Shown: positions 1 through 64,000 of the stretch, one piece after another
Layout of the letters: each line of letters begins with the position of its first letter
How positions within the stretch are numbered: the stretch's first letter is position 1
Origin: Candidatus Saccharimonadota bacterium
GTDB taxonomy: Bacteria; Patescibacteriota; Saccharimonadia; Saccharimonadales; Saccharimonadaceae
Assembly: GCA_017437945.1 (NCBI GenBank)
Contig: JAFRWP010000005.1
Span: 1-64,000 of the forward strand
Direction of reading: 5' to 3'
Length of the DNA stretch: 64,000 nucleotides
Translations under genes and position numbers: made by a program
Notes under the pieces: model-generated
The model's input: the letters and a program-made list of their open reading frames with translations, nothing else
What the model was told of the DNA's origin: nothing
Databases searched by the model: none

Positions 1-2
1 AT

Positions 3-656
3 GATGACGACGATGATCACGATGATGACGATCCGACGTCAACAACTAAACCACCAAAGAATGCTCAGGCAATCCAGGACAATATGGGTGTAGACGAGAG
101 TGAATCTACGAATCAAATTACACAGATGACATCGGAAAACAATAATACGGATCATCCGGATGTCCCGGCAGATGGCTCGGCGGATGCATATAATACTGAG
201 ACGCAGACTTATGGTAAAACCGCTCCAGAGGCTGGTACTGGCGATAAAAATAACGATAAGGTCGTCGATCAAACCAATGAACAGGTTGGCGTACAAGATA
301 CATCACTTGAGAGCGCTGATGGTAGTGGCAATACGATTGCAGAAACAATTAAGGCTGCGGAAGGTAATTCTACCGGCACAGATGTTGCAACTAACGAAGT
401 AGTGAATACGGCGGATGATTCTAGTCGTACGGCGGAAGATGCGGCCGAACAGGTAACTCGCGTAGAAAAACATGAAGCTGAGCTGCAGACGGTGGAAGCG
501 CAGACGCCAGCACAAGAGGCAGCGGAGGCGGAAGAAAACGCGCATAAAAATGATACTCCGGAAGAGGTTGAAGAACGTCAGAATAATGCAGCACAATCTA
601 TTGATGCCGCAACACAGCCGGATGGCTCCGTAAACATAGAAGATTTGGATATGTAA
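3..656 (+). CDS. acidic low-complexity protein, C-terminal part (5' end outside window)
   Basis: The frame is open from the window edge, so the start is missing. About 217 residues are visible. They begin with an Asp/His run (DDDDDHDDDD), pass through a Thr/Lys/Pro stretch, and continue as a Glu/Ala/Thr/Asn-rich tail without any hydrophobic segment or cysteine. It stops at TAA 654-656, 57 bases before an LPKTG surface gene on the same strand, and no terminator separates them, so co-transcription is possible. No domain is recognisable. It may be the disordered tail of a larger protein whose folded part lies upstream. Confidence 0.7.
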   Translation, partial: DDDDDHDDDDPTSTTKPPKNAQAIQDNMGVDESESTNQITQMTSENNNTDHPDVPADGSADAYNTETQTYGKTAPEAGTGDKNNDKVVDQTNEQVGVQDTSLESADGSGNTIAETIKAAEGNSTGTDVATNEVVNTADDSSRTAEDAAEQVTRVEKHEAELQTVEAQTPAQEAAEAEENAHKNDTPEEVEERQNNAAQSIDAATQPDGSVNIEDLDM

Positions 657-712
657 TAGCGACCGAATCGTCGAAATAAATTAACTTAGGTTTATTAAAA
701 GGAGTAATAAAC

Positions 713-1999
713 ATGCCAAAACAAACAAATATCAAATTTAAACGGAGACTGACGGTTGCAGGCATTGCTGCGTTAGCACTTACAGTACTAACGCCGGTGA
801 TGGCCTACGCTGGTGGACCAAATCGTGACACATTCACGATGAACAATCCAGCAGACTATGTAACCTTCAACTCTATTACGGACAACCCGACGTTGGGCGA
901 TGAGCGCAACTTCGTCCGGGTCGCCGAAGTCGGTGCGAAGGGGACGTTTGCCGATGAGGTGAAAATTGTGCCGGGCAAAGAATATGAGGTCTATATTGGC
1001 TATCATAACAATGCCGCTTCCAACCTGAATTCTTCAGCGAATGGGGGTAAAGGCATAGCATTAGACGTGAGAATTTCCTCACAATTCCCAAGCACCGTGA
1101 GTGCTTCCAAGAAGGGCAAGGTTAGTGCGATTATTTCGTCATCTAATGCTACCCCGAAGGAAGTTTGGGATGAAGCGTATTTTACGACTGATTCTGAGGC
1201 GGACGTCATCTTACGCTACGTAGAAAATTCCGCGACCATCTACAATGGCGGTAAACTTAATGGCACTAAACTCGGTGGTGAATTCCTATTTAGCGAGAGT
1301 GGTATTTACATCGGTGTTAACAGTCTTTCTGGCAAGCTTCCTGGCTGCGCAGAATACTCTGGCCATATCATTTATCATTTGCGTGCTGAACAAGTTGGTG
1401 CAAAGGTAACTAAGAGCGCATCGCTTGACGGTGTTAACTTCTTTAAAGTTGTTAATCCAAAACCAGGCGATACGGTCACTTATAAGGTAGAATTTGAAAA
1501 TACCGGTACGACTGATCTTACCAAGGTAACTTTCCATGATAAATTGCCAAAAGGTGTAACGCTCGTTCCTGGTACTACTTTGTTAGTGAACAATGCTAAT
1601 CCAAATGGTGTCGTAATGACTGACACGATTGGTCAAGAAGGTTTCCAGACTGGTCTTTATGGCCCTGGTGCGAAAGCCACTTTGACCTACAAGGTTAAGG
1701 TTGACGATAATGTTGTTGATGAAGGTGTGTGTGGCACCAATAAGTTCACCAATACAATCTTTGTCGATCATAACGATGGTGAAATTTCAGATACTTCTAC
1801 GCTCGAAATCGAACGTACTTGTTCTGAAGGCGAAGAACCTGGTGACCCTCCTGCAGAGTTGCCAAAAACTGGTCCAGCTGAAGTTGCATTAGCAGTTGTT
1901 GCTGGCGCGTGTGTGGTAATAGGTATTTTCTACTGGTATCGCAGTACTAAAGAGGTTGAAACTCTTAAGAAAACTGCAGGTGCCGGCAAGAAACACTAA
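713..1999 (+). CDS. LPXTG-anchored surface protein with DUF11-type domain
   Basis: A secreted, sortase-anchored wall protein of 428 residues. A basic N-terminus and hydrophobic core ending in AYA (about residue 33) form a signal peptide. Residues about 35-225 form a module with the motifs TFNSITDNP and GDERNF, which from memory recurs in Saccharibacteria surface proteins. Residues about 235-360 match a DUF11-like beta-sandwich (KVTFHDKLPKGVTLVPGTT). The C-terminus has the full sorting signal: LPKTG at about 383-387, a hydrophobic helix and a Lys-rich tail. An AAAGGAG ribosome-binding site lies at about 700-706. The only sortase in the window is at 28.4 kb, so anchoring by it is an inference. 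Ligand or partner is unknown. Confidence 0.88.
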   Translation: MPKQTNIKFKRRLTVAGIAALALTVLTPVMAYAGGPNRDTFTMNNPADYVTFNSITDNPTLGDERNFVRVAEVGAKGTFADEVKIVPGKEYEVYIGYHNNAASNLNSSANGGKGIALDVRISSQFPSTVSASKKGKVSAIISSSNATPKEVWDEAYFTTDSEADVILRYVENSATIYNGGKLNGTKLGGEFLFSESGIYIGVNSLSGKLPGCAEYSGHIIYHLRAEQVGAKVTKSASLDGVNFFKVVNPKPGDTVTYKVEFENTGTTDLTKVTFHDKLPKGVTLVPGTTLLVNNANPNGVVMTDTIGQEGFQTGLYGPGAKATLTYKVKVDDNVVDEGVCGTNKFTNTIFVDHNDGEISDTSTLEIERTCSEGEEPGDPPAELPKTGPAEVALAVVAGACVVIGIFYWYRSTKEVETLKKTAGAGKKH

Positions 2000-2026
2000 T
2001 AAAAATAGCTCCTTTAATAAGAGTGG

Positions 2027-2050
2027 CCGCTAGTTTGGGTATCCTAGCGG
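2027..2050 (+). terminator. probable terminator after LPKTG gene
   Basis: A 7-bp stem CCGCTAG/CTAGCGG with a 10-base loop is followed by a moderately T-rich stretch (TTGCTTCTTG). It sits between the surface gene and the rplU promoter. Confidence 0.6.
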
Positions 2051-2057
2051 TTGCTTC

Positions 2058-2086
2058 TTGTCTTGTAACAGGTTTTCTGTTATAAT
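2058..2086 (+). promoter_or_regulatory. sigma-70-type promoter of rplU
   Basis: TTGTCT (2058-2063), a 17-base spacer and TATAAT (2081-2086). Transcription would start near 2093, giving a short leader that carries the AAGGA ribosome-binding site before the ATG at 2110. Confidence 0.7.
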
Positions 2087-2109
2087 GTTCGGAGTAATAA
2101 AGGAATTTT

Positions 2110-2421
2110 ATGAAAAAAGCAGTCATAAAGATCGGCGGTAAACAGTATGTTGTCGCTGAAAAAGAGACCCTCCGTGTGGACCTCCTCCCGGAAGGAACTA
2201 AAGATCTCGCTTTGGACGCTTTGCTCGTGATTGACGGCGATAAGACCACCGTTGGTGGTCCAACCGTTAAGGGAGTAAAGGTTAAGGCGAAGGTCGTAGA
2301 AGCCAAAGTAGCTGGCGACAAGATTCGCGTTATCCGCTACCACTCCAAGAAACGCGTGCATACCGAAACTGGTCATCGCCAGAAGTACTCCGAGATTGAA
2401 ATCGAGAGCATCGGTAAGTAA
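2110..2421 (+). CDS. rplU: 50S ribosomal protein L21
   Basis: L21 of the large ribosomal subunit, 103 residues, the normal length. The N-terminus KAVIKIGGKQYVV and the C-terminal block RYHSKKRVHTETGHRQ are typical of the family; the latter is the rRNA-binding part. It has its own promoter and terminator, so it is monocistronic here. In many bacteria rplU and rpmA (L27) are adjacent, but here L27 lies 8 kb away on the other strand. The AAGGA before the start supports ATG 2110. Confidence 0.97.
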   Translation: MKKAVIKIGGKQYVVAEKETLRVDLLPEGTKDLALDALLVIDGDKTTVGGPTVKGVKVKAKVVEAKVAGDKIRVIRYHSKKRVHTETGHRQKYSEIEIESIGK

Positions 2422-2438
2422 GAAAAATAGCAGAAAAT

Positions 2439-2461
2439 CCGCCAAAAAATGGCGGTTTTTT
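2439..2461 (+). terminator. rho-independent terminator of rplU
   Basis: Stem CCGCCA/TGGCGG (2439-2444 with 2450-2455) followed by six T residues. Confidence 0.9.
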
Positions 2462-2487
2462 GTTGGGATTTTGCCATGTGCTTATGC

Positions 2488-2493
2488 TATAAT
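2488..2493 (+). promoter_or_regulatory. extended -10 promoter of the first TasA-like cluster
   Basis: TATGC immediately precedes TATAAT at 2488-2493. No convincing -35 is visible at the standard distance, consistent with an extended -10 promoter. The leader of about 50 bases carries a strong GGAGGT ribosome-binding site. Confidence 0.6.
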
Positions 2494-2551
2494 TTAAGCA
2501 TAATAATAACACTCTTCGTTGTGGAGCGAGGAATAAGTGGAGGTAAAATTA

Positions 2552-3127
2552 ATGAGTAAAAAGAAAACTGCGCTTGTTGCGGTATTAGCACTATTAGGCT
2601 TTGCCGCCGTAGGTTTGATGGCGGGCGTATATGCGAAGTATATCGCCAGCATTGACGGCAAGTCCGCGTCGGCTACAGTAGCAAAGTGGAGCTTCAAGGA
2701 AGACAACGCAACAACAACGTTGACCTGTCCTCTCGAAAAGACTTACAAGCCAAGTACGCTGGTGGCAGGCAAGATTGCTCCTGGCACTAAGGGTACATGC
2801 ATAATTGAACTTTCGAATAAGAATAGCGAGGTAGGCGTTAATTATACCGTCAAGATTAGCAAACTTTCTGGCCCAGCGAATTTAGTGTTCACTAAAGATA
2901 GCGAACCGATTGCTAGCAATCATGAGATTACTGGTACCTTGAAGCCTGGTGAAGAATTGAAGTATGGTAACTCGATTAAGATTGATTGGGAATGGCCATA
3001 TGAAACTACTAATGGCGACGATGCTGATACACTTGACGGTAGAACGGCGGCTGATCACACCACAGAAGGTACCGATAAAATGGAAGTAACATTCGAAATC
3101 AGCGGTTACCAAGTTCAACCAGAATAA
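2552..3127 (+). CDS. TasA/CalY-like secreted protein with SipW-type leader
   Basis: A 191-residue secreted protein, probably a fibre or matrix subunit. The leader (LALLGFAAVGLMAGVYAKY) ends in the AY/AKY-type junction of SipW-dependent precursors, followed by a beta-rich domain. A distal DWEWPYE block is shared with the next gene. I chose ATG 2552 over GTG 2537 because GGAGGT (2539-2544) lies at normal spacing before it. It is first in a row of four same-strand genes to 6439. No LPXTG signal is present, so it is either released or held by polymerisation. TasA kinship is inferred from the leader and the W-x-WP motif. No cognate signal peptidase is nearby; the only candidate lies at 57.0 kb. 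Confidence 0.65.
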   Translation: MSKKKTALVAVLALLGFAAVGLMAGVYAKYIASIDGKSASATVAKWSFKEDNATTTLTCPLEKTYKPSTLVAGKIAPGTKGTCIIELSNKNSEVGVNYTVKISKLSGPANLVFTKDSEPIASNHEITGTLKPGEELKYGNSIKIDWEWPYETTNGDDADTLDGRTAADHTTEGTDKMEVTFEISGYQVQPE

Positions 3128-3146
3128 TAAAACTGCATAAATAATT

Positions 3147-3208
3147 TGTGGAGGCATTTAGCCTCCACATGGGTGATGAACAAATATTTATCTTCCATGT
3201 GGAGGCTA
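3147..3208 (+). promoter_or_regulatory. mutually exclusive hairpins before the second TasA-like gene
   Basis: The segment 3159-3172 can pair either upstream with 3147-3155 (9-bp stem, loop ATTTA) or downstream with 3195-3208 (14 perfect pairs). The second pairing ties up the GGAGG at 3201-3205, next to the start at 3218. No T-tract follows, so it is not a terminator. The layout resembles a translational or mRNA-stability switch between cistrons. Confidence 0.5.
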
Positions 3209-3217
3209 AGAGGAGTG

Positions 3218-3949
3218 ATGGAAAGAGAAGAGCGACAAAGGCGAGGAAGTGGGCTACTAATAGCATTAATTTTGCTACTACTGTTAGCAGTAGGCGTTTT
3301 GTTATGGCTTCTCCTTAGACCGCAGCCAGAACCGGCGAAGATTCCGACCGGAAATGTGGACGTTTTTGATATTCGCATTAGCTGTCTTTGTAAAGGCGAA
3401 GATGGGGAAGATTGTGACGAGGATGAGACTGGTACTCCTGGCGAAGATGGATACAAAAATTATGCTGGCAGTAAAATAAATGGACGTACTGATACAACAA
3501 TTGAAGACGACGGCATAGTATATGTAGACGACATTAATGGCTGGTATATTTATCAGAACAAATTGCATATTTTTGAGAATGCCGCTTTTGAATATACGAA
3601 TATAATTGCTCCTGGCGTGTCCAATTCTTATGACTTTAAGGTACATAATGAAACCAAGAAGGCGATTAGATATACTGTGAACTTTGAAGAGAGCTCTGAA
3701 TATGCCATTAATATGCGCTATCGTCTGAAACGCGGTGGCAGCTATGTGGTAGGTAGCGACAGTACTTGGGTAAGCGCGAGCGAGCTAGTTTCGGCAATGA
3801 AGTATTTGCCGAGCGACGGGGTAGATAACTACACTCTCGATTGGGAGTGGCCATATGAGGGTGGCGTGGATGCAGCTGATTCTGAAGCTGGCGAAAAGAT
3901 GGTATCGGAATATAGTCTCGGTATCAAAATAACCTTCGAGGAGGCGTAG
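3218..3949 (+). CDS. TasA-like secreted or membrane-anchored protein with WEWPY motif
   Basis: About 243 residues. A very basic start (MEREERQRRG) precedes one strong hydrophobic segment (LLIALILLLLLAVGVLLWLL), then an extracellular domain with one Cys pair (SCLC) and a C-terminal DWEWPYE block like that of the preceding gene. No AY-type cleavage site follows the helix, so it may stay anchored. The ATG at 3218 is preferred over ATG 3146 because the upstream part is occupied by the hairpin switch and the basic-hydrophobic signal begins here; AGGAG at 3211-3215 is close to the start. Together with its neighbours it may build a surface filament (inference). Confidence 0.6.
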   Translation: MEREERQRRGSGLLIALILLLLLAVGVLLWLLLRPQPEPAKIPTGNVDVFDIRISCLCKGEDGEDCDEDETGTPGEDGYKNYAGSKINGRTDTTIEDDGIVYVDDINGWYIYQNKLHIFENAAFEYTNIIAPGVSNSYDFKVHNETKKAIRYTVNFEESSEYAINMRYRLKRGGSYVVGSDSTWVSASELVSAMKYLPSDGVDNYTLDWEWPYEGGVDAADSEAGEKMVSEYSLGIKITFEEA

Positions 3950-3953
3950 AAAA

Positions 3954-4475
3954 ATGGCGAAACGCAGATTAAGGATTCGGAAATGGCCGATTGTCTTTTT
4001 TGCGTTGTTGGCGATTTCCGGTGGGACATATATTGTTAGCGGCACTTTGGCGAAGATGCAGTCTGTAATTCCAGATAAGAGCAGCGAGCTATCTGTGGCG
4101 GCTTGGAATGTTGCAGCAGAGATGGATGAGAAAAACATTATGGCGGTGGCCGGTGGCAGTGATGCGGAATATCCGTTGACGGTGACGAATAACTCCGAAG
4201 TGGCAAGCGAGTGTATTATTACGGTATCTGGGGTGCCTGACGGTATAGGCGTTAAATTGACCGGTGATGGACTGAGTGCGCCAATCGTGGGGCAAGTTAA
4301 TGACGACGTAGTAGTATTTAAGGACTCGGGTGATAGTACTGATTTGTTGTTGGGTAAAAATGCAAGTCGAGATTATGTGATTCATTTTACGGCTGACGTA
4401 AGTATGAACGCTACTACGAATCCGGCAGAGATAGCGGTGGAGGTTGAGTTTGCGCAGAAGGATCCGAGACTATGA
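3954..4475 (+). CDS. secreted protein with SipW-like leader
   Basis: 173 residues. An Arg/Lys-rich start precedes a hydrophobic segment ending SGTLAKMQS, reminiscent of the GTLA-Y junction of SipW-type precursors. The remainder is a beta-strand-rich domain with ECIITVSGVP and Asn/Asp-rich loops; it lacks the WEWPY block. GGAGG (3938-3944 region, inside the previous gene's end) precedes the start, and the gene follows the previous stop by four bases, so the two are translationally coupled. Its own stop overlaps the next start by four bases. The function is not recognisable beyond membership of the exported cluster. Confidence 0.6.
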   Translation: MAKRRLRIRKWPIVFFALLAISGGTYIVSGTLAKMQSVIPDKSSELSVAAWNVAAEMDEKNIMAVAGGSDAEYPLTVTNNSEVASECIITVSGVPDGIGVKLTGDGLSAPIVGQVNDDVVVFKDSGDSTDLLLGKNASRDYVIHFTADVSMNATTNPAEIAVEVEFAQKDPRL

Positions 4476-6439
4476 AAAAGATGATGCGCGTTCTAGTTTC
4501 AGTCTTAGTGCTTTGCGGTGTCATGGTGGTCATTGCGCCGGTTGATGCGCAGGCTAAGTATGTTTCTGAATCTAGCCAGACTATTAATTTGAGTGTGCGC
4601 AAGAAGAAGTATACGGTAGTGTTCAATGCGAATGCTGACCAAGATACAATTACGGGTACGATGGCTAACCAGGAATTTGAAGATAATATTCCGCAGACAC
4701 TAAGAAAGAATGCGTACGAAAGAGATAATTATATATTTAAAGGCTGGAATACGAATGCCGATGATGTTGAATCGGGCACGGCTTATGCTGATGAGCAGGA
4801 AAACGTTACTTTCTCTGGTAAATCGGATGGCGAAGTAATTACGCTATATGCGCAGTGGGAGTATTCGCCAATGCCGATAGTATTTGAGTCGACTAATGTT
4901 TGTGAGTTCCATGGTGCAGTAGATGGTGTGCCGCAGCCGATTACGGGCGACGGGTGCGATTATAAAGGTCTTACTTATATTGATACGGGATGGCAATTGT
5001 ATAGCGCGGATCACTATAACAAAGACTTCGAGATTGGGTTTAAGATTGTCGAATATAATTCATCGGCAAACCCTATTCAGGCGACTTTTGCGAACTCTAA
5101 ATATGAGAGCGGTAGTGATAATTCGGGCAATCCGGGTTTTGTAGTGAGAAAGACGGGTACTAATAATATCGAGATTACCCAAATGATTAACAATGTTAAG
5201 GTCACAAAAACGTTCCCGGCGAATAGTATTACGGAGGTTAAACTGGCCAGGGTTGACGGTGTTCTATACTATTCGATCAACGGTGGGGCGTTCGAATTCT
5301 TACAGACGGTAGGTGAGTATTATGAAGGTAACGTAAACGTACATAATATACCGATGTGGTTTGGTGCGGCGCCTACGCATGATTTGGATGAAGAAGGCCA
5401 TTATATCCCGACGAGATACTTAGTAGGTAAATTGTCTGATATTTATATTAAAGTTGGTCAATTCGAGAACTTTAGGCATACGATTACGTTTAACGCTAAC
5501 GGCGAAGGTGCGACTGTAACTCCGACACAAAAAGATGTTCTCGGTGATTCGATGGCAATAGGGGATTTGCCAACTCCAGTGTGGACTGGCCATGCCTTTG
5601 TGGGTTGGTATACGGCTGATGGCGAGAGAATCCATAGTGATTATGCGGTGACGGAAGATATGGAATTGTACGCTCATTGGTTAGACGATAGTAATGTCTG
5701 CGAAGTTAATGCGGGCGGCAATGTAATTAAGAAAGAATCGTTGCAGGCCTGCGTAAATGCAGCCGGAACGTCTGGCAGAGCAGAAATTACAATATTAATG
5801 GATCTTCAGACGAATATTATAGTGAGTGCTGGCCAAGAGATTGAATTCGATTTGGGTGAATATGAATTGGTCGGTTCTGCGAATAAGAGCCCGGTAATTG
5901 AAAATAATGGCACGATCCACATCAAGGGTGGTACATTTAAGACTTCGAAGGAAGCCGCGGTTATTAATAACAGGACAACGAATAGCAAAGCTTATATCTC
6001 TGGCGGAAAAATTATATCTACCGGTATAAAGCAGGCGGTCTATAACGAAAGCGGCGAAGTGGTAATATCCGGTGATGCATATTTGAGTGCCAACGCGCCG
6101 GATAGGGCGACCGTCCATAACTTGAAGAACGGTAAGGTGACAATTCTTGGCGGTACGATTATCTCGCAAAGGTTTGTAGCCGTGAGTAATGAGTCGACGG
6201 CGCAGGAGCTCACGATTGGTAATAAAGACGGCAATATAGATGCAACTGCTCCGATTATTCGTGGTGCAACGTACGGTGTGTTGGCTGATGCGAATATTAA
6301 TTTCTATGATGGTACCTTGATGGGTGTTACGGATGCCATTAATAATGTTGCGAAGATTGCCGATAATGAAGGTACTTTGAATACTACTGGAACAGAGACC
6401 ATTGATGGCGAAACTTACAAGACGCTATATAACGAATAG
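4472..6439 (+). CDS. secreted B-repeat / beta-helix surface protein
   Basis: A 655-residue exported protein. The signal peptide ends near residue 28 (VDAQA). Residues about 45-130 and 330-405 are Listeria/Bacteroides B-repeat (Flg_new, InlB-like) modules, recognisable by TVVFNAN...FKGWNTNAD...LYAQWE and TITFNAN...FVGWYTADG...LYAHW. Between them lies a lectin-like beta domain (residues about 135-325). The C-terminal third has short strand-turn repeats (INNRTTNSKAYISGGKI, VHNLKNGKVTILGG) typical of a right-handed beta-helix. No LPXTG or membrane anchor is seen, so attachment must be non-covalent or through partners. ATG 4472 overlaps the previous stop (ATGA-type). It is probably a host- or matrix-binding adhesin. 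Confidence 0.75.
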   Translation: MKKMMRVLVSVLVLCGVMVVIAPVDAQAKYVSESSQTINLSVRKKKYTVVFNANADQDTITGTMANQEFEDNIPQTLRKNAYERDNYIFKGWNTNADDVESGTAYADEQENVTFSGKSDGEVITLYAQWEYSPMPIVFESTNVCEFHGAVDGVPQPITGDGCDYKGLTYIDTGWQLYSADHYNKDFEIGFKIVEYNSSANPIQATFANSKYESGSDNSGNPGFVVRKTGTNNIEITQMINNVKVTKTFPANSITEVKLARVDGVLYYSINGGAFEFLQTVGEYYEGNVNVHNIPMWFGAAPTHDLDEEGHYIPTRYLVGKLSDIYIKVGQFENFRHTITFNANGEGATVTPTQKDVLGDSMAIGDLPTPVWTGHAFVGWYTADGERIHSDYAVTEDMELYAHWLDDSNVCEVNAGGNVIKKESLQACVNAAGTSGRAEITILMDLQTNIIVSAGQEIEFDLGEYELVGSANKSPVIENNGTIHIKGGTFKTSKEAAVINNRTTNSKAYISGGKIISTGIKQAVYNESGEVVISGDAYLSANAPDRATVHNLKNGKVTILGGTIISQRFVAVSNESTAQELTIGNKDGNIDATAPIIRGATYGVLADANINFYDGTLMGVTDAINNVAKIADNEGTLNTTGTETIDGETYKTLYNE

Positions 6440-6469
6440 TGCTTGTGGTGTGGTATCATAGTTAATAGT

Positions 6470-7684
6470 ATGAGTGTGGTTTTAGGTATTTTAGTTGGTT
6501 TATTAATGCTAGTGTTCTTGGTGACGGCACATGAGTTCGGGCACTTCTTGATGGCACGCAGAAATGGCGTCGAGGTTGAGGAATTTGGTATCTGTTTCCC
6601 GCCACGCGCGATTGCATGGCGCAAGGTTGATGGCAAATGGCGCCGTCTGAAGAAATCCGAATGGAACGATGCGCCTGGTGAAGGGACGATATTGTCGCTA
6701 AACTGGTTGCCGATTGGCGGTTTTTGCCAGATGAAGGGCGAAAGCGATGCGGATACGAAGAAGGGCAGCTTCGGTAGAGCGACTTACCTGCGTAAAACCA
6801 AGATTCTGTTTGGTGGCGTGTTAGCGAACTGGTTAATTGCGTTCGTGATTTTGACGATTATGGCTTGGGTGGGGATGCCACATTTTATCGAGAATCAATT
6901 CCAAGTGAATGGCGATACGGCAGTAATTAGCCTGAAGAATGTAACGATATCTGAAATAAAAGAAAACAGTCCGGCGCAGTTTGCTGGCCTGCGTGTAGAC
7001 GATGAAATTGTGTCACTGCGTAGAGTTGAAGGGCAAGAAATTACATTCGTCCGCGATGTAGATACTTTGCTGGCCTTTGATAAGGCGCATGCGGGCGAAG
7101 AGATCCTGATAACTTATAAACGAAAAGAAAAAATGACCACGACCAGGGTTAAGCTAAATGATGCGAACGCAGAGTATGTCTTGGGTGCCGGAATTACAGG
7201 CGAAGCGGTCTATAAGAGCACTTGGAGTGCGCCGGTTGTCGGTTTGGGTTTGACTTTTCAATTGACGGGAGAGACATTTAAGGGTATCGGTCAGTTATTT
7301 GTAAACTTATTTAGCGGCTTGGTAAAGACGATTATTCCGAATGATGAAGTGCGCCGGAGCGGAGCAGAAGAGTTGAAGAGTGCGGGCGACTCGGTTTCTG
7401 GTCCGATCGGTATCGTAGGAGTGTTATTCCCAGCAGTGTTGCAGAATGGCGGACGGAGTCTGTTCTTCTTCGTGGCATTAATATCAGTATCGTTAGCTTG
7501 TATGAACGTTTTGCCGATTCCGGCACTGGACGGGGGTCGCTGGTTGATGATTACAATCGCGCGACTACGAAAGAAGAGGCTTGCTAAAGAAACCGAAGAG
7601 AAAATCGTAAGTAGGTCGTTTATTGTGATACTAGCAATAGCAGTAATCGTAACAATATTGGATGTAATGAGGATATTCAAATGA
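6470..7684 (+). CDS. rseP: RIP metalloprotease, RseP / site-2 protease family
   Basis: An intramembrane zinc protease of 404 residues. HEFGH at residues 21-25 within the first membrane segment is the HExxH zinc site. A PDZ-like region lies at about 150-240, and NVLPIPALDGGRW at about 350 supplies the LDG motif with the third zinc ligand. Family members cleave anti-sigma factors or signal-peptide remnants in the membrane. The start is ATG 6470 (MSVVLG) and not the upstream ATG, because a TATCAT box at 6454-6459 lies only ten bases before it and no Shine-Dalgarno is present. It is followed by a CPBP protease gene with a four-base overlap, forming a two-protease operon. Confidence 0.93.
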   Translation: MSVVLGILVGLLMLVFLVTAHEFGHFLMARRNGVEVEEFGICFPPRAIAWRKVDGKWRRLKKSEWNDAPGEGTILSLNWLPIGGFCQMKGESDADTKKGSFGRATYLRKTKILFGGVLANWLIAFVILTIMAWVGMPHFIENQFQVNGDTAVISLKNVTISEIKENSPAQFAGLRVDDEIVSLRRVEGQEITFVRDVDTLLAFDKAHAGEEILITYKRKEKMTTTRVKLNDANAEYVLGAGITGEAVYKSTWSAPVVGLGLTFQLTGETFKGIGQLFVNLFSGLVKTIIPNDEVRRSGAEELKSAGDSVSGPIGIVGVLFPAVLQNGGRSLFFFVALISVSLACMNVLPIPALDGGRWLMITIARLRKKRLAKETEEKIVSRSFIVILAIAVIVTILDVMRIFK

Positions 7685-8526
7685 CGACAGAAAAGAAGAA
7701 AACAGAGAAGAAGACGAAAGAGAGCAAGAAAGAAACTAGCCGTCAGAAAGAAGCGATCGCAAAGTTTCGCGAAAAGCTTGAAAAGAAAGCTAAAAAGAGC
7801 AAAGCGGCAAAGTTTTGGATTACGGCAGCTTGGTGTTTTGTATTGCTAGTCTGGGTAGCAGCGGTGCTATATGCCTCACAATATTTGATGGGCTGGCTAT
7901 TGGTTTACGTATTCCATATCACAGATTGGGGGCTGAACGATAATTTGGTGCAGGCTATTTTCTCGGCTATTACTTATGTGGTGGCGGTGGTTGTAACGAT
8001 TTTTGTGCCATGGAGCGTTGCGAAATATAAGACTTCGCGCGATGAGTTGGGCTTACGCGGTTTGCCAACCTGGGCGGATTTGTTGTTGGCACCGATTGGT
8101 TTCATCGTCTTCATGTTTGTAGCGGTGTTACTTTTGGCTTTGATGCAAAAAATCTTGCCTGGTATTAACTGGGAACAGGCACAGGAAGTTGGTTTTAGTA
8201 ATTTGATTACGAAGAGCGATTTTATATTGACGTTCATAATGCTTGTAATTGTGGCGCCAGTAGCAGAGGAAATTATTTTCCGCGGTTGGCTGTATAGTAA
8301 ATTGCGCGCGAAGATTCCAGCGATTCCAGCAATTCTGCTAGTTTCGTTGTTATTCGGCATCGTGCATGGCCAGTGGAATGTTGGCGTAACGGTGTTTGTG
8401 ATGAGCATCGCAATGTGCACGATTCGTGAGATTACGGGCACGATTTGGGGCGGTATGCTGATTCACATTATCAAGAACGGATTAGCGTTCTATCTCCTTT
8501 ATGTGAATCCAATAATGATACAATAG
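7681..8526 (+). CDS. CPBP family intramembrane metalloprotease (CAAX/Abi)
   Basis: 281 residues. The first 45 are highly charged (Lys/Glu-rich, cytoplasmic), followed by about six to eight membrane segments. The CPBP motifs are present: EEIIFRG (EExxxR), FGIVHG (FxxxH) and LIHIIKN (HxxxN), so it should be an active glutamate-type intramembrane protease. Bacterial members include bacteriocin self-immunity proteins and prenyl-protein proteases; the substrate here cannot be inferred. It overlaps rseP by ATGA and is probably translationally coupled. Confidence 0.9.
   Translation: MTTEKKKTEKKTKESKKETSRQKEAIAKFREKLEKKAKKSKAAKFWITAAWCFVLLVWVAAVLYASQYLMGWLLVYVFHITDWGLNDNLVQAIFSAITYVVAVVVTIFVPWSVAKYKTSRDELGLRGLPTWADLLLAPIGFIVFMFVAVLLLALMQKILPGINWEQAQEVGFSNLITKSDFILTFIMLVIVAPVAEEIIFRGWLYSKLRAKIPAIPAILLVSLLFGIVHGQWNVGVTVFVMSIAMCTIREITGTIWGGMLIHIIKNGLAFYLLYVNPIMIQ
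8519..8524 (+). promoter_or_regulatory. -10 box of mutM
   Basis: TACAAT nine bases before the mutM ATG, with no Shine-Dalgarno between, predicts a transcript with a leader of zero to three bases. Confidence 0.6.
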
Positions 8527-8533
8527 TTGTATT

Positions 8534-9382
8534 ATGCCTGAACTTCCAGAAGTTGAAACAATTAGGCGTGGGCTTGAAAAATTTGTACTTGGTAAACGCA
8601 TCGCTGATGTGAAGATTTTGTGCGAGAAGAGTTTTCGTGGCGATGCGCATTTTGTGATTGGTCAAAAAATTAAGAGGTTTGATCGCAAGGGCAAGGCCCT
8701 GTTGATCCAGCTGGAAAATGGTTTTTGGATGATGGTACATCTGCGAATGACTGGTCAATTGATTTTTATTGGTGACGATAAATTTGCGGCGGGGCACCCG
8801 GATGGCGGTTTTACGGAAGAAATGCCAGGGCGACATACGCGAGTGTATTTTGAGTTTGAGGATGGTACGCATCTGTATTTTAATGATCAGCGCAAGTTTG
8901 GTTTTATAGCCGTAATGGACGAATTAAGCTTAGCGACTGACCCGTTTTTGACGAAATTAGCACCCGAACCTTGGTATATGAAACCGGACGACTTTTGGGC
9001 GATGTTGCAAAGGCATAAAAGCGCGCCGATAAAAGCGGTGATTTTAGATCAGAAAAACATCGCCGGAGTAGGAAATATCTATGCAGATGAAGGCTGTTTC
9101 TACGCCAAGATTTTGCCATGGCGAAAGGTGGCAACATTATCACGCGAAGATGCGGATTTGCTGCTCGAAGGATTATGCAAAGTAATGCAGGCTTCGATTG
9201 ACAGTGGCGGTTCGACGATGAAGGATTATGTGAAAGCCGACGGTACGAAAGGAAATTATCTTGAGAAATTCTCGCAAGTGTTTAGGCGAGAAGGGCTAGA
9301 ATGCCGTCGTTGCGGAGCGGAAATTCAGAAGACCAGAACTGCGGGACGAGGGACACATTATTGTCCGGGGTGCCAAGAATGA
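8534..9382 (+). CDS. mutM: formamidopyrimidine-DNA glycosylase
   Basis: A base-excision repair enzyme that removes 8-oxoguanine and cuts the backbone. 282 residues, near the family's usual length. The N-terminal catalytic PELPEVE is intact (Pro2 nucleophile, Glu3), as are the RKGKALL loop lysine, the helix-two-turn-helix around NIAGVGNIYADE and the C-terminal four-Cys zinc finger (CRRCG...CPGC). The stop overlaps the start of the holA-like gene (ATGA). It appears to be transcribed from its own -10 box at 8519. Confidence 0.97.
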   Translation: MPELPEVETIRRGLEKFVLGKRIADVKILCEKSFRGDAHFVIGQKIKRFDRKGKALLIQLENGFWMMVHLRMTGQLIFIGDDKFAAGHPDGGFTEEMPGRHTRVYFEFEDGTHLYFNDQRKFGFIAVMDELSLATDPFLTKLAPEPWYMKPDDFWAMLQRHKSAPIKAVILDQKNIAGVGNIYADEGCFYAKILPWRKVATLSREDADLLLEGLCKVMQASIDSGGSTMKDYVKADGTKGNYLEKFSQVFRREGLECRRCGAEIQKTRTAGRGTHYCPGCQE

Positions 9383-9990
9383 TCAAGATTTTTTATGGCG
9401 ATGACCGCGTAAAAGCGCGTGCGATGATTGATCGACTGCTGGGCAAAGAATACGAGGTGATTGAAGCCGAAAATCTCACGCGCGGCGATATGGATTCGGT
9501 GTTTTTGGGTACATCGTTGTTCGGTGAGACGCGTAATATTTTGCTAAAGTCGCTGACTGAGAATAAGGAGTGCTGGGAAGTGCTTCCTAAGTACCTTAAA
9601 ACGACACACAATGTGATTGTTTGGGAAAACTCGGTAGATAAGCGTTCTGTGACGTATAAGGCCTTAGCGAGCGAAAAAGACGTGGAGTTTAAAGAATTCA
9701 AGCGTGCGGAAGAAATTGACCGCAAAATGGCCTTTGGGATTTTTGATGCGGCTTATTCTGGAAACGGGAAGCGCGCGATTGCAATTTGCGACCAGATGGG
9801 CGCAATGAATGATCCGTTTCAATTGATGGGGCTCATGACGACGCAGGCTTGTAAGAAATTGGAGCTACGTCAATCGAAGGCGCCAAAAGTGCTGAAAATT
9901 TTAGCTGAGACCGATATGGCAATGAAGAGCACGGCGGTGGAACCATGGAACCTAGTGAAGGCGGCGCTACTTAGAATTGCGGAGATTTGA
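9379..9990 (+). CDS. holA: probable DNA polymerase III delta subunit, short
   Basis: 203 residues, beginning MIKIFYGDDRVKARAMI, the usual opening of HolA, the clamp-loader delta subunit that opens the sliding clamp. The hydrophobic pattern around NVIVWEN and the domain III-like end (PFQLMGLMTTQACKKLEL) agree. Typical delta subunits are over 300 residues, so this is a compact form. ATG 9379 is chosen because it overlaps the mutM stop and starts the conserved block. Co-transcribed with mutM. The assignment rests on these local similarities and should be treated as probable. Confidence 0.62.
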   Translation: MIKIFYGDDRVKARAMIDRLLGKEYEVIEAENLTRGDMDSVFLGTSLFGETRNILLKSLTENKECWEVLPKYLKTTHNVIVWENSVDKRSVTYKALASEKDVEFKEFKRAEEIDRKMAFGIFDAAYSGNGKRAIAICDQMGAMNDPFQLMGLMTTQACKKLELRQSKAPKVLKILAETDMAMKSTAVEPWNLVKAALLRIAEI

Positions 9991-9996
9991 TAAAAT
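9991..9996 (+). promoter_or_regulatory. -10 box, leaderless start
   Basis: TAAAAT six bases before the ATG at 10003; no Shine-Dalgarno. Confidence 0.6.
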
Positions 9997-10002
9997 AAGC
10001 AT

Positions 10003-10413
10003 ATGGCCGAACAGACGAAAAAAGAAAGAAAAACACTAGGTACGATTTTGCTTTGCATTTCTGCATTTACGGGTGTGATGTCGATTGTGTTTTTGATTAA
10101 GTTTCTCTTTTTCAGCGGCGTAGAACTATACATGCAGCATATGACGGCTGTGGCAGCGGCAGCGATGATGCTATACGGCACGTTTATGGGCATAGGTCTA
10201 AACTATACGATTCGAGTACCGCGCGGGAAAGACGACGATCGCAGTCAGGTAATCGCGGCAATTATCTTGATGATTTTGGGCGTAATCATTTGTGCATCAC
10301 TACATATCATTATTGGCGAAGGGGAGTATATCATTTTGCCGATTGTGTTTTATGCTCAGAATTGGCTAATGCTATTAGTGGCGTTATATTCGTTGAAGTT
10401 TTATAAGAGATAA
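10003..10413 (+). CDS. small four-helix membrane protein, unknown function
   Basis: 136 residues with a Lys-rich start (MAEQTKKERKT) and four hydrophobic segments at about 12-37, 46-70, 86-107 and 112-132. No conserved motif is recognised. It directly follows the holA-like gene but has its own TAAAAT box at leaderless distance, so it may be a separate unit. It ends at a bidirectional terminator shared with rpmA on the other strand. Confidence 0.7.
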   Translation: MAEQTKKERKTLGTILLCISAFTGVMSIVFLIKFLFFSGVELYMQHMTAVAAAAMMLYGTFMGIGLNYTIRVPRGKDDDRSQVIAAIILMILGVIICASLHIIIGEGEYIILPIVFYAQNWLMLLVALYSLKFYKR

Positions 10414-10442
10414 AAAAATCCCCCGTTTCGGGAGAATTTTTT
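10414..10442. terminator. bidirectional terminator between convergent genes
   Basis: An A-run, a CCCG-TTT-CGGG stem with flanking pairs, and a T-run. It can terminate the membrane-protein gene from the left and rpmA from the right. Confidence 0.8.
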
Positions 10443-10451
10443 GTTGCTAGA

Positions 10452-10730
10452 TTAAGCAGCGTGAACTTCGACGCGGGTGCGTGGAAGGCTGCGGCCAGAG
10501 AAGTGAGTCTTCTTAGTCTTAACGAAGACGACTTTGCCGTCGATGGCTGCATGAATGGTAAAGTTGCGGCTCATGAAAGTGCCAGGGCCGGCAAGCTTAG
10601 TTGCGCCAGTTTGGCGAACGAGAACTTCACCAGTCTTTACTTGTTGGCCACCAAAACGCTTGACGCCAAGTCTTTGGCCGGCATTGTTGTGTAGGTTTTT
10701 GCTGGTACCGCCAGCTTTGACATGTGACAT
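10452..10730 (-). CDS. rpmA: 50S ribosomal protein L27
   Basis: L27, 92 residues, located at the peptidyl-transferase centre. The start MSHVKAGGTSKN and the blocks NNAGQRLGVKRFGGQ and GEVLVRQTGAT are family hallmarks. It has no extended N-terminal pre-sequence like those cleaved in Firmicutes. It lies three bases downstream of the Trm11-like methylase gene, suggesting one transcript, and ends at the shared terminator. Confidence 0.97.
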   Translation of the reverse strand: MSHVKAGGTSKNLHNNAGQRLGVKRFGGQQVKTGEVLVRQTGATKLAGPGTFMSRNFTIHAAIDGKVVFVKTKKTHFSGRSLPRTRVEVHAA

Positions 10731-10733
10731 ATT

Positions 10734-11864
10734 CTACTTTTTCCTTAATACTATTATTTGACGCGCAACGATTTGGTCCTCTCTGTAATATAAGAGGTCA
10801 TCGTAAGACGCATAACGATACTTTATGGCATTATAGCCCATTTTCTCAATCTCGTCAAGGATATTCACCCCTGAATATGAGCCGTCTGGACGCTTCCAGG
10901 CTGGGGTAGCAAGCGCAAGCTGTGTGCCGGCAGGAATTTGGTTACCAAGGTTCTTAAGAAAAGCCGTGAGAAGATTTTTGGCATCGCCTTGGAGTTCGCG
11001 GAGCTTAACTTCGGCTGGCGGATTGGAAAGAGGATGGCCAAGATAGATTTCGGAAGCGATAAAATCGACCGGAGCGGACCATTTGTGGTCGGTAGCATCG
11101 CCAGCCTCGAGGCGAAGTTTTGGCGCGCCGGATTTTTGGAGTCTCGGAGTGCGATCGGTGATCCAATCAAGGTTTTTCTGGGAATAATCAATCATTTTTT
11201 CGGATAGGTCGGTGCCGTAGGCGGAGTAGCCCATGAGGACGGACTCCTGCAAGATGACGCCGGTGCCGCAGAAAGGATCAAGTACGGTGCCGTCTTTGGC
11301 GCCATTAGTAGCAAGATTAATAAGAATCTGAGCGAGTTTAGGCGGTAGCATGCCAACGAAGGCATCGCGGGCTGGGCGAGCTTGATCGCGCTTGGCGTAG
11401 GCGGTGATGTTTTGAGTGCCGACAGAAATTGCAGTGTATTTGCTGAATTTGATAATTTCGATATGATTGATTTTTTCGCCAAGTTGGTTGTGGTGAGAAG
11501 CAGCAGAAGTCAAAACGGCGGATTTACCGTTTGGAACGAGGCGAACGTTACGGCCGTGACGCCTGAGAAGGTTTTTGTATTTGAGCGCTAGCTCCCAAGT
11601 TTTGCGCGGATTGGCATGTTCGGAATAATCGGAGATGCCGAGAGTGATTTTGCCGGCCGGTAAATTGGACAGATAGTCCTGAATTGGCGTATCAATGATT
11701 TGGCCGGCTTTAATGGTGCCGCCGAGGCGATCTAGGGAAATAGAATGGGCCGTGACGATGGCGAGATTAGGGGCAACTTGCTTAACTTTGCTACTAGAAA
11801 AAAGCGCCTCGAGCTCGGCGAGGGAGATTTTTGGCTCACGACCAAGTACCATTAGATAATTCAT
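10734..11864 (-). CDS. Trm11-like SAM-dependent RNA methyltransferase
   Basis: 376 residues. The N-terminal half (about 1-170) resembles the THUMP/RNA-binding half of the Trm11/TrmG10 group. The C-terminal half is a Rossmann methylase with SAM motif DPFCGTGVILQES and GTDLS. At motif IV, where N6/N2 methylases usually have (D/N)PPY, this protein has ASEIYLGHPL. I recall this substitution from bacterial COG1041 relatives, but the target nucleotide is unknown. The start codon is eight bases from a TAAAAT box read on the minus strand that overlaps the divergent promoter of the next gene. It is followed by rpmA. Confidence 0.8.
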   Translation of the reverse strand: MNYLMVLGREPKISLAELEALFSSSKVKQVAPNLAIVTAHSISLDRLGGTIKAGQIIDTPIQDYLSNLPAGKITLGISDYSEHANPRKTWELALKYKNLLRRHGRNVRLVPNGKSAVLTSAASHHNQLGEKINHIEIIKFSKYTAISVGTQNITAYAKRDQARPARDAFVGMLPPKLAQILINLATNGAKDGTVLDPFCGTGVILQESVLMGYSAYGTDLSEKMIDYSQKNLDWITDRTPRLQKSGAPKLRLEAGDATDHKWSAPVDFIASEIYLGHPLSNPPAEVKLRELQGDAKNLLTAFLKNLGNQIPAGTQLALATPAWKRPDGSYSGVNILDEIEKMGYNAIKYRYASYDDLLYYREDQIVARQIIVLRKK

Positions 11865-11868
11865 ATGC

Positions 11869-11879
11869 TATAATTTTAT
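11869..11879. promoter_or_regulatory. overlapping divergent -10 boxes
   Basis: TATAAT (11869-11874, plus strand) lies six bases before ATG 11881. On the minus strand TAAAAT (11874-11879) lies about nine bases before the methylase start. The two -10 elements share a base, so polymerase can occupy only one at a time. Confidence 0.65.
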
Positions 11880-11880
11880 C

Positions 11881-12960
11881 ATGTTTAAGAAGATTCTCAG
11901 TATAGTGACCTTATTGCTGGTTGCGTTGGTTGCCTGGAAGGCGTTTAGTGGTGAAGTTGTAATTGATGGTCAGACGATGACTATGCTTGAGGCAACTTGG
12001 TATTCGTTACAAAGGATTAATGTCTGGGTATTGTTATTGATTATTCCAGAACAGATTTTGATGTATTACGCTGCAGGTCAGATTTATTTTGCATTCCTAC
12101 GTCAGCGCAAGAATTTCAAGATTTCGCAGGCACGTTTGACGCGTATTTCGCTTGAAATCAACTTCGTAAACCATGCTTTGCCGTCTGGTGGCGCAAGTGG
12201 ATTGGCATATTTGGTTTGGCGTTTGAAAGATTTTAAGATTTCGGCAGGGCAGATTAGCTTTATTCACGTGCTACGTTATGCGATTTGCGCACTGGGTAAT
12301 GCTTTACAGACGATGGTAGCGATTGTGGTTGTGCTAGTCGCAGGTTGCGTGTTGCCAGGAAAGCACTGGTGGCTGTGGGTGGCTGGTGGTGTGGCTGGCG
12401 GCATTATTGGTTTGATTATTATTGCATGGTTGATTGTGCGTAAACAGAAGAATATCGACTGGTTAGCAGATACGTCATCGAAGTTTATAAACAAAATCGT
12501 GCGTAAGATGAGTGGTGGCAAAAAACGCGTATTCTTGCGCGAAGAGCAGGTGACAAAGTTCTTTGCGGATTTGCGCGAAGATTATTTGCATCTCAAGCAG
12601 AATCGTCACATTTTATGGAAGCCAATGATTTGGGGCTTGTTCTATTCGTTCCTCGAGTTGGCAACCTACTGGGTAGTTGGTTGCGCTTTGGGTCATCCAG
12701 AGATTTTGCCACAGATTATGATTGCTGAGGGCGTAGCGAGCGTTGTGGGTACGGTATTGGTAACTCCTGGCGGCATGGGTGGCTATGAAGGCGTCTTCGT
12801 AATTGTGCTCGTAGCGACTGGCGTAGATTTGCAGACGGCAACGATTACTGTGGTAGTAACGCGTATCTTTGTGTTACTCGGTACGATTATCAGCGGTTGG
12901 GGCTTCTACCAGCAGGCTTTGATGTCTCGTTCGGATAAATTTGAAGCTCCAAAGGAGTAG
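11881..12960 (+). CDS. lysylphosphatidylglycerol synthase-type membrane (flippase-like) protein
   Basis: 359 residues with about eight membrane segments. The blocks NHALPSGGASGLAYL and TPGGMGGYEGVF are characteristic of the UPF0104/MprF-N-terminal/AglD family, whose members translocate or help modify lipids. No C-terminal aminoacyl-transfer domain is present, so it is the stand-alone membrane half. ATG 11881 is the leaderless start given by TATAAT 11869-11874. Four bases separate it from xseA. The lipid substrate cannot be told. Confidence 0.85.
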   Translation: MFKKILSIVTLLLVALVAWKAFSGEVVIDGQTMTMLEATWYSLQRINVWVLLLIIPEQILMYYAAGQIYFAFLRQRKNFKISQARLTRISLEINFVNHALPSGGASGLAYLVWRLKDFKISAGQISFIHVLRYAICALGNALQTMVAIVVVLVAGCVLPGKHWWLWVAGGVAGGIIGLIIIAWLIVRKQKNIDWLADTSSKFINKIVRKMSGGKKRVFLREEQVTKFFADLREDYLHLKQNRHILWKPMIWGLFYSFLELATYWVVGCALGHPEILPQIMIAEGVASVVGTVLVTPGGMGGYEGVFVIVLVATGVDLQTATITVVVTRIFVLLGTIISGWGFYQQALMSRSDKFEAPKE

Positions 12961-12963
12961 TAT

Positions 12964-14058
12964 ATGGACGAACCGATGCAGGTGTATAGTGTATCGGACT
13001 TTCAGGCGGTCTGTAATCAGATTATGGAGACCGCTTTTTCTGGCGTCATAGTTGAGGGCGAGGTAGCGAGCTTTAAGGTGAATCAGGGTAAGTTCGTTTT
13101 CTTTGATCTGAAGGACGAGCAGTCGAGCGTGGGGTGCTTTATGATGAAGTTTGCGCTGCGTTTTCCACTCGAAGATGGAATGAAGATTCGAGTGCGTGCC
13201 GTGCCGAAACTGACGAATTGGGGGAAGTTCTCGCTGACCGTGCAGGCGATTATGCCGGTAGGCGAGGGGAGTCTAAAGAAGAGTTTTGAGCTACTCAAAA
13301 AGAAGCTGACCGAAGAGGGGCTATTCGCTCCCGAGAAGAAGCGTCCGCTACCGGAGCCGATTACGAAGATTGGCGTGATTTCCAGCACGCAGGCGGCGGG
13401 ATATGCGGATTTTTGTAAGATCCTGAATGAACGTTGGGGTGGTCTGGAGGTGCAAGTAGCACATACACAGGTGCAGGGCATGACGGCAGCGGATCAGATT
13501 ATCAAAGCGCTGGCGTACTTCAATGAGCGTTCAGAAGTGCAGGTGATAGCATTGATTCGCGGTGGTGGTTCGGCGGATGATTTGGCGGTGTTTAATGATG
13601 AAGCGTTAGTGCGCGCGATCGCGGCCTCAAAGATTCCGGTAATTACGGGAATTGGCCACGAAGTAGACGAGAGTTTGTGTGATTTGGCGGCAGACGTGGT
13701 GGCCTCAACGCCTTCAAATGCTGCGCAAATGCTGACGCGAGACCGACGTGAGACAATCGCCGGGATGCGGGATGACGTAAAACGAATAAATAATTTGTTC
13801 AATACGAAGGTTGACGAGCTTTTGCGCATCAACAGAGACGAAATTGCCCGTGTGGGCCATGATATTGTTGTAAAGATTACAACAGTTGAGAATGAAATTG
13901 CGGCGCAATGTAAAATTTTAGAGCAATTAAACCCGGACAAAGTACTCGAACGTGGTTACGCACTCATGCGAGGCGATACGAAAGTAGGGAGTGTTGTTGA
14001 AATTACAACATTTAAACAGGAAATTGAAGCAAAAGTAACAAAGGTAAAGGAGAGATAA
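12964..14058 (+). CDS. xseA: exodeoxyribonuclease VII large subunit
   Basis: 364 residues. An N-terminal OB-fold (VIVEGEVASFKVNQGKFVFFDLKD) is followed by the nuclease core with GVISSTQAAGYADF, RGGGSADDL and GIGHEVDESLCDLAAD, then a coiled-coil that binds XseB. The enzyme degrades single-stranded DNA from both ends. Length is somewhat below the usual 400-450 residues, the loss being in the coiled-coil. AAAGGAG precedes ATG 12964. The stop TAA shares its last base with the xseB start, so the two subunits are coupled. Confidence 0.96.
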   Translation: MDEPMQVYSVSDFQAVCNQIMETAFSGVIVEGEVASFKVNQGKFVFFDLKDEQSSVGCFMMKFALRFPLEDGMKIRVRAVPKLTNWGKFSLTVQAIMPVGEGSLKKSFELLKKKLTEEGLFAPEKKRPLPEPITKIGVISSTQAAGYADFCKILNERWGGLEVQVAHTQVQGMTAADQIIKALAYFNERSEVQVIALIRGGGSADDLAVFNDEALVRAIAASKIPVITGIGHEVDESLCDLAADVVASTPSNAAQMLTRDRRETIAGMRDDVKRINNLFNTKVDELLRINRDEIARVGHDIVVKITTVENEIAAQCKILEQLNPDKVLERGYALMRGDTKVGSVVEITTFKQEIEAKVTKVKER

Positions 14059-14249
14059 TGGCTAAAAACGTTAGTGAAAAGATTTCGGAGCTAAAAACAG
14101 GTGTAGATTGGTTTTATTCGGATGATTTTAAGCTCGAAGAAGCAAGTGACAGGTATAAAGCGCTTACAAATCTCGCAAAAGAAATCGAAAAAGATCTCGC
14201 CGAGATGAAAAATGAGATAAACGTGATCGCGGAAGACTTCAGTAAATAG
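14058..14249 (+). CDS. xseB: exodeoxyribonuclease VII small subunit
   Basis: 63 residues, a short helical protein typical of XseB (KISELKTGVDWFYSDDFKLEEASDRYKALTNLA is the repeating core, abbreviated by position 8-40). AAGGAGAG lies just before the start within the end of xseA, with a one-base overlap. Several copies bind the XseA coiled-coil. Confidence 0.92.
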   Translation: MAKNVSEKISELKTGVDWFYSDDFKLEEASDRYKALTNLAKEIEKDLAEMKNEINVIAEDFSK

Positions 14250-14259
14250 TGTTTTGTTC

Positions 14260-14288
14260 TTGCGAAAACGCTTGCGGTTAAATATAAT
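14260..14288 (+). promoter_or_regulatory. promoter with -35, leaderless start at 14295
   Basis: TTGCGA (14260-14265), 17-base spacer and TATAAT (14283-14288), then six bases to ATG 14295. No Shine-Dalgarno is present. Confidence 0.75.
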
Positions 14289-14294
14289 TGAACT

Positions 14295-15116
14295 ATGGAC
14301 CAGAATTGGAATGGGGCGGTTCCCCAGAATCAAAATGGTGGCAACGGTCAAATGGGGCCGAGTATGCCTCCTGTGCCGAACGCCGGCATGAATACACCAA
14401 TGCTAACGCCAGCTATGGCTGGAGGTGTTGTTCCTCCTAATCCTATGGCAGCGCCTATGCCAGATAGTGGCAAAAAGAGCTCAATAATTGAGACGATTAT
14501 TTTGGTGGTTGTGTGTTTGATTGCAGCGACTGCGATTGTGCTCGCGGTTATGTTCTATATGCAATACAACGAATTGCAAACTGATTTTGAAACCCAGCTC
14601 AACATTAAAGAGGTTGAGGCTAAGAAGGAGCAAAAGGAAATTGACGATCAGAATTATCTGGATCAAAGCAAGCTTCCGAATACACTATTCACTGGTCCAA
14701 GTGATTATGGCTCAATCGGTTTCTACTATCCAAAGACTTGGAGCGTATATATCGAGTCTGATGGCTCCGATAACAGCGATTTCGTGTCTTACTTTGCGCC
14801 AACTCAGGTAAATCCGATTAAAGATAAGGATTCACGCTACGCATTACGGTTCTCGATCATTAGAAAGCAATCTGACGATGCGATGAAGCCATACGATAAC
14901 AAGGTGAAGAAGGGAGAGCTAACCGCTAAACCATTCAATGCCGATTCGAACAGAATTTCTGGTACTCTTTACGAAGGTACGGTTGATAAGAATATCGAGG
15001 GCATGGTACTTGTCATCAAGGTGAATGATAAGACGGCCATCCTACAGTGCGATTCCGACGAGGTCTTCCGAACAGATTTCGAAGCTCTGATTGCTTCATT
15101 GAAGCGCGGCTCTTAG
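14295..15116 (+). CDS. single-pass membrane protein, Pro/Met/Gly-rich cytoplasmic tail
   Basis: 273 residues. Residues 1-60 are rich in Pro, Met, Asn and Gly; one membrane helix (IIETIILVVVCLIAATAIVLAVMFY) follows at about 64-90, then a short coiled-coil (about 95-120) and an extracellular domain with FTGPSDYGSIGFYYPKTW and a C-terminal ILQCDSDE block. The domain looks like a PsbP/DUF-type fold used in envelope proteins, but I do not recognise a family. Leaderless start. Confidence 0.7.
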   Translation: MDQNWNGAVPQNQNGGNGQMGPSMPPVPNAGMNTPMLTPAMAGGVVPPNPMAAPMPDSGKKSSIIETIILVVVCLIAATAIVLAVMFYMQYNELQTDFETQLNIKEVEAKKEQKEIDDQNYLDQSKLPNTLFTGPSDYGSIGFYYPKTWSVYIESDGSDNSDFVSYFAPTQVNPIKDKDSRYALRFSIIRKQSDDAMKPYDNKVKKGELTAKPFNADSNRISGTLYEGTVDKNIEGMVLVIKVNDKTAILQCDSDEVFRTDFEALIASLKRGS

Positions 15117-15121
15117 TGTTG

Positions 15122-15127
15122 TAAAAT
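15122..15127 (+). promoter_or_regulatory. -10 box of the two-component/recO operon
   Basis: TAAAAT seven bases before ATG 15135. Confidence 0.6.
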
Positions 15128-15134
15128 AGGGGGT

Positions 15135-15833
15135 ATGAAAAGCGAGGTTTTTGGCGCTAATTCAAGCGTGGTTGTGGTTGCTCATGAATTGAAGGCACCC
15201 CTAAGTTTGATGCGCCAACTTGCTTTATCACTTGATTTTGAAGAATCGGTTGACGATGCGCGTGAGGTGGGACGTCAGATTGTGGCGACTTCGGAGCGTG
15301 CGTTGCAACAGGTGAATGATTTAACGCGAATTGCGCGACTGGATGATGCGCTCTTTGAAATGGAGCCGGTAAATCCACGCGTGGTGTGCGACGAGGTGAT
15401 CGCTGAGTTGTGGCAGCTATTTCGCTTTAATCGTCGCGAGATTGAGATTGATTACCGCAATAAGCGTAGGCTGGCGGTGGCGAATCGACAGCTGTTGTAT
15501 TCGGTGGTTTATAACTTTTGTTTGAATGCGATGAACTATGGTGGTGAGGAACTGCCAAGCAGAATTTCGGTATATGACCGTCAGAATAAGATTCGCATTG
15601 ATGTGCGCGACTTTGGTCCGACGGTGCCAACGAAGGTTTGGCGCGAGATTAAAGATGGTTTCGTGAAGAAGCCGGTAGACATCGCAATGCGACCGGGTTC
15701 GTCGGGGCTAGGACTTTATATCGCAGCGAAGTTTGCGAACTATATGAACAGTGATTTTGGTCTCGTGCGTCATCGTGACGGTACGAGTTTTTATATCGAT
15801 TTACCGATTAGTGGGCAGTTGAGCTTGGTATGA
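15135..15833 (+). CDS. soluble sensor histidine kinase without sensor domain
   Basis: 232 residues. The dimerisation helix has HELKAPL with the phospho-acceptor His17 almost at the N-terminus. The ATPase domain shows an N-box (NFCLNAMNYGG), G1 (DVRDFGP) and G2 (GSSGLGLYIA). There is no membrane segment, PAS, GAF or HAMP, so the input must come from a partner or from the cytoplasm. The stop overlaps the start of a receiver-domain gene (ATGA), giving a coupled kinase-receiver pair, with recO following. Confidence 0.88.
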   Translation: MKSEVFGANSSVVVVAHELKAPLSLMRQLALSLDFEESVDDAREVGRQIVATSERALQQVNDLTRIARLDDALFEMEPVNPRVVCDEVIAELWQLFRFNRREIEIDYRNKRRLAVANRQLLYSVVYNFCLNAMNYGGEELPSRISVYDRQNKIRIDVRDFGPTVPTKVWREIKDGFVKKPVDIAMRPGSSGLGLYIAAKFANYMNSDFGLVRHRDGTSFYIDLPISGQLSLV

Positions 15834-16189
15834 TTTATATTTTGGAAGATGATCGCGGGTGGGAGAACTACTACCGCCGGATTTTGAAGGGGCATGAAAT
15901 GGAGTTTTTCCATGATGGCGTGACGGCGATTGCAGCGATGGATGAACGCGTGCCGGATTTGGTGATTTTGGACGTACTTTTGACTGGTCCGACCGGTTTT
16001 GCAGTATTAAATGAGATGCGAAGCTATCCAGAATTAGCGGAAGTGCCAGTAGTGGTGATTTCTTCGGTAAGCATGAAGGACGAAATAGCAAAAGAATACG
16101 GAGTGGCGCGAGTGTTTGATAAGGGCGAATTGATGCCAGCTGATGTAATAGCGGCAGCAAAGGAGTTTGATGGCAAAGAATCCGCGTGA
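15830..16189 (+). CDS. stand-alone response-regulator receiver
   Basis: 119 residues, a single CheY-like receiver. The acidic pocket (E6 D7 D8), phospho-acceptor D48 (LVILDVLL), conserved Ser/Thr region (VVVISS) and Lys (VFDKGEL) are all present. No DNA-binding or enzymatic output domain follows, so it would act by protein contact or phosphate relay. Its 3' end overlaps recO by 20 bases in another frame. Confidence 0.88.
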   Translation: MIYILEDDRGWENYYRRILKGHEMEFFHDGVTAIAAMDERVPDLVILDVLLTGPTGFAVLNEMRSYPELAEVPVVVISSVSMKDEIAKEYGVARVFDKGELMPADVIAAAKEFDGKESA

Positions 16190-16877
16190 TTTGCGCACGG
16201 AAGCGATTGTGTTACGCCGGACGGATTATGGTGAGGCGGATCGGATTTTGCAGCTCTTAACACCGGAAGGAAAACGCAGTGTAATTGCGCGTGGAGTGCG
16301 GAAAGAGAAGTCGAAATTGGCGGGCGGAATTGAGCTATTTAGTGTGTCTGAGGTGGTAATCCATGAGGGGCGGACGGAAATGGGGATTCTCACGGGTGCG
16401 AAACTGCTGGAATACTATGATGCGTTCGTAAAGGATATTGAGTTGATTGAAATGGGCGGAAATATGATGCGCAGCGTGAGTATGCGGGCTGAGCAGGTGG
16501 AATCGCCGGAGTTTTATAAGATATTGAAGCAGTCGCTGCAGGCGATGCAAAAGCATGCGAATGAAGATTCGCGCTGGAAAGATGTACTGAGAGCTTGGTG
16601 GGGGATTAATTTGACGCGGGCGTCAGGTGAAGAGTTGAATTTAAACTTCGACACTGACGGCGAGAAGCTAGTGGCGGATGGACGTTATTATTGGGATGAA
16701 GAAAACTCAGCTCTAGGTAAGGCCGGAGCGGGTAGAATTGGCGCAGAGCATATTAAGATGATGCGAATCATGCAGGCACTGCCGGCAGAGGTAGCGCTCA
16801 GAATTCAGGATGCGGATAAGTTGATTGACGAAGTACTATACGTTGCGCGGTGCGCTGAAAAGGTGACGAGGATATAA
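16170..16877 (+). CDS. recO: DNA repair protein RecO
   Basis: 235 residues. The N-terminal OB-fold opens with TEAIVLRRTDYGEADRILQLLTPEGK and a KGVRK-like RGVRKEKSKLAGG, as in RecO, which loads RecA on SSB-coated DNA. The C-terminal zinc-binding cysteines found in many RecO proteins are absent. ATG 16170 is preferred over TTG 16167 because AGGAG (16161-16165) precedes it at normal spacing. It overlaps the receiver gene. Confidence 0.93.
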   Translation: MAKNPRDLRTEAIVLRRTDYGEADRILQLLTPEGKRSVIARGVRKEKSKLAGGIELFSVSEVVIHEGRTEMGILTGAKLLEYYDAFVKDIELIEMGGNMMRSVSMRAEQVESPEFYKILKQSLQAMQKHANEDSRWKDVLRAWWGINLTRASGEELNLNFDTDGEKLVADGRYYWDEENSALGKAGAGRIGAEHIKMMRIMQALPAEVALRIQDADKLIDEVLYVARCAEKVTRI

Positions 16878-16880
16878 AAA

Positions 16881-16902
16881 ACTCCGCTACTAGTAGCGGA
16901 GT
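16881..16902. terminator. bidirectional terminator recO / HD-like gene
   Basis: A perfect 22-base palindrome (ACTCCGCTA-CTAG-TAGCGGAGT) with an A-run on its left gives a T-run in the minus direction. It serves the minus-strand gene best and probably recO as well. Confidence 0.85.
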
Positions 16903-16920
16903 AAGTGAGGCAGATAGGAG

Positions 16921-17637
16921 TTATTCTTCGTAGATGGGCGGATTGTCCGGTTTCCAGAGTAGGGTGTTTTCGTTCAGGAAAAGGGCAAAGGGTCTGTCGA
17001 TGAAATTGGCGGCTTTGTGCGGGACGATATAACCTTCGGGCCATAATTTGAGAAAGCCATAAGGCCTAAAGTTGGGGCCGCCTTCGTAATTGATGCTGAC
17101 CATGCCATCTGCTTTGGGCGAGACATAGTAGCTGGCGCCACCAAGGCTCATCTGAGCCTTTTGGACTTCGGTCACAGGCTGCTTAATGGTTTGAACACCG
17201 ATGTCGATTTTGTCGGCAAAACACAGAGCAGCATCAATAACATTTTGGATTTCTTCGCCGGATACATGATTGGCGATGGCGTGGCAGATAATATCAATAT
17301 CGCGGCCATTCATCACGTCGCCATAATAACGCTCCGTGAGATACTTATAGGCCATGCGCGCGCTATGATCGGCGTAGCTGTCGAAGCCATTCACGAGGCC
17401 GCAGCCACAAAAAAGGCCAGCAATGTCTGCCAATGTAGCATCGCGTTCGCCGCCGCCAACGTCTTTAACGAAACTGGAAGCGATTTCGGAGATTCTTTGC
17501 CAATGCATTCCTCCGAGGTCGCGTCCAAATTCGGGATTGTGATCCGGAGTAAAGGAATCAACTTCGTCTGCCCATACGCGCCATTTTTCACGGTCATAGC
17601 AGATGTCCTGGTGGACGTGGATAATGTCATCAATCAT
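16921..17637 (-). CDS. HD-superfamily-like protein with degenerate metal site
   Basis: 238 residues. Helices around DHSARMAYKYL, AIANHVSGEEIQ and ALCFADKIDIG match the distal metal-binding part of HD phosphohydrolases. The position of the hallmark His-Asp pair reads GLFCGCGLVNG, so the HD dyad itself is missing. The C-terminal 80 residues form a small beta domain (GGASYYVSPKADGMVSINYEGG). It has its own TATAAT box on the minus strand (17694-17699), a leader of about 50 bases and an AGGAGG site before ATG 17637. It may be a binding protein rather than an enzyme. Confidence 0.6.
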   Translation of the reverse strand: MIDDIIHVHQDICYDREKWRVWADEVDSFTPDHNPEFGRDLGGMHWQRISEIASSFVKDVGGGERDATLADIAGLFCGCGLVNGFDSYADHSARMAYKYLTERYYGDVMNGRDIDIICHAIANHVSGEEIQNVIDAALCFADKIDIGVQTIKQPVTEVQKAQMSLGGASYYVSPKADGMVSINYEGGPNFRPYGFLKLWPEGYIVPHKAANFIDRPFALFLNENTLLWKPDNPPIYEE

Positions 17638-17711
17638 GAGATATTCCTCCTATTCTGTTTGGGGTTTATCTACCTCTTAAGGTGCGTAGAGTGATTATAG
17701 CCTAAATGTGA

Positions 17712-17717
17712 TATAAT
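17712..17717 (+). promoter_or_regulatory. promoter -10 of the glyS leader transcript
   Basis: TATAAT exactly six bases before the leader ATG at 17724, the same spacing as at many genes here, so the transcript should begin with the leader AUG. Confidence 0.7.
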
Positions 17718-17723
17718 GGAAAT

Positions 17724-17804
17724 ATGAACGAAATCACAAAATCAGAATTACTTCGTAAATATGCCGTGATTTTTGGTGGTTTTGGTGGTGGCCTTCGGGC
17801 CTAA
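17724..17804 (+). CDS. glycine-rich leader peptide of glyS
   Basis: A 26-codon ORF beginning at ATG 17724 and ending with FGGFGGGLRA and TAA (17802-17804). Five of its codons are glycine (GGT four times, GGC once), clustered between 17775 and 17792, directly before a hairpin and directly upstream of the glycyl-tRNA synthetase gene. Its start matches the leaderless promoter rule of this genome. Codons 3-16 also allow a hairpin (AAATCAC 17731-17737 with GTGATTT 17766-17772). I interpret it as an attenuation peptide whose translation senses charged tRNA-Gly. Confidence 0.65.
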   Translation: MNEITKSELLRKYAVIFGGFGGGLRA

Positions 17805-17811
17805 TTTTCTT
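17790..17811 (+). terminator. candidate attenuator hairpin of glyS
   Basis: GGCC-TTCG-GGCC (17790-17801), a short but very stable UUCG tetraloop hairpin, is followed by TAATTTTCTT. Its 5' arm contains the last Gly codon of the leader ORF, so a ribosome stalled there would mask it and allow read-through to glyS. The stem is only four pairs, so termination efficiency is uncertain. Confidence 0.5.
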
Positions 17812-17861
17812 GTGACTCAGAGAGTAAAAAGTGGGGGATTAAGTTATAATAGGAGATAGTT

Positions 17862-19184
17862 ATGGTAAAAATGGATGATATAGTTAGCCTTTGCAAGCGT
17901 CGTGGTTTTATTTGGCAAGGAAGCGATGTGTATGGCGGGATGGCCGGGACTTGGGATTTTGGTCCACTCGGCGTGTCTTTAAAAAAGAAGATTATGGACG
18001 CCTGGTGGAAGTACTGGGTGGATGACCGTGAGGATATGTATGGCGTTGATGCAGCCATTATTATGAACCCGCGTACCTGGATTGCTTCTGGCCATACGGC
18101 GACTTTTGCAGATCCATTGGTGGAATGTGGCGCATGTCATGGTCGCTTCCGCGCTGATAAGATTGCAGACGGAATCTCTGAGAGCGTGACAACGGAAGAG
18201 TTTAAGGCGCTAAATGTGAAGTGTCCGACTTGCGGCAAGATTGAGTGGGGTGAGATTCGCAAATTTAACATGATGTTTCAGACGCATGTTGGCCCAGTTG
18301 ACGATGATAGTTCGATTGCTTATCTTCGCCCAGAAACGGCGCAGGGTATCTTTACGAACTATAAGAATGTAGTCGATACGATTTATCCAGATTTGCCATT
18401 TGGTCTTGCGCAGCAGGGTAAGGCTTTTCGTAATGAGATTTCGCCACGCGATTTCATCCTGCGTGACCGTGAATGTTCTCAGATGGAGATTGAATATTTT
18501 GTCGATCCAAAGACTTGGGAAGAACATTTTGAGAAATTACTCAAGCAACAGCATGAATTTTTGACTGACGTGATGGGATTGGAGCCAGAGCGCATCCATG
18601 ATCTCGAGGTGGAAGCGGAAGATCGTGCACATTACTCAAAACGTACGGTGGATATTGAGTTCGATTATCCAAACGGCCGCGAGGAATTAATGGGCCTGGC
18701 ATACCGCACGGACTTTGATTTGCAGAATATTCAGCGCGAAAGCGGCAAGAATATGGAATACATCGTGAAAGGTTCGACTGAACGCTTCGTGCCACATGTA
18801 ATTGAACCATCTATCGGCGTCGAGCGCTTGTTCTTAGCTGTTTTAACGTCTGCTTATAAAGAAGACGAAGTAAATGGCGAGAAGCGCGTTTACTTGTGTC
18901 TGAGCGAGGATTTGGCACCATATCGTTTCTGCGTGTCGCCACTGCTCAAGAATAAGCCAGAGCTGGTTTCGAAAGCAAAGGAAGTTTACGATTTGCTACG
19001 TAAGAAATACGGGAATGTCACTTGGGATGATTCTGGCAATATTGGTAAGCGCTATCGCAAGCAGGACGAGATTGGTACGCCAAAGTGCGTAGTAATTGAC
19101 TTTGATACGCTTGAAAATGACACTGTAACGGTGCGTGATCGCGATACGACCGAACAAGTACGCGTAAAAATCAACGAATTATAA
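17862..19184 (+). CDS. glyS: glycyl-tRNA synthetase, single-chain (alpha2) type
   Basis: Charges tRNA-Gly. 440 residues with the class II core: GSDVYGGMAGTWDFGPLG near the start, motif 2 (FRNEISPRDFILRDREC), motif 3 (PSIGVERLFLAVL) and a C-terminal anticodon-binding domain from LAPYRFCVSPL. An inserted zinc-ribbon-like segment has CGAC and CPTCG. This is the dimeric, eukaryote/archaea-like form, not the alpha2beta2 GlyQ/GlyS form. AGGAG (17851-17855) precedes ATG 17862 at ideal spacing, so translation needs the longer leader RNA that carries the glycine-rich peptide and hairpin. It converges on rel. Confidence 0.96.
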   Translation: MVKMDDIVSLCKRRGFIWQGSDVYGGMAGTWDFGPLGVSLKKKIMDAWWKYWVDDREDMYGVDAAIIMNPRTWIASGHTATFADPLVECGACHGRFRADKIADGISESVTTEEFKALNVKCPTCGKIEWGEIRKFNMMFQTHVGPVDDDSSIAYLRPETAQGIFTNYKNVVDTIYPDLPFGLAQQGKAFRNEISPRDFILRDRECSQMEIEYFVDPKTWEEHFEKLLKQQHEFLTDVMGLEPERIHDLEVEAEDRAHYSKRTVDIEFDYPNGREELMGLAYRTDFDLQNIQRESGKNMEYIVKGSTERFVPHVIEPSIGVERLFLAVLTSAYKEDEVNGEKRVYLCLSEDLAPYRFCVSPLLKNKPELVSKAKEVYDLLRKKYGNVTWDDSGNIGKRYRKQDEIGTPKCVVIDFDTLENDTVTVRDRDTTEQVRVKINEL

Positions 19185-19202
19185 GACGGAAGCACGCTTC
19201 GG

Positions 19203-20777
19203 TCACTTCTTAGCTTTTTTGTCGGCTTTTTCGGCTTTAACTTCCGCGGCGGATGCGGCTGCGGAAGCTTTTTTAGCTTCAATTTCGCGCTCTTTTGGAG
19301 ATTTCTTATCTTTCTTAGTGGCGTCTTCGGCTGGTTTTGGTGTAAAGCCGGGGATGATGGAGCGGAGCTGACTGACGAGTTTGTGACGAGCGTGAGTGCT
19401 GAAGACTTTTTCGAGCCAGCCTGGGTTTGGTTGGGAATTTTTGGTGGTTAGGATTTCGACCACATCGCCTTGCTGGAGCTTGGTTTTGAGGTCGACCATT
19501 TTACCGTTCACGATGGCGCCAGTACATTTGGCGCCGATTTCGCTATGAAGGCGGTAGGCGAAGTCGAGTGGCATAGAGCCTTTTGGCAGGTCGATAATGT
19601 CGCCTTTTGGTGTGTAAACGAAGATTTTGTCGGCGAATAAGTTGAGTTCAAGCTTCTTTTGATCAATTTTTTCACCTGAGGCGAGCTTAGTGGCGGTTTC
19701 CTGAAGTTCCTTAATCCAAAGAAGGTTGCTTGGAAGCTTACTGACGCGCCCCTCGGTATAGGCGGCGGTGAGTTTTTGCTCGTTATAAAAGAAGGTGGCG
19801 GCAAGACCGCGTTCGGCGTAGTCATGCATTTCTTTAGTGCGAATTTGAAATTCGACAATCTGTTTGTCATTGGTGATGACAGTGGTATGAAGCGACTGAT
19901 AACCGTTCATTTTTGGTACGGCAATATAGTCTTTAAAACGACCTTCCATAGGACGGAAAAGGGAATGAATGATGCCGAGTACGAGATAGCAGGTCGTGAC
20001 ATCTTCAACAATGAAACGGAGCGCCATGAGGTCATAGACGCGGTTGATGTTTTGATCATATTTAGCAAGTTTTTTATGAAGGGAATAGATAGATTTAACG
20101 CGACCATCACACTTGTATTTAATATGTTCTTTTTTGAGCGCTTCTTCGACGGCCTCACGTGCGGCCCGAAGCTTTTTATCGGCTTTTTTGAGGCGATCAG
20201 CAGTGAGCTTTTGAAGCTCTTCGTAGCGGCGTGGATTGAGATAGGAGAAAGATGTTTCCTCAATTTCGACGCGGACGCGCCCCATCTGCATACGGTCAGC
20301 GAGTGGCGCAAAGACTTCAAGCGATTCGCGGGCGATTTTCTTCTGCTTGTCTGGCGGGAGAGCACCGAGGGTGCGGAGATTATGGAGACGATCGGCGAGT
20401 TTGATGATAAGAACGCGGATGTCTTGGCCAGTTGCGATGAGAAGTTTGAGAAGGTTATTGCCGGTTTGCGGTAAATACTCGTCGAGGTTTTTCATGCCCG
20501 AGCGAGCTTCGCTAAGTTTCGTGACGCCATTGACAAGAAAAGCAACGTCTTTGCCAAATTCATCTTCGATTTCTTTGAGAGTTAGACTAGTGTCTTCAAC
20601 TGTGTCATGTAAAACTCCGGCGATGACGGTATCCTCATCCATATTCCATTCCTGGAGGATTTTCATGACGGCAATTGGGTGAATGATATAAGGCTCGCCA
20701 GTTTTGCGGAGCTGACCTTCGTGTGCTTTAGTTGCGACCTCAATTGCTTTTTCTAGCCGAGGTGTAGAATTAGACAT
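19203..20777 (-). CDS. rel: Rel/SpoT-family (p)ppGpp synthetase/hydrolase
   Basis: 524 residues. The HD hydrolase half is intact (GVLHDTVEDTSLT, RLHNLRTL), the synthetase half has YDLMALRFIV and MNGYQSLHTTV, and a TGS domain follows (KIFVYTPKGDIIDLPKGS). The usual C-terminal ACT/RRM part is missing; the protein ends in a Lys/Ala-rich tail. Both alarmone synthesis and breakdown are therefore predicted. ATG 20777 (MSNSTPRLE) is chosen over the longer form because TATAAT (20784-20789 on the minus strand) lies six bases before it. Confidence 0.93.
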   Translation of the reverse strand: MSNSTPRLEKAIEVATKAHEGQLRKTGEPYIIHPIAVMKILQEWNMDEDTVIAGVLHDTVEDTSLTLKEIEDEFGKDVAFLVNGVTKLSEARSGMKNLDEYLPQTGNNLLKLLIATGQDIRVLIIKLADRLHNLRTLGALPPDKQKKIARESLEVFAPLADRMQMGRVRVEIEETSFSYLNPRRYEELQKLTADRLKKADKKLRAAREAVEEALKKEHIKYKCDGRVKSIYSLHKKLAKYDQNINRVYDLMALRFIVEDVTTCYLVLGIIHSLFRPMEGRFKDYIAVPKMNGYQSLHTTVITNDKQIVEFQIRTKEMHDYAERGLAATFFYNEQKLTAAYTEGRVSKLPSNLLWIKELQETATKLASGEKIDQKKLELNLFADKIFVYTPKGDIIDLPKGSMPLDFAYRLHSEIGAKCTGAIVNGKMVDLKTKLQQGDVVEILTTKNSQPNPGWLEKVFSTHARHKLVSQLRSIIPGFTPKPAEDATKKDKKSPKEREIEAKKASAAASAAEVKAEKADKKAKK

Positions 20778-20835
20778 AAGATTATTATATTTTATACCGT
20801 CTTTCTGGGCAATCTTTGATATAATCATAAACAAG

Positions 20836-21849
20836 ATGGGCCGCAAGCTTAGAGATTATATTGTCATTTGGAATGCCGGAGTAGGTTTTATCTACCTGTT
20901 AATCGGCACGATTGCGATCCTTTACGGCATTGATTCATTGCACCTTGTGGGTGATTTTGGAGCAAATGTTGAAATTCTTAAAACAAGATTTACTACACTA
21001 AAAGTTGAAGAGATTGTATTGATTGTAGTATTTGGTGTGATCTGGCTAGCTGGCGTAAATAACTTTTTCTATGTCAGGCGAGCGCTGCTTGAGTATAAGA
21101 CGAGGTCATTTGTGTCGTTTATGGCGCCATTTATGTTGACGCTCGCGAACGCTTTGGCGGTGACGGTAGTATTCTTTGATATCCAACTGCAAGGTAATCA
21201 CTTTGGCCTACAATTCCGCGGAGAATTTATTAATTCTTTGAACTGGGTAGGTTGGACAGCCGTTGGCTTGGTATGCCTAAGCGCTTTGTTTTCGGTCGTG
21301 GGGATTGTTGCGATGCTCAAAGCGGCAGTTAAGCCGGTCGCGATTGCGGAGAACGAGTTTGAGCGCAAAGAGCGTATCGCTAAAGAGAAAGAGAAAGCAA
21401 GGCTCAAGAAAGAGCACGAAAAAGAGCGCAAAAAGAACAAATCGATGGCTGTGCGTCCAAAGGCAAGCCGCGAGATGGTCTCTGACGAGGAGATGATGTT
21501 TAAGAGTGGCGATGTAAGCCTTGAAGATGAGGCATTGGCGGCGCAGATTGCTGAAAAGCGCAAGAATCCGTTCTTAAAAGAGGATGCCGAAGGCGAAAAA
21601 GCTGCGGCAGACGCTCCTTTCCGTCCAGTATTAGAGCAGGCTACAGTATCGCCAAATATCTCGCCCAATATCTCAAGTGAAGCAGATTCGGCTGCTCCAG
21701 CTCCGGCGGCGCCAGCAGAAGGCGTACCGATGGGCGGAGGTGCAGTAGATCCGTCCGCGATGGGTCTTGACGATGGGCCAGAAGCGCCAAAAACTCCGGA
21801 TGCTCCAGAAGCTCCTGCGGCTCCAGCGGGACCAATTATTAGCAGATAA
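20836..21849 (+). CDS. four-helix membrane protein with charged tail (paralogue 1)
   Basis: 337 residues. The start MGRKLRDYIVIWNAGVGFIY closely matches the gene at 23029 (RKLSDYVVLWNVGASVAY), so the two are paralogues. Four hydrophobic segments span residues about 10-170; then a Lys/Glu-rich helix (about 185-225) and an Ala/Pro-rich tail. TATAAT (20820-20825) lies ten bases before the ATG and no Shine-Dalgarno is visible. Function unknown; the long cytoplasmic tail suggests a scaffold. Confidence 0.7.
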   Translation: MGRKLRDYIVIWNAGVGFIYLLIGTIAILYGIDSLHLVGDFGANVEILKTRFTTLKVEEIVLIVVFGVIWLAGVNNFFYVRRALLEYKTRSFVSFMAPFMLTLANALAVTVVFFDIQLQGNHFGLQFRGEFINSLNWVGWTAVGLVCLSALFSVVGIVAMLKAAVKPVAIAENEFERKERIAKEKEKARLKKEHEKERKKNKSMAVRPKASREMVSDEEMMFKSGDVSLEDEALAAQIAEKRKNPFLKEDAEGEKAAADAPFRPVLEQATVSPNISPNISSEADSAAPAPAAPAEGVPMGGGAVDPSAMGLDDGPEAPKTPDAPEAPAAPAGPIISR

Positions 21850-21850
21850 A

Positions 21851-22360
21851 TTATTTGACATTTTTCTTTTTGAGCATTGGTTTGATGTCTTTTTGAGCGG
21901 AAATTGGCACGACGATAGGGAAAATGTCGATAGCGTTCGGCAAGAAGATAATGGATTCTTCGGTATAAATAACTTTTTTAATCTCATTCCAAAGCATAAT
22001 GACACCATTGTCTTTGCCGCGGCCATAAATAATGTGCTTGTCCGTCATGGTCAGGATGAAGGCTGAGGCGTCAGACCTTTGGAGTTTTACGACGTTTTTA
22101 TAGATGCGGCAGTAGGTATAAAAAGCGGCAACAAAGGTGAGGACTGGAATAAACAAGACCGGTGAGAGATTTTTGTCGGTTGAGATTAATACGAGGCCGA
22201 GAAGTACAAAAATAGCAGAATAAATAACATAGCCAACGAACGACTTAGTGGCGCACTTGATTTTTTGATCTGGATGATTAATGAGCTTTTTCTGATTAAG
22301 AAGCACGTAATAGTACTCCTCGGCATAAGTGCGCGAGAATTCTTTGAAAGTTACTTTCAT
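21851..22360 (-). CDS. YcxB-like membrane protein
   Basis: 169 residues. Two adjacent membrane helices (FVGYVIYSAIFVLLGLVLI and PVLFIPVLTFVAAFYTYC) are followed by a PH-like domain with DKHIIYGRGKDNGVIMLWNEIKKV, resembling the C-terminal domain of YcxB-type proteins. It overlaps the preceding zinc-ribbon gene by ATGA and is probably translationally coupled. It ends two bases from the convergent membrane-protein gene. Function unknown. Confidence 0.6.
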   Translation of the reverse strand: MKVTFKEFSRTYAEEYYYVLLNQKKLINHPDQKIKCATKSFVGYVIYSAIFVLLGLVLISTDKNLSPVLFIPVLTFVAAFYTYCRIYKNVVKLQRSDASAFILTMTDKHIIYGRGKDNGVIMLWNEIKKVIYTEESIIFLPNAIDIFPIVVPISAQKDIKPMLKKKNVK

Positions 22361-22971
22361 AGTTTGCCTTTATATTCGATGTGGTTGCGGCAGGCTTTAC
22401 ATTTGCCGACGGTGCCGATGATAGAGTTGGATTTACCACAATTAGGACATTTAACGACGTGTGGCGTTTTCTGTTTGGACTCGATGGTTTTTTCTTTAAG
22501 CTTGAGATCGTTTTCTTGTTTTACTTTTTCTTCCGATTCGATTTCTTTGTCGATGAAATGCTTAATGTTGCCGCCAAGTTGGTTGCTAAGCTTGTTGGCA
22601 AGCAACTTGAGGACATAAGAAAGAAGTAGGAAGATGATGCTGATAATTAGCAGACTCTTGGCATATTCGATAACTTTTGGATAAAAATCTAGAGTCGTAG
22701 CATCAGTAAATAGCGGAAGGTTAATGTCGATATTGTAGTTAACGCTGAGAAGTTCGAGTCCACGCGGTATGAGGAGGACAAGGCCACAGATTAATAGACT
22801 GACTGGAGCGCGGTATAACCTTGAGCCTTGATTGCTGTAAACGAAATAATGGCCAATGAGTAAAATGATGCCAAGCGGTGGCAAAAAATACAGTGCGATT
22901 AATATGACTGGGATACTGCAAATAATTTTAAGTAGTGTTTTGATTGAAAATAATTGCCGCATCGATATCAT
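22357..22971 (-). CDS. membrane protein with C-terminal zinc ribbon
   Basis: 204 residues. Several hydrophobic segments (about 10-65 and 105-135) are followed by a Lys/Glu-rich linker and a C-terminal zinc ribbon, CPNCG...CKAC. ATG 22971 (MISMRQL) is selected because a minus-strand TATAAT (22978-22983) lies exactly six bases before it; a longer form from 23016 would overlap this promoter. Coupled to the YcxB-like gene. Specific function unknown. Confidence 0.65.
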   Translation of the reverse strand: MISMRQLFSIKTLLKIICSIPVILIALYFLPPLGIILLIGHYFVYSNQGSRLYRAPVSLLICGLVLLIPRGLELLSVNYNIDINLPLFTDATTLDFYPKVIEYAKSLLIISIIFLLLSYVLKLLANKLSNQLGGNIKHFIDKEIESEEKVKQENDLKLKEKTIESKQKTPHVVKCPNCGKSNSIIGTVGKCKACRNHIEYKGKL

Positions 22972-23028
22972 GAAATAATTATAGCATTCTGATACAATGG
23001 GTTTAAGCATTAGCAAGATGTACTAAAA

Positions 23029-24027
23029 ATGAACAACCGCAAATTATCTGATTATGTCGTGCTTTGGAATGTGGGTGCCAGCGTGGCTTATGTTTTGGGC
23101 TCTGGGTTGGCGATTGTCGCTTGTTTGGAGCACTTCGGAGGATTAGGTTGGTCCTCAACGATCAGCCCAAGTGCATCCTTTGGGCCAGAGTTTGCACTCG
23201 CGATAATTGCGATGCTGCTATCGATAGCAGTTTGTATTTTGAACTTAATATATGCACAAAATTATTTTCGTCAAAAGTCGCCAAAAAGGTCGATTGAGCT
23301 TGCGGCTACGATTGGCTTCATTGTGTTGGTAGGCTTTCAGCTTTGTCGATCGATTAGCGGGATAGCGACTTATCTTAATAGTAATCATTCGTATGACGTG
23401 GCAGATGGTATAGTCACGATCCTGAATATAGTGATTTGGGGGAGTTTAATATTTGATGTAATCAATGCAACGCTGGGGACGTTAGCCTTTTGGTATATCT
23501 TTAAGAAAGTTGAAAATGGGGATGAAGAGCTCAATATGGTGGTGCGCGTAGATGGCGAGGTAAAGGAAACGAGGACTGGTGGCGGAATCGCGGCGGAGGT
23601 TGCTGATCATGCAATGGGACATCCGAAACCTTCGCAAGAAATAATAGACGAGATAAGGAATGTACCGAACCAAGAGCTAAACGATCCGATTGATAGTCCA
23701 GTAAAGAAGCCGACAAAAGAGGAATTGGCGGCGAAGGAAAAAGAGAAGGAAGAGAAAGCAAAGAAAGAATTGCCGCCAATACTCAGTGCTAATCCGGATA
23801 ATGAAATGTTGGGGAAGATTAATCGCGAGGAACGCGTGCTGAAAATGGATTTGCCAACATTCGCGTCGCCAGATGATGTGCGTAAATCGCTTGGCGATAG
23901 TCATCATGGTTCGGCGTTGCCGCCGGCGCCTACACATATGCCAACACCTAAGAAGAGGCCTGCGCCGACACCGGTGGAAGCAGATTTTGAAGAAGATTTT
24001 TTGCCAGTCGATAAATCCGAAGATTAG
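23029..24027 (+). CDS. four-helix membrane protein with charged tail (paralogue 2)
   Basis: 332 residues, paralogous to the gene at 20836 at the N-terminus (RKLSDYVVLWNVG) with four membrane helices to about residue 165, then a Lys/Glu stretch and an acidic/Pro-rich tail. A TACAAT box lies at 22993-22998, 30 bases before the ATG; there is no Shine-Dalgarno, and a two-codon ORF (ATG TAC TAA, 23018-23026) sits just upstream. The genes flank a minus-strand pair. Function unknown. Confidence 0.7.
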   Translation: MNNRKLSDYVVLWNVGASVAYVLGSGLAIVACLEHFGGLGWSSTISPSASFGPEFALAIIAMLLSIAVCILNLIYAQNYFRQKSPKRSIELAATIGFIVLVGFQLCRSISGIATYLNSNHSYDVADGIVTILNIVIWGSLIFDVINATLGTLAFWYIFKKVENGDEELNMVVRVDGEVKETRTGGGIAAEVADHAMGHPKPSQEIIDEIRNVPNQELNDPIDSPVKKPTKEELAAKEKEKEEKAKKELPPILSANPDNEMLGKINREERVLKMDLPTFASPDDVRKSLGDSHHGSALPPAPTHMPTPKKRPAPTPVEADFEEDFLPVDKSED

Positions 24028-24035
24028 AGCTCTGT

Positions 24036-24041
24036 TATAAT
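24036..24041 (+). promoter_or_regulatory. -10 box, leaderless start of xth
   Basis: TATAAT six bases before ATG 24048. Confidence 0.7.
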
Positions 24042-24047
24042 GGGGTT

Positions 24048-24842
24048 ATGAAGATATTCTCTTGGAATGTGAATGGATTGCGCGCCGTCTTGAAAAAAGG
24101 TGCGTTTCAAGCTTTTATCAACAAATATTCGCCAGATATAATTTGCCTACAGGAAACGAAGGCGAAGCAGGGGCAGGCAGAAGTAGATTTCCCGGAATAT
24201 GAGGAAATATGGAATTCGGCGGAGCGAGCAGGCTATTCTGGCACGGCGATTTTTACAAAAGTGAAACCGTTGTCGGTGCGCTATGATTTTCCGGACGAAA
24301 TCGCGAATCAATTCGATGGTTGGGAAGACGCATTTGGCGATGCGCGCAAAGAAGGTCGTGTGCTGACAGCGGAATTCGAGGACTTTTTCTTAATTGACGC
24401 GTATGTGCCAAATGAAAAGGATGACTTGGGGCGTTTGAAGTACCGCGAGTTGGTTTGGGATAGAGCTTTATTGGCGTACATGAAGCAGTTAGATGCGGTA
24501 AAGCCAGTGATAATTTGCGGTGATTTTAACGTGGCACATCAAGAAATTGATATTGCGCGACCAAAAGAAAATGAGGGGCATGCGGGCTTTACGAAAGAAG
24601 GGCGCCAAGGCATGACGAATTATTTGACGAATGGTTTTATTGATACGTGGCGCGATAAACATCCGAACGATATTAAATATACGTGGTGGTCATTCCGCGG
24701 CGGCGCAAGAATGCGTAATGTGGGTTGGAGAATCGATTATTTCTTGGCGTCAGAAAGGCTACGAAATCGGATTAAAACGGCGGAAGTACACGATGAAGTG
24801 ATGGGCTCCGATCATTGCCCGATCGAATTGGAGATTGATTAA
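24048..24842 (+). CDS. xth: exodeoxyribonuclease III / AP endonuclease
   Basis: 264 residues. The opening KIFSWNVNGLRAVLKKG, CLQETKA (metal ligand Glu), YSGTAIF, GDFNVAH and the final GSDHCPIELEI are the ExoA/ExoIII active-site blocks. It cuts at abasic sites in base-excision repair, working downstream of glycosylases such as MutM. Length is typical. The stop shares its last base with the next start. Confidence 0.96.
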   Translation: MKIFSWNVNGLRAVLKKGAFQAFINKYSPDIICLQETKAKQGQAEVDFPEYEEIWNSAERAGYSGTAIFTKVKPLSVRYDFPDEIANQFDGWEDAFGDARKEGRVLTAEFEDFFLIDAYVPNEKDDLGRLKYRELVWDRALLAYMKQLDAVKPVIICGDFNVAHQEIDIARPKENEGHAGFTKEGRQGMTNYLTNGFIDTWRDKHPNDIKYTWWSFRGGARMRNVGWRIDYFLASERLRNRIKTAEVHDEVMGSDHCPIELEID

Positions 24843-25651
24843 TGGCGGACTATGATTACTGGCAGAAGCAAGGGCTGAAGCCGTTATTTGGAGAGGTAGA
24901 TCTTGAACGTCCAGAACAAAGGCGTTTTGCAGGAAAATTATTGATAATTGGCGGCAATAAAGGGGCGTTTTTTGCGGTTGCAAATGCGATGAATGAGGCG
25001 CATAAAATGGGGGTTGGTGAGGTACGTGCATTATTGCCGAATTCGCTAAAAAATCAGGTACCAAGTACGCCGGAGGTTTATTTTGCAGAAGCTGAGAAAT
25101 CGGGAGCGTTCGGGAAAAACTCGTTGCAGGATTTATTAATCCAGGCAGAGTGGGCGGAAGCGATTGTGTTAATTGGCGATATGGGTAAGAATGCCGAAAC
25201 GACGATGGCATTTACGGAATTTATGAAGAAGTGCGACAAGCCGTTGTTTATCACGCGCGATGCGGTAGATGCGGTAACGCCAGACGTAATGAACTGGGCG
25301 GTTGCGCGCGAGGGGGAGACGTCGTTGTTGCTATCAATGCCGCAGTTGCAAAAAATGATGAGGACTCTGTATTATCCGAAAGTCATTACTTTATCTATGC
25401 CAACGAATCAATTAATTGAGACTCTGCATAAATTTACGGTCTCGTATGATTTATCGTTGATTACTTTTCATAATAATCAGATTATCGTTGCGCAACACGG
25501 GGAAGTAGTTTCGGAAGATATAAAGGATACGGAATGGTCACCGATTACGATTTGGGGCGGCGCGTTGGCGATACATGAAGCGGTTTTAAAACTTTGGAAT
25601 AATAGTATAGAAACGCGCAAAGTTTTAGCGTGCGCATTACTATATAAATAA
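24842..25651 (+). CDS. YjeF-C / ribokinase-like protein, probably degenerate
   Basis: 269 residues. KLLIIGGNKGAFFAVANAMNEAHKMGVGEVRALLP resembles (by position 30-65) the nucleotide-binding start of NAD(P)HX dehydratases, and TRDAVDAVTP lines up with the DADAL region. The catalytic GTGD-type loop is replaced by WGGALAI, so activity is doubtful. It starts on the last base of the xth stop and probably shares its transcript. A sensor or structural role is possible; the assignment is tentative. Confidence 0.45.
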   Translation: MADYDYWQKQGLKPLFGEVDLERPEQRRFAGKLLIIGGNKGAFFAVANAMNEAHKMGVGEVRALLPNSLKNQVPSTPEVYFAEAEKSGAFGKNSLQDLLIQAEWAEAIVLIGDMGKNAETTMAFTEFMKKCDKPLFITRDAVDAVTPDVMNWAVAREGETSLLLSMPQLQKMMRTLYYPKVITLSMPTNQLIETLHKFTVSYDLSLITFHNNQIIVAQHGEVVSEDIKDTEWSPITIWGGALAIHEAVLKLWNNSIETRKVLACALLYK

Positions 25652-25655
25652 AAAG

Positions 25656-25679
25656 CCGCCCCTTGATGGGGCGGTTTTT
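25656..25679. terminator. bidirectional terminator
   Basis: CCGCCCC/GGGGCGG stem (25656-25662 with 25668-25674) flanked by A and T runs between two convergent genes. Confidence 0.9.
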
Positions 25680-25692
25680 GATGGGGCGGAGT

Positions 25693-26730
25693 TTATTCAT
25701 CAGAAGATCGTTCGACTAGTTCAACTTCCTTAACGGTTGGCATGACGCGTTTGTAATCTATGACGATGCTAAGGATGCTCAGGGCAGCTACAAGAATAAT
25801 GCTGCCAAGGTTAAAGATAGCAAGTTGTTCGCGTAGAGTGGGGAAGCTTAGCGAAAGGGCTAGCAGGCCGAGGAATACGCACATCATGACCATGCGGATT
25901 TTATCGATAAGGCCAGCGGCTGTACCGTCTCTGAACATATGATGGTAGAGCGCGAACCAGACGATGAAGGCGACATCGCGGAAAGCCATGATGCCTAATG
26001 AGACGTAAAAAATGACGCGGTGCAGGTTATCTTCTTGGAATACGGTGCCGGATGTAGCAACTAAGAATGCGACGACGACCGGATAGAAGATTATCTTATC
26101 GCCGAGCGGATCAAGTGCTTTGCCGGCTCTAGTGAAGGCTTTTAGTTTGCGCGCAAAGAAACCGTCAACGGCATCCGTGAGCATGGCGCCTGCGAGGATG
26201 ATGGTAGCAATAAGGCTACTCTCTTTACCAAATGGTTGTGCAGCGTAGATGTGCGGAACCAGCAGAGAGAAAGCAATACGCGTGATGGAGATCCAGTTCG
26301 GAATGCCAATGTGACCATTAGTGCCGATTAGCCAGCTATCATCTCGAAAATTCATCGTCTTGAGGATTGCGTAGAAAGTATGATAAACCGCCGTAATGAT
26401 GGCGAGATACCAAACGCAACTGTTCACGAGAATATTCTGATATTTTTCGTGATACATCACTGCTAGGGTAATCATCAATACGATGCGTATTACGAGTGGC
26501 GCGATGGCGTTGATTGGGCTGGTTTTGTGATGGCCATTCGCATCCAGCCAAGCACCATAAGAGAATATGATGATGAGATCGCAGAGGATGACAATGGCTA
26601 ATGGATAAATGTATGAGGATTTGCTGACGAGCAGAGCGGAACCAATGTCGATGCAAAACAGGGCTAACCCTGGCAATGACGTTTTGCCGTTCATGAGCGC
26701 AGCAAACCAGCGCGATAGTAGCCGGAACAT
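25693..26730 (-). CDS. CDP-alcohol phosphatidyltransferase
   Basis: 345 residues, all-helical membrane enzyme of phospholipid headgroup synthesis. The signature D-x2-DG-x2-AR-x8-G-x3-D-x3-D is intact: DAVDGFFARKLKAFTRAGKALDPLGDK (residues about 180-206). It is longer than typical PgsA proteins (about 190), the extra being an N-terminal set of four hydrophobic segments. Its acceptor alcohol (glycerol phosphate, inositol phosphate or other) cannot be read from sequence. AAAGGAG precedes ATG 26730. Confidence 0.88.
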   Translation of the reverse strand: MFRLLSRWFAALMNGKTSLPGLALFCIDIGSALLVSKSSYIYPLAIVILCDLIIIFSYGAWLDANGHHKTSPINAIAPLVIRIVLMITLAVMYHEKYQNILVNSCVWYLAIITAVYHTFYAILKTMNFRDDSWLIGTNGHIGIPNWISITRIAFSLLVPHIYAAQPFGKESSLIATIILAGAMLTDAVDGFFARKLKAFTRAGKALDPLGDKIIFYPVVVAFLVATSGTVFQEDNLHRVIFYVSLGIMAFRDVAFIVWFALYHHMFRDGTAAGLIDKIRMVMMCVFLGLLALSLSFPTLREQLAIFNLGSIILVAALSILSIVIDYKRVMPTVKEVELVERSSDE

Positions 26731-26859
26731 CTTTAATCAACTCCTTTCAATGTACTTTCGGTCTGTATGTAATCGGTCGCCAAAATGTTGACGACACGTT
26801 AGTTCGAATGGCTTGATTATGCCAAAAATATGGGGTAGAAGCAAGCTTAATCATTATGC

Positions 26860-26865
26860 TACAAT
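26860..26865 (+). promoter_or_regulatory. extended -10 box, leaderless start at 26872
   Basis: TATGC precedes TACAAT, six bases before ATG 26872. Confidence 0.65.
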
Positions 26866-26871
26866 ATGCTT

Positions 26872-27894
26872 ATGGATAAGAAGGTTTTGGGGATAAGTGT
26901 AGGAGATATGCCTCTTTGGAAGTATTTCCTCTTTGCGATGATTGCGTGTTTTTCGCTTTCGGCGCTAATAATTATTATCTTTATTTTGGGCGGCTGGACC
27001 TTTATGGGCGGTGCCGTTGGAATGTTACTACTAAAGATATGCGCATCGTCATCCGTACTCGGTCTATTCTCATTATTTACGATGAACAATTTATTCCGTC
27101 GCGAGAGTAGCAATAACTACGTAAGAATAGCGTCGACGGCGGCGTTGGTATTGAATATCGTCTGGGTGCTACCATGGTTGCTAGTGGTATGGGATGCGTT
27201 TGATGGTCTCAAGAATCGTTGCGTTGAGCCTTCGTATTCCTATTATTCATACTATGATTATGATTACGATAGTGAGTCTTATCGAAAGGCAGAAGAAGAG
27301 TATCGTAATGCATGGAATAATTATCAGCAGTGCAAAATGCCGTACGAGAATGCTCTGACTATTGCGTCAAAAACGATTGTGAATGGCATCATTTTGGCGA
27401 TTATCCTGACAACGATAGCAGAGTATCTTGGTTATGAAAACTATACTTCAGCTATTCGGGGCATGAAGTATACAACGATAGCGCTAGCGATTACGATAGG
27501 TGGTTACATACTGTTACTCATAAACTTTGGAGAGTTCAGCCTTATTGGCCCAATAACAGTAAGGGTATTAGCGGTAGGCTTTATTGTTTTAATATTCTGC
27601 GCGATAGTAACGCCAGTCTTAGTAAGGGTGCAAAAGAGGAAATTAAACCCACCCGCTACTGCTGCGGCGACAACTACTTCGAATGAGCAACAGGCGGCAG
27701 TACCGGTAATAGATGAAAAAGCTATAAAAGAAAGAATCCGCGCCGAAGTAGAAGCGGAAGAGCGTGAGAGGATTAGGAAAGAAGTATTGGCGGAGATGGA
27801 GGCAAAGAATAATCACTCTGAGCCGCATTACGATAAGACGATTACTTCGTCTGAAAAACCAGACGATAGCGATCCGTATTTGAATGGAGCATAG
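26872..27894 (+). CDS. membrane protein with Tyr-rich loop, unknown
   Basis: 340 residues. Hydrophobic segments lie at about 15-45, 50-65, 80-100, 165-185, 200-220 and 225-250. Between the third and fourth is a Tyr/Asp/Ser-rich loop (SYYSYYDYDYDSESY) ending in an amphipathic helix. The C-terminal 70 residues form a Glu/Arg-rich coiled-coil. ATG 26872 replaces the ORF's earlier ATG 26866 because the -10 box ends at 26865. No family recognised. Confidence 0.65.
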   Translation: MDKKVLGISVGDMPLWKYFLFAMIACFSLSALIIIIFILGGWTFMGGAVGMLLLKICASSSVLGLFSLFTMNNLFRRESSNNYVRIASTAALVLNIVWVLPWLLVVWDAFDGLKNRCVEPSYSYYSYYDYDYDSESYRKAEEEYRNAWNNYQQCKMPYENALTIASKTIVNGIILAIILTTIAEYLGYENYTSAIRGMKYTTIALAITIGGYILLLINFGEFSLIGPITVRVLAVGFIVLIFCAIVTPVLVRVQKRKLNPPATAAATTTSNEQQAAVPVIDEKAIKERIRAEVEAEERERIRKEVLAEMEAKNNHSEPHYDKTITSSEKPDDSDPYLNGA

Positions 27895-27899
27895 AAAAA

Positions 27900-27921
27900 C
27901 CGCCCTTTCGAGGGCGGTTTT
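27900..27921 (+). terminator. terminator
   Basis: CCGCCCT-TTCG-AGGGCGG stem followed by TTTTA. Confidence 0.9.
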
Positions 27922-28252
27922 ATGTTAGAGGAGAAAATACTAAGACGCGCTGATTCGAATGATTCGCGCGAAGCATTTCAAGGAAGCTTTCGGTACGGAG
28001 CTCAAAATCATAGGCATACCAAAATAGCATAGGGAGCAATTCAAAAAGACCCTGCGGGTCTATCATATCTTGGTGGGCGAGGAGGGATAGCGCACCTCAC
28101 TAATGCTCGGTGCTTGCATCGGGTGTCGCCTCGCAAATAAAAATGCAAGCATTTTTGCTTGCCTCGGCTCCTACGAAGCGTGAACCCTTCGGGTTCTGCG
28201 TCCCTCCAAATAAGATAAAAATATAACTCCTTGCGGAGTCATCTTTTTATCT
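27922..28252. other. 331-base non-coding stretch downstream of tRNA-Leu(CAA)
   Basis: No ORF is supported. Read on the minus strand, away from the tRNA, it holds three terminator-like hairpins: GACTCC-GCAA-GGAGT followed by TATATTTTTAT (28220-28240 region), GCAAGC-AAAAAT-GCTTGC followed by ATTTTTATTT (28140-28170 region), and GACCC-GCA-GGGTC followed by TTTTTG (28045-28062 region). A second copy of the tRNA 3' end (28066-28087) lies just before the last one. A GAACCC-GAA-GGGTTC hairpin lies near 28185-28200. Confidence 0.7.
28066..28087 (-). repeat. duplicate of tRNA-Leu(CAA) 3' end
   Basis: 22 bases identical to 28248-28269, covering five bases after CCA, the CCA, the discriminator, the acceptor 3' strand and part of the T-stem. 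The copies are 182 bases apart in direct orientation. No tRNA body precedes this copy. Confidence 0.85.
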
Positions 28253-28339
28253 TGGTGGGCGAGGAGGGACTTGAACCCTCACGGCATTGCTGCCAACAGA
28301 TTTTGAGTCTGTCGTGTATACCAATTTCACCACTCGCCC
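28253..28339 (-). tRNA. tRNA-Leu (anticodon CAA)
   Basis: 87 bases with encoded CCA. The acceptor stem GGGCGAG/CTCGCCC is perfect, the anticodon loop is CTCAAAA (CAA, reads UUG), the T-arm is GAGGG-TTCAAGT-CCCTC, and a long variable arm marks class II. The D-loop retains GG. Its 3' end is duplicated 182 bases downstream. Confidence 0.96.
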
Positions 28340-28387
28340 AAGCTGGGTGGTAATAGGCTTATTCTATCATAAAAGGTGCGTTTATGC

Positions 28388-28393
28388 TAGAAT
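28388..28393 (+). promoter_or_regulatory. extended -10 box of the sortase gene
   Basis: TATGC followed by TAGAAT, seven bases before ATG 28401. Confidence 0.6.
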
Positions 28394-28400
28394 AAGGGAA

Positions 28401-29711
28401 ATGGATAGTAATAAAGGTGGGCAGTCTAATACTCCTCCAAGCTGGAATGCTTGGAGCAGGGCAGCAGCTGCAAATGCAGCTAAGAATCCAAAACAGGATG
28501 AGCCTGCCAATAAAACGCAACAACTCACGTCGGCGCAGAAACAACAGATGACTGCGACGGAGTTGGCGCGCAAAAAAGTACTAGAAGCCTACAGAAAACA
28601 AGGAAATGCTCCGCAAGAGTATAAGGCTGCCACGACGCAGTCGCCAGCTCCACAAATCACGGCTGATGATTGGCGGAAGTATCATTCTGCGTGGCAAAAT
28701 TACTATCAGAAGTATTACGGTGAATATTACGGGAAGGCGGCCCAGGACTATATCGCGCGCGAAAAGATGAAGATGGAGCGCGCGATGGTAGAAAAGGCGC
28801 GCAAGAACGGTGGCGAGCTTGATGTCGATGAGATTTTGGGTGATAAGGAAATTGATGCGCCGGTAGAGATTGTACCAAAAGAGCCAGAGCAGACTTCGGA
28901 AGAAGTTCAGCAGACATTCCGTGATCAGATTCGTAAAAAGGCCGAGAAACGTGCCAAGAAGACGCGTAAGCGCCGCAAATGGATTCCGTTAGTACTTGGC
29001 GGTTTCGTACTGATTGCGGGCGTTCTGCTGCAATATAACCAGGTAATAGCAGCGCACATTATTGCGTATATGTCGCCAGGTAACAATACTTCTAATTCAA
29101 TTACGGCGCTGGACCCAACTTTGCAGATTGCAACGCATGATTCGCCATATTTGATGATTCCAAAACTGAACGTTGAGGTGCCAGTAGTATTTGGTTCGAA
29201 GACGGATGTGGCTTCGATGAATGTGGCGATGGGCAACGGCGTGGCAAACTTTTCGGTGCCAGGTGCATCGGCTAAGCCAGGAGAGATTGGCAACTTCGTA
29301 ATTTCCGGTCACTCAGCAGGTAACGTTTATCAGAATACGAATTATAAGTTTATTTTCTCCGGTTTGCCAAGGATGGCGGATGGTGATTTGATTTATATGG
29401 ATTACGAAGGGAAGCGCTATGTCTATAAGATGATTGGCCATACGATTGTTTATCCGAATGAAGTGAGCGTCTTGTCGAAGATTGCGAAGGAGCATCCAGA
29501 CAAGCCGTTAATTACGCTTTTGACTTGCTATCCACTGGGGACTTCGCGTCAACGCTATATTATATATGGTGAACAGATTAGCCCATCTTATGATGAAGCG
29601 ACTACGCCGAATCCGACCGAAGAAGAGGAGCCGAGCGCCGATACGACGATGCCGGAAGGTGATCCAACTCCGTTTGAACAGTTCTGGAAGTGGCTAACCG
29701 GACAGTTATAG
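28401..29711 (+). CDS. sortase with long cytoplasmic Gln/Ala-rich extension
   Basis: 436 residues. About 190 cytoplasmic residues (Gln/Ala/Lys-rich, with repeated YYQKYYGEYYG-like tyrosines) precede one membrane helix (WIPLVLGGFVLIAGVLLQY, about 194-213). The extracellular sortase domain has the catalytic His in VISGHS, Cys in TLLTCYP (about 376) and Arg in TSRQRYI. This is a transpeptidase that joins surface proteins to the wall or to each other; the class is not certain (class D/E-like). A shorter, acidic tail ends in FWKWLTGQL. ATG 28401 avoids overlap with the tRNA and follows the -10 box. LPKTG, APKTG and NPATA proteins in this window are possible substrates. Confidence 0.92.
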   Translation: MDSNKGGQSNTPPSWNAWSRAAAANAAKNPKQDEPANKTQQLTSAQKQQMTATELARKKVLEAYRKQGNAPQEYKAATTQSPAPQITADDWRKYHSAWQNYYQKYYGEYYGKAAQDYIAREKMKMERAMVEKARKNGGELDVDEILGDKEIDAPVEIVPKEPEQTSEEVQQTFRDQIRKKAEKRAKKTRKRRKWIPLVLGGFVLIAGVLLQYNQVIAAHIIAYMSPGNNTSNSITALDPTLQIATHDSPYLMIPKLNVEVPVVFGSKTDVASMNVAMGNGVANFSVPGASAKPGEIGNFVISGHSAGNVYQNTNYKFIFSGLPRMADGDLIYMDYEGKRYVYKMIGHTIVYPNEVSVLSKIAKEHPDKPLITLLTCYPLGTSRQRYIIYGEQISPSYDEATTPNPTEEEEPSADTTMPEGDPTPFEQFWKWLTGQL

Positions 29712-29723
29712 GAAATAAAAAAG

Positions 29724-29748
29724 ACTCACCCGGAAAGGTGAGTTTTTT
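29724..29748. terminator. bidirectional terminator
   Basis: ACTCACC/GGTGAGT stem with A-run before and T-run after, between the convergent sortase and PEGA genes. Confidence 0.9.
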
Positions 29749-31255
29749 AGATGTTCAGTTTTCGGCGTTTGAGCTCGTAGCTGTATTCGATTTTATCTAC
29801 TTCGACCGATGTGGCTTCTTCGCTTTCCTCGGTTTGTTCTGGTGTGATGGCGGTAGTAACAAAGTAGTAGAGCCAGCGGTTGTTCTCAGAGAGGCAAATC
29901 GGGAAGGAATTGTTAATTTCGGGGATGATTTCGCGATGATTACTGCCGTCAAAATCTTGAATAAATATTTTGTTCGAATGGTTGTACCAGAGGATATAAT
30001 CGTCGAGCCACTGGGCGGTTACAGGTGCTTCGGTGTGGGAGTCAAAGTAGTCTTTGGTCTCGAAGTCAAAAGCGGTGCGATTGGTGCCGTCGCTAAAGAC
30101 GACGATGTGCAGCTCGGAGTCGCGAATGAGTCGGGTTGGAGTGTAGCTAAGCTCGCGTTTGAGGATAGATTTGAGAGAATTTTTAACGGGTTTGTCGAAG
30201 GAAGGGAAATGTCCGCCGTAGAGATAAATGGTATTGTCGATGCTATAGGCAATCCAATCGTTGCCCCAATATACGCCGGCCGACAGAGTGATGTTTTTGG
30301 CATTTATGCCAGTTAGATCATGAATCATAGTGGCGCCAGTTTCGCCTTCGCGGAAGAGATAGATAGCGCGAGTTTTGGTCGTAACATCAGTGCCGACATA
30401 GATGATGGTGTCGCGATTGCTAGATAAGCTTTCGATGCCGGAAATCTTGGTTTTGTTAATAGTGAGATTGCCGAGGTCGATGAGGTGTAAGTTGCCATTT
30501 TCGACGGCCCATAACTTAGACGCGGAATCGTTTGCCATTAGAATCTTAGAGAAAGTGTAGCCAAACTTGGCAGTAAGATTAACGCTATTTTCTGGTTTTT
30601 CGAGATCAGCTAGATACCAATAGATATTTTCTTCATCTTTCCAGGTAAGGATGGTTTTGTTGCCAGATTCGTTCCAGGAGACGATGCTGAGGTCAGCGGT
30701 GCGAGCGGTCTCTTTGCTGGAGATATTAAGGAGAGTTGCGATATCGATTTTTTGCGGCGTCGGATGATCGTCTTGAAGATTGAGCAGCAAGAGGTCGGTG
30801 GATTCGTTTTCGCCATACAATAAGGATTTGCGATCATAAGAGAAGCTAACGAGACGAGGTGCGTCATAGGTGGCAACATCTTCGGCGATATTCTTGGCCG
30901 GGAAAAGACGTACCCAGTTGATATTTGTTAAGAGGCCGGCATCGATGCGGACGTCTTTCTCCCAGGTGTCGTAGCCAGATTTAGTGACGCGAATATGGTG
31001 CTCGCCGGAGCTGAGCATCTTATTGATGGTGGTGTGACCGAATTGGGTTTTACCGTCGATTTCGACAACAGCGCCGCTTGGATGCGATGAGATTTGAAGC
31101 AAGCCGGATTGTTCGAGGCTGCCGTTTTCATTAAATGAAAAACCCATCGCGAAGAGCATGAGTACAAAAACTATGGCGACTACGGAAAGCCCCATAAAAA
31201 TATTGGTCATGATGACGCGAGCATTTCGTATCTTTTTAACTCTTTTGCGATCCAT
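29747..31255 (-). CDS. PEGA-domain / beta-propeller membrane protein
   Basis: 502 residues. A basic N-terminus and one membrane helix (about 15-40) are followed by a PEGA domain (LLQISSHPSGAVVEIDGK...GEHHIRVTKSGYDTWEKDV, by position about 50-100) and then WD/TolB-like propeller strands (SYDRKSLLYGENESTDLLLLN, abbreviated; IVSWNESGNKTILTW; SIDNTIYLYGG). PEGA domains sit on the outside of cell walls or S-layers. It ends in a Glu-rich stretch and ELKRRKLNI. No enzymatic motif. It converges on the sortase gene. Confidence 0.82.
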   Translation of the reverse strand: MDRKRVKKIRNARVIMTNIFMGLSVVAIVFVLMLFAMGFSFNENGSLEQSGLLQISSHPSGAVVEIDGKTQFGHTTINKMLSSGEHHIRVTKSGYDTWEKDVRIDAGLLTNINWVRLFPAKNIAEDVATYDAPRLVSFSYDRKSLLYGENESTDLLLLNLQDDHPTPQKIDIATLLNISSKETARTADLSIVSWNESGNKTILTWKDEENIYWYLADLEKPENSVNLTAKFGYTFSKILMANDSASKLWAVENGNLHLIDLGNLTINKTKISGIESLSSNRDTIIYVGTDVTTKTRAIYLFREGETGATMIHDLTGINAKNITLSAGVYWGNDWIAYSIDNTIYLYGGHFPSFDKPVKNSLKSILKRELSYTPTRLIRDSELHIVVFSDGTNRTAFDFETKDYFDSHTEAPVTAQWLDDYILWYNHSNKIFIQDFDGSNHREIIPEINNSFPICLSENNRWLYYFVTTAITPEQTEESEEATSVEVDKIEYSYELKRRKLNI

Positions 31256-31403
31256 TTAAACCACACTATTTGAATATAATTATATAACAGAATGATGCTT
31301 ATGCTTAAAAATTTGGTGCGCCCGTGAATAATATTTTTAAAACGCTATTGATTTTCGTGTGATTATGTTTTACGATAGCTTTAGCAGTATTAAGCGAGGT
31401 CAA

Positions 31404-32513
31404 ATGGACGGAATCAATAGAGTAAATAAGGGAACAACTACGGTGCATTCCAGCAACGTAGATCACCGTAGGATTCAAAAGTCCGCTACGCTTAACCGTA
31501 AATTCGTGAAGAAACCAACAGCACGCCCGAGGATTAACGCCGCGGCGGGAGCAGCGTCTAGAAGTCTGAGACAGCATGGCCAACAGCGCCGAATGGATAT
31601 GATTCAGAAGCAGAACACCGTGAAGTTGCAGCCAACGCAGCAAGTTGCACGCCAACAGAGTGCCAAGCAGGCAGCTCAAGTACGGCAACAAGCCGCTCAG
31701 CAACAGGGTGTTGCGGCTAGAGCGATAGCACAGAGAGCGCAGCAGCAGGCTGGACAGCAACAATTAGCGTATGCCAAGCAACAGCAGCAACAGCAACGTG
31801 CGGCGGCAGCTGGCAGGAAGCAGATTATTTCCGAAACGAAAGAGGTTGAGGCAGTACAGCAGAATCGTACGCTCGAAGCAGCCAAGGCGCGTTTGGCGGC
31901 CAGGAAGGCAGCAACGCAGCCAGAGCATATGAGTGCACAGGAATTGAAAGATCGCGCAATCAAGCAAGCATTACGCAAGGTAGAACGTCTCGATGATGAC
32001 GGTACGATGGGTGCGCAATTCAATGAGGCCACTCAGCAGAAACAGCATTTTTGGAAGAGGCGCAGTTTCGCGATTACTGCTTGTATGGCAGTAGTGTCGA
32101 TCGCTTTACTTGGTTATCTAGTAGCCTTGAATATGCCAGATATCTCGGTGCGCGTTGCGGCGATGCAGACTGGTATCGAGAAGCTTTATCCAAGCTATGT
32201 GCCAAATAATTATCGTCTAGATGGTCTAGTCAAGGAAGAGGCTGGCCGCGTGACAATGAACTTTAAGAATGAAGAAGGTAAGAAGTTTATCTTGATGGAG
32301 GAAAAATCGAGCTGGGATTCAGTGGCGGTTCTCTCAAACTACGTCAAGAAAAACTGGGGCGGCGATTATTCCATCGCAAAAGGCCAAGGATTAACGATTT
32401 ATATCTCCGGTTCGAATGCGGCCTGGGTAAACGGTGGTGTCTTCTACGTAATTACGAATGAGGATGGCTCACTAAGCGCAACCGATCTTCACGATATCGC
32501 CGTTTCGCTTTAA
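31404..32513 (+). CDS. membrane protein, Gln/Ala-rich cytoplasmic half, DUF4367-like outer domain
   Basis: 369 residues from ATG 31404, which has GAGGT just upstream. Residues 1-225 are basic and very rich in Gln and Ala, probably disordered or coiled; one membrane helix (FAITACMAVVSIALLGYLVAL) follows. The extracellular 130 residues (YPSYVPNNYRLDGL...GGDYSIAKGQGLTIYISG) resemble DUF4367-type modules of anti-sigma/lipoprotein proteins, from memory. The Q-rich half is encoded by CAG/CAA-rich near-repeats at about 31650-31800. Function unknown. Confidence 0.6.
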   Translation: MDGINRVNKGTTTVHSSNVDHRRIQKSATLNRKFVKKPTARPRINAAAGAASRSLRQHGQQRRMDMIQKQNTVKLQPTQQVARQQSAKQAAQVRQQAAQQQGVAARAIAQRAQQQAGQQQLAYAKQQQQQQRAAAAGRKQIISETKEVEAVQQNRTLEAAKARLAARKAATQPEHMSAQELKDRAIKQALRKVERLDDDGTMGAQFNEATQQKQHFWKRRSFAITACMAVVSIALLGYLVALNMPDISVRVAAMQTGIEKLYPSYVPNNYRLDGLVKEEAGRVTMNFKNEEGKKFILMEEKSSWDSVAVLSNYVKKNWGGDYSIAKGQGLTIYISGSNAAWVNGGVFYVITNEDGSLSATDLHDIAVSL

Positions 32514-32522
32514 AAAAAACAT

Positions 32523-32554
32523 AACCGAGTATCCCCAAAGGAGCTCGGTTTTTT
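32523..32554 (+). terminator. terminator
   Basis: AACCGAG/CTCGGTT stem (32523-32529 with 32544-32550), 14-base loop, T-run. Confidence 0.8.
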
Positions 32555-32585
32555 GCTATAATTAATCTATAGAACAAGGAGGTTT

Positions 32586-33848
32586 ATGATTGAATTTAAG
32601 TACGCGCCAAGCGAGCAAGTTGATGAGGCAGCCTATCAAACGAAGATAGATGAGGCGAGGACCTATGTGGCGCGCGCTCAGCAGGATGATTTTGGTGGTT
32701 GGGTGGACCTTCCGGTGAATTACGACAAAGAAGAATTCGCGCGCATTAAGGCGGCAGCGAAAAAGATTAACGAAGATTCGGACTATTTAGTCTGTATCGG
32801 TATTGGCGGTAGCTATCTTGGCCATCGCGCCGTGATAGAGACGCTGGGTGGCGAACGCGGTCGTACGAAGATTGTATATGCGGGAAACTCCTTGAGCCCG
32901 CGCATGCTCGAGAAAGCGATTGCCGAGGTCGGCGATAAAGATTTTTCAATTAATGTGATTTCGAAATCCGGTACGACGACGGAGCCGGCGGTGGCATTCC
33001 GAGTATTTAAGCAGATTTTGATTGATAAGTATGGCGAAGAGGAAGCGGCGAAGCGTATTTACGCTACGACGGACGCCAATAAAGGCGCATTGCACGATGA
33101 GGCGGTAGCGAAGGGTTATGAAACTTTTGTAGTGCCTGATAATATCGGTGGGCGTTATTCAGTATTAACGGCGGTTGGTCTGTTAGCGATCGCGGTTGCG
33201 GGTGTGAACATTGATGCGTTGATGGATGGCGCCGAAGAAGAGCGCGCGGTTTTGATTTCCGATGGCGGTGCGGCGGCAGAATATGCAGCCATGCGCAATG
33301 TCTTACTCGCGAAGGGGTATGATATCGAGATTTTAGCTAACTTTGAGCCGCAATTTGTGATGTTTAATGAGTGGTGGAAACAGTTGTTTGGCGAGAGTGA
33401 AGGTAAGGAAGGAAAGGGCATTTATCCAGCTAGCGTCGTGGATTCGACCGATCTTCATTCGATGGGGCAGTATATTCAGGAAGGTCGCCGAGCGCTGTTT
33501 GAAACTTTCGTAGAGGTTCAGGGTGAATATCGTGGCGTGACTGTGCCAAGTTTTGGCGAGAACCTTGATGGCTTACAGTACCTAGAAGGCAAAGAATTGG
33601 ATTATATCAACAAGACAGCAAATGTGGCAACGAGGGAAGCGCATAAGGCTGGTGGCGTGCCAGTGTTAGAAATATTGGTACCAGAAATCGATGAGCGGGC
33701 GCTGGGCGGTTTGATTTATTTCTTCGAAATGGCGTGCGCACTGAGCGGCTTTTGCTTGGGCGTAAATCCATTTAATCAGCCGGGCGTGGAAGCGTATAAA
33801 AATCGCATGTTTGAGCTGTTGGGTAAGCCGGGTTACGAGAAAAAATAA
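32586..33848 (+). CDS. pgi: glucose-6-phosphate isomerase
   Basis: Interconverts glucose-6-phosphate and fructose-6-phosphate. 420 residues, the short bacterial form. [27 protein letters not shown] (phosphate-binding SIS blocks), [14 protein letters not shown] and the C-terminal [12 protein letters not shown] are present. AAGGAGG precedes ATG 32586, and a TATAAT box lies at about 32557-32562. With enolase nearby it indicates part of a glycolytic or pentose route. Confidence 0.97.
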
Positions 33849-33882
33849 CGAAAAGTGGGCGGTGTGCTAACAGGGGTGAAAA

Positions 33883-33911
33883 TTGACTTTTTGGCCCAAG
33901 TATGCTATAAT
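33883..33911 (+). promoter_or_regulatory. strong promoter, leaderless start at 33918
   Basis: TTGACT (33883-33888), 17-base spacer ending TATGC, TATAAT (33906-33911), then six bases to ATG 33918. This is the clearest example of the leaderless architecture in the window. Confidence 0.85.
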
Positions 33912-33917
33912 AGATAG

Positions 33918-34388
33918 ATGCTATTCGTTAATCTCTTGGAGGTCTGGTTTATATCGATGCTTCCGCTGCTAGAGCTGCGGGGTGCGATTCCGATTTCGCA
34001 AGCGATGGGCTTGCCGGTTTGGCCATCTTATATCGTCTGCATTCTGGGTAATCTTTTGCCGGTGCCGTTTATTTATATTTTTGCTGAGAGATTCTTGAAA
34101 TGGGGGAAAGAAAAAAAGTATGTCGGTCGCTTCTGCCAGTGGTGTCTAAAGAAAGGCTACAAAGCTGGCGATAAGCTATCAAAGAAGACGAGCGGGGCAG
34201 GGCTATTTTTCGCATTGATGCTATTTGTAGGGATTCCGCTTCCGGGAACGGGCGTCTGGACAGGCGTGTTGGCGGCTAGCATCTTAAATATGGGCTGGAA
34301 GTCGGCGACCTTGGCGTCAGGATTAGGCATAGTCTTGGCGGGGACGATTATGATGACGGCGTCGTACTTTGGATTCAATATGATATAA
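33918..34388 (+). CDS. COG2426-type small membrane exporter family protein
   Basis: 156 residues with about four membrane segments. MLPLLELRGAIPISQAMGLP near the start and FVGIPLPGTGVWTGVLAA are the family's conserved blocks. COG2426 is annotated as putative small multidrug export, without firm biochemical evidence. Monocistronic, with a strong leaderless promoter and its own terminator. Confidence 0.82.
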   Translation: MLFVNLLEVWFISMLPLLELRGAIPISQAMGLPVWPSYIVCILGNLLPVPFIYIFAERFLKWGKEKKYVGRFCQWCLKKGYKAGDKLSKKTSGAGLFFALMLFVGIPLPGTGVWTGVLAASILNMGWKSATLASGLGIVLAGTIMMTASYFGFNMI

Positions 34389-34390
34389 AA

Positions 34391-34416
34391 ATCTCCCCGG
34401 TGGGGGAGATTTTTTT
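34391..34416 (+). terminator. terminator
   Basis: ATCTCCCC/GGGGAGAT stem followed by seven T; it may also serve convergent eno. Confidence 0.92.
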
Positions 34417-34441
34417 GAAGGGAGAAAGAGATTTTTTGCGG

Positions 34442-35737
34442 TTAGTTTTTGAATGGATTATTGAGACCGAGCGTGCGGTTGGTCTCAGCGATGCGCATGA
34501 GCTCGTTGTACTTGCAGATGCGTTCGGAGCGGCTGAGAGAGCCGGTCTTGATCTGGCCAGTACCGAGACCAACGGCAAGGTGCGCGATGGTAGTATCCTC
34601 GGTCTCACCGGAACGATGTGACATGATGCAGCGGAAGCCGTTATTCTTGGCAAGTAAGACAGCGTCGATAGTTTCGGAAAGTGAGCCGATTTGGTTTGGC
34701 TTAATGAGAATAGCATTGGCAGCTTTTTCGTCGATGCCTCTCTGGAGCAGCTTGGTGTTGGTGACGAAAAGGTCATCGCCAACGATCTGGATTTTATTAC
34801 CGAAGCGTTCGGTAAGCATAGTCCAGCCACCCCAGTCGTTTTCGCCGAGGCCATCCTCGATAGAGACAACAGGGTAGTTTTCGATGATCCACTGATACCA
34901 GTTGGCGAGGTCGTTGCTGGATTTCCAGTCGCCATTGGTTTTGAGTTCGTAGTGGTCGTCTTTGGCGAATTCGGAAGCAGCGATGTCCATAGCGATACAG
35001 ATGTCGGTGCCGAGTGTATAACCAGCTTTTTCGACGGCGATTTTGATAAGTTCGAGCGGCTCATTATCGCCATCTTTGACGAATGGAGCATAGCCACCTT
35101 CGTCGCCGACCGTAGTGGCATATTTACGTTCCTTGAGGACTCCTTTTAGCGTTTGGAAAACTTCAGAGCCCATACGGACGGCCTCGGCGATGTTGCCAGC
35201 GCTGACTGGAATAATCATGTACTCTTGAAAATCAGTTGACCAATCGGCGTGGGCGCCACCATTCATGACGTTCATCATTGGCATAGGAAGGCACATATCA
35301 TCAGTAGTGCCAGCAAGATCGGCAACATATTCGTAGAAGCGGCGACCCTTGGCATGAGCGACGGCTTTGGCGGTTGCAAGAGAGACGGCCAAAATAGCGT
35401 TGGCGCCAAGATTTGACTTGTTTTCGGTGCCATCGAGATCAATCATGAGCTGATCGATTTGGCGTTGGTTGCTAGCATCATTGCCAATGAGGACGTCACT
35501 GATTTTGTTGTTGACATTCCAAACGGCTTTAAGAACGCTTTTACCGCCGTAGTTTTCTTTGTCGCCATCGCGGAGCTCGAGTGCTTCGCCTGCGCCAGTA
35601 GAAGCGCCAGATGGAACAGCGGCACGGCCAGCGTGGCCACTTTCTAGGATTACATCGGCTTCGACGGTAGGATTCCCGCGTGAGTCAAGAATTTGACGCG
35701 CGTGAATAAATTTAATATTGAAATTTTTCTCTTGCAT
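34442..35737 (-). CDS. eno: enolase
   Basis: 431 residues; dehydrates 2-phosphoglycerate to phosphoenolpyruvate. [34 protein letters not shown], the metal ligands in [22 protein letters not shown] and GDDLFVTN, and the signature [26 protein letters not shown] are all present. Fully conserved and of normal length. An AGGGAGAAAGG-type site lies before ATG 35737. Confidence 0.98.
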
Positions 35738-35879
35738 GAGTTGATGCCTTTCTCCCTTAATTCAATGTATAAAAATCTCTTAAGATAATTATATCATAAT
35801 GCTTGTGATTTTTTTGGAATTCTAATAAAATTTGTGTTATATTTAAGCTAAAGCACAATTAAGGAGGGCAATTTTAGCT

Positions 35880-36215
35880 ATGGCGACAAAAACTACCGCC
35901 AAAAAGAAAACCACTGCTTCGAAGGGTGGTAAAACAACCGTAAGCACCAAAGCAAAGAAGGCCGTAAAGAACCTTCCAGTTGGCGTTTACAAAGAAAAAA
36001 ATCCAGATAGCCACAAAGTCTCTGGCAAATATACATTCTTCTATGTATTGTTTGCTTGCACCACTTTGATTTTTGCCGGTGTTGCAACTTGGCTATTTAT
36101 CTTCTCAAGTGAACTCTTGGGTAAGTATGAATCCATCGAGACCTGCGCACGCAATCACACCAAGTGTGAAGTTCGCTACACGGGCGAAGATGAAGCCGTT
36201 GAGGAAAACAACTAA
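35880..36215 (+). CDS. small single-pass membrane protein, basic N-terminus
   Basis: 111 residues: a Lys/Thr-rich tail (residues 1-45), one membrane helix (FFYVLFACTTLIFAGVATWLF, about 60-80) and a short outer segment with a Cys pair (ETCARNHTKCEV). AAGGAGG precedes ATG 35880. It is followed 13 bases later by a large membrane protein, so the two may form a complex. Unknown function. Confidence 0.7.
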   Translation: MATKTTAKKKTTASKGGKTTVSTKAKKAVKNLPVGVYKEKNPDSHKVSGKYTFFYVLFACTTLIFAGVATWLFIFSSELLGKYESIETCARNHTKCEVRYTGEDEAVEENN

Positions 36216-36228
36216 TTTGTGATTAGAG

Positions 36229-38118
36229 ATGCTTGACGACAATAACGCCAAGGAAATGGAGGCTGCGCTTCGCGAGGAAGAAGAGCTAGATATTCCAGAT
36301 GGTATGACACCGGAAGACTGGCGAGAAATCCAAGAGGAAGCGCAGGCCGAAGAAGAGTTTATTGCCGATCGAGAAGATACGGTTAAGCCGTTGGTGTTCC
36401 AGAAAAAGAACGAAGACGGCTCCGTTAAAACAATTGATACAAGGCCTGAGACGCATTCTGTGAGTGCGTCTGATGGCGTATTAGGTTCGGGCGATTTTGA
36501 AAAAGATCTAATCGGTGAACCAATTAATAATGAAGAAGAATTAAGGAAAGAAAGCGTAACAAATATGGATGATGATCCAACAAAAACTACTGATGCCGCA
36601 GCAGAACCAGTAGATGACGCTCCTGTAGACGATTCAGGTTTAGGTGGTGATACTGAGGCCGAACCAGTCGCAACGGATTCGCCAGAAGATGCTGCACCTG
36701 CTAGCGAAGAGTCAGTTGCTGAGCCTGAGACTGCGGCGGAACCAATGTCAGCAGAGGAGACTCCTGCTGTTGATCCAATGAGAGAGGGTGTTGAAGAAGC
36801 GGCTTCTACAGATATTCCAGCAGCAACCGATACGCCAACCCCAATTCCTGGCGGTATGCCAACGTCCCCAGTGACGACCGATACGCCAGCTCCAGCGGCG
36901 AAACCAGTTGTTCCAAAGAAGAAAAAGAAATTTGGTCTTATTCTAGGTGTCTTAGCATTCCTCCTCGTAGTAGGTGGTGGCGTAGCAGCCTTCTTGTTCT
37001 ACAATGCGCATGAAGCGCCGGAACAGCAGGTTAAGGATGCTGTTTCGAACGTATTTAATGCTAAGACCGCTGGCGCTACGAAAGTGAGCGCACTTGAAAG
37101 TGGTAAATTGCCATTTATCGGCATGAGGGCACAAAGTAAATCAGAGCAATTCGGTGAAATGGATTTGTCATTTGATTTCGCTCTCAAAGGCACTGGAACT
37201 TTCTATACGAAGATTTCTGGTCTTGATAAAGTCGTAGATACTTTGAAGGAAGGTTTCCTTGATGCAACTGAAGACTCTAAAGCTTTGGAGAAAGTTATCA
37301 ATGTGGTCATGGAGCCTATCGATAATAAATGGATTGCCATCAACTTCGATGACGAAGAGATGAAAGCAACGGTAAGCTGCATGAGCGAAAGCATCAATGG
37401 TTTGCTTTCGGAAGGCTTCCGCAAGAAAGCTGGCGCGGCATTCGATAAATATCCGTTTGTGAAGTACAAGAAGGATTCAAAAGTCGAAACGCGTGATGGC
37501 CTCAACTACTATGAAGTTGAAATCGACGAAGAAATGGGGAAGAAGTTCTCTGAAGAATTGAAAGATACTGATGAGCTCAAAGCCTTCGAGAAATGCTCCA
37601 CGAGCTTTACCGGTGGTAGTAGCATGATTAAGACGAGTGCTAGACTTAGCACCGCTACTGAGCTAGATGATGACGAATACGAATTTGAATACGAAGAAGA
37701 GGATGAAGATTTCGATGTTGTCACGCTTGGCGACAAGGTAGAGGATCGCATCCAATCCATCAAGTTCGGTATTACGAACTGGAATCATGAACTTCAGGCA
37801 ATTGAGGTTGTCTCCGGTGACGATAAGACTGGTAAAGAAACCGTCAATATCAGCTTCAAGGCTATCTCCGAGAGCGATGTGAAAGATGCTCAATCGATTG
37901 AGGATATCGTCAAAGGTATTACGGAAAACATTCCAAAGGTCTTAGGCGAATATGCCTGCGACCGCTTAAAGGAAGAAATCGGTAACGAAGAGTTTGATAA
38001 GCAGTACGACTCAAGACAAGAATGTGTCGAATCGATTAAAGATCAGTATGGTGAAGAGTTTGATGTCTCTAATCTACTTGGTGGAATGACGACTACTTCG
38101 CTTCGTACAAGAATCTAA
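36229..38118 (+). CDS. large acidic single-pass membrane protein
   Basis: 629 residues. Residues 1-225 are acidic and Pro/Ala/Thr-rich (cytoplasmic, probably disordered). A KKKKKFG stop precedes one membrane helix (about 233-255). The outer 370 residues have paired cysteines (VSCMSE, EKCSTSF, YACDRL, QECVES) and an acidic insert (EYEFEYEEEDEDFD). The fold is not recognised; similar designs occur for lipoprotein-like solute or peptidoglycan-binding proteins. It follows the small membrane gene by 13 bases and ends at a strong terminator. Confidence 0.65.
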   Translation: MLDDNNAKEMEAALREEEELDIPDGMTPEDWREIQEEAQAEEEFIADREDTVKPLVFQKKNEDGSVKTIDTRPETHSVSASDGVLGSGDFEKDLIGEPINNEEELRKESVTNMDDDPTKTTDAAAEPVDDAPVDDSGLGGDTEAEPVATDSPEDAAPASEESVAEPETAAEPMSAEETPAVDPMREGVEEAASTDIPAATDTPTPIPGGMPTSPVTTDTPAPAAKPVVPKKKKKFGLILGVLAFLLVVGGGVAAFLFYNAHEAPEQQVKDAVSNVFNAKTAGATKVSALESGKLPFIGMRAQSKSEQFGEMDLSFDFALKGTGTFYTKISGLDKVVDTLKEGFLDATEDSKALEKVINVVMEPIDNKWIAINFDDEEMKATVSCMSESINGLLSEGFRKKAGAAFDKYPFVKYKKDSKVETRDGLNYYEVEIDEEMGKKFSEELKDTDELKAFEKCSTSFTGGSSMIKTSARLSTATELDDDEYEFEYEEEDEDFDVVTLGDKVEDRIQSIKFGITNWNHELQAIEVVSGDDKTGKETVNISFKAISESDVKDAQSIEDIVKGITENIPKVLGEYACDRLKEEIGNEEFDKQYDSRQECVESIKDQYGEEFDVSNLLGGMTTTSLRTRI

Positions 38119-38130
38119 TTGATAATTAAA

Positions 38131-38160
38131 AGACCACTCGGAGACGGGTGGTCTTTTTTT
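38131..38160 (+). terminator. terminator
   Basis: AGACCACTC/GGGTGGTCT stem followed by seven T. Confidence 0.9.
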
Positions 38161-38166
38161 GTGCGG

Positions 38167-38172
38167 TATAAT
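38167..38172 (+). promoter_or_regulatory. -10 box, leaderless start of uvrC
   Basis: TATAAT six bases before ATG 38179; it lies only seven bases after the preceding terminator. Confidence 0.7.
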
Positions 38173-38178
38173 ATACTT

Positions 38179-39468
38179 ATGGCAACCGTATCTCTAACGG
38201 AACGACAGAAAGAGAAATTGAAACAACTCCCGAAAGAACCAGGAGTGTATTTTCATAAGAACCGCGAAGGCGAAGTGATATATGTGGGCAAGGCAGCGAT
38301 TCTGCGTAACCGCGTAAGGCAATATTTTCAGTCACCAGAGCGTAAAGATGCGAAGACGCGGGCGCTGGTAGCGGAAATATACGACACGGATTGGATTACG
38401 GTTGATACAGAGATGGATGCGTTGTTTCTCGAGAGCGAGATGATTAAGCGCTACATGCCGAAGTGGAATATCCTGTTGCGCGACGATAAGTCGGTGACCT
38501 ATGTGCGCATTGATATGAAGTCAGAAGTGCCATATGTGTCGATGACGCGCAATCCGGAGGATGATGGAGCGGAGTACTTTGGACCTTATTATGGTAAGGC
38601 GCCAATCGCAACAGCGCTGAGGATTTTGCGTCGAATTTTCCCATATTATGATAAGCCGTACAATGGTCGAAAGACATTAAACACAGATTTAGGTCTAACG
38701 CCAGGGATTGAGGTGGGAAAAACTACGCCGAAAGATTACAAAGCAAGCTTGCGCCGAATGATTAGCTACCTAAAGGGGAATCGCAAGAAGTTGATTCGTG
38801 AGCTGGAGAAGCAGATGTACGAAGCGTCGGCCAAGGGTGAGTATGAAAAAGCGGCAGAATATCGCAATCAGTATTTCGGACTGAAAGGAATTGGCACCAA
38901 GATTGTCTTTTCGGATAAGGAGTTCTTGGACATCTCGTCTGATCAAGCGCTGGGTGAGCTAATGGATATGTTGGGCTTAGAAAAGCCGCCAGTACGAATT
39001 GAAGGATATGATATTAGTCATCAGTCGGGTAAGAATGTGACCGGTTCGATGGTATGCTTCATTAATGGCACGGCGGACCGAACAAAATATCGTCGGTTTA
39101 AACTACATAAGCAGCAAAATAATGATCCGGAAAGTATGCGCGAGATTATAACGCGAAGGTTACACCATCTCAGCGATTGGGGAAGACCAGATTTGATTAT
39201 TTTGGATGGTTCGGTAGGACAAGTTTCGGCAATTCGTGAGATAGTTGGAGCGGAAAAGATTCCAGTGATTGGGCGCGACAAGAGTGGCGATCATAGTAAA
39301 AACGCGCGCGTACGGATTGTGATTCCAAAAGGCACAGAGGATTACGAGATGGTCGAATTGATGCCAGATAGCCATATTGCGAAGCTGATTGCGCGAATTG
39401 ATGAAGAGAGCCATCGCTTTGCGATTCAGTACCATACTTTATTAAAGCGGAAAGATGCGTTAAAATAA
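38179..39468 (+). CDS. uvrC: UvrC-type excinuclease, C-terminally short
   Basis: 429 residues from the leaderless ATG 38179; typical UvrC has about 600. The GIY-YIG nuclease (PGVYFHKNREGEVIYVGKA), a UVR helix pair (YEASAKGEYEKAAEYRNQY) and the RNase H-like nuclease (EGYDISHQSGKNVTGSMV, LIILDGSVGQVSA) are present, so both incision centres seem to remain. The Cys cluster after the GIY-YIG domain and the C-terminal tandem helix-hairpin-helix are absent. It should still cut damaged DNA with UvrAB, with altered DNA binding. Confidence 0.9.
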   Translation: MATVSLTERQKEKLKQLPKEPGVYFHKNREGEVIYVGKAAILRNRVRQYFQSPERKDAKTRALVAEIYDTDWITVDTEMDALFLESEMIKRYMPKWNILLRDDKSVTYVRIDMKSEVPYVSMTRNPEDDGAEYFGPYYGKAPIATALRILRRIFPYYDKPYNGRKTLNTDLGLTPGIEVGKTTPKDYKASLRRMISYLKGNRKKLIRELEKQMYEASAKGEYEKAAEYRNQYFGLKGIGTKIVFSDKEFLDISSDQALGELMDMLGLEKPPVRIEGYDISHQSGKNVTGSMVCFINGTADRTKYRRFKLHKQQNNDPESMREIITRRLHHLSDWGRPDLIILDGSVGQVSAIREIVGAEKIPVIGRDKSGDHSKNARVRIVIPKGTEDYEMVELMPDSHIAKLIARIDEESHRFAIQYHTLLKRKDALK

Positions 39469-39478
39469 GTTACTAGTT

Positions 39479-39856
39479 ATGATTAAAAAACAACTCTCGA
39501 CATTCGTAATCAGGTGGCTAATATCGACCGTTGCGATGTATATCTGTCTGAATATGTTCGGCCAGTTTGCGGAAGGCGCAGAAGGGATGCGTTCGTCTTT
39601 TTGGTTATACGTAGCGGCGGGTTTGGTTTTTTCGTTGGTTAACTCAGTAGTAAAGCCGATTGCAACGATCTTTTCGTTGCCGCTTTTGTTCTTAACGCTA
39701 GGCGTGTTTACGATTATCTTAAACGCGGCGATGGTTGCTTTGACGGTATTATTCTTGCCGGATGTATCAATGGGCTTTTGGGGCGCAATTGGCAGCTGTT
39801 TGGTAATTTCCGTCATAAACTTCCTTGTCAATTTAGCGGTGCCTGATGTAAAATAG
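39479..39856 (+). CDS. phage-holin-4_2-superfamily-like membrane protein
   Basis: 125 residues, four hydrophobic segments. LVFSLVNSVVKPIATIFSLPL and the following LGVFTIILNAAMV are typical of the PF04020 family of small bacterial membrane proteins (named after holins, but chromosomal and of unknown role). It follows uvrC by ten bases. The start has no strong Shine-Dalgarno; a TAAAAT box at 39461-39466 is 12 bases upstream. Confidence 0.75.
   Translation: MIKKQLSTFVIRWLISTVAMYICLNMFGQFAEGAEGMRSSFWLYVAAGLVFSLVNSVVKPIATIFSLPLLFLTLGVFTIILNAAMVALTVLFLPDVSMGFWGAIGSCLVISVINFLVNLAVPDVK
39849..39854 (+). promoter_or_regulatory. -10 box of secG
   Basis: TAAAAT seven bases before ATG 39862, inside the end of the previous gene. 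Confidence 0.55.
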
Positions 39857-39861
39857 TATCC

Positions 39862-40086
39862 ATGGAACTAGGTGTTGTATTAACTATTACTACTTTCGTA
39901 TCGGCAATTTTGTTGATTCTATTAATCTTATTGCAGCAACGCGGCGCATCTCTCGGTGCTGGGTTTGGTGGTTCTGGCGAGCTCAATATTGAGCGCCGTG
40001 GTCTAGAGAAATCTCTCTATAATGCCACTATCGTGATGGCATTCATCTTCGCTGCATCGATTCTAGCAATCTTAATCGTTGGATAA
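39862..40086 (+). CDS. secG: preprotein translocase subunit SecG
   Basis: 74 residues, two membrane helices joined by LQQRGASLGAGFGGSG, the SecG signature loop. It is a small accessory subunit of the SecYEG channel through which the many signal-peptide proteins here would leave the cell. It abuts the next gene (stop TAA then ATG), which is an extracellular solute-binding-like protein. Confidence 0.93.
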   Translation: MELGVVLTITTFVSAILLILLILLQQRGASLGAGFGGSGELNIERRGLEKSLYNATIVMAFIFAASILAILIVG

Positions 40087-41874
40087 ATGAAACTACAATT
40101 TGAAAAGAGTGGGCAGATCAAAAAAAGGCGGAAGAGTTTTTCGACCCGCTGGAATGAATTCCTAGATAAGACAGGAAAGCATTTTTCGATGCTTTTCGTG
40201 GGGCGCCTACAGAATGCGCGGGAAGTGCGTTTATGGATCGCAGAATGGGTTTTATTGGTCGCAGTAGTGTTCATATTTGCTTTAGTGCAGATTTTCTGGT
40301 ATAGCGACGCCTACGAGACCGACGTCTTCGTGGCTGGCGGTGGTTTTAGTGAAGCTACGCTAGGCAAAGTTAACTCGATGAACCCGCTGTATGCGGCGAC
40401 TAGCTCGGAAAAGACTTTGGCGAAGTTGATGTTCGCGAACTTGGTTTCGCCGGATGTATCGGGTCACATGAAGGGCGAGCTCGCAAAGACGATCGAGATG
40501 GATAAGACGGGTAAGATTTGGAAAGTTACTTTACGCGACGGTTTAGTTTGGTCGGATGGCGAACCAATTACGGCAGATGACATTGTTTACACGGTTAACT
40601 TAATTACCGATACGACGGCCAAGACGACGATTTCGGTAGATTTTTCGCACGTAAAGCTAGAAAAGATTGATGATAAAACGGTGCAGTTTACTTTGCCGTC
40701 AACTTACATCGATTTTGCAGATAGCTTGGAGTTTCCATTAGTGCCATCACACGTACTAAAGGATATTAGTCCGGCATTGGTATATGAGAGTGACTATTCG
40801 AGAAATCCGGTCAGCTCTGGTCCGTTCGTGTTGAATGCATTGCAGGCTAGCACGGCGACTGAATCAAGTATGCAGACGATTTATTTGAACCGCAACGAGA
40901 ACTATTTCTTGGCAGATACGATGTTGGCTTCCTTCACACTGAAGACTTATGAGAACATCAATGATATCGTTGACGCTCTACGCGCGTCCGACGTGACTGC
41001 GACCGCAGAATTGGGGGCAGAGAGCATGAATAATCTGCCAGTTTCGATTGGTAGGCGCTCGAGCGTCGTGAATGGTGGTGTGTACGCGTTTTTGAATACC
41101 GAGACGGACCACCTGAAGAATATCAAGGTGCGTCAAGCTATTCAGGCCGGCGTTGATATGGCAGTAGTGCGCGATGGTATTGATGATTTGTTGGCGCTAG
41201 ATTATCCGATTCTCGAAGATCAAGAGAGTGATTTGGAATACCCGGAAATAGTTAAATATGATTTGGAGGCAGCGAAAAAGCTGCTCGAAGAGGCGAAATA
41301 CACCTATGAGAACGATAAGCTAAAGACGGCTGAGGGGGAAGAGGTGCAGATTACAATTGCCGTTGCAAAAAGGGATATGATTACCGGTGTTGCTGAGAGG
41401 TTTGCAGGGGAGCTAAAGAAGCTGGGCTTTGAGGTGATTCTGAGTATCTTTGATGAATCGTTGGTGTCGGAAGACTTCTTTGCGACCGTAGTACGCCCAC
41501 GCGATTTCGATATTTTGATATATGAGATTGATTTGGGCGTAAGTGCGGATCCGTTCGTATATTACAGCTCCACACAGGCCTCAGAAGCGGGCTGGAACTT
41601 CAGTAACTATAAGAATGGCTTAGCCGACGATGCATTGCTGTCTGCGCATACTACGACAGATAAACAGCTACGTAAGACTAAGTACGAGTCGTTCCTGAAG
41701 TATTGGATGAATGATGTGCCGGCAATTGGTATCTATCGATCAACATTGAACTATTATTTTATTCAGAACCGTCAGATTTATTCTGAGGATATGCGACTAA
41801 CGGATAAGTTGGATCGTTTTGCGGATGTGCGTTATTGGGCGAGCGAACGCAAGCCGGTCAATATGACGCCATAG
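40087..41874 (+). CDS. membrane-anchored oligopeptide-binding-like protein (SBP_bac_5)
   Basis: 595 residues. A basic start and a membrane helix at about 52-75 anchor it. The outer domain carries the family-5 extracellular solute-binding pattern: LAKTIEMDKTGKIWKVTLRDGLVWSDGEPITADDIVYTV (by position about 135-175) and the C-terminal SADPFVYYSS. Such proteins deliver peptides to ABC importers, useful for a host-dependent cell. No permease or ATPase genes accompany it. It starts immediately after the secG stop. Confidence 0.88.
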   Translation: MKLQFEKSGQIKKRRKSFSTRWNEFLDKTGKHFSMLFVGRLQNAREVRLWIAEWVLLVAVVFIFALVQIFWYSDAYETDVFVAGGGFSEATLGKVNSMNPLYAATSSEKTLAKLMFANLVSPDVSGHMKGELAKTIEMDKTGKIWKVTLRDGLVWSDGEPITADDIVYTVNLITDTTAKTTISVDFSHVKLEKIDDKTVQFTLPSTYIDFADSLEFPLVPSHVLKDISPALVYESDYSRNPVSSGPFVLNALQASTATESSMQTIYLNRNENYFLADTMLASFTLKTYENINDIVDALRASDVTATAELGAESMNNLPVSIGRRSSVVNGGVYAFLNTETDHLKNIKVRQAIQAGVDMAVVRDGIDDLLALDYPILEDQESDLEYPEIVKYDLEAAKKLLEEAKYTYENDKLKTAEGEEVQITIAVAKRDMITGVAERFAGELKKLGFEVILSIFDESLVSEDFFATVVRPRDFDILIYEIDLGVSADPFVYYSSTQASEAGWNFSNYKNGLADDALLSAHTTTDKQLRKTKYESFLKYWMNDVPAIGIYRSTLNYYFIQNRQIYSEDMRLTDKLDRFADVRYWASERKPVNMTP

Positions 41875-41880
41875 TAGCAT

Positions 41881-41909
41881 TTTACAAATGTGGGGAAGTG
41901 TGATAAGAT
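41881..41909 (+). promoter_or_regulatory. promoter of tRNA-Leu(GAG)
   Basis: TTTACA (41881-41886), 17-base spacer, TAAGAT (41904-41909), ten bases before the mature tRNA 5' end. Confidence 0.65.
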
Positions 41910-41919
41910 AACCTTACCT

Positions 41920-42010
41920 GCGCCCGTGGTGGAATTGGTAGACACGCTAGCTTGAGGTGCTAGTGGCTATTCAAACGGCTGTGCTAGTTCGAGTCTAGTC
42001 GGGCGCACCA
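41920..42010 (+). tRNA. tRNA-Leu (anticodon GAG)
   Basis: 91 bases with encoded CCA. Acceptor GCGCCCG/CGGGCGC, anticodon loop TTGAGGT (GAG, reads CUC/CUU), long variable arm, T-loop TTCGAGT, D-loop with GG. A small terminator (CGCCC-ATTC-GGGC, T-run) follows at about 42028-42048. The acceptor 3' strand, CCA and terminator are repeated downstream. Confidence 0.97.
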
Positions 42011-42230
42011 TTAATTGAAGTTAAAATCGCCCATTCGGGCATTTTTTCTTGCCATTGCTCGGTCAATAACCGCGCAAGACAAGAAGAAAATACCCGCTTG
42101 AACGATTTTATCCTTCAATTAATTGAATGATATTATTCTCGGGTGCTTTTTCTTTCAGAAAAAGATGGGCGGGCGCACCATTAATTGAAGTTAAAATCGC
42201 CCATTCGGGCATTTTTTCTTGCCATTGCTC
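42000..42230 (+). repeat. 61-base direct repeat of tRNA-Leu(GAG) 3' end plus terminator, with inner inverted copy
   Basis: 42000-42060 and 42170-42230 are identical over 61 bases, covering the acceptor 3' strand, ACCA and about 50 bases of trailer with a small terminator. Between them, 42073-42117 is an imperfect reverse complement of the trailer, and 42115-42157 is a further degenerate direct copy. The first trailer and the inverted copy could fold into a long hairpin. The rest of the gap to the adhesin gene, 42231-42327, holds a TATAAT (42282 region) and a GAGAGG ribosome-binding site. Confidence 0.88.
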
Positions 42231-42327
42231 TAGGTAAATAGGGATGAAATCGCTTGTATTTAATCCAAGAAGAGGCTATAATATTTCCATAAGCTTTATA
42301 GGTCGCAATAAGAGAGGTATTTTTTAA

Positions 42328-45300
42328 ATGAAACAAAAACTAATAAGTTGGATTTTTGGCACTGCTCTTGTTTCACTAATGATGAGTTCTGGCGCTTTTG
42401 CAGCGGATGTGGGGAGTTTTGCGGACTTAAAGACTGCAATAGCGGGCGACGAAACTGAAATTACTATTACCTCTGATTTTTCTTTTGATGAAAATATAAC
42501 CGTATCTCGCGAAATAGTTATCAATGGTAACAATAAAGTCTTATCTAGGGCTGAAGGTTTCAGTGATACGCTTTTTTCTGTTAGTAGTGAAGGTAATTTA
42601 ACGATAAATGAATTAATATTTGATGGCGGCGCTCCGGGTTGGTCAATGGATTTCGAAAATGGTAGTCATGACGGGAGTGGCTATTTCCGCGTACCGTTAA
42701 TTAGTTCTGATAGTGATATTCTTGAGACAAATCCATTGATTGTGAGCGCGGGTGAATTAAATGTGACATCTTCGACTTTTCGCAATATCCGCAACAACTC
42801 AACTGATATTAGTAAGTCTGGTGGCGCGATTCGTGTCTCTGCTGGAAAAACTCAGATTAATGATACGACTTTTAATCATTGCGCAAGTCGTCGCGATGGT
42901 GGCGCCTTGTACGTTGCAGGCGGTGAAGCGGTGGTTAAAGATAGTAGTTTTATTGGCAATGCTGCCGGCGCAGGATATGAAGGTCAAGTCCATGGTGGCG
43001 CTGTTTATGTGAATGGCGCAAGTAATATTTCGATTGATAATACTCTATTTCAAGACAACTTCGCGCAGCACAATGGCGGGGCGATCATGTTGCAGGCTAA
43101 AGGTAGCGATATTGAGGTTTCTAATTCGACATTTACTCATAACATGAATGGTAATGACGGTGCAGCAATAGCGCTAGAATCTACTTCGACAAAGCATAGT
43201 ATTAGAATTACGGATAGTGTCTTTGATGGCAATCAGGGTTTGGCTACTAAAGGTCAAAGTATGGGTACAATTTGGCTAGATGGATGGAAGAATGACGTGA
43301 CGATGCCGGCCATTTTCAGCAATTTGACTTTCCTAAACAACCATACGGCACACGGTAGTTCGTTTGCATCCTATGGAACTAATGCGCCATATTGTATATT
43401 CGACAATATTGAATCTTACAACAATACGGCGAACGGTATGGGTGGTTTCTTTATCCAGGAAGGAACGTATTTAATTAGCGGAGCAAATATACACGATAAC
43501 CAGTCAGGAAATGGCGGTGGCATTGTTGCAGTTGGTGGCAATGTCGTAGTGGACGACTCTGTAATTAAAAATAATACGGCGGGGCGCGGCGGCGGTGCGA
43601 TGGCAATTTTCGGCAGTTTGACCATTAAAAACACCGAAATTACTAACAACCATGCGACCAGTTATGGTGGGGGCATATCTGCATATAGTATGTATGCTAG
43701 TTATGGTAACCCGGAGTTGCACTTAGAGAACGTATTAATCAAAGATAACTCTGCTGATAATGCCGGTGGTGGCTTAGCAATTCAAGATACAGGAACAGCA
43801 CATAGTACAGTTACGGCTGATGATGCGACGAAGATTTATGATAACAGTGCCGCGGTGGCAGCAGATGATGTGCTTTATACTCACGCTAATTCGACTGCTG
43901 GCGCAAATACGACACTCGATAATATTGGAATAGCGGGATTGTTGGGGATTGATGGCTGGTATTATGATACGGCCGATGATCGTTTTAAGGATACTGACGA
44001 CCCTACGGTGTTTAATGATTACGTAAATAATGACGGTTCGGTGGCGTTTTATATTAAAGCTGCGGGTATTTCTAATGGTGATTATGATGGCAACGGCGGT
44101 TCAACCGACGCACTTCCGGTAACTATTAAGTATGGCGAAAAATTTGTTGTTGACGACGATATTCCGGTGCGTGAAGGGTATACCTTTGTTGGCTGGAACA
44201 CGAAAGCCGATGGTAGCGGTACGGAACTGAAAGCTGGAGATGAATATGACGGTAGTGATGGTTGGACGCTTTATGCGCAATGGGAGCCAAATCCGTCTAA
44301 GATTGTATACAACGCTAATGATGGTAATGGCTCGACGCCAAACACTGAAGGTGTAGTAGATGAGACGGTACAGGTATCCGACAATGGCTTTACGCGCGAT
44401 GGCTATACTTTTACTGGTTGGAACACGAAAGCTGATGGTACGGGAACAAATTTTGACGAAGGCGATGATTATCTGTTGACGGTGGATGATTTAAATCTTT
44501 ATGCGCAGTGGGAGGCGAATCCGGCAAAGTTATCTTATGACGCGAATAATGGCGTTGGTACAATGGCTGATACTACGGGTGTCACCGATCAAACTGTAAC
44601 CGTGTCCGACAATGGCTTTACGCGTGATGGTTATACCTTTACTGGTTGGAACACTAAAGCAGATGGCACGGGGACGGATTACGATGAGGCGGCTGATTAT
44701 GTACTTCCTGCGGGCAACTCGGTTCTTTATGCAAAATGGCAGGCCAATCCGTCCAAGATAGTTTACAATGCCAACAGCGGCACCGGTTCAATGAATGATA
44801 CTACTGGCGTTGTTGACCAGACTGTTCAGGTGTCTGATAACGGCTTTACTCGCGAAGGTTACACCTTTACCGGCTGGAACACCAAGGCTGACGGCACTGG
44901 CGATAGCTATGGTGCTGGCGACGACTATACTTTATTGCCAGAACAAACAACTCTTTACGCTCAATGGCAAGCTAATCCTTCGAAGGTTACATATGATGCC
45001 AATGGCGGTACTGGCTCAATGAATGATACTACCGGTGTCGTTGATCAGACCGTGCAAATATCTGAAAATACATTCACCCGTGATGGCTACACCTTCACCG
45101 GTTGGGACACTAAAGCTGATGACAGTGGCGTGGATTATGCTGAGAATGCTGATTATACACTTACGTCGGAAAACTTAACTCTTTATGCTCAGTGGCGAGC
45201 CAACCCTTCGAAGGTTACATATGATGCCAATGGTGGTACTGGCTCAATGTCGGATACAACGGGTGTAGTTGATCAGACCGTTCAGGTATCTGATAACGGC

Positions 45301-46935
45301 TTCACTCGCGAGGGTTACACTTTTACCGGTTGGAATACGAAAACCGACGGTACTGGTGACAGCTATGCTGCAAATGATGATTTCGTGTTGGGCGTAGATC
45401 AGACGACTCTTTATGCTCAGTGGCAGGCCAATCCATCCAAAATTACTTATGTTGCGAATGGCGGTACTGGCTCTATGTCGGATACTACAGGTGTAGTTGA
45501 TCAGACCGTTCAGGTGTCTAATAATGGTTTTGCCCGCGAAGGCTATACCTTTACGGGTTGGAATACGAAAGCTGATGGGAGCGGGACAGATTACGGAGAA
45601 AATGCAAATTATGCGCTCACTCCTAATGACCTTACTCTTTACGCTCAATGGCAGGCTAACCCATCCAAGATTGTATATAACGCCAATGGTGGCACTGGCT
45701 CCGTAAATGACACCGAAGGCAACGTTGATGAGACCGTCCAGGTCGCCGAGAACGTATTCACTCGTGATGGTTACACCTTCACTGGCTGGAACACTAAAGC
45801 TGACGGTACTGGCGATAGCTATGGTGCTGGCGACGATTACACTTTGCTACCAGAACAAACCATTCTTTACGCTCAGTGGCAAGCCAATCCGTCCAAGGTT
45901 ACCTATAACGCCAACGGTGGCGCCGGCTCCATGATCGATACTACCGGTGTCGTAGATCAAACCGTTCAGATTGCCGATAACGCATTCGTACGCGATGGCT
46001 ACACTTTCACCGGATGGAATACCAAAGCTGATGGCAGTGGTGTAGACTACGCTGAGGGGGTAGATTATACGCTTACGCCAAATACGCTCGAACTATTTGC
46101 ACAATGGTCCGCAAACGCTTCCAAGATTATATACAACGCTAATGGTGGCACTGGCACCGTAAATGATACCGAAGGTAGTGTTGATCAAACCGTTCAAATC
46201 GCCGAGAACGCATTCACTCGTGATGGTTACACTTTTACTGGCTGGAACACTAAAGCTGACGGTACTGGCGATAGCTATGCCGCAAATGACGATTTCGTAC
46301 TAGGAGCAGAACCGGCAGTACTTTATGCGCAGTGGGAAGCGAAACCTTCAAAAGTATCTTACGCAGCGAATGACGGTGCCGGCTCGATGGATGACACGAC
46401 TGGTATGGTAGATCAGACTGTACAGATATCCGAAAATGAATTTACTCGTGAAGGTTATACCTTCGTTGGTTGGAATACTGAAGCCGATGGCAGCGGTGTA
46501 GATTACGCTGAAAATGTAGACTTTTCATTATTGCCGAGCGAATTAATACTCTATGCTCAGTGGGAAGCTAACCCTTCCAATATTATCTATAACGCCAACG
46601 GTGGTAACGGCACAATGGATAATACCCAGGGTGTCGTAGATCAAACCGTTCAGGTTTCAAACAACGAATTCGCGAGAGACGGATATGAGTTCATTGGTTG
46701 GAATACCGAAGCTGATGGCAGCGGGGAAGAATATGTCGCCGCCGATGACTATACACTCACCCCTAGCGACTTAACTCTTTATGCGCAATGGAAATTGATC
46801 CCGGTCACTCCGGCTGATGGTAATGAGGACAAAAACCCGGCAACCGCAGATTATGGCGTGGCACAATTTGTAGGTACTATAATAGCAATCGCAGCTGGTG
46901 CATTCGTAGCGATTAAGCGTTACTCTAGGCGATAG
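42328..46935 (+). CDS. giant B-repeat adhesin with beta-helix head and NPATA anchor
   Basis: 1535 residues. The signal peptide ends at GAFA (about 25). Residues about 30-520 form a right-handed beta-helix with repeated GGAI/GGG motifs (KSGGAIRVS, NGGAIMLQ, GGGIVAVGG, GRGGGAMAIFG), as in Pmp-like adhesins. About 600-1490 hold one partial and eleven full B-repeats of 76 residues, each with a YTFTGWNTKADG core and an LYAQW end. The tail has NPATADYG, a hydrophobic helix and KRYSRR, a probable variant sorting signal. Probably an elongated stalk carrying a binding head, suited to host-cell attachment. Single-gene unit with its own terminator. Confidence 0.88.
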   Translation: MKQKLISWIFGTALVSLMMSSGAFAADVGSFADLKTAIAGDETEITITSDFSFDENITVSREIVINGNNKVLSRAEGFSDTLFSVSSEGNLTINELIFDGGAPGWSMDFENGSHDGSGYFRVPLISSDSDILETNPLIVSAGELNVTSSTFRNIRNNSTDISKSGGAIRVSAGKTQINDTTFNHCASRRDGGALYVAGGEAVVKDSSFIGNAAGAGYEGQVHGGAVYVNGASNISIDNTLFQDNFAQHNGGAIMLQAKGSDIEVSNSTFTHNMNGNDGAAIALESTSTKHSIRITDSVFDGNQGLATKGQSMGTIWLDGWKNDVTMPAIFSNLTFLNNHTAHGSSFASYGTNAPYCIFDNIESYNNTANGMGGFFIQEGTYLISGANIHDNQSGNGGGIVAVGGNVVVDDSVIKNNTAGRGGGAMAIFGSLTIKNTEITNNHATSYGGGISAYSMYASYGNPELHLENVLIKDNSADNAGGGLAIQDTGTAHSTVTADDATKIYDNSAAVAADDVLYTHANSTAGANTTLDNIGIAGLLGIDGWYYDTADDRFKDTDDPTVFNDYVNNDGSVAFYIKAAGISNGDYDGNGGSTDALPVTIKYGEKFVVDDDIPVREGYTFVGWNTKADGSGTELKAGDEYDGSDGWTLYAQWEPNPSKIVYNANDGNGSTPNTEGVVDETVQVSDNGFTRDGYTFTGWNTKADGTGTNFDEGDDYLLTVDDLNLYAQWEANPAKLSYDANNGVGTMADTTGVTDQTVTVSDNGFTRDGYTFTGWNTKADGTGTDYDEAADYVLPAGNSVLYAKWQANPSKIVYNANSGTGSMNDTTGVVDQTVQVSDNGFTREGYTFTGWNTKADGTGDSYGAGDDYTLLPEQTTLYAQWQANPSKVTYDANGGTGSMNDTTGVVDQTVQISENTFTRDGYTFTGWDTKADDSGVDYAENADYTLTSENLTLYAQWRANPSKVTYDANGGTGSMSDTTGVVDQTVQVSDNGFTREGYTFTGWNTKTDGTGDSYAANDDFVLGVDQTTLYAQWQANPSKITYVANGGTGSMSDTTGVVDQTVQVSNNGFAREGYTFTGWNTKADGSGTDYGENANYALTPNDLTLYAQWQANPSKIVYNANGGTGSVNDTEGNVDETVQVAENVFTRDGYTFTGWNTKADGTGDSYGAGDDYTLLPEQTILYAQWQANPSKVTYNANGGAGSMIDTTGVVDQTVQIADNAFVRDGYTFTGWNTKADGSGVDYAEGVDYTLTPNTLELFAQWSANASKIIYNANGGTGTVNDTEGSVDQTVQIAENAFTRDGYTFTGWNTKADGTGDSYAANDDFVLGAEPAVLYAQWEAKPSKVSYAANDGAGSMDDTTGMVDQTVQISENEFTREGYTFVGWNTEADGSGVDYAENVDFSLLPSELILYAQWEANPSNIIYNANGGNGTMDNTQGVVDQTVQVSNNEFARDGYEFIGWNTEADGSGEEYVAADDYTLTPSDLTLYAQWKLIPVTPADGNEDKNPATADYGVAQFVGTIIAIAAGAFVAIKRYSRR
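44299..46791 (+). repeat. eleven tandem 228-base coding repeats (B-repeats)
   Basis: Each unit encodes about 76 residues from (K)IVYNANGG to LYAQWQANPS. The protein units are very similar, for example units 3 and 7 in the DSYGAGDDYTLLPEQ block, while their codons differ at many synonymous positions. The copies are therefore old or recoded rather than freshly amplified. Confidence 0.9.
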
Positions 46936-46958
46936 AAAGCGATAAATATGATGGAAGA

Positions 46959-46984
46959 ATCGGCATTAATTTGCCGATTTTTTC
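46959..46984 (+). terminator. terminator of the adhesin gene
   Basis: ATCGGCA/TGCCGAT stem followed by a T-run. Confidence 0.9.
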
Positions 46985-47040
46985 ACCTAATCTAGTCTTT
47001 ACAAAAGAGGACGCCGTAGTATATAATAGTTACAACTGAT

Positions 47041-47117
47041 GCGGGTTTAGCTCAGTTGTTTAGAGCGCTTCCTTGCCAAGGAAGAGGTCGAGAGTTAGAG
47101 TCTCTTAACCCGCACCA
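47041..47117 (+). tRNA. tRNA-Gly (anticodon GCC) with U19-A56 elbow
   Basis: 77 bases with CCA. Acceptor GCGGGTT/AACCCGC, D-stem GCTC/GAGC, anticodon arm CTTCC-TTGCCAA-GGAAG, T-stem GAGAG/CTCTT (a G-U at 49-65). The D-loop is AGTTGTTTA, so G18 is kept but G19 is U. The T-loop is TTAGAGT, so C56 is A. The two changes restore a Watson-Crick pair at the otherwise near-invariant G19-C56 tertiary position. The other four tRNAs here have normal elbows. It reads GGC and GGU. Confidence 0.93.
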
Positions 47118-47161
47118 TCCAGAAAATGACGCCCGATGGGGTGATTTTTTTATGTTTAGTT

Positions 47162-47167
47162 TATAAT
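47162..47167 (+). promoter_or_regulatory. -10 box, leaderless start of GNAT gene
   Basis: TATAAT six bases before ATG 47174. Confidence 0.7.
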
Positions 47168-47173
47168 GATGTT

Positions 47174-47749
47174 ATGTCTATGCTACGCTACGAAAAGATT
47201 TTGGCCGAGCGCAAGGATATCGAGCAACTATACCTCGAGTCTTTCCCAGAAGAAGAGCGCTATTCTTTTTGGGCCATCATACAGCGCGCCCAGAGCGAGA
47301 ATATAGATTTTTTCGCCGTTTATAACGATTCTCAACTCATTGGTTTTACTTATTTGATTTACCGCCAAGACATCACTTACGTATTTTATTTGGCGGTCGC
47401 GCCAAGCCTTCGTAATCATGGCTATGGTTCACAAATATTAAAAGGCATCATCGAGCAGAATCAAAATAATAAAATCCTGCTCTGTATCGAATATCCAGAC
47501 GACGAGCTAAAAATACGCCGCCGTAATTTTTACCTTAGAAACGGCATGCACTCCACCGGAGTAATTCTCGAAAACTTTGGCCTAAAGTACGAGTTCCTAT
47601 GCTCTCAGCCGGGTTACCAGCCAAGCGCAGAGACGATTAGCGAAATTTATAAAACGCTTGCCGACAATTCGGAGGCTGGGCTAGAGATACGCAAGAACCT
47701 AGAAACAGAAAACATTCGCCTAGGATACCAAAAACGCATGACTTTATAA
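47174..47749 (+). CDS. GNAT-family acetyltransferase
   Basis: 191 residues. The acetyl-CoA pyrophosphate loop is NHGYGSQIL (residues about 77-85) after the beta-4 strand YVFYLAVAPSLR; NFYLRNGMHSTG is the usual C-terminal FYxxxGF-like region. Substrate unknown. ATG 47174 follows its -10 box; the earlier ATG 47126 lies inside the tRNA terminator region. It lies 57 bases after the unusual tRNA-Gly, which may be coincidence. Confidence 0.82.
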   Translation: MSMLRYEKILAERKDIEQLYLESFPEEERYSFWAIIQRAQSENIDFFAVYNDSQLIGFTYLIYRQDITYVFYLAVAPSLRNHGYGSQILKGIIEQNQNNKILLCIEYPDDELKIRRRNFYLRNGMHSTGVILENFGLKYEFLCSQPGYQPSAETISEIYKTLADNSEAGLEIRKNLETENIRLGYQKRMTL

Positions 47750-47821
47750 AATTTCATCACCCCTATGGTGCACCATTTTTTGTTGGTTTGTTTTTTTTAT
47801 TGAAGTAATAGTGGGGTAAAA

Positions 47822-47850
47822 AAACCGAGGAGCTTTTGGCTCCTCGGTTT
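47822..47850. terminator. terminator of the minus-strand gene at 47866
   Basis: A 12-bp stem AAACCGAGGAGC/GCTCCTCGGTTT. The A-run on its left becomes a T-run for minus-strand transcripts. It may also stop the GNAT transcript. Confidence 0.9.
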
Positions 47851-47865
47851 CGTGTAAGTTTATAT

Positions 47866-48798
47866 CTACATACGTTTGAATTTGATACCTTCGCCGTCTA
47901 TGGTAATGGTGACATAATTCTTGTCGTCAGACAATGTCCATGTGCCTTTTTGAGTTTCACCATCCTCGTCGGTTGCAGTGATAGTACCGTCTTCGGTCCA
48001 AGTGAATTCTACGGATTCAATCATTGGCTCGTCCTCTTCGTCATCATCATCTTCTTCTTCGTCGTCGTCCAGATTCGCCAATGAGGAATTCGAGTAATCG
48101 ATAGTAATATTACCTTTACCGTTGTTCTTAAATTCAACAGTGTAGAGGCCGCCAGTGGCTTTGATGAAGGCTACGCTTTGAGTATCTTCTTGACCGTCGG
48201 AAGTGATGACGGAATAAATTTCGTATTTGCCGACTACCGTGTCAGAAGAAGTCGTATTACCGCCATTGCCGCCGCCGTTTTCATTGCCGCCGTCGTTTTC
48301 GCTACCGCCGCCGTTTTCATTGCCGCCGCCGTTTTCGCTACCGCTGTTGCCGCCGTTTTCGTTGCTGCCATTGTTGTTGCCGCCGTTTTGGGAGGTATTG
48401 TTGTCTTTCTTTTCATCGCCGCCCTTATTGATATTTGGGAGGATGAGAGTAAACAATACGACGAGGATAATTGCGATCGCGACGACGCCTACAATAATGC
48501 CGATAATGAGGCCGGTATGGCTTTTCTTTTCACCTGCTGGTTGCGCATTGTTCGCGAATAGTGGTTGCGCGGTTGCAGAGGTAGCTGCAGCTTCGGTTGC
48601 AACGACTGGAGCAGGATCGGCTACTGGTGCTGCCGGTTCTTCTGCTGGGGCTTCGGCTGGAGTTTCAGCTGGAGCTGGTTCTTCCACAGGAGCGGCCTCT
48701 TCCGCTGGAGCTGGCTCAGAAGTTGGCTCCTCAGGGGTAGTTTCCTCTGGGGTTGGGGTTTCTATTGGTTCTTCTGGGGCCTTATCGTCAGGCGTCAT
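47866..48798 (-). CDS. single-pass membrane protein with Asn/Gly linker and small beta domain (paralogue A)
   Basis: 310 residues. A Pro/Glu/Ala-rich cytoplasmic N-terminus (1-90), one membrane helix (TGLIIGIIVGVVAIAIILVVL), an Asn/Gly/Glu linker (NENGGG repeats), then a lipocalin-like beta domain (VVGKYEIYSVITSDGQED ... GTWTLSDDKNYVTITI) with an inserted acidic loop (DDDEEEDDDDEEDE). The outer domain is paralogous to the next gene's. A TATAAT and AAGGAG lie before ATG 48798 on the minus strand. Confidence 0.65.
   Translation of the reverse strand: MTPDDKAPEEPIETPTPEETTPEEPTSEPAPAEEAAPVEEPAPAETPAEAPAEEPAAPVADPAPVVATEAAATSATAQPLFANNAQPAGEKKSHTGLIIGIIVGVVAIAIILVVLFTLILPNINKGGDEKKDNNTSQNGGNNNGSNENGGNSGSENGGGNENGGGSENDGGNENGGGNGGNTTSSDTVVGKYEIYSVITSDGQEDTQSVAFIKATGGLYTVEFKNNGKGNITIDYSNSSLANLDDDEEEDDDDEEDEPMIESVEFTWTEDGTITATDEDGETQKGTWTLSDDKNYVTITIDGEGIKFKRM
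48277..48354 (+). repeat. 18-base tandem repeats in the Asn/Gly linker
   Basis: Units of GTTTTC(A/G)(T/C)T(G/A)CCGCCG type begin at 48277, 48295, 48313 and 48331 on the plus strand, encoding NENGGG-like units on the minus strand. The 18-base period keeps the frame, so slippage would change linker length without breaking the gene. Confidence 0.8.
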
Positions 48799-48858
48799 AA
48801 AAGTTATTCTCCTTATGGTAATTTATTTAATTATACATGAATTACCGTTAAAATAAAA

Positions 48859-48880
48859 ACCCCTTTCGGCGAGGGAAGGG
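48859..48880 (-). terminator. terminator of the gene at 48902
   Basis: AACCCCTT/AAGGGGTT stem with an A-run giving a T-run on the minus strand. Confidence 0.85.
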
Positions 48881-48901
48881 GTTTAGCAATGTGACCGGGT
48901 T

Positions 48902-49381
48902 TTATTCGACGCGAACGAATTTGACGACCGACTGAGCGTCATCGGTAACGGTGACATACTTGTGGTCCTGAGAGAGTTCATACATGCCTTCAGCGGCTTC
49001 ATTTTCTCCATCTTCTTTAACGGATAATTTGCCATCCTTGAAAGTGAAGTCACGCGAAACGTTGCCGGATTCGGTCTTGCGGCTAAGTGTGCCGGTGCCA
49101 TCTTCATTAAAGACGATAGATAATTCTATGCCGTACTCATCTTTATAACGTTGAACTTCTTCGGTGTTTTCATTACCCTCCGAGTCGATGATGGCGTAGC
49201 CTTGATAGTTGCCGACTACGTATTCATCAGCGACGAGGGATTCGGTCTGATTGTCTTCTGGATTAGATTTAGGGCTATTAATTGCGAAGAAGGCGATAAG
49301 GATGGCAGCTAGAATGGCAATAATGCCGATAGTAATACCTATGATGAAGATTATTTTCTTTTTTGATTCGTCTGACTCCAT
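48902..49381 (-). CDS. single-pass membrane protein with small beta domain (paralogue B)
   Basis: 159 residues: a short charged N-terminus, one membrane helix (IIFIIGITIGIIAILAAILIAFF, by position about 10-32) and an outer domain with VVGNYQGYAIIDSEGNE and MYELSQDHKYVTVT. These match the KYEIYSVITSDGQ and TWTLSDDKNYVTIT blocks of the gene at 47866. It lacks the long linkers of that paralogue. Function unknown; lipocalin-like ligand binding is a guess. Confidence 0.65.
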   Translation of the reverse strand: MESDESKKKIIFIIGITIGIIAILAAILIAFFAINSPKSNPEDNQTESLVADEYVVGNYQGYAIIDSEGNENTEEVQRYKDEYGIELSIVFNEDGTGTLSRKTESGNVSRDFTFKDGKLSVKEDGENEAAEGMYELSQDHKYVTVTDDAQSVVKFVRVE

Positions 49382-49502
49382 AAATACTCCTTAACAGTTG
49401 AAATTATTATATATGATTTTGCATAATAATGGTTTTTGTGTTATAATAGTAGTTAATCTTTGGTGGGAGCTCTTTAAAAAATATCTGGAGGTGGCTGTAA
49501 TC

Positions 49503-49982
49503 GTGCAAAGTATTATCAAGGATTATGGCGGTCGTGTATTATTGGTACCTCTTGCCAATAGAGTCAGAAAAGGTAGAGGCGATGACATCACGGTCGTCGT
49601 AAACCACGAACTCAATTCGGATTTCGGGTGTCTTGATATCGATCTCTATAAAGATGACTACGAGTCGGCAAAGAAGTTGGCGCTCAGCAGAAAGAGTCGG
49701 AGATATGGCTGTCCAGTGATGGCGGCAATTCAGGATCCGGAAAGCGGCTCGCCGATGATTTTGGCCAGACGCGTGGAGCGAGATGGGGAGTCATTTTTTC
49801 TCGCCGTAATCTTTAATGCGGCTTTTTCGACGCCGTATGAAAATCGCAGGGGGAGCTATTGCCTGAGGATGACCAGGGAAGTTGATCCTAGACAGGTTTT
49901 TTCGGAACGAATCAAATTTGAACCGGGCGAGATTATCACCTGGACGCCCGATCAGCTGAAGATGCTGAACTTGGACGGGTAA
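49503..49982 (+). CDS. soluble protein of unknown function, GTG start
   Basis: 159 residues from GTG 49503. GGAGGTGG at 49487-49494 precedes it at about nine bases, whereas the upstream ATG 49398 overlaps the promoter region (TATAAT 49442-49447). The protein is mixed alpha/beta with VVNHELNSDFGCLDIDLYKDDY, charged patches and no membrane segment. It ends TWTPDQLKMLNLDG. No family recognised. Confidence 0.6.
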   Translation: MQSIIKDYGGRVLLVPLANRVRKGRGDDITVVVNHELNSDFGCLDIDLYKDDYESAKKLALSRKSRRYGCPVMAAIQDPESGSPMILARRVERDGESFFLAVIFNAAFSTPYENRRGSYCLRMTREVDPRQVFSERIKFEPGEIITWTPDQLKMLNLDG

Positions 49983-50029
49983 AAAGTCGCGGTTGTTCAT
50001 GAGCTATCCACCATAAAGATGTTTTCCAG

Positions 50030-50058
50030 CCGGAGCGCAGGCGCGCTCCGGATTTTTT
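50030..50058 (+). terminator. terminator
   Basis: CCGGAGCGC/GCGCTCCGG stem followed by six T. Confidence 0.92.
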
Positions 50059-50117
50059 ATGCATAATAATTTTGCGTTGATTGTGATATTATAGAAATAG
50101 AAAAAATGCGAGGTGTA

Positions 50118-51233
50118 ATGAAAAAAACTTTATTGGTGGGCTTGGCCCTGTGTGCTTTATTAAATATTAGTTTTTTGACGATTTCGGCGAGCGCTTGTCT
50201 TGGTCCTGACGGAAAACCGGTTGAAGGAACCGATGGTGAGGTAACGAATTGTGCGACCGTAGTAGAAGAACCGGAGCCGTTTGAGGTCAGTACAGATGCA
50301 ATTGATTTTGGTTATTTTTCCGAAGTCGGACGCTCTTACACGCAGACTTTCGTGCTCTCGAATAATACCGGCGAAGCGGTAGCCGTAAAGGTTTCGCCAA
50401 CTAAGCCAGAAACTGCAGGTCTTTCGGATGACAATAAACTCGGTGCTGACTGGATCGTGATTGTAGGCGGAGTTAAATTCTTCGAGATTCCAGCTCATTC
50501 CACTAAGACTGTTGGTCTACGCGTGATGGTTCCAGCCGACGCTAAACCAGGCTCGCAATATGCAAAGATAATCATTGACAACACCACCGCAAAAGAAACA
50601 CACGAAATTGACGTTCGCATGACGGTTGCTACTGAAGGTTTAGCCTTTGGTGGAGAAGTCGTAAAGAGTGAAGCTGCACCAGTTAGCTTGGATGAAAAAC
50701 TTCGCGCTAGCATGACCGTAAAGAACGGCGGAAATGCTGGTTTTGAGGCTGAGTATTCCGTCCGTGTAAAATCCAAGTTTGCTTCTAATACGGAAGAATG
50801 GAAAGAAGCCTACAAGACGTCGGCTACTGTCTATCCTGGCTCGGAACATAAGTTTGAGGTTCCAAGCGATGAAGTCGAAAAGCTCGGTTATGGCCTGTTT
50901 ACGATTGAACAAAAAGTTGTGTATATAAATTCCAAGGGTGAGAAAATTGAAGAAGTTTCAACACGTACAGTCTTGAATCTGCCAGTTTGGGCGCTCTGTG
51001 TGGCTGGTGGCGTGATAGCGCTCGCTATTGTCGTTACGATCATCGTGAAGGTGGTTAGGAAAAAGAAGTATGGCGACGATGAAGAAGATTGGGACGAGGA
51101 AGAAGAGGAAGAAGAGAAGCCAAGGAAGGCAAAGAAAGCCGCCAAGAAGACCGCTAAAAAAGAGAAGAAAGTAAAAGCCAAAAAAGAAAAGAAAGTCGAT
51201 ATCGAAATCGATCAAGAAGATATTGAAGGTTAA
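50118..51233 (+). CDS. DUF916-like surface protein with membrane anchor and basic tail
   Basis: 371 residues. The signal peptide ends near SASA (about 24). Two Ig-like beta domains follow (DFGYFSEVGRSYTQTFVLSN and LRVMVPADAKPGSQYAKIII regions), as in DUF916/WxL-interacting wall proteins. One membrane helix (VWALCVAGGVIALAIVVTIIVKV) precedes an acidic then Lys-rich cytoplasmic tail (about 65 residues). GAGG upstream supports ATG 50118. Peptidoglycan or partner binding outside the membrane is likely. Substrate unknown. Confidence 0.75.
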   Translation: MKKTLLVGLALCALLNISFLTISASACLGPDGKPVEGTDGEVTNCATVVEEPEPFEVSTDAIDFGYFSEVGRSYTQTFVLSNNTGEAVAVKVSPTKPETAGLSDDNKLGADWIVIVGGVKFFEIPAHSTKTVGLRVMVPADAKPGSQYAKIIIDNTTAKETHEIDVRMTVATEGLAFGGEVVKSEAAPVSLDEKLRASMTVKNGGNAGFEAEYSVRVKSKFASNTEEWKEAYKTSATVYPGSEHKFEVPSDEVEKLGYGLFTIEQKVVYINSKGEKIEEVSTRTVLNLPVWALCVAGGVIALAIVVTIIVKVVRKKKYGDDEEDWDEEEEEEEKPRKAKKAAKKTAKKEKKVKAKKEKKVDIEIDQEDIEG

Positions 51234-51238
51234 AAAAG

Positions 51239-51261
51239 TTCCGCCGAAAGGCGGAATTTTT
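51239..51261 (+). terminator. terminator
   Basis: TTCCGCC/GGCGGAA stem followed by five T. Confidence 0.9.
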
Positions 51262-51264
51262 GTG

Positions 51265-51354
51265 TCAAAAAAATGGTGAGTCCGGTGATCGTTTCAATTT
51301 GTTCAACTCTCGCCGACTCACATTTTTTCTTCAAAAAAATGGTGAGTCCGGTGA
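51265..51354 (-). repeat. 24-base direct repeat of tRNA-Lys 3' end
   Basis: 51265-51288 is identical to 51331-51354 (24 bases): nine bases after CCA, CCA, discriminator, acceptor 3' strand and the first T-stem bases. The copies are 66 bases apart. On the minus strand the orphan copy is preceded by GTGAGTC about 45 bases earlier, which can pair with its GACTCAC and so form a tRNA-like mini-helix ending in CA. Confidence 0.88.
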
Positions 51355-51416
51355 GACTTGAACTCACGACACCCTGCTTAAAAGGCAGGTGCTCTAACCA
51401 GCTGAGCTACGGACCC
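51340..51416 (-). tRNA. tRNA-Lys (anticodon UUU)
   Basis: 77 bases with CCA. Acceptor GGGTCCG/CGGACTC (one G-U), anticodon arm CCTGC-CTTTTAA-GCAGG, T-loop TTCAAGT, D-loop with GG. A minus-strand TATAAT (51427-51432), set inside an 8-bp palindrome CAGAGTAT/ATACTCTG, is its likely promoter. Its 3' end is duplicated downstream. Confidence 0.97.
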
Positions 51417-51457
51417 AATGCAGAGTATTATACTCTGATCTGGCAAAAAAGCAAGAG

Positions 51458-51886
51458 CTAATCGCTAATTGGTGAGCCTTGGCGCTCTTCCATTTGACGG
51501 CGAGCTTCTTCGTATTGCTGATTCATTTGCTCGACGGCTTTATTGTAGTCCGTAGAATAATTGGTTTCGGTTTTATTCATACGATCGAAGGTCGAAATAG
51601 TATGGATGATGCCAAAGATGATGGCAATTGAAATCATGAGAGAAACTGCAACAATAATGACGGTGTGGATGGCAAAGATTTTGCCAAAAATTGTGGTAGC
51701 AGGGGCAAGATTGAAATCATTGGCAGAAAGTTTTGCGGCGGCAGCTTTGATATCGGAAATGACATCCTCAGCTTCATACTCGATGATGAAATCGCGTCGG
51801 CAAGAGTCGCAATGTGCAGAGCGATCGCCGGATGAAAATTTAAGGTTAGCACTACAATTTGGGCATTTTTTCTCAATGATTTTCAT
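51458..51886 (-). CDS. zinc-ribbon single-pass membrane protein
   Basis: 142 residues. CPNC...CDSC near the start forms a zinc ribbon, one membrane helix lies at about 70-95, and a Glu/Gln-rich helix (EQMNQQYEEARRQMEERQG) closes the protein. ATG 51886 (MKIIEKKCPNC) is six bases from a minus-strand TATCAT (51893-51898). Function unknown. Confidence 0.7.
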   Translation of the reverse strand: MKIIEKKCPNCSANLKFSSGDRSAHCDSCRRDFIIEYEAEDVISDIKAAAAKLSANDFNLAPATTIFGKIFAIHTVIIVAVSLMISIAIIFGIIHTISTFDRMNKTETNYSTDYNKAVEQMNQQYEEARRQMEERQGSPISD

Positions 51887-51943
51887 GCTTATATGATAGC
51901 ACAACTTGCGAGAAGGGAAGGCTTGTGGTAATATTGTTGGTAC

Positions 51944-52020
51944 GGGCGGTTAGCTCAGTTGGCTAGAGCGCGTCTTTGACGTAGACGAGGTCATAGGTTC
52001 GAATCCTATACCGCCCACCA
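51944..52020 (+). tRNA. tRNA-Val (anticodon GAC)
   Basis: 77 bases with CCA. Acceptor GGGCGGT/ACCGCCC, anticodon arm CGTCT-TTGACGT-AGACG, T-loop TTCGAAT, D-loop with GG. No duplicated 3' end follows. Confidence 0.97.
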
Positions 52021-52036
52021 TTATTCGAGTTAGAAT

Positions 52037-52056
52037 CCGTCATCTTGGCGGTTTTT
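52037..52056 (+). terminator. terminator of tRNA-Val
   Basis: CCGTC/GGCGG short stem followed by a T-rich run. Confidence 0.7.
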
Positions 52057-52108
52057 CTTTTTTCGCTCGATATGTAAGCTCATGCTTTACTTCATAAGCG
52101 TAATCTGT

Positions 52109-52173
52109 TATAATTCTGAGTAAGTTTTTTATAAGTCGCGGGAATGAGCGAAAAACTCGTTCCCGTTTTATTT
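52109..52173 (+). promoter_or_regulatory. typA promoter and leader terminator-like hairpin
   Basis: TATAAT (52109-52114) is followed by a ten-pair hairpin (CGGGAATGAG 52139-52148 with CTCGTTCCCG 52156-52165) and TTTTATTT, all before the typA ribosome-binding site. It has the form of an intrinsic terminator inside the leader. An ATG at 52144, in frame with typA, lies in its 5' arm. Confidence 0.6.
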
Positions 52174-52191
52174 GCAAAAAAGGAAAGGGCA

Positions 52192-54012
52192 ATGAACGAC
52201 AAATCAAAAATCCGCAATGTGGCGATTATTGCGCACGTCGACCATGGGAAGACGACGCTAGTTGATGCTCTCTTGAAACAGAGCAATACTTTTCGCGATA
52301 ACCAGGCGGAGATGGGCCAGACCTTGATTATGGATTCTGGCGATCAGGAACATGAGCGCGGTATTACGATTACCGCTAAACAAACCGCCGTTTATCATAA
52401 TGGCTACAAAATTAATATTATCGATACGCCAGGACACGCGGATTTTTCTGGCGAGGTTGAACGCACGCTCAATATGGCGGATGGCGTACTTTTGATTGTC
52501 GATGCCCAGGAAGGTCCAATGCCACAGACGAAATTTGTGCTGCAGAAGGCTTTGGAACTCAATTTAACGCCGATTGTGATTATCAACAAGATTGATAAGC
52601 CAGCGGCACGTCTTGGCGAAGTTGAGGATGAAATTGGCGATTTGTTCCTCGAACTTGCAACTAACGAAGAGCAACTTAAGTATCCAACTTATTACGCAAT
52701 TGCACGTGATGGTAAAGCTGGTAAGACGCCGGAACTCGACGATGATTTACATGTGATTTTCGATGCAATTATTAACGAAATTCCAGAACCGCAGGTAGAT
52801 GTGGATGATTCGAAGGGTGCACAGCTACTCGTAGCAGCGCTTGCGGCTGATAGTTATCTTGGCAAATACGCCATTGGTAAGATTTTCCGCGGCAAACTCA
52901 AGAAGAATGAGCAAGTTTCCATCATGAAGACGAATGGCTCAATCGTGAAGAGTAAGATTGATAGTTTGTATACTTATCGCGGTTTAGGTCGCGAAGAGGC
53001 AACGGAAGCTATCGCTGGCGATATTGTAGCGCTAGCAGGCCTTAGTGAAGCGAGCATTGGCGATACGGTGGCAACGGGCGAAAACCCGGAGGCTTTGCCG
53101 ACGATTCAGCTTGAAGCGCCAACGCTTAGTATTTACATTGGACCAAATACCTCGCCGCTTAAGGGTCGTGAAGGTGAATTTACGACTTCGCGCCAGATTG
53201 GCGATCGCCTGAAGCGCGAACTCGAAACAAATATTGCATTACGCCTGGAGCCAGAAGGCCTCGGCTATAAAGTTTCTGGTCGCGGTGAGTTGCATCTTTC
53301 GGTTTTGATTGAAACGATGCGCCGTGAAGGTTATGAAATGGAAGTGGGCCGCCCAGAAGTGGTTTACAAAGAAGAGAATGGCGTCGAAATGGAGCCAGTC
53401 GAGGAACTTACGATTGAGGTTTCGCCGGAGTTTGTCGGTGCTGTTTCGCAAGAACTCGGCGTGCGCAAAGCCGAACTGGTTGATCAGGAAATGACGACGA
53501 CTGGCAGCACGCGTTTCCGCTATATTATTACTACTGCTGCACTGATTGGTCTCCGCAATAATCTTTTGACTGAGACGAAGGGTACGGCGATTATGAATAC
53601 CTTACCGAAAGGTTATCAGCCGGCAACTTCACATTATCGTCAAGAGCGTAATGGCGCATTGGTTGCGTCTGAAGCGGGGCAGAGTACGGCTTATGCGCTT
53701 GATGCCGCACAGGCGCGTGGTATTTTATATATTCCGCCACAGGTTGATGTTTATATGGGTATGATTGTTGGTCTTTCCAAGAAAGATGAGCTCGATATTA
53801 ACGTTTGCCGCGAGAAGCAGCTAACTAACATGCGTACGCATGCTTCTGATGGTGCGATTCAGCTGACGCCATATACGCAGCTTTCGCTTGAACAATGCTT
53901 GGATTTCTTGATGGAAGACGAGCTGCTCGAGGTGACACCGAAGAGTTTGCGTCTGCGCAAGCGTGACCTTGATCCAATTGTACGCAAACGCAAACGTAAT
54001 CACGCATTATAA
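52192..54012 (+). CDS. typA: ribosome-associated GTPase TypA/BipA
   Basis: 606 residues from ATG 52192. G1 HVDHGKTT, G2 region ERGITI, G3 DTPGHADFSGEV and G4 NKIDKP are intact, followed by EF-G-like domains II, III, V and the BipA-specific C-terminal domain. BipA helps 50S assembly and stress or cold adaptation. AAGGAAAGGG precedes ATG 52192, which I prefer over in-frame ATG 52144 because the latter lies within the leader hairpin. An N-terminally extended form (16 more residues) remains possible. Confidence 0.96.
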   Translation: MNDKSKIRNVAIIAHVDHGKTTLVDALLKQSNTFRDNQAEMGQTLIMDSGDQEHERGITITAKQTAVYHNGYKINIIDTPGHADFSGEVERTLNMADGVLLIVDAQEGPMPQTKFVLQKALELNLTPIVIINKIDKPAARLGEVEDEIGDLFLELATNEEQLKYPTYYAIARDGKAGKTPELDDDLHVIFDAIINEIPEPQVDVDDSKGAQLLVAALAADSYLGKYAIGKIFRGKLKKNEQVSIMKTNGSIVKSKIDSLYTYRGLGREEATEAIAGDIVALAGLSEASIGDTVATGENPEALPTIQLEAPTLSIYIGPNTSPLKGREGEFTTSRQIGDRLKRELETNIALRLEPEGLGYKVSGRGELHLSVLIETMRREGYEMEVGRPEVVYKEENGVEMEPVEELTIEVSPEFVGAVSQELGVRKAELVDQEMTTTGSTRFRYIITTAALIGLRNNLLTETKGTAIMNTLPKGYQPATSHYRQERNGALVASEAGQSTAYALDAAQARGILYIPPQVDVYMGMIVGLSKKDELDINVCREKQLTNMRTHASDGAIQLTPYTQLSLEQCLDFLMEDELLEVTPKSLRLRKRDLDPIVRKRKRNHAL

Positions 54013-54021
54013 ATTTACACG

Positions 54022-54051
54022 CCACTCATTGCGGGGAATGAGTGGTTTTTT
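54022..54051 (+). terminator. terminator of typA
   Basis: CCACTCATT/AATGAGTGG stem followed by a T-run. Confidence 0.92.
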
Positions 54052-54180
54052 GTTGTTAAAAATACAACGTAATAACGAAGATACCTTTTGTTGTTTCGAT
54101 ATAAATCGAGTATAAAATGTATACAATTAACATAAGCGGTGATATGATAGATAATGAATATAATGTTTAGGAGTAATAAA

Positions 54181-54771
54181 ATGAAGAGGAATAAAAAACT
54201 ATTAGTCTTGTTGGCGCTATTTTTGGCGGTGTTCGCAGTGGGCGGTACGATAGCCTATTTGACGGATACGACTACGGAAACGACAAACACGTTTACGTTT
54301 GGTAAAGTCGATATCGAGTTAACTGAGACTGGTTGGGTAGCTGCTAATGCAGAAGATCTTAACCCGGGCGCAGTTGTTGACAAGGATCCAAAAGTTGTAG
54401 TCAAGCAAGGCTCAAAGTCGGCATATGTCTTTATGGAAGTTACGATGCCTGCACAGGTTAATAGTAAGGATGTTCTTGCTTTGACTAACCTAGATACTAC
54501 CAACTGGGCAGTCGTGAACACTTCTGGTACCAAGACTGTCTATGCATACGTCAGCGGTGGTAGCATGAAGAAAGTTGACGCCAAGACCGCTGATGTTTCT
54601 ACTGAGGCACTATTTGATAAAGTTACGGTCAATAATACCTTGACTAATACCGATGTCCAGGCTATTCCGGCCACCGGTTTGAACATTGTGATTAAAGGCT
54701 ATGCTATTCAGGCCGATGATTTGCCTGACACGGCAACTACTCCAGCTCAAATTTGGGCATTACTCCAATAA
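54181..54771 (+). CDS. TasA/CalY-like SipW substrate
   Basis: 196 residues. The leader has the classical SipW-dependent pattern: KRNKK, a hydrophobic core, GGTIAYLTDTTTETTNTFTFG. The mature part is a TasA/camelysin-like beta domain (DIELTETGW, LNPGAVVDKDPKVVVKQGS, AYVFMEVT). In Bacilli such proteins form extracellular fibres. AGGAG precedes ATG 54181. First of four genes ending with a SipW-like signal peptidase at 57005, which should process it. Confidence 0.85.
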   Translation: MKRNKKLLVLLALFLAVFAVGGTIAYLTDTTTETTNTFTFGKVDIELTETGWVAANAEDLNPGAVVDKDPKVVVKQGSKSAYVFMEVTMPAQVNSKDVLALTNLDTTNWAVVNTSGTKTVYAYVSGGSMKKVDAKTADVSTEALFDKVTVNNTLTNTDVQAIPATGLNIVIKGYAIQADDLPDTATTPAQIWALLQ

Positions 54772-54802
54772 TAATTGATTAAACAAAAATAGTGAGAGAT
54801 TG

Positions 54803-55909
54803 ATGAAGCGCGCGATATTGCGAAAGTCATGTATCGTCTTAGCCCTAGCAGTAACATTACTGCTAGGGTGCGCTTCGCTCTCGGGTAGTACTTTGGCGTA
54901 TCTGACGGCGTCCGTTTCGGTGACGAATCAATTTACGTTCGAACAACTTCCGCTAGGAAATAATCGAACAGATACGTTAAATTATTACTATCAAGGCAGT
55001 AATGGTACGAATGGGCAAATTCGAGATACGGGTTATCGCGATGTTAGGGTAAGTTATCGCGTAAACGAGATCATTTGTGCTACTAGCCAGAATACGAACA
55101 TTGCGGCACCGCCAAACGGTTTTCGGCTTAGCTATATTACCGTCGATGGCGTGAGGGTAAATGCGGGTGGATGCACGCTGCAGCCAAATCGCAATAATAT
55201 AGCAATAAATGTTTATTTTGAGCCGATAACCTACACGATTTCTTATGATTTTAATGGCTATAATGAGAGCGACATTACATTTACGGACTTACCGTTGCAA
55301 ACAACTTATACGGTTTACGATATGATTGGGGTGCCATATGATGCACAAACAGTTGCGGATGGGACGTACTCTGGTTGGGAGCAATTCTTCTATTGCACAA
55401 TCGGCGGATTGTTTGGCGGAGGCGATTCGATTGAGTGTAGCGAAGACGTACCTGGAGCGAGCGTGAATGGCAATACTTTGCTGGGTTGGGAAGATCAGAA
55501 TAATACTTTGCACACTTATGCTAATGCCGCCGCTGGTAGCAGCTGGGCGACGGAGATTAACCTGAGCGGTAATAATACCAATGTTTATAGTACTCTCGCA
55601 AATCGTCAGACGGGTAATTTAGCTCTGACGGCGCGTTGGGAGTACGAAGTAGCTGGACCAAACAATATGAATAGCTTAAATAATAAGATGGTTGCACCTG
55701 ATATGGTTGAGCCTATAGCGGAAGAAGGAACCGTTATTGATGTGGCCGAGAATACGGTCGAGCAGAATGATGCTTCGGAGGACGAGCCTATAGAGTTACC
55801 AGATGATTCTGAAAAAATCACAGAGACTCTGGAAGATGCGAAAGAGCTAGAACAAATAGAAACGGGTGGAACTGAGGGGGTCGAGAATGGCGATTCGGCG
55901 ACAGAATAG
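54803..55909 (+). CDS. SipW-type secreted protein with B-repeat-like region
   Basis: 368 residues from ATG 54803. The leader (LLLGCASLSGSTLAYLTASVSVTNQFTF, by position about 15-42) has the SipW signature. The mature part has a DUF-like domain with two Cys (CATSQN, GGCTLQ), a B-repeat-like region (TISYDFNGYNES ... LLGWEDQNN ... LALTARWEY) and an acidic tail (about 270-368). It overlaps the next gene by 23 bases. Perhaps a fibre-associated or anchoring partner. Confidence 0.75.
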   Translation: MKRAILRKSCIVLALAVTLLLGCASLSGSTLAYLTASVSVTNQFTFEQLPLGNNRTDTLNYYYQGSNGTNGQIRDTGYRDVRVSYRVNEIICATSQNTNIAAPPNGFRLSYITVDGVRVNAGGCTLQPNRNNIAINVYFEPITYTISYDFNGYNESDITFTDLPLQTTYTVYDMIGVPYDAQTVADGTYSGWEQFFYCTIGGLFGGGDSIECSEDVPGASVNGNTLLGWEDQNNTLHTYANAAAGSSWATEINLSGNNTNVYSTLANRQTGNLALTARWEYEVAGPNNMNSLNNKMVAPDMVEPIAEEGTVIDVAENTVEQNDASEDEPIELPDDSEKITETLEDAKELEQIETGGTEGVENGDSATE

Positions 55910-57005
55910 AATATTTGTCGTACTCGATATTCTGTTGACGATAGTGATGCTGGCGTCTGCAGCATATGCGGCGGTTACATCGGTGGTCTCTATTGAAAAT
56001 GAGATTTCAGTAGGCGCCGTTAATATTGAGCTTAGCCATTATCGCGACGATAGCGGCAATGAGCAAGAAAAAATATATCAAGACGAAGATATCGTTGGCG
56101 ATTCTTTTGTGTCTTCTATTCCGAGAATTAAGAATCTTGGCATATCGAGCTATATTCGATTGAGAGTTGATTATTATGATGGTGGCGGGAATTTCACTGA
56201 AAGGGCCACGGTAATTGATTTAGGCGCGGATTGGGCAGAAATTGGTGATTATTATTATTTGACGCGCGAAGCGGTTACAGGTGAGTCCTTGGACGTCTTT
56301 AAGGGCATTTCTGTTCCGGCTAGCTGGGATGACGGAAATAGCCAGGTCGTGATGATAATGAAAGCCGAAGCCGTACAGGCAGCACATTTTAACCCGGATT
56401 TCACGAGCGATCAGCCTTGGGGTGTGATAACAATCAAGGATTTTGATGATAATTATCAGATTGATTCCGAAGACCATACGTCGGCGGTAACAATTACGTA
56501 TGATGATTCGGCGGAAAAATACGTCAGCGTACCAGATAATTTCTTAACGAGGTTGAACGTATTAGTACCAGGTGATTCAGCCAATGGCGAAATCACAATC
56601 GAGAACAGCGATTCTGAAGAACATGAGATTTGGATGGAGATGGATATTCCAAATAGCAGCCTTGGCGATACATTTATCGTGACGGTGAAACGAGGCGACG
56701 AAGTGATATTCGATGGTACGGTGTCTGATTTAAATAATCTTTCGTTAGGGAAATATCCAAGCGGAAGTAGTGATACAATAACAATTAGCCTGGAACTCCC
56801 GGCCGAGGCAGGAAACGATATTAGCGGCATAGCGAGCGATATCAATTGGGGCTTCCGCGTAGACAAGAAGGATAGCGAGCCGGTGCCAGACGCACCGAAA
56901 ACTGGCGATGATATTACGACGGCTATAACGATATTCTTCATTTCGTTTATTGGTTTAATAATTGTTTCATTGTTCCAGAAGCGTGGTCAGAAAGAAGAAC
57001 GATAG
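55887..57005 (+). CDS. secreted protein with APKTG sorting-like tail
   Basis: 372 residues from ATG 55887. An N-terminal hydrophobic leader ends SAAYAAVTSVVSIENEISVG, resembling the TasA-type junction. Two beta-rich domains follow (WAEIGDYYYLTREA; GDSANGEITIENSDSEEHEIW). The C-terminus has APKTGDD, a membrane helix and KKRGQKEER, an LPXTG-like sorting signal with A for L. It lies within the SipW operon and its stop shares bases with the peptidase start. Likely a wall-linked anchor for the TasA-like fibre (inference). Confidence 0.72.
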   Translation: MAIRRQNRIFVVLDILLTIVMLASAAYAAVTSVVSIENEISVGAVNIELSHYRDDSGNEQEKIYQDEDIVGDSFVSSIPRIKNLGISSYIRLRVDYYDGGGNFTERATVIDLGADWAEIGDYYYLTREAVTGESLDVFKGISVPASWDDGNSQVVMIMKAEAVQAAHFNPDFTSDQPWGVITIKDFDDNYQIDSEDHTSAVTITYDDSAEKYVSVPDNFLTRLNVLVPGDSANGEITIENSDSEEHEIWMEMDIPNSSLGDTFIVTVKRGDEVIFDGTVSDLNNLSLGKYPSGSSDTITISLELPAEAGNDISGIASDINWGFRVDKKDSEPVPDAPKTGDDITTAITIFFISFIGLIIVSLFQKRGQKEER

Positions 57006-57565
57006 TGGTAAAACATACTAAAAAAACAGATGATAGCAGCTGGTCTGATCCAGTTTTCGTATTGAACAAATTATTTAATTTTGTGATTTTTGTACTGATT
57101 GGGCTTGGCGTAATATTTTTGGGTCTGTTTATTTTTGGGATTCGCCCATACGTGGTTTTGTCCGGTTCGATGGAGCCAGAAATTAAGACTGGAAGCATCG
57201 TTTTGGTTAATCAGAATGTGAAGTTTTCTGAGGTGGAAGAGGGCGATGTAATTACCTTTAGAAGTGGCGAAGCGATGGTGACGCACCGCGTGTATAAGAT
57301 TGACGGAGACCACATTATTACTAAGGGCGACGCGAATAATACGACGGATGGTGGTTTTGTGACAGCATCGACTTTTATCGGAAAAGATATCCGCACCATT
57401 CCGAAGCTGGGGTATTTTACGAGCTTCTTACATACTGTGCCGGGGATGGCGACGTCTGGTTTGGTGTTATTAGTGCTTGTGGCCGGTAGCATATTGACTA
57501 GTCGTGAAGGTGACGAGAATGGGAAGAAAACCAAGAAGTCGGAAGGTTCGGAAGAAACCGAATAA
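57005..57565 (+). CDS. sipW: SipW-type signal peptidase I
   Basis: 186 residues, GTG start overlapping the previous stop. Two membrane helices flank a catalytic domain with VLSGSMEPEIKTGS (Ser), MVTHRVYKIDGDH (His in place of the bacterial Lys) and TKGDANNTTD (Asp), the ER/archaeal/SipW Ser-His-Asp arrangement. In Bacillus, SipW cleaves the TasA and TapA precursors; three such precursors precede it here. It may also process the cluster at 2.5-4.5 kb. The C-terminal tail is Lys/Glu-rich and cytoplasmic. Confidence 0.9.
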   Translation: MVKHTKKTDDSSWSDPVFVLNKLFNFVIFVLIGLGVIFLGLFIFGIRPYVVLSGSMEPEIKTGSIVLVNQNVKFSEVEEGDVITFRSGEAMVTHRVYKIDGDHIITKGDANNTTDGGFVTASTFIGKDIRTIPKLGYFTSFLHTVPGMATSGLVLLVLVAGSILTSREGDENGKKTKKSEGSEETE

Positions 57566-57655
57566 TCATTCGCGCTTAAGTTTGAGTTTTCGCGTATTTT
57601 AGGTCAGAATAATAACAGAGGAAACAATCTAAAAATAATAGGGGGGTGTGACTTA

Positions 57656-58240
57656 GTGTTTCTTAGCGCATTGTCTTTTTTGGTTACTGTTGCGGTAGTC
57701 GGCTTTGTCACTTTCTGTGCATATAGCCTGATCGACGAAAAAATTATCGCACCGCGGGTCTGCAGTGCTTCGGTGATGAGGGTGCAGAGGTATATCGCAA
57801 GGATCAACTGGGATTATTGCCAGGAATCCGTCTCGGATATTATAAGGGACGAGCGTGATGTTCGGACGACTCATCTTGTAGGCATTGGCGTCGTGATTTT
57901 TGTGGCGATACTTTTGTTTTTTCCAAGTGGTTTGACTTTTTGGATAATTCCGCCGTGGGCAATCAAGATTGGCCTTTTGGGTGGCTTTTTGCTGAATATA
58001 GTCGGAGATTATAGGGTATCCAGAAACACCAAGGGCGCAGTCGGGGCATTCGAGCGGATTGATGATGGCGACGGTGCTTATTTCGAGGGCATGTGGTCGA
58101 AAAATTTCCATATTAAAGTTAATCTTTGCTGTTTTACGGTGAATAATCCTCCGCCAATCGGGTGTGTTTATTTCGCGGTGGATTATTGCGGGTATTTAAG
58201 CATGGTTCGGCTGTCGCCAATTATTAGTATAGTAAGTTAA
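57656..58240 (+). CDS. membrane protein of unknown function, GTG start
   Basis: 194 residues from GTG 57656. One membrane segment at about 3-25 and a second pair at about 75-120; the rest is soluble with several Cys (VNLCCFTVNN, VDYCGYL). A GGGGGGTG stretch precedes the start. A 90-base gap follows the SipW operon without a clear terminator. No family recognised. Confidence 0.5.
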   Translation: MFLSALSFLVTVAVVGFVTFCAYSLIDEKIIAPRVCSASVMRVQRYIARINWDYCQESVSDIIRDERDVRTTHLVGIGVVIFVAILLFFPSGLTFWIIPPWAIKIGLLGGFLLNIVGDYRVSRNTKGAVGAFERIDDGDGAYFEGMWSKNFHIKVNLCCFTVNNPPPIGCVYFAVDYCGYLSMVRLSPIISIVS

Positions 58241-58268
58241 AAAGACGTTAAAAAGGAGAGGATTTTAG

Positions 58269-58976
58269 ATGACGCAGGCACAACCCTATAGCGACGAGGC
58301 TCTTAGGAGCGTAATAGAACTGGCGTGCATTTTGGATGACCTGAAGACTAGGATCCGTACTGGCTGGTTAATCTGGGGAATCCGTGCGAAACGTTTGGAA
58401 AGTGTGGCGGAACATTGTTTCAGCTGCTTAACGCTTGCGAACCTGTTATATCCGTTATATCCCAACCGTGATCAGATTGATTTGGCGAAAGTGAACCGGA
58501 TGCTGATTTTTCACGAACTAGGCGAGCCAGTAATTGGCGATGTACCCTTGGTTGATAAGCGTAGACATAGTATAAAGGGCGCTTTGGAGCGCCGGGCGTG
58601 GCGCAAGATGCTCGAACATGTTCCGTACAGGGAAGAGCTATATGCTTTGCTGGACGAGTTTGAAAAACGCGAGACCCCGGAAGCGCAGTTTGCGTACTAT
58701 ATCGACAAGATTGATGCGACCAAGACGGCGAAGGGTTATTACGACAGACGCAAGTTCCACCGGCTGGACTGGAGCGTGCGGCATAGCGAACTGATCCGCA
58801 ATAACGAAGACATCCAGAGGATGATTCGGAATGGCGCCAAGGATCCGATGGATATTTGGTTCGATGACGTTTATGCAGCGTATAAGGGGCGCGATGAATT
58901 CTTCTGGAAGGTTCATTGCATGCTGCGTGAGATGAATACAAATATTCAGCCGCCGAAACTGGATGTGGCATCATAA
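58269..58976 (+). CDS. HD-domain protein, YfbR-like, with HE instead of HD
   Basis: 235 residues. ESVAEHCFSCLTLANLL (first metal His), RMLIFHELGEPVIGDVP and YYIDKIDATK line up with YfbR/HD_3 5'-deoxynucleotidases (ENVAEHS, HDASE, GD). The dyad His-Asp reads His-Glu here, which may alter metal choice or activity. AAAAAGGAGAGG precedes ATG 58269. Downstream are two terminator hairpins. Possibly a nucleotide-pool enzyme in a cell that relies on salvage. Confidence 0.75.
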   Translation: MTQAQPYSDEALRSVIELACILDDLKTRIRTGWLIWGIRAKRLESVAEHCFSCLTLANLLYPLYPNRDQIDLAKVNRMLIFHELGEPVIGDVPLVDKRRHSIKGALERRAWRKMLEHVPYREELYALLDEFEKRETPEAQFAYYIDKIDATKTAKGYYDRRKFHRLDWSVRHSELIRNNEDIQRMIRNGAKDPMDIWFDDVYAAYKGRDEFFWKVHCMLREMNTNIQPPKLDVAS

Positions 58977-58981
58977 TGGGC

Positions 58982-59006
58982 CGACTCACAAAGTCGTTTT
59001 AATTTA
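58982..59006 (+). terminator. terminator after HD gene
   Basis: CGACT-CACAA-AGTCG stem followed by TTTTAATTT. Confidence 0.7.
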
Positions 59007-59023
59007 AATCCAATCATGAAAAA

Positions 59024-59055
59024 ACCGGAGCGCGTGACGTGCTCCGGTATTTTTT
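59024..59055. terminator. bidirectional terminator
   Basis: ACCGGAGC/GCTCCGGT stem with A-run and T-run between convergent genes. Confidence 0.9.
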
Positions 59056-59062
59056 TGTGGCT

Positions 59063-59671
59063 TCATTCTAGGATTTCAACTCGATTGTCAGGGTAGACTT
59101 TGGCGTGCAAAGTGCTACCGACATGGGATTTCTGCCAGTCTTCATAGCCTACGGCGTAGGTTGAAACCTTGTTTTTGTAGGACGCGTCAATGAAGTACTC
59201 GGCCTTCTTTTCGCCTTCACGCTGATTACTCTCGAGGGAGTAGTCTGGCCAGTATGGCTTTTGGTCGTGGCCTGAGCTAGTAGCCGTGTAATCAGACTCC
59301 CAGCGGTCGATATCGTAGTAGTATTTTGTACTATATACAGGCTCGGGGCGATATATTGGCTGGAAGAAGGTGTTGTTGCCATTTTTGATGATTGCATAAT
59401 GGCTGAAGACGGTGGCGTAGTGGTGAATCTCTTTTTCGGAGTATTGCACTTTTGCACCTTCTGGCACGGTCCAGTCAGATTCGTGGGAAGTTTGGAGTTT
59501 CTCGATGTTGACGGAGCGAGCCCAGGAAACGCCGGTGACGGTAAGGTCGCGCGTCTTGGGGGTAAGACCGATTATTAAAGTCGTGATAGCCAGTAAGACG
59601 AAGACGAGGATTATTATTCCTGCTATGGGGATGCGTTCGCGTAGCCTATGCGCGTCGTTTCCGTTACTCAA
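59063..59671 (-). CDS. single-pass membrane protein, short paralogue of the zinc-finger protein
   Basis: 202 residues, TTG start (59669-59671) with AAAGGAGG before it. One membrane helix lies at about 15-37; the outer domain (VTGVSWARSVNIEKLQTSHESDWTVPEGAKVQYSEKEIHHY, by position 40-85) matches that of the gene at 61026, as does YYYDIDRWESDYT. The N-terminal zinc fingers of that paralogue are absent. The leader of about 100 bases resembles the other gene's leader. Confidence 0.7.
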   Translation of the reverse strand: MSNGNDAHRLRERIPIAGIIILVFVLLAITTLIIGLTPKTRDLTVTGVSWARSVNIEKLQTSHESDWTVPEGAKVQYSEKEIHHYATVFSHYAIIKNGNNTFFQPIYRPEPVYSTKYYYDIDRWESDYTATSSGHDQKPYWPDYSLESNQREGEKKAEYFIDASYKNKVSTYAVGYEDWQKSHVGSTLHAKVYPDNRVEILE

Positions 59672-59776
59672 GTTAAGGGACCTCCTTTATATAGAATGAA
59701 ACGTTAAAGAGCAAGTTTGCGAGCGAAGGGCAGGGCAACTAAAATGCTACCCCGAGCTTTCGCGCGTGGTATTTAT

Positions 59777-59805
59777 ATAATAGCATAAACTTAATAAAAA
59801 GTCAA
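59777..59805 (-). promoter_or_regulatory. promoter of the gene at 59671
   Basis: On the minus strand: TTGACT (59800-59805), 17-base spacer ending in TATGC, TATTAT (59777-59782). The leader is about 100 bases long and contains a GGGTAGC/GTTGCCC hairpin. Confidence 0.75.
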
Positions 59806-59829
59806 GGCAAGCAGAGAGGTGGCATGAAA

Positions 59830-59856
59830 AACCGGAGCCTGTAAGGTGCTCCGGTT
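59830..59856 (-). terminator. terminator of the gene at 61026
   Basis: AACCGGAGC/GCTCCGGTT stem with an A-run giving a T-run on the minus strand. Confidence 0.85.
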
Positions 59857-59862
59857 ATGTGT

Positions 59863-61026
59863 TCATTCTCCTCCTTCGTCTTGGATAAGCTCGATACGGC
59901 CGCCAAAATGCACTAGGACATGAAGCTGGTCGTCGATTGAAGTTTCAATCCAGTCATTGTAGTTCATGCTATAGTTGTCGGACTTGTCTTCATACACTGC
60001 AGTGATATTGTAGGATTGGCTTTTCGATCCGGCACGATGCTTATCGTCTTCGAGCGTATACTCGGGCCAATAGGGCTGCTTATCATGTGCGCCGCTACGC
60101 ACTGTATAGTCGTACATCCAGCGTTCAATGTCATAGTAGTACTTCGTGCGATACACGGGGTCATTACGATATACGGGTTCCTGTTCGGTGTACGGTTCGG
60201 TGCCGTAATCGTAGACGGTGCGGGTGATTTCCTCATAGTATCCGTTGCCCATGTCGCGATAACCGGTGACTTCTTCATGGCTACCGGTGACGACTTGGCG
60301 ATACTTAGTGACGGTATCGTAATGATCCAGAACTCTGTCGTAGTGATGGATCTCTTGCTGAGTATATTGGACGCGGCCACCGGGAGGAACAGACCAGTCC
60401 GACTCGCGGACGGTGCGATATTCTTCGATATCGATAGCGCGAGACCAATATATGTCGGTCACAGTAATATAGCGTTCTTTGGGCGAAAAGATGAACCATG
60501 CACCTACGGCGACACCTGTAACGAGCGATATAATCAGTAAGATAATACCGATGCGCTTCCAGGGGATGCTGGAGCTAAAATTGCTGCGTTTTGGCAGGTG
60601 AAAACTGTTCTTGCCGGCGCTGAAGCTACTACTCGCACTCGTGCTTCGGTGATGCTCCTCGCCATCAGCGGATGGCGAGGAGCTGTCGCTAGCGGGGTAA
60701 ATCGTAGTTTTGCGTTCAGGGTGAAGCTGGAAATAGTGTCGATCGCTTTCGTCACGAGTATGTCCGCAATTGGGGCATTGGCTTTGATAATGGTTAACCA
60801 TGCCGCCACAGAAGCTACAGTGCCAGTCGGGACTATTCCGAAGGCGATCAGCTTTGTCTGGGTCCGTGACATAAACTTTGGGAGTGCTTGGGCTTTGGCC
60901 GGGCGGATGGAATTTAACTGAGCCATCGCGAGTCCGGCCGCAACCTGTGCAGGATTGCATGTTGCCAGGAATATTGGATTTGCCGCAGTAGGGGCAATCC
61001 CAATAACCCATGACGATTCTACCCAT
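59863..61026 (-). CDS. double zinc-finger membrane protein
   Basis: 387 residues. Two RanBP2-type zinc fingers at the cytoplasmic N-terminus (WDCPYCGKSN...CTGCGRTRD and WHCSFCGGMV...CPNCGHTRD), a Ser/His linker, one membrane helix (about 170-193) and an outer domain rich in Tyr, His and Asp (QQEIHHYDRVLDHYD; YYYDIERWMYDYT). The outer domain is shared with the gene at 59671. AGGAGGT precedes ATG 61026. A linker between an internal ligand and the cell surface is plausible; function is otherwise unknown. Confidence 0.78.
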   Translation of the reverse strand: MGRIVMGYWDCPYCGKSNIPGNMQSCTGCGRTRDGSVKFHPPGQSPSTPKVYVTDPDKADRLRNSPDWHCSFCGGMVNHYQSQCPNCGHTRDESDRHYFQLHPERKTTIYPASDSSSPSADGEEHHRSTSASSSFSAGKNSFHLPKRSNFSSSIPWKRIGIILLIISLVTGVAVGAWFIFSPKERYITVTDIYWSRAIDIEEYRTVRESDWSVPPGGRVQYTQQEIHHYDRVLDHYDTVTKYRQVVTGSHEEVTGYRDMGNGYYEEITRTVYDYGTEPYTEQEPVYRNDPVYRTKYYYDIERWMYDYTVRSGAHDKQPYWPEYTLEDDKHRAGSKSQSYNITAVYEDKSDNYSMNYNDWIETSIDDQLHVLVHFGGRIELIQDEGGE

Positions 61027-61129
61027 TTAAAACACCTCCTAGTGTCGTAGAGAATGAAGTTAAAGTACGCCATATAAGTAGAGAGCGGGGAACTCAAAAG
61101 AAAACCCCGCTGAAGTTCGTGGTAGTAAT

Positions 61130-61158
61130 ATTTTAGCATAAACACCACCGAAAGTCAA
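61130..61158 (-). promoter_or_regulatory. promoter of the gene at 61026
   Basis: On the minus strand: TTGACT (61153-61158), 17-base spacer ending TATGC, TAAAAT (61130-61135). The leader of about 100 bases has an AGCGGGG/CCCCGCT hairpin and a CTTTAAC-TTCATTCT stretch shared with the leader of the gene at 59671. Confidence 0.78.
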
Positions 61159-61814
61159 GATGGGCAGGGAATGATGTTGTAAAATAAACCGTGAAAAAGT
61201 CAAGAGCAATCGGAAAGCGCGGATGTTCGGTTTTTAAAACATGTATGGAAAAATAAAGCAAGTGTTGAAAAAGCATGATCGAAATAATTTTTTGTTCGGT
61301 TTTACCTCTGTTAATGTTGTCACTTTTGCACTATTCTGTGGAAAACTTTGTAAAAATAGGGCTTGAATTATTTTGAAAAGTTGCTTAAACTAAGGACAAG
61401 TGGAAACAAAATAAAAACCACGAAACAAAAAAGATTAACTAGAAGGACGATTGGATCAGAAAACCATGAGGAAGAAGATCGAAATTAGGGACCAATCGCG
61501 CAATTATCAGATTATTACCCTGGTGAAGCGCTAGTTGGCCTTATTTTGAAGCACATTCACATCGTTCGAGTCCGAACACCTAGGAGTTTTGGGCGCGTTA
61601 GGAATACGCGAAACAGAATTCAATAAGTACATTCTAGAAAATACACACCTCCCAAACATATAACTCCACCTCACACAGATTAAGTCTCTCAACGCTATAA
61701 CGATGAGTCGGCTATACGCTGGAAGTAGTTATAGTTCTTAAATTGTGTAGGACAAAATAAACAACAAAAAACACAAACACCTAAAATTTCTAGATGTTCG
61801 GATTCGAACTAAGA
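61159..61814. other. 656-base non-coding stretch upstream of rsmH
   Basis: AT-rich, no supported ORF. A TTGAAT-17-TAAACT promoter-like pair lies at about 61364-61392. Downstream of it are several stems: CGATTGG/CCAATCG (61448-61498 region), GTTCG-AGTC-CGAAC (61564-61577), CGCGT/ACGCG (61594-61610) and CTATAAC/GTTATAG (61695-61734 region). These could belong to a structured RNA, but I cannot match tmRNA, RNase P, SRP or 6S RNA. Confidence 0.5.
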
Positions 61815-61820
61815 TATAAT
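61815..61820 (+). promoter_or_regulatory. -10 box, leaderless start of rsmH
   Basis: TATAAT six bases before ATG 61827. Confidence 0.75.
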
Positions 61821-61826
61821 GAAGGA

Positions 61827-62702
61827 ATGAATGAAGTTCATATTCCAGTGTTATTATCGAGTGTTTTAGAGTATCTGCAGCCGCAGAAGGGTCAAACATA
61901 TTTAGATCTCACGGCGGGATACGGTGGACACGCTGATAAAATTTTGGAAGTAACGCAGAATTATAATGGTGCGGTTTTGAATGACCGTGATCAGAATGCA
62001 ATTGATTTCCTCGATGCGAAGTACCAACAGGTGAAGCCGAAATTAATTCATAATGATTTTTATAGCACTGCGCTGCAACTTGTGGAGAATGGAATTAGCT
62101 TTGATTTAATACTGGCGGACTTTGGAGTTTCTTCACCGCAACTGGATATAACCGAAAGAGGTTTTTCGTTTGCAAAGGAAGCGCGGCTCGATATGCGAAT
62201 GGATGAGTCGCAGATTTTGGACGCATGGACGATTGTTAATAAGTGGAGCGAACGAAAGCTTGCGGAGATTTTTGAAAAGTATGCAGAGGAGCGTCGTGGT
62301 CGTGCTGAATTGCTAGCCCGAGAAATCTGCATGAATCGGCCTATCAACACAACTACTGAGCTCGCCGATTTAATTAAGTCGAAATCACCCTATTCTCATA
62401 CGCATCCAGCGACCCGGATTTTTCAGGCGATAAGAATCGTCGTGAACGACGAGCTCTTGATTATTGAGCAAACCTTACCGTTATTGCCAAAATTATTGAA
62501 GCCGGGTGGCCGGGTTGCGATTATCTCTTTCCATAGCCTAGAGGATCGACTCGTCAAGGAATTTTTCAGGGACGAAAGTAGTAAAGGCATCGAGTCGACA
62601 CTGCGTATTGTAACTAAGAAACCAATTGTTGCGGACGAATCTGAGAATGCTATTAACCCACGCGCTAGGAGTGCGAAGCTGAGGGTAGCCGAGAGGATTT
62701 AA
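61827..62702 (+). CDS. rsmH: 16S rRNA (cytosine-1402-N4)-methyltransferase RsmH (MraW)
   Basis: 291 residues. HIPVLLSSVLEYLQPQKG, DLTAGYGGHADKIL (SAM site), LADFGVSSPQLD, RGFSFAKEARLDMRMD and HSLEDRLVKEF are the family signatures. It methylates C1402 in the ribosomal P site. As in most bacteria it heads a division-gene region (a small ORF, ftsL, ftsI), but no mraZ precedes it. ATG 61827 is set by the leaderless -10 box; a start at 61794 would lie upstream of it. Confidence 0.96.
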   Translation: MNEVHIPVLLSSVLEYLQPQKGQTYLDLTAGYGGHADKILEVTQNYNGAVLNDRDQNAIDFLDAKYQQVKPKLIHNDFYSTALQLVENGISFDLILADFGVSSPQLDITERGFSFAKEARLDMRMDESQILDAWTIVNKWSERKLAEIFEKYAEERRGRAELLAREICMNRPINTTTELADLIKSKSPYSHTHPATRIFQAIRIVVNDELLIIEQTLPLLPKLLKPGGRVAIISFHSLEDRLVKEFFRDESSKGIESTLRIVTKKPIVADESENAINPRARSAKLRVAERI

Positions 62703-62772
62703 TCCTGATGGCGCCCAGGGTGGAGTAGACCGGGCGCAATCGAAAAAACAAAAACAAAAAGGAGTGTTTACT

Positions 62773-62835
62773 ATGGCAAAGATCATTGTTACCAACAGAT
62801 CTCGCGCACAGCAAGTGAAAGTTAACTTTCGCTAA
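62773..62835 (+). CDS. 20-residue small ORF between rsmH and ftsL
   Basis: MAKIIVTNRSRAQQVKVNFR with stop TAA 62833-62835. AAAGGAG (62758-62764) lies at good spacing before ATG 62773, a stronger site than most real genes here have. The peptide is basic with no hydrophobic helix. It may be a microprotein or a leader peptide for the structured stretch before ftsL. Confidence 0.5.
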   Translation: MAKIIVTNRSRAQQVKVNFR

Positions 62836-63058
62836 TCATACACACTAATCTTCAATAATTTTTGAAGCAAAACAACCTATATGCCCCGGCTTCGGGGTAC
62901 CCTCAAAATAGGTGAAGTTTTTGCGGAGTGTGTAAAAAAATATTTTGACCTTCTTGGTAGGGAGTCGAGTGTTTTCTCTCTTGTCGCTCGACTACCCGCC
63001 AAGCCTAGATAAAATTTTTGAGGGAAAAGAAACAAACACAAAACGGAATTATATTTTG
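62836..63058 (+). promoter_or_regulatory. structured leader region before ftsL
   Basis: Hairpins: CTTCAA/TTGAAG (62850-62868 region), CCCCGG-CTT-CGGGG-type (62883-62898), and a long imperfect stem from CTTGG...GTCGAG (62954-62970 region) to CTCGAC...CCAAG (62986-63004 region). None is followed by a strong T-tract. Read together with the small ORF upstream, it may control expression of the division genes. Confidence 0.5.
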
Positions 63059-63439
63059 ATGCCAGCATATTATGCGAACTATGCAACACGGCGAACGATG
63101 CAGATGGGGCGAGGATCATACTCGTCTGATTCTTGGGCACGTAATCACAATGCCGTACGTCATAATCCTAGAGTGACGCTGGGGCCAGTCAGTCACACAT
63201 TTGCGGTTTTTGCGATTGTGTTACTAATTGGCTTAATTTATCTGTCGCAAAGTGCGAAAGTGACAGATTATGATGTTGCGATCTCAAGTACGGACACGGA
63301 GATTGCGAATTTAGAGGCGCAGAGAGATGCGCTAGTTGTTGAAAATGCGAAAATTACTGCTGCGGCGGCGAATGAAGACTTGAATGAAGTAGCCTCAACG
63401 ATGGTGGCGGCCTCTTCTGCGGATTATGTCAAGGAGTAG
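63059..63439 (+). CDS. ftsL: FtsL-like cell-division protein
   Basis: 126 residues from ATG 63059 (MPAYYANYATRR); no good ribosome-binding site is visible, so the start is uncertain. A basic cytoplasmic segment, one membrane helix (FAVFAIVLLIGLIYLSQSA, about 50-68) and a short outer coiled-coil (TDTEIANLEAQRDALVVENAKI) follow, the FtsL/FtsB layout. Its place between rsmH and a class B PBP gene supports FtsL. Confidence 0.7.
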   Translation: MPAYYANYATRRTMQMGRGSYSSDSWARNHNAVRHNPRVTLGPVSHTFAVFAIVLLIGLIYLSQSAKVTDYDVAISSTDTEIANLEAQRDALVVENAKITAAAANEDLNEVASTMVAASSADYVKE

Positions 63440-63443
63440 ATGA

Positions 63444-63449
63444 TATAAT
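63444..63449 (+). promoter_or_regulatory. -10 box, leaderless start of the PBP gene
   Basis: TATAAT six bases before ATG 63456, just after the ftsL stop. Confidence 0.65.
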
Positions 63450-63455
63450 ATTCTT

Positions 63456-64000
63456 ATGCCTAAATTCGAGATTTCTCAGAGTACTCGATATCTTTTACTA
63501 CGCTTAGTACCAATAGCTATGCTCGTAATTTTTGGAGCAAAGCTATTTTTTGTGCAAATTATTGATCATGATAAATACGTATCAGAAGCAAATTCGGTGC
63601 GTATTAAACAGCGAGAGTTAATCGCGAAACGCGGGCAGATATATATGATGAGTGGTGCAGATAAAACCGTGCCGATAGTCATGAATGAGCGAACTTGGAC
63701 GATTTTCGTGGACCCAAGTTATGTAGACGATAAAAACAAAGTCCAGGTTGAGCTTCAGGAGATTTTGGGCGACCAGATGATTACGACGTGGGATAAGGTT
63801 TGGAAGGACATGAAGAATATGTACGTGGAAGTCGCGCGCCACGTTAATTATGATACGGTGACTAAAGTAAAGAATGCGAATTTGAAGGGCGTAGGACGCA
63901 AAGAAACGTCGCGTCGTGTTTATCCATATGGCAGTTTAGCAGCGCAGGTCGTGGGCTTCGTGAACGCCGAGGGCGTTGGTACCGGTATTGAAGGATCTTT
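63456..64000 (+). CDS. ftsI: class B penicillin-binding protein (FtsI/PBP2-like), 3' end outside window
   Basis: The frame is open to the window end; 181 residues are visible. A cytoplasmic start, one membrane helix (LLRLVPIAMLVIFGAKLFFV) and the N-terminal dimerisation domain are present: ELIAKRGQIYMMSG, RRVYPYGSLAAQVVGFVN, GVGTGIEGS. These are the R1-R3 blocks preceding the transpeptidase domain, which lies beyond the window. It cross-links septal peptidoglycan with FtsL/FtsW. The start follows the leaderless rule. Confidence 0.9.
   Translation, partial: MPKFEISQSTRYLLLRLVPIAMLVIFGAKLFFVQIIDHDKYVSEANSVRIKQRELIAKRGQIYMMSGADKTVPIVMNERTWTIFVDPSYVDDKNKVQVELQEILGDQMITTWDKVWKDMKNMYVEVARHVNYDTVTKVKNANLKGVGRKETSRRVYPYGSLAAQVVGFVNAEGVGTGIEGS

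Follow-up and report, generated by a model that had tools for sequence, protein, structure and literature searches.

The tRNA-Gly(GCC) gene at 47041..47117 (+) almost certainly encodes a working tRNA with a compensatory exchange at the elbow, in which U19-A56 takes the place of the G19-C56 pair. The exchange had been pointed out in a preliminary description of the window (the whole stretch of 64,000 nucleotides analysed here, positions 1 to 64,000 of contig JAFRWP010000005.1 from a Candidatus Saccharimonadota bacterium), and ARAGORN, Rfam and the sequence itself confirm that it is real. Going beyond that description, we found that the swap extends throughout the host's class, has arisen convergently in other phyla and is confined to G/C-rich anticodons. 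The complete reading that we favour, an ordinary elongator with a covarying elbow pair that would tune the decoding of strong codons, has close to an even chance of being right.

The tRNA-Gly(GCC) gene and its host genome

ARAGORN calls a complete tRNA-Gly(GCC), and Rfam RF00005 matches it with 69 bits (gathering score 29) over model positions 1-71, the full length of the model. CCA is encoded, the discriminator is A73 and every stem is intact. In standard numbering, the D-loop reads A14-G-U-U-G18-U19-U-U-A21 and the T-loop U54 U55 A56 G57 A58 G59 U60 (UUAGAGU). Alignment to the family model places the retained G18 and the U19 that replaces the usual G19 at 47058..47059 (+); its partner A56, usually C56, lies at 47097 (+), as read from the sequence and from covariation. 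The G19-C56 identity is absent, and the tertiary pair is retained in Watson-Crick form as U-A. The anticodon loop UUGCCAA spans 47073..47079 (+), with the anticodon GCC at 47075-47077, and the T-arm at 47090..47106 (+) carries G49-U65 and G51-C63, which are strong EF-Tu pairs according to PMC4052509.

The gene is solitary. A sigma-70-like promoter predicted by consensus (TTTACA, 18-nt spacer, TATAAT; 11/12 hexamer matches) lies at 46998..47027 (+), its end 14 bases ahead of the gene. Beyond the tRNA, at 47130..47150 (+), comes a terminator-like hairpin with a T run, one such element being found against 0.2 expected from shuffles. A pseudogene is ruled out by conservation and by the intact flanks. 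Directly upstream, the end of another gene occupies ~46500-46935 (+); its product is of surface type, having InlB-like repeats (YAQW motifs) and, at the C terminus, a membrane anchor.

A census covering 950.5 of the 952.3 kb of the genome returned 45 tRNA genes, 43 of them with the canonical G18-G19/U55-C56 arrangement; the only two elbow deviants are Gly(GCC), with U19-A56, and Cys(GCA), with A18/G55. The preliminary description had proposed a check for a further GCC isoacceptor with a normal elbow, and none occurs in those 950.5 kb: Gly(GCC) is single-copy, and the remaining Gly tRNAs, UCC and CCC, have the normal elbow. In long open reading frames, GGC and GGT together make up 12,939 of the 15,729 Gly codons (82%), so that this tRNA, going by its anticodon, is expected to read most Gly codons of the genome, as GGU and GGC.

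All three Gly tRNAs carry A73 as opposed to the bacterial U73. The window encodes a glycyl-tRNA synthetase of the dimeric alpha2 type at 17862..19181 (+) (NF003211, 573 bits, cut-off 312), a type that agrees with the A73 discriminator, and this is the enzyme expected to charge tRNA-Gly(GCC). Searching the genome with E. coli glyQ and glyS as queries gave nothing better than E = 0.02.

TruB is also present in the genome (L337:6460-7125 (-)). The T-arm consensus for TruB (psi55) is GUUYRANYC (PMC7912444); the T-arm GUUAGAGUC of tRNA-Gly(GCC) breaks it with the A at position 56, and A19-U56 lineages agree with it. Judging from the consensus mismatch at 56, psi55 may be absent in U19-A56 lineages. 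As a separate observation, the encoded TruB is only 222 aa long, without the C-terminal PUA part present in E. coli TruB.

Distribution and covariation of the 19-56 pair

The 77-base tRNA is identical at all positions in five genomes, including this one. The wider comparison concerns the class of the host, most likely Saccharimonadia within the Patescibacteria (CPR) to judge by relatives and genome size; the assembly yielded no 16S gene, and TM7 16S primer sites were likewise absent. A Gly(GCC) pattern with positions 19 and 56 left open found matches in 272 of the 295 genomes of the class, and among the matches listed from those 272 genomes, all have U19-A56 or A19-U56. A W19/W56 pattern matched 111 of 117 genomes, a few of these with Ala matches only. 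The lineage-specific elbow envisaged in the preliminary description is therefore borne out, as is its argument against sequencing error; confinement to one strain, which it had named as evidence against the idea, is not the case. Both sequencing error and a single-strain change were rejected given the identical tRNA in five genomes and the class-wide state, and the swap is neither chance nor error. Conservation of U19-A56 in particular holds in part: a swapped Watson-Crick pair is kept throughout the class, but the exact U-A is not, since A-U occurs too. The two states are interleaved, both being found inside families f1, f22 and f26 and inside genus g19. Gly(GCC) shows no return to G-C in the class, although its two transitions would be easier than an interchange of U-A and A-U. 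Class Gly(GCC) genes carry A73 throughout, with U73 replaced.

Apart from chance matches, a search for C56 across the 295 class genomes brought up a single degenerate array and a single gene, the second of these on a contig of 4.2 kb. The latter (genome G313) was discarded as a true exception, having U73 and a different body, and is probably contamination. The match in genome G093 falls within the array of degenerate tRNA-like pieces (L257, G093:C1:544600-545000), a region in which ARAGORN finds no tRNA-Gly; the array perhaps belongs to a phage or mobile element.

The complementarity of the double change, first noted for a single gene, holds generally. Among 94 distinct Gly(GCC) sequences from all sources, the 19-56 pair is A-U in 58, G-C in 22 and U-A in 14, with no mismatches. 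All 94 are Watson-Crick, compared with at most 58 in 2000 shuffles, and this pairing is informative because base 19 played no part in the selection of the set: part of it was picked for A or U at 56, and none for the base at 19.

Outside the class, Gly(GCC) in most other Patescibacteria-type families has G19-C56 and U73, while three such families (f88, f118 and f75) present A19-U56. In named bacterial genomes, A or U at 56 together with U73 occurs in at least 113 stretches; taxa among the matches listed include Clostridia, Bdellovibrionota, Sporolactobacillus, Labilibaculum, Flavobacteriales, SAR86, other Gammaproteobacteria and Peregrinibacteria. Every full-length gene examined from these matches has A19, and in the swapped genomes checked from other phyla, all full-length GCC genes are A19-U56 (for instance, 3/3 in Sporolactobacillus, 5/5 in Clostridium tepidiprofundi and 3/3 in Labilibaculum). 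Since all full-length GCC genes are swapped in those genomes, the swap is convergent and affects the working tRNA rather than a spare copy. Dual sets, with swapped and normal tRNAs side by side, were accordingly discarded for other phyla, none being found among the full-length genes of swapped genomes. Of the 199 genomes in the phylum to which a Clostridia MAG belongs, the centre genome alone carries the swap, which is thus rare in general.

Matches in Acinetobacter (L136), Aeromonas (L166) and a Bdellovibrio-type genome (L212) are 3' fragments only, and these genomes also have full-length genes with their usual elbow. The fragments carry C56U and sit beside unrelated DNA, possibly as attachment-site remnants; no integrase was seen by eye near the Acinetobacter and Aeromonas fragments within the stretches examined.

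Anticodons that carry the swap

Scans for any anticodon covered only tRNAs that combine a D-stem of the GCNC type with T54-T55. Within the class, they returned swapped Gly GCC, UCC and CCC, Ala UGC, GGC and CGC, and one Val GAC; for anticodons not ending in C, Pro UGG was the only one, with 45 matches in 44 of 255 genomes. Swapped Gly GCC, Gly CCC and Pro CGG occur in the phylum of a Bdellovibrionaceae MAG, together with one Phe tRNA that has an unpaired-type G19.U56. Other Patescibacteria-type families contain swapped Gly GCC, Ala CGC, Thr GGU, Arg UCG, Pro GGG and His GUG; a single Thr CGU there has G19.U56.

Taken together, the paired swap occurs mainly in Gly, Ala and Pro tRNAs, and rarely in those for Thr, Arg, His and Val. 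At least two G or C are present in 13 of 13 paired-swap anticodons, and none of the 8 scanned species with at most one G or C is swapped (Fisher p = 0.0025, for a grouping made post hoc and a figure that ignores phylogeny). The correspondence is not complete on either side. Three swapped anticodons (Val GAC, Thr GGU and His GUG) have only moderate strength; the strong anticodons Arg GCG, Arg CCG, Asp GUC, Trp CCA and Val CAC were never found swapped in the scans. In the host genome itself, Ala GGC and CGC, Pro CGG and UGG, and Arg tRNAs have strong anticodons and keep G19-C56. Ala(UGC) varies inside one genus, with G-C in this genome (G000) and A-U in three others (G017, G096 and G099).

Possible roles of the elbow swap

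G19-C56 is regarded as nearly invariant, since it serves as a stacking surface for the ribosome, RNase P and many further factors. The outer tertiary pair 19-56 forms the flat face of the elbow, and it is this face that meets the A-site finger, L5 and the L1 stalk (PMC4810234). In addition, tRNA bodies are described as tuned against the strength of codon-anticodon pairing, tRNA-Ala(GGC) being the best case (Ledoux et al. 2009, as cited in PMC4695836 and PMC11231383). The almost exclusive location of the swap on tRNAs for strongly pairing codons suggests that the elbow is used to fine-tune decoding, a role consistent with its prevalence in Gly, Ala and Pro tRNAs and with the missing reversion to G-C in the class.

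Mechanistically, tRNA-Gly(GCC) is very probably an ordinary elongator, the sole one for GGU and GGC in the genome, and its 19-56 pair would have given up G-C in favour of a different Watson-Crick pair in an ancestor of the class, flipping afterwards between U-A and A-U and never back to G-C. The L-shape would be retained since 19 and 56 still pair, minus one hydrogen bond. In turn, the weaker elbow would compensate for very strong codon-anticodon pairing, with a uniform rate and accuracy of ribosomal selection as the outcome for such tRNAs. We hold this last step, the tuning of strong-codon decoding by the elbow swap, to be a real possibility at a little under even chances. Slightly more doubtful is the proposal in its general form: position 19-56 would be an evolutionary tuning site in bacterial tRNAs, changed repeatedly from G19-C56 to A-U or U-A where anticodons pair strongest (Gly, Ala, Pro and some Thr and Arg), thereby balancing codon-anticodon strength, and permanently fixed in tRNA-Gly(GCC) of the class.

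Such a mechanism would extend to the elbow the anticodon-arm tuning known from tRNA-Ala(GGC). With that case, as summarised in the citing papers, the swap shares a body feature (there the 32-38 pair) tied to a very strong anticodon, and the tRNAs concerned are of one type (Ala, Gly, Pro). The tuning described there, on the other hand, resides in the anticodon arm, whereas here it would reside in the elbow. Compared with canonical bacterial tRNA-Gly(GCC), the cloverleaf, G18, U54-U55, R57-A58, G53-C61, the anticodon, the strong EF-Tu pairs of the T-stem and the encoded CCA are all shared; the differences are U-A rather than G-C at 19-56 and A73 rather than U73, the latter as found with dimeric GlyRS.

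The main rival to tuning is a relaxed constraint with neutral compensatory drift, whereby any Watson-Crick pair at 19-56 suffices and the isotypes whose synthetase ignores the elbow drift; we judge it unlikely, though a serious contender. The unbroken Watson-Crick pairing at 19-56 is what would be expected if pairing alone matters, and the variation of the Ala(UGC) elbow within a genus points the same way. The alanyl-tRNA synthetase of this genome is also relevant. C-Ala is the part of AlaRS that reads the tRNA elbow. The AlaRS found here (L336:7268-9148 (-), contig C4) belongs to the NF002436 type, AlaRS without C-Ala: at 627 aa it stops past the SAD editing domain, with a clean stop codon followed by the next gene, which would leave tRNA-Ala at least freer to drift. 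This absence covers tRNA-Ala at most and explains neither the anticodon bias nor Gly and Pro. Drift also does not predict the absence of the swap from Lys, Ile, Phe, Met and the weak Thr and Val anticodons, nor the lack of any return to G19-C56 in class Gly(GCC), and it leaves unexplained why unrelated phyla, which may have a full AlaRS, show the swap in the same isotypes.

An anti-determinant role, with the swap concealing the tRNA from a factor whose binding involves stacking on G19-C56 (a wrong synthetase, a tRNA-cleaving toxin or a T-box RNA), is improbable. Many RNAs and proteins do read G19-C56 as an exposed face of the tRNA (PMC4810234), and mischarging is conceivable for class tRNA-Gly, where U73 is replaced by A73, common to Ala and Val. 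However, A19-U56 coexists with U73 in other phyla, and the swap is likewise seen in cognate Ala, Pro and Thr tRNAs. Moreover, Rfam reports no T-box or other non-tRNA family above threshold anywhere in the window, the region upstream of GlyRS included.

Very improbable is gene conversion carrying one swapped elbow from Gly into Ala and Pro genes. Gly(GCC) and Ala(UGC) of this genome are 84% identical over positions 7-67; against a common source, Ala(UGC) in genus g19 is A-U or U-A depending on the genome, the listed Gly there being U-A, and the Pro D-stem differs, which would require two separate short patches.

The special role in wall synthesis or regulation raised in the preliminary description, by analogy with Staphylococcus, is the least credible reading: position 19 is altered as in those tRNAs (PMC4052509), but this is the sole GCC isoacceptor, facing 82% of Gly codons with G18 and strong EF-Tu pairs kept, and the identical swap in Ala, Pro, Thr, Arg and His tRNAs disfavours it further. 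In Staphylococcus, the wall tRNA-Gly species exist in addition to normal isoacceptors; they read UU or CU at 18-19, and their EF-Tu pairs are the weak A49-U65 and A51-U63 (PMC4052509). A changed position 19 in a tRNA-Gly is what the present gene shares with the S. aureus non-proteinogenic set; it differs in being the only copy, in keeping G18 and strong pairs, and in having position 56 changed to match 19. A wall tRNA of this type was consequently rejected, each of its three tested features (extra isoacceptor, UU or CU at 18-19, and A49-U65 with A51-U63) failing here.

A class that decodes most of its Gly codons with a U-A or A-U elbow indicates that pairing is needed at 19-56, and not base identity. 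If the link to strong anticodons is true, the tRNA tuning code gains a site outside the anticodon arm, which would be useful in tRNA engineering and also for annotation programs, where such genes incur a penalty. We found no mention of U19-A56 or A19-U56 in tRNA in the open literature, within the incomplete coverage of our search.

The other deviant of the genome, tRNA-Cys(GCA) (G000:C13:237-310 (-), equivalent to L020:237-310), represents a second altered elbow pair, with A18 and G55 replacing G18 and U55 and a T-loop of the form UGCRAMU. An equally incomplete literature search returned no report of A18-G55 in tRNA-Cys. The same A18/G55 state is found in L038, L040, L046, L074, L075, L080, L084, L100 and L116, spread over several families of the class and one other CPR family.
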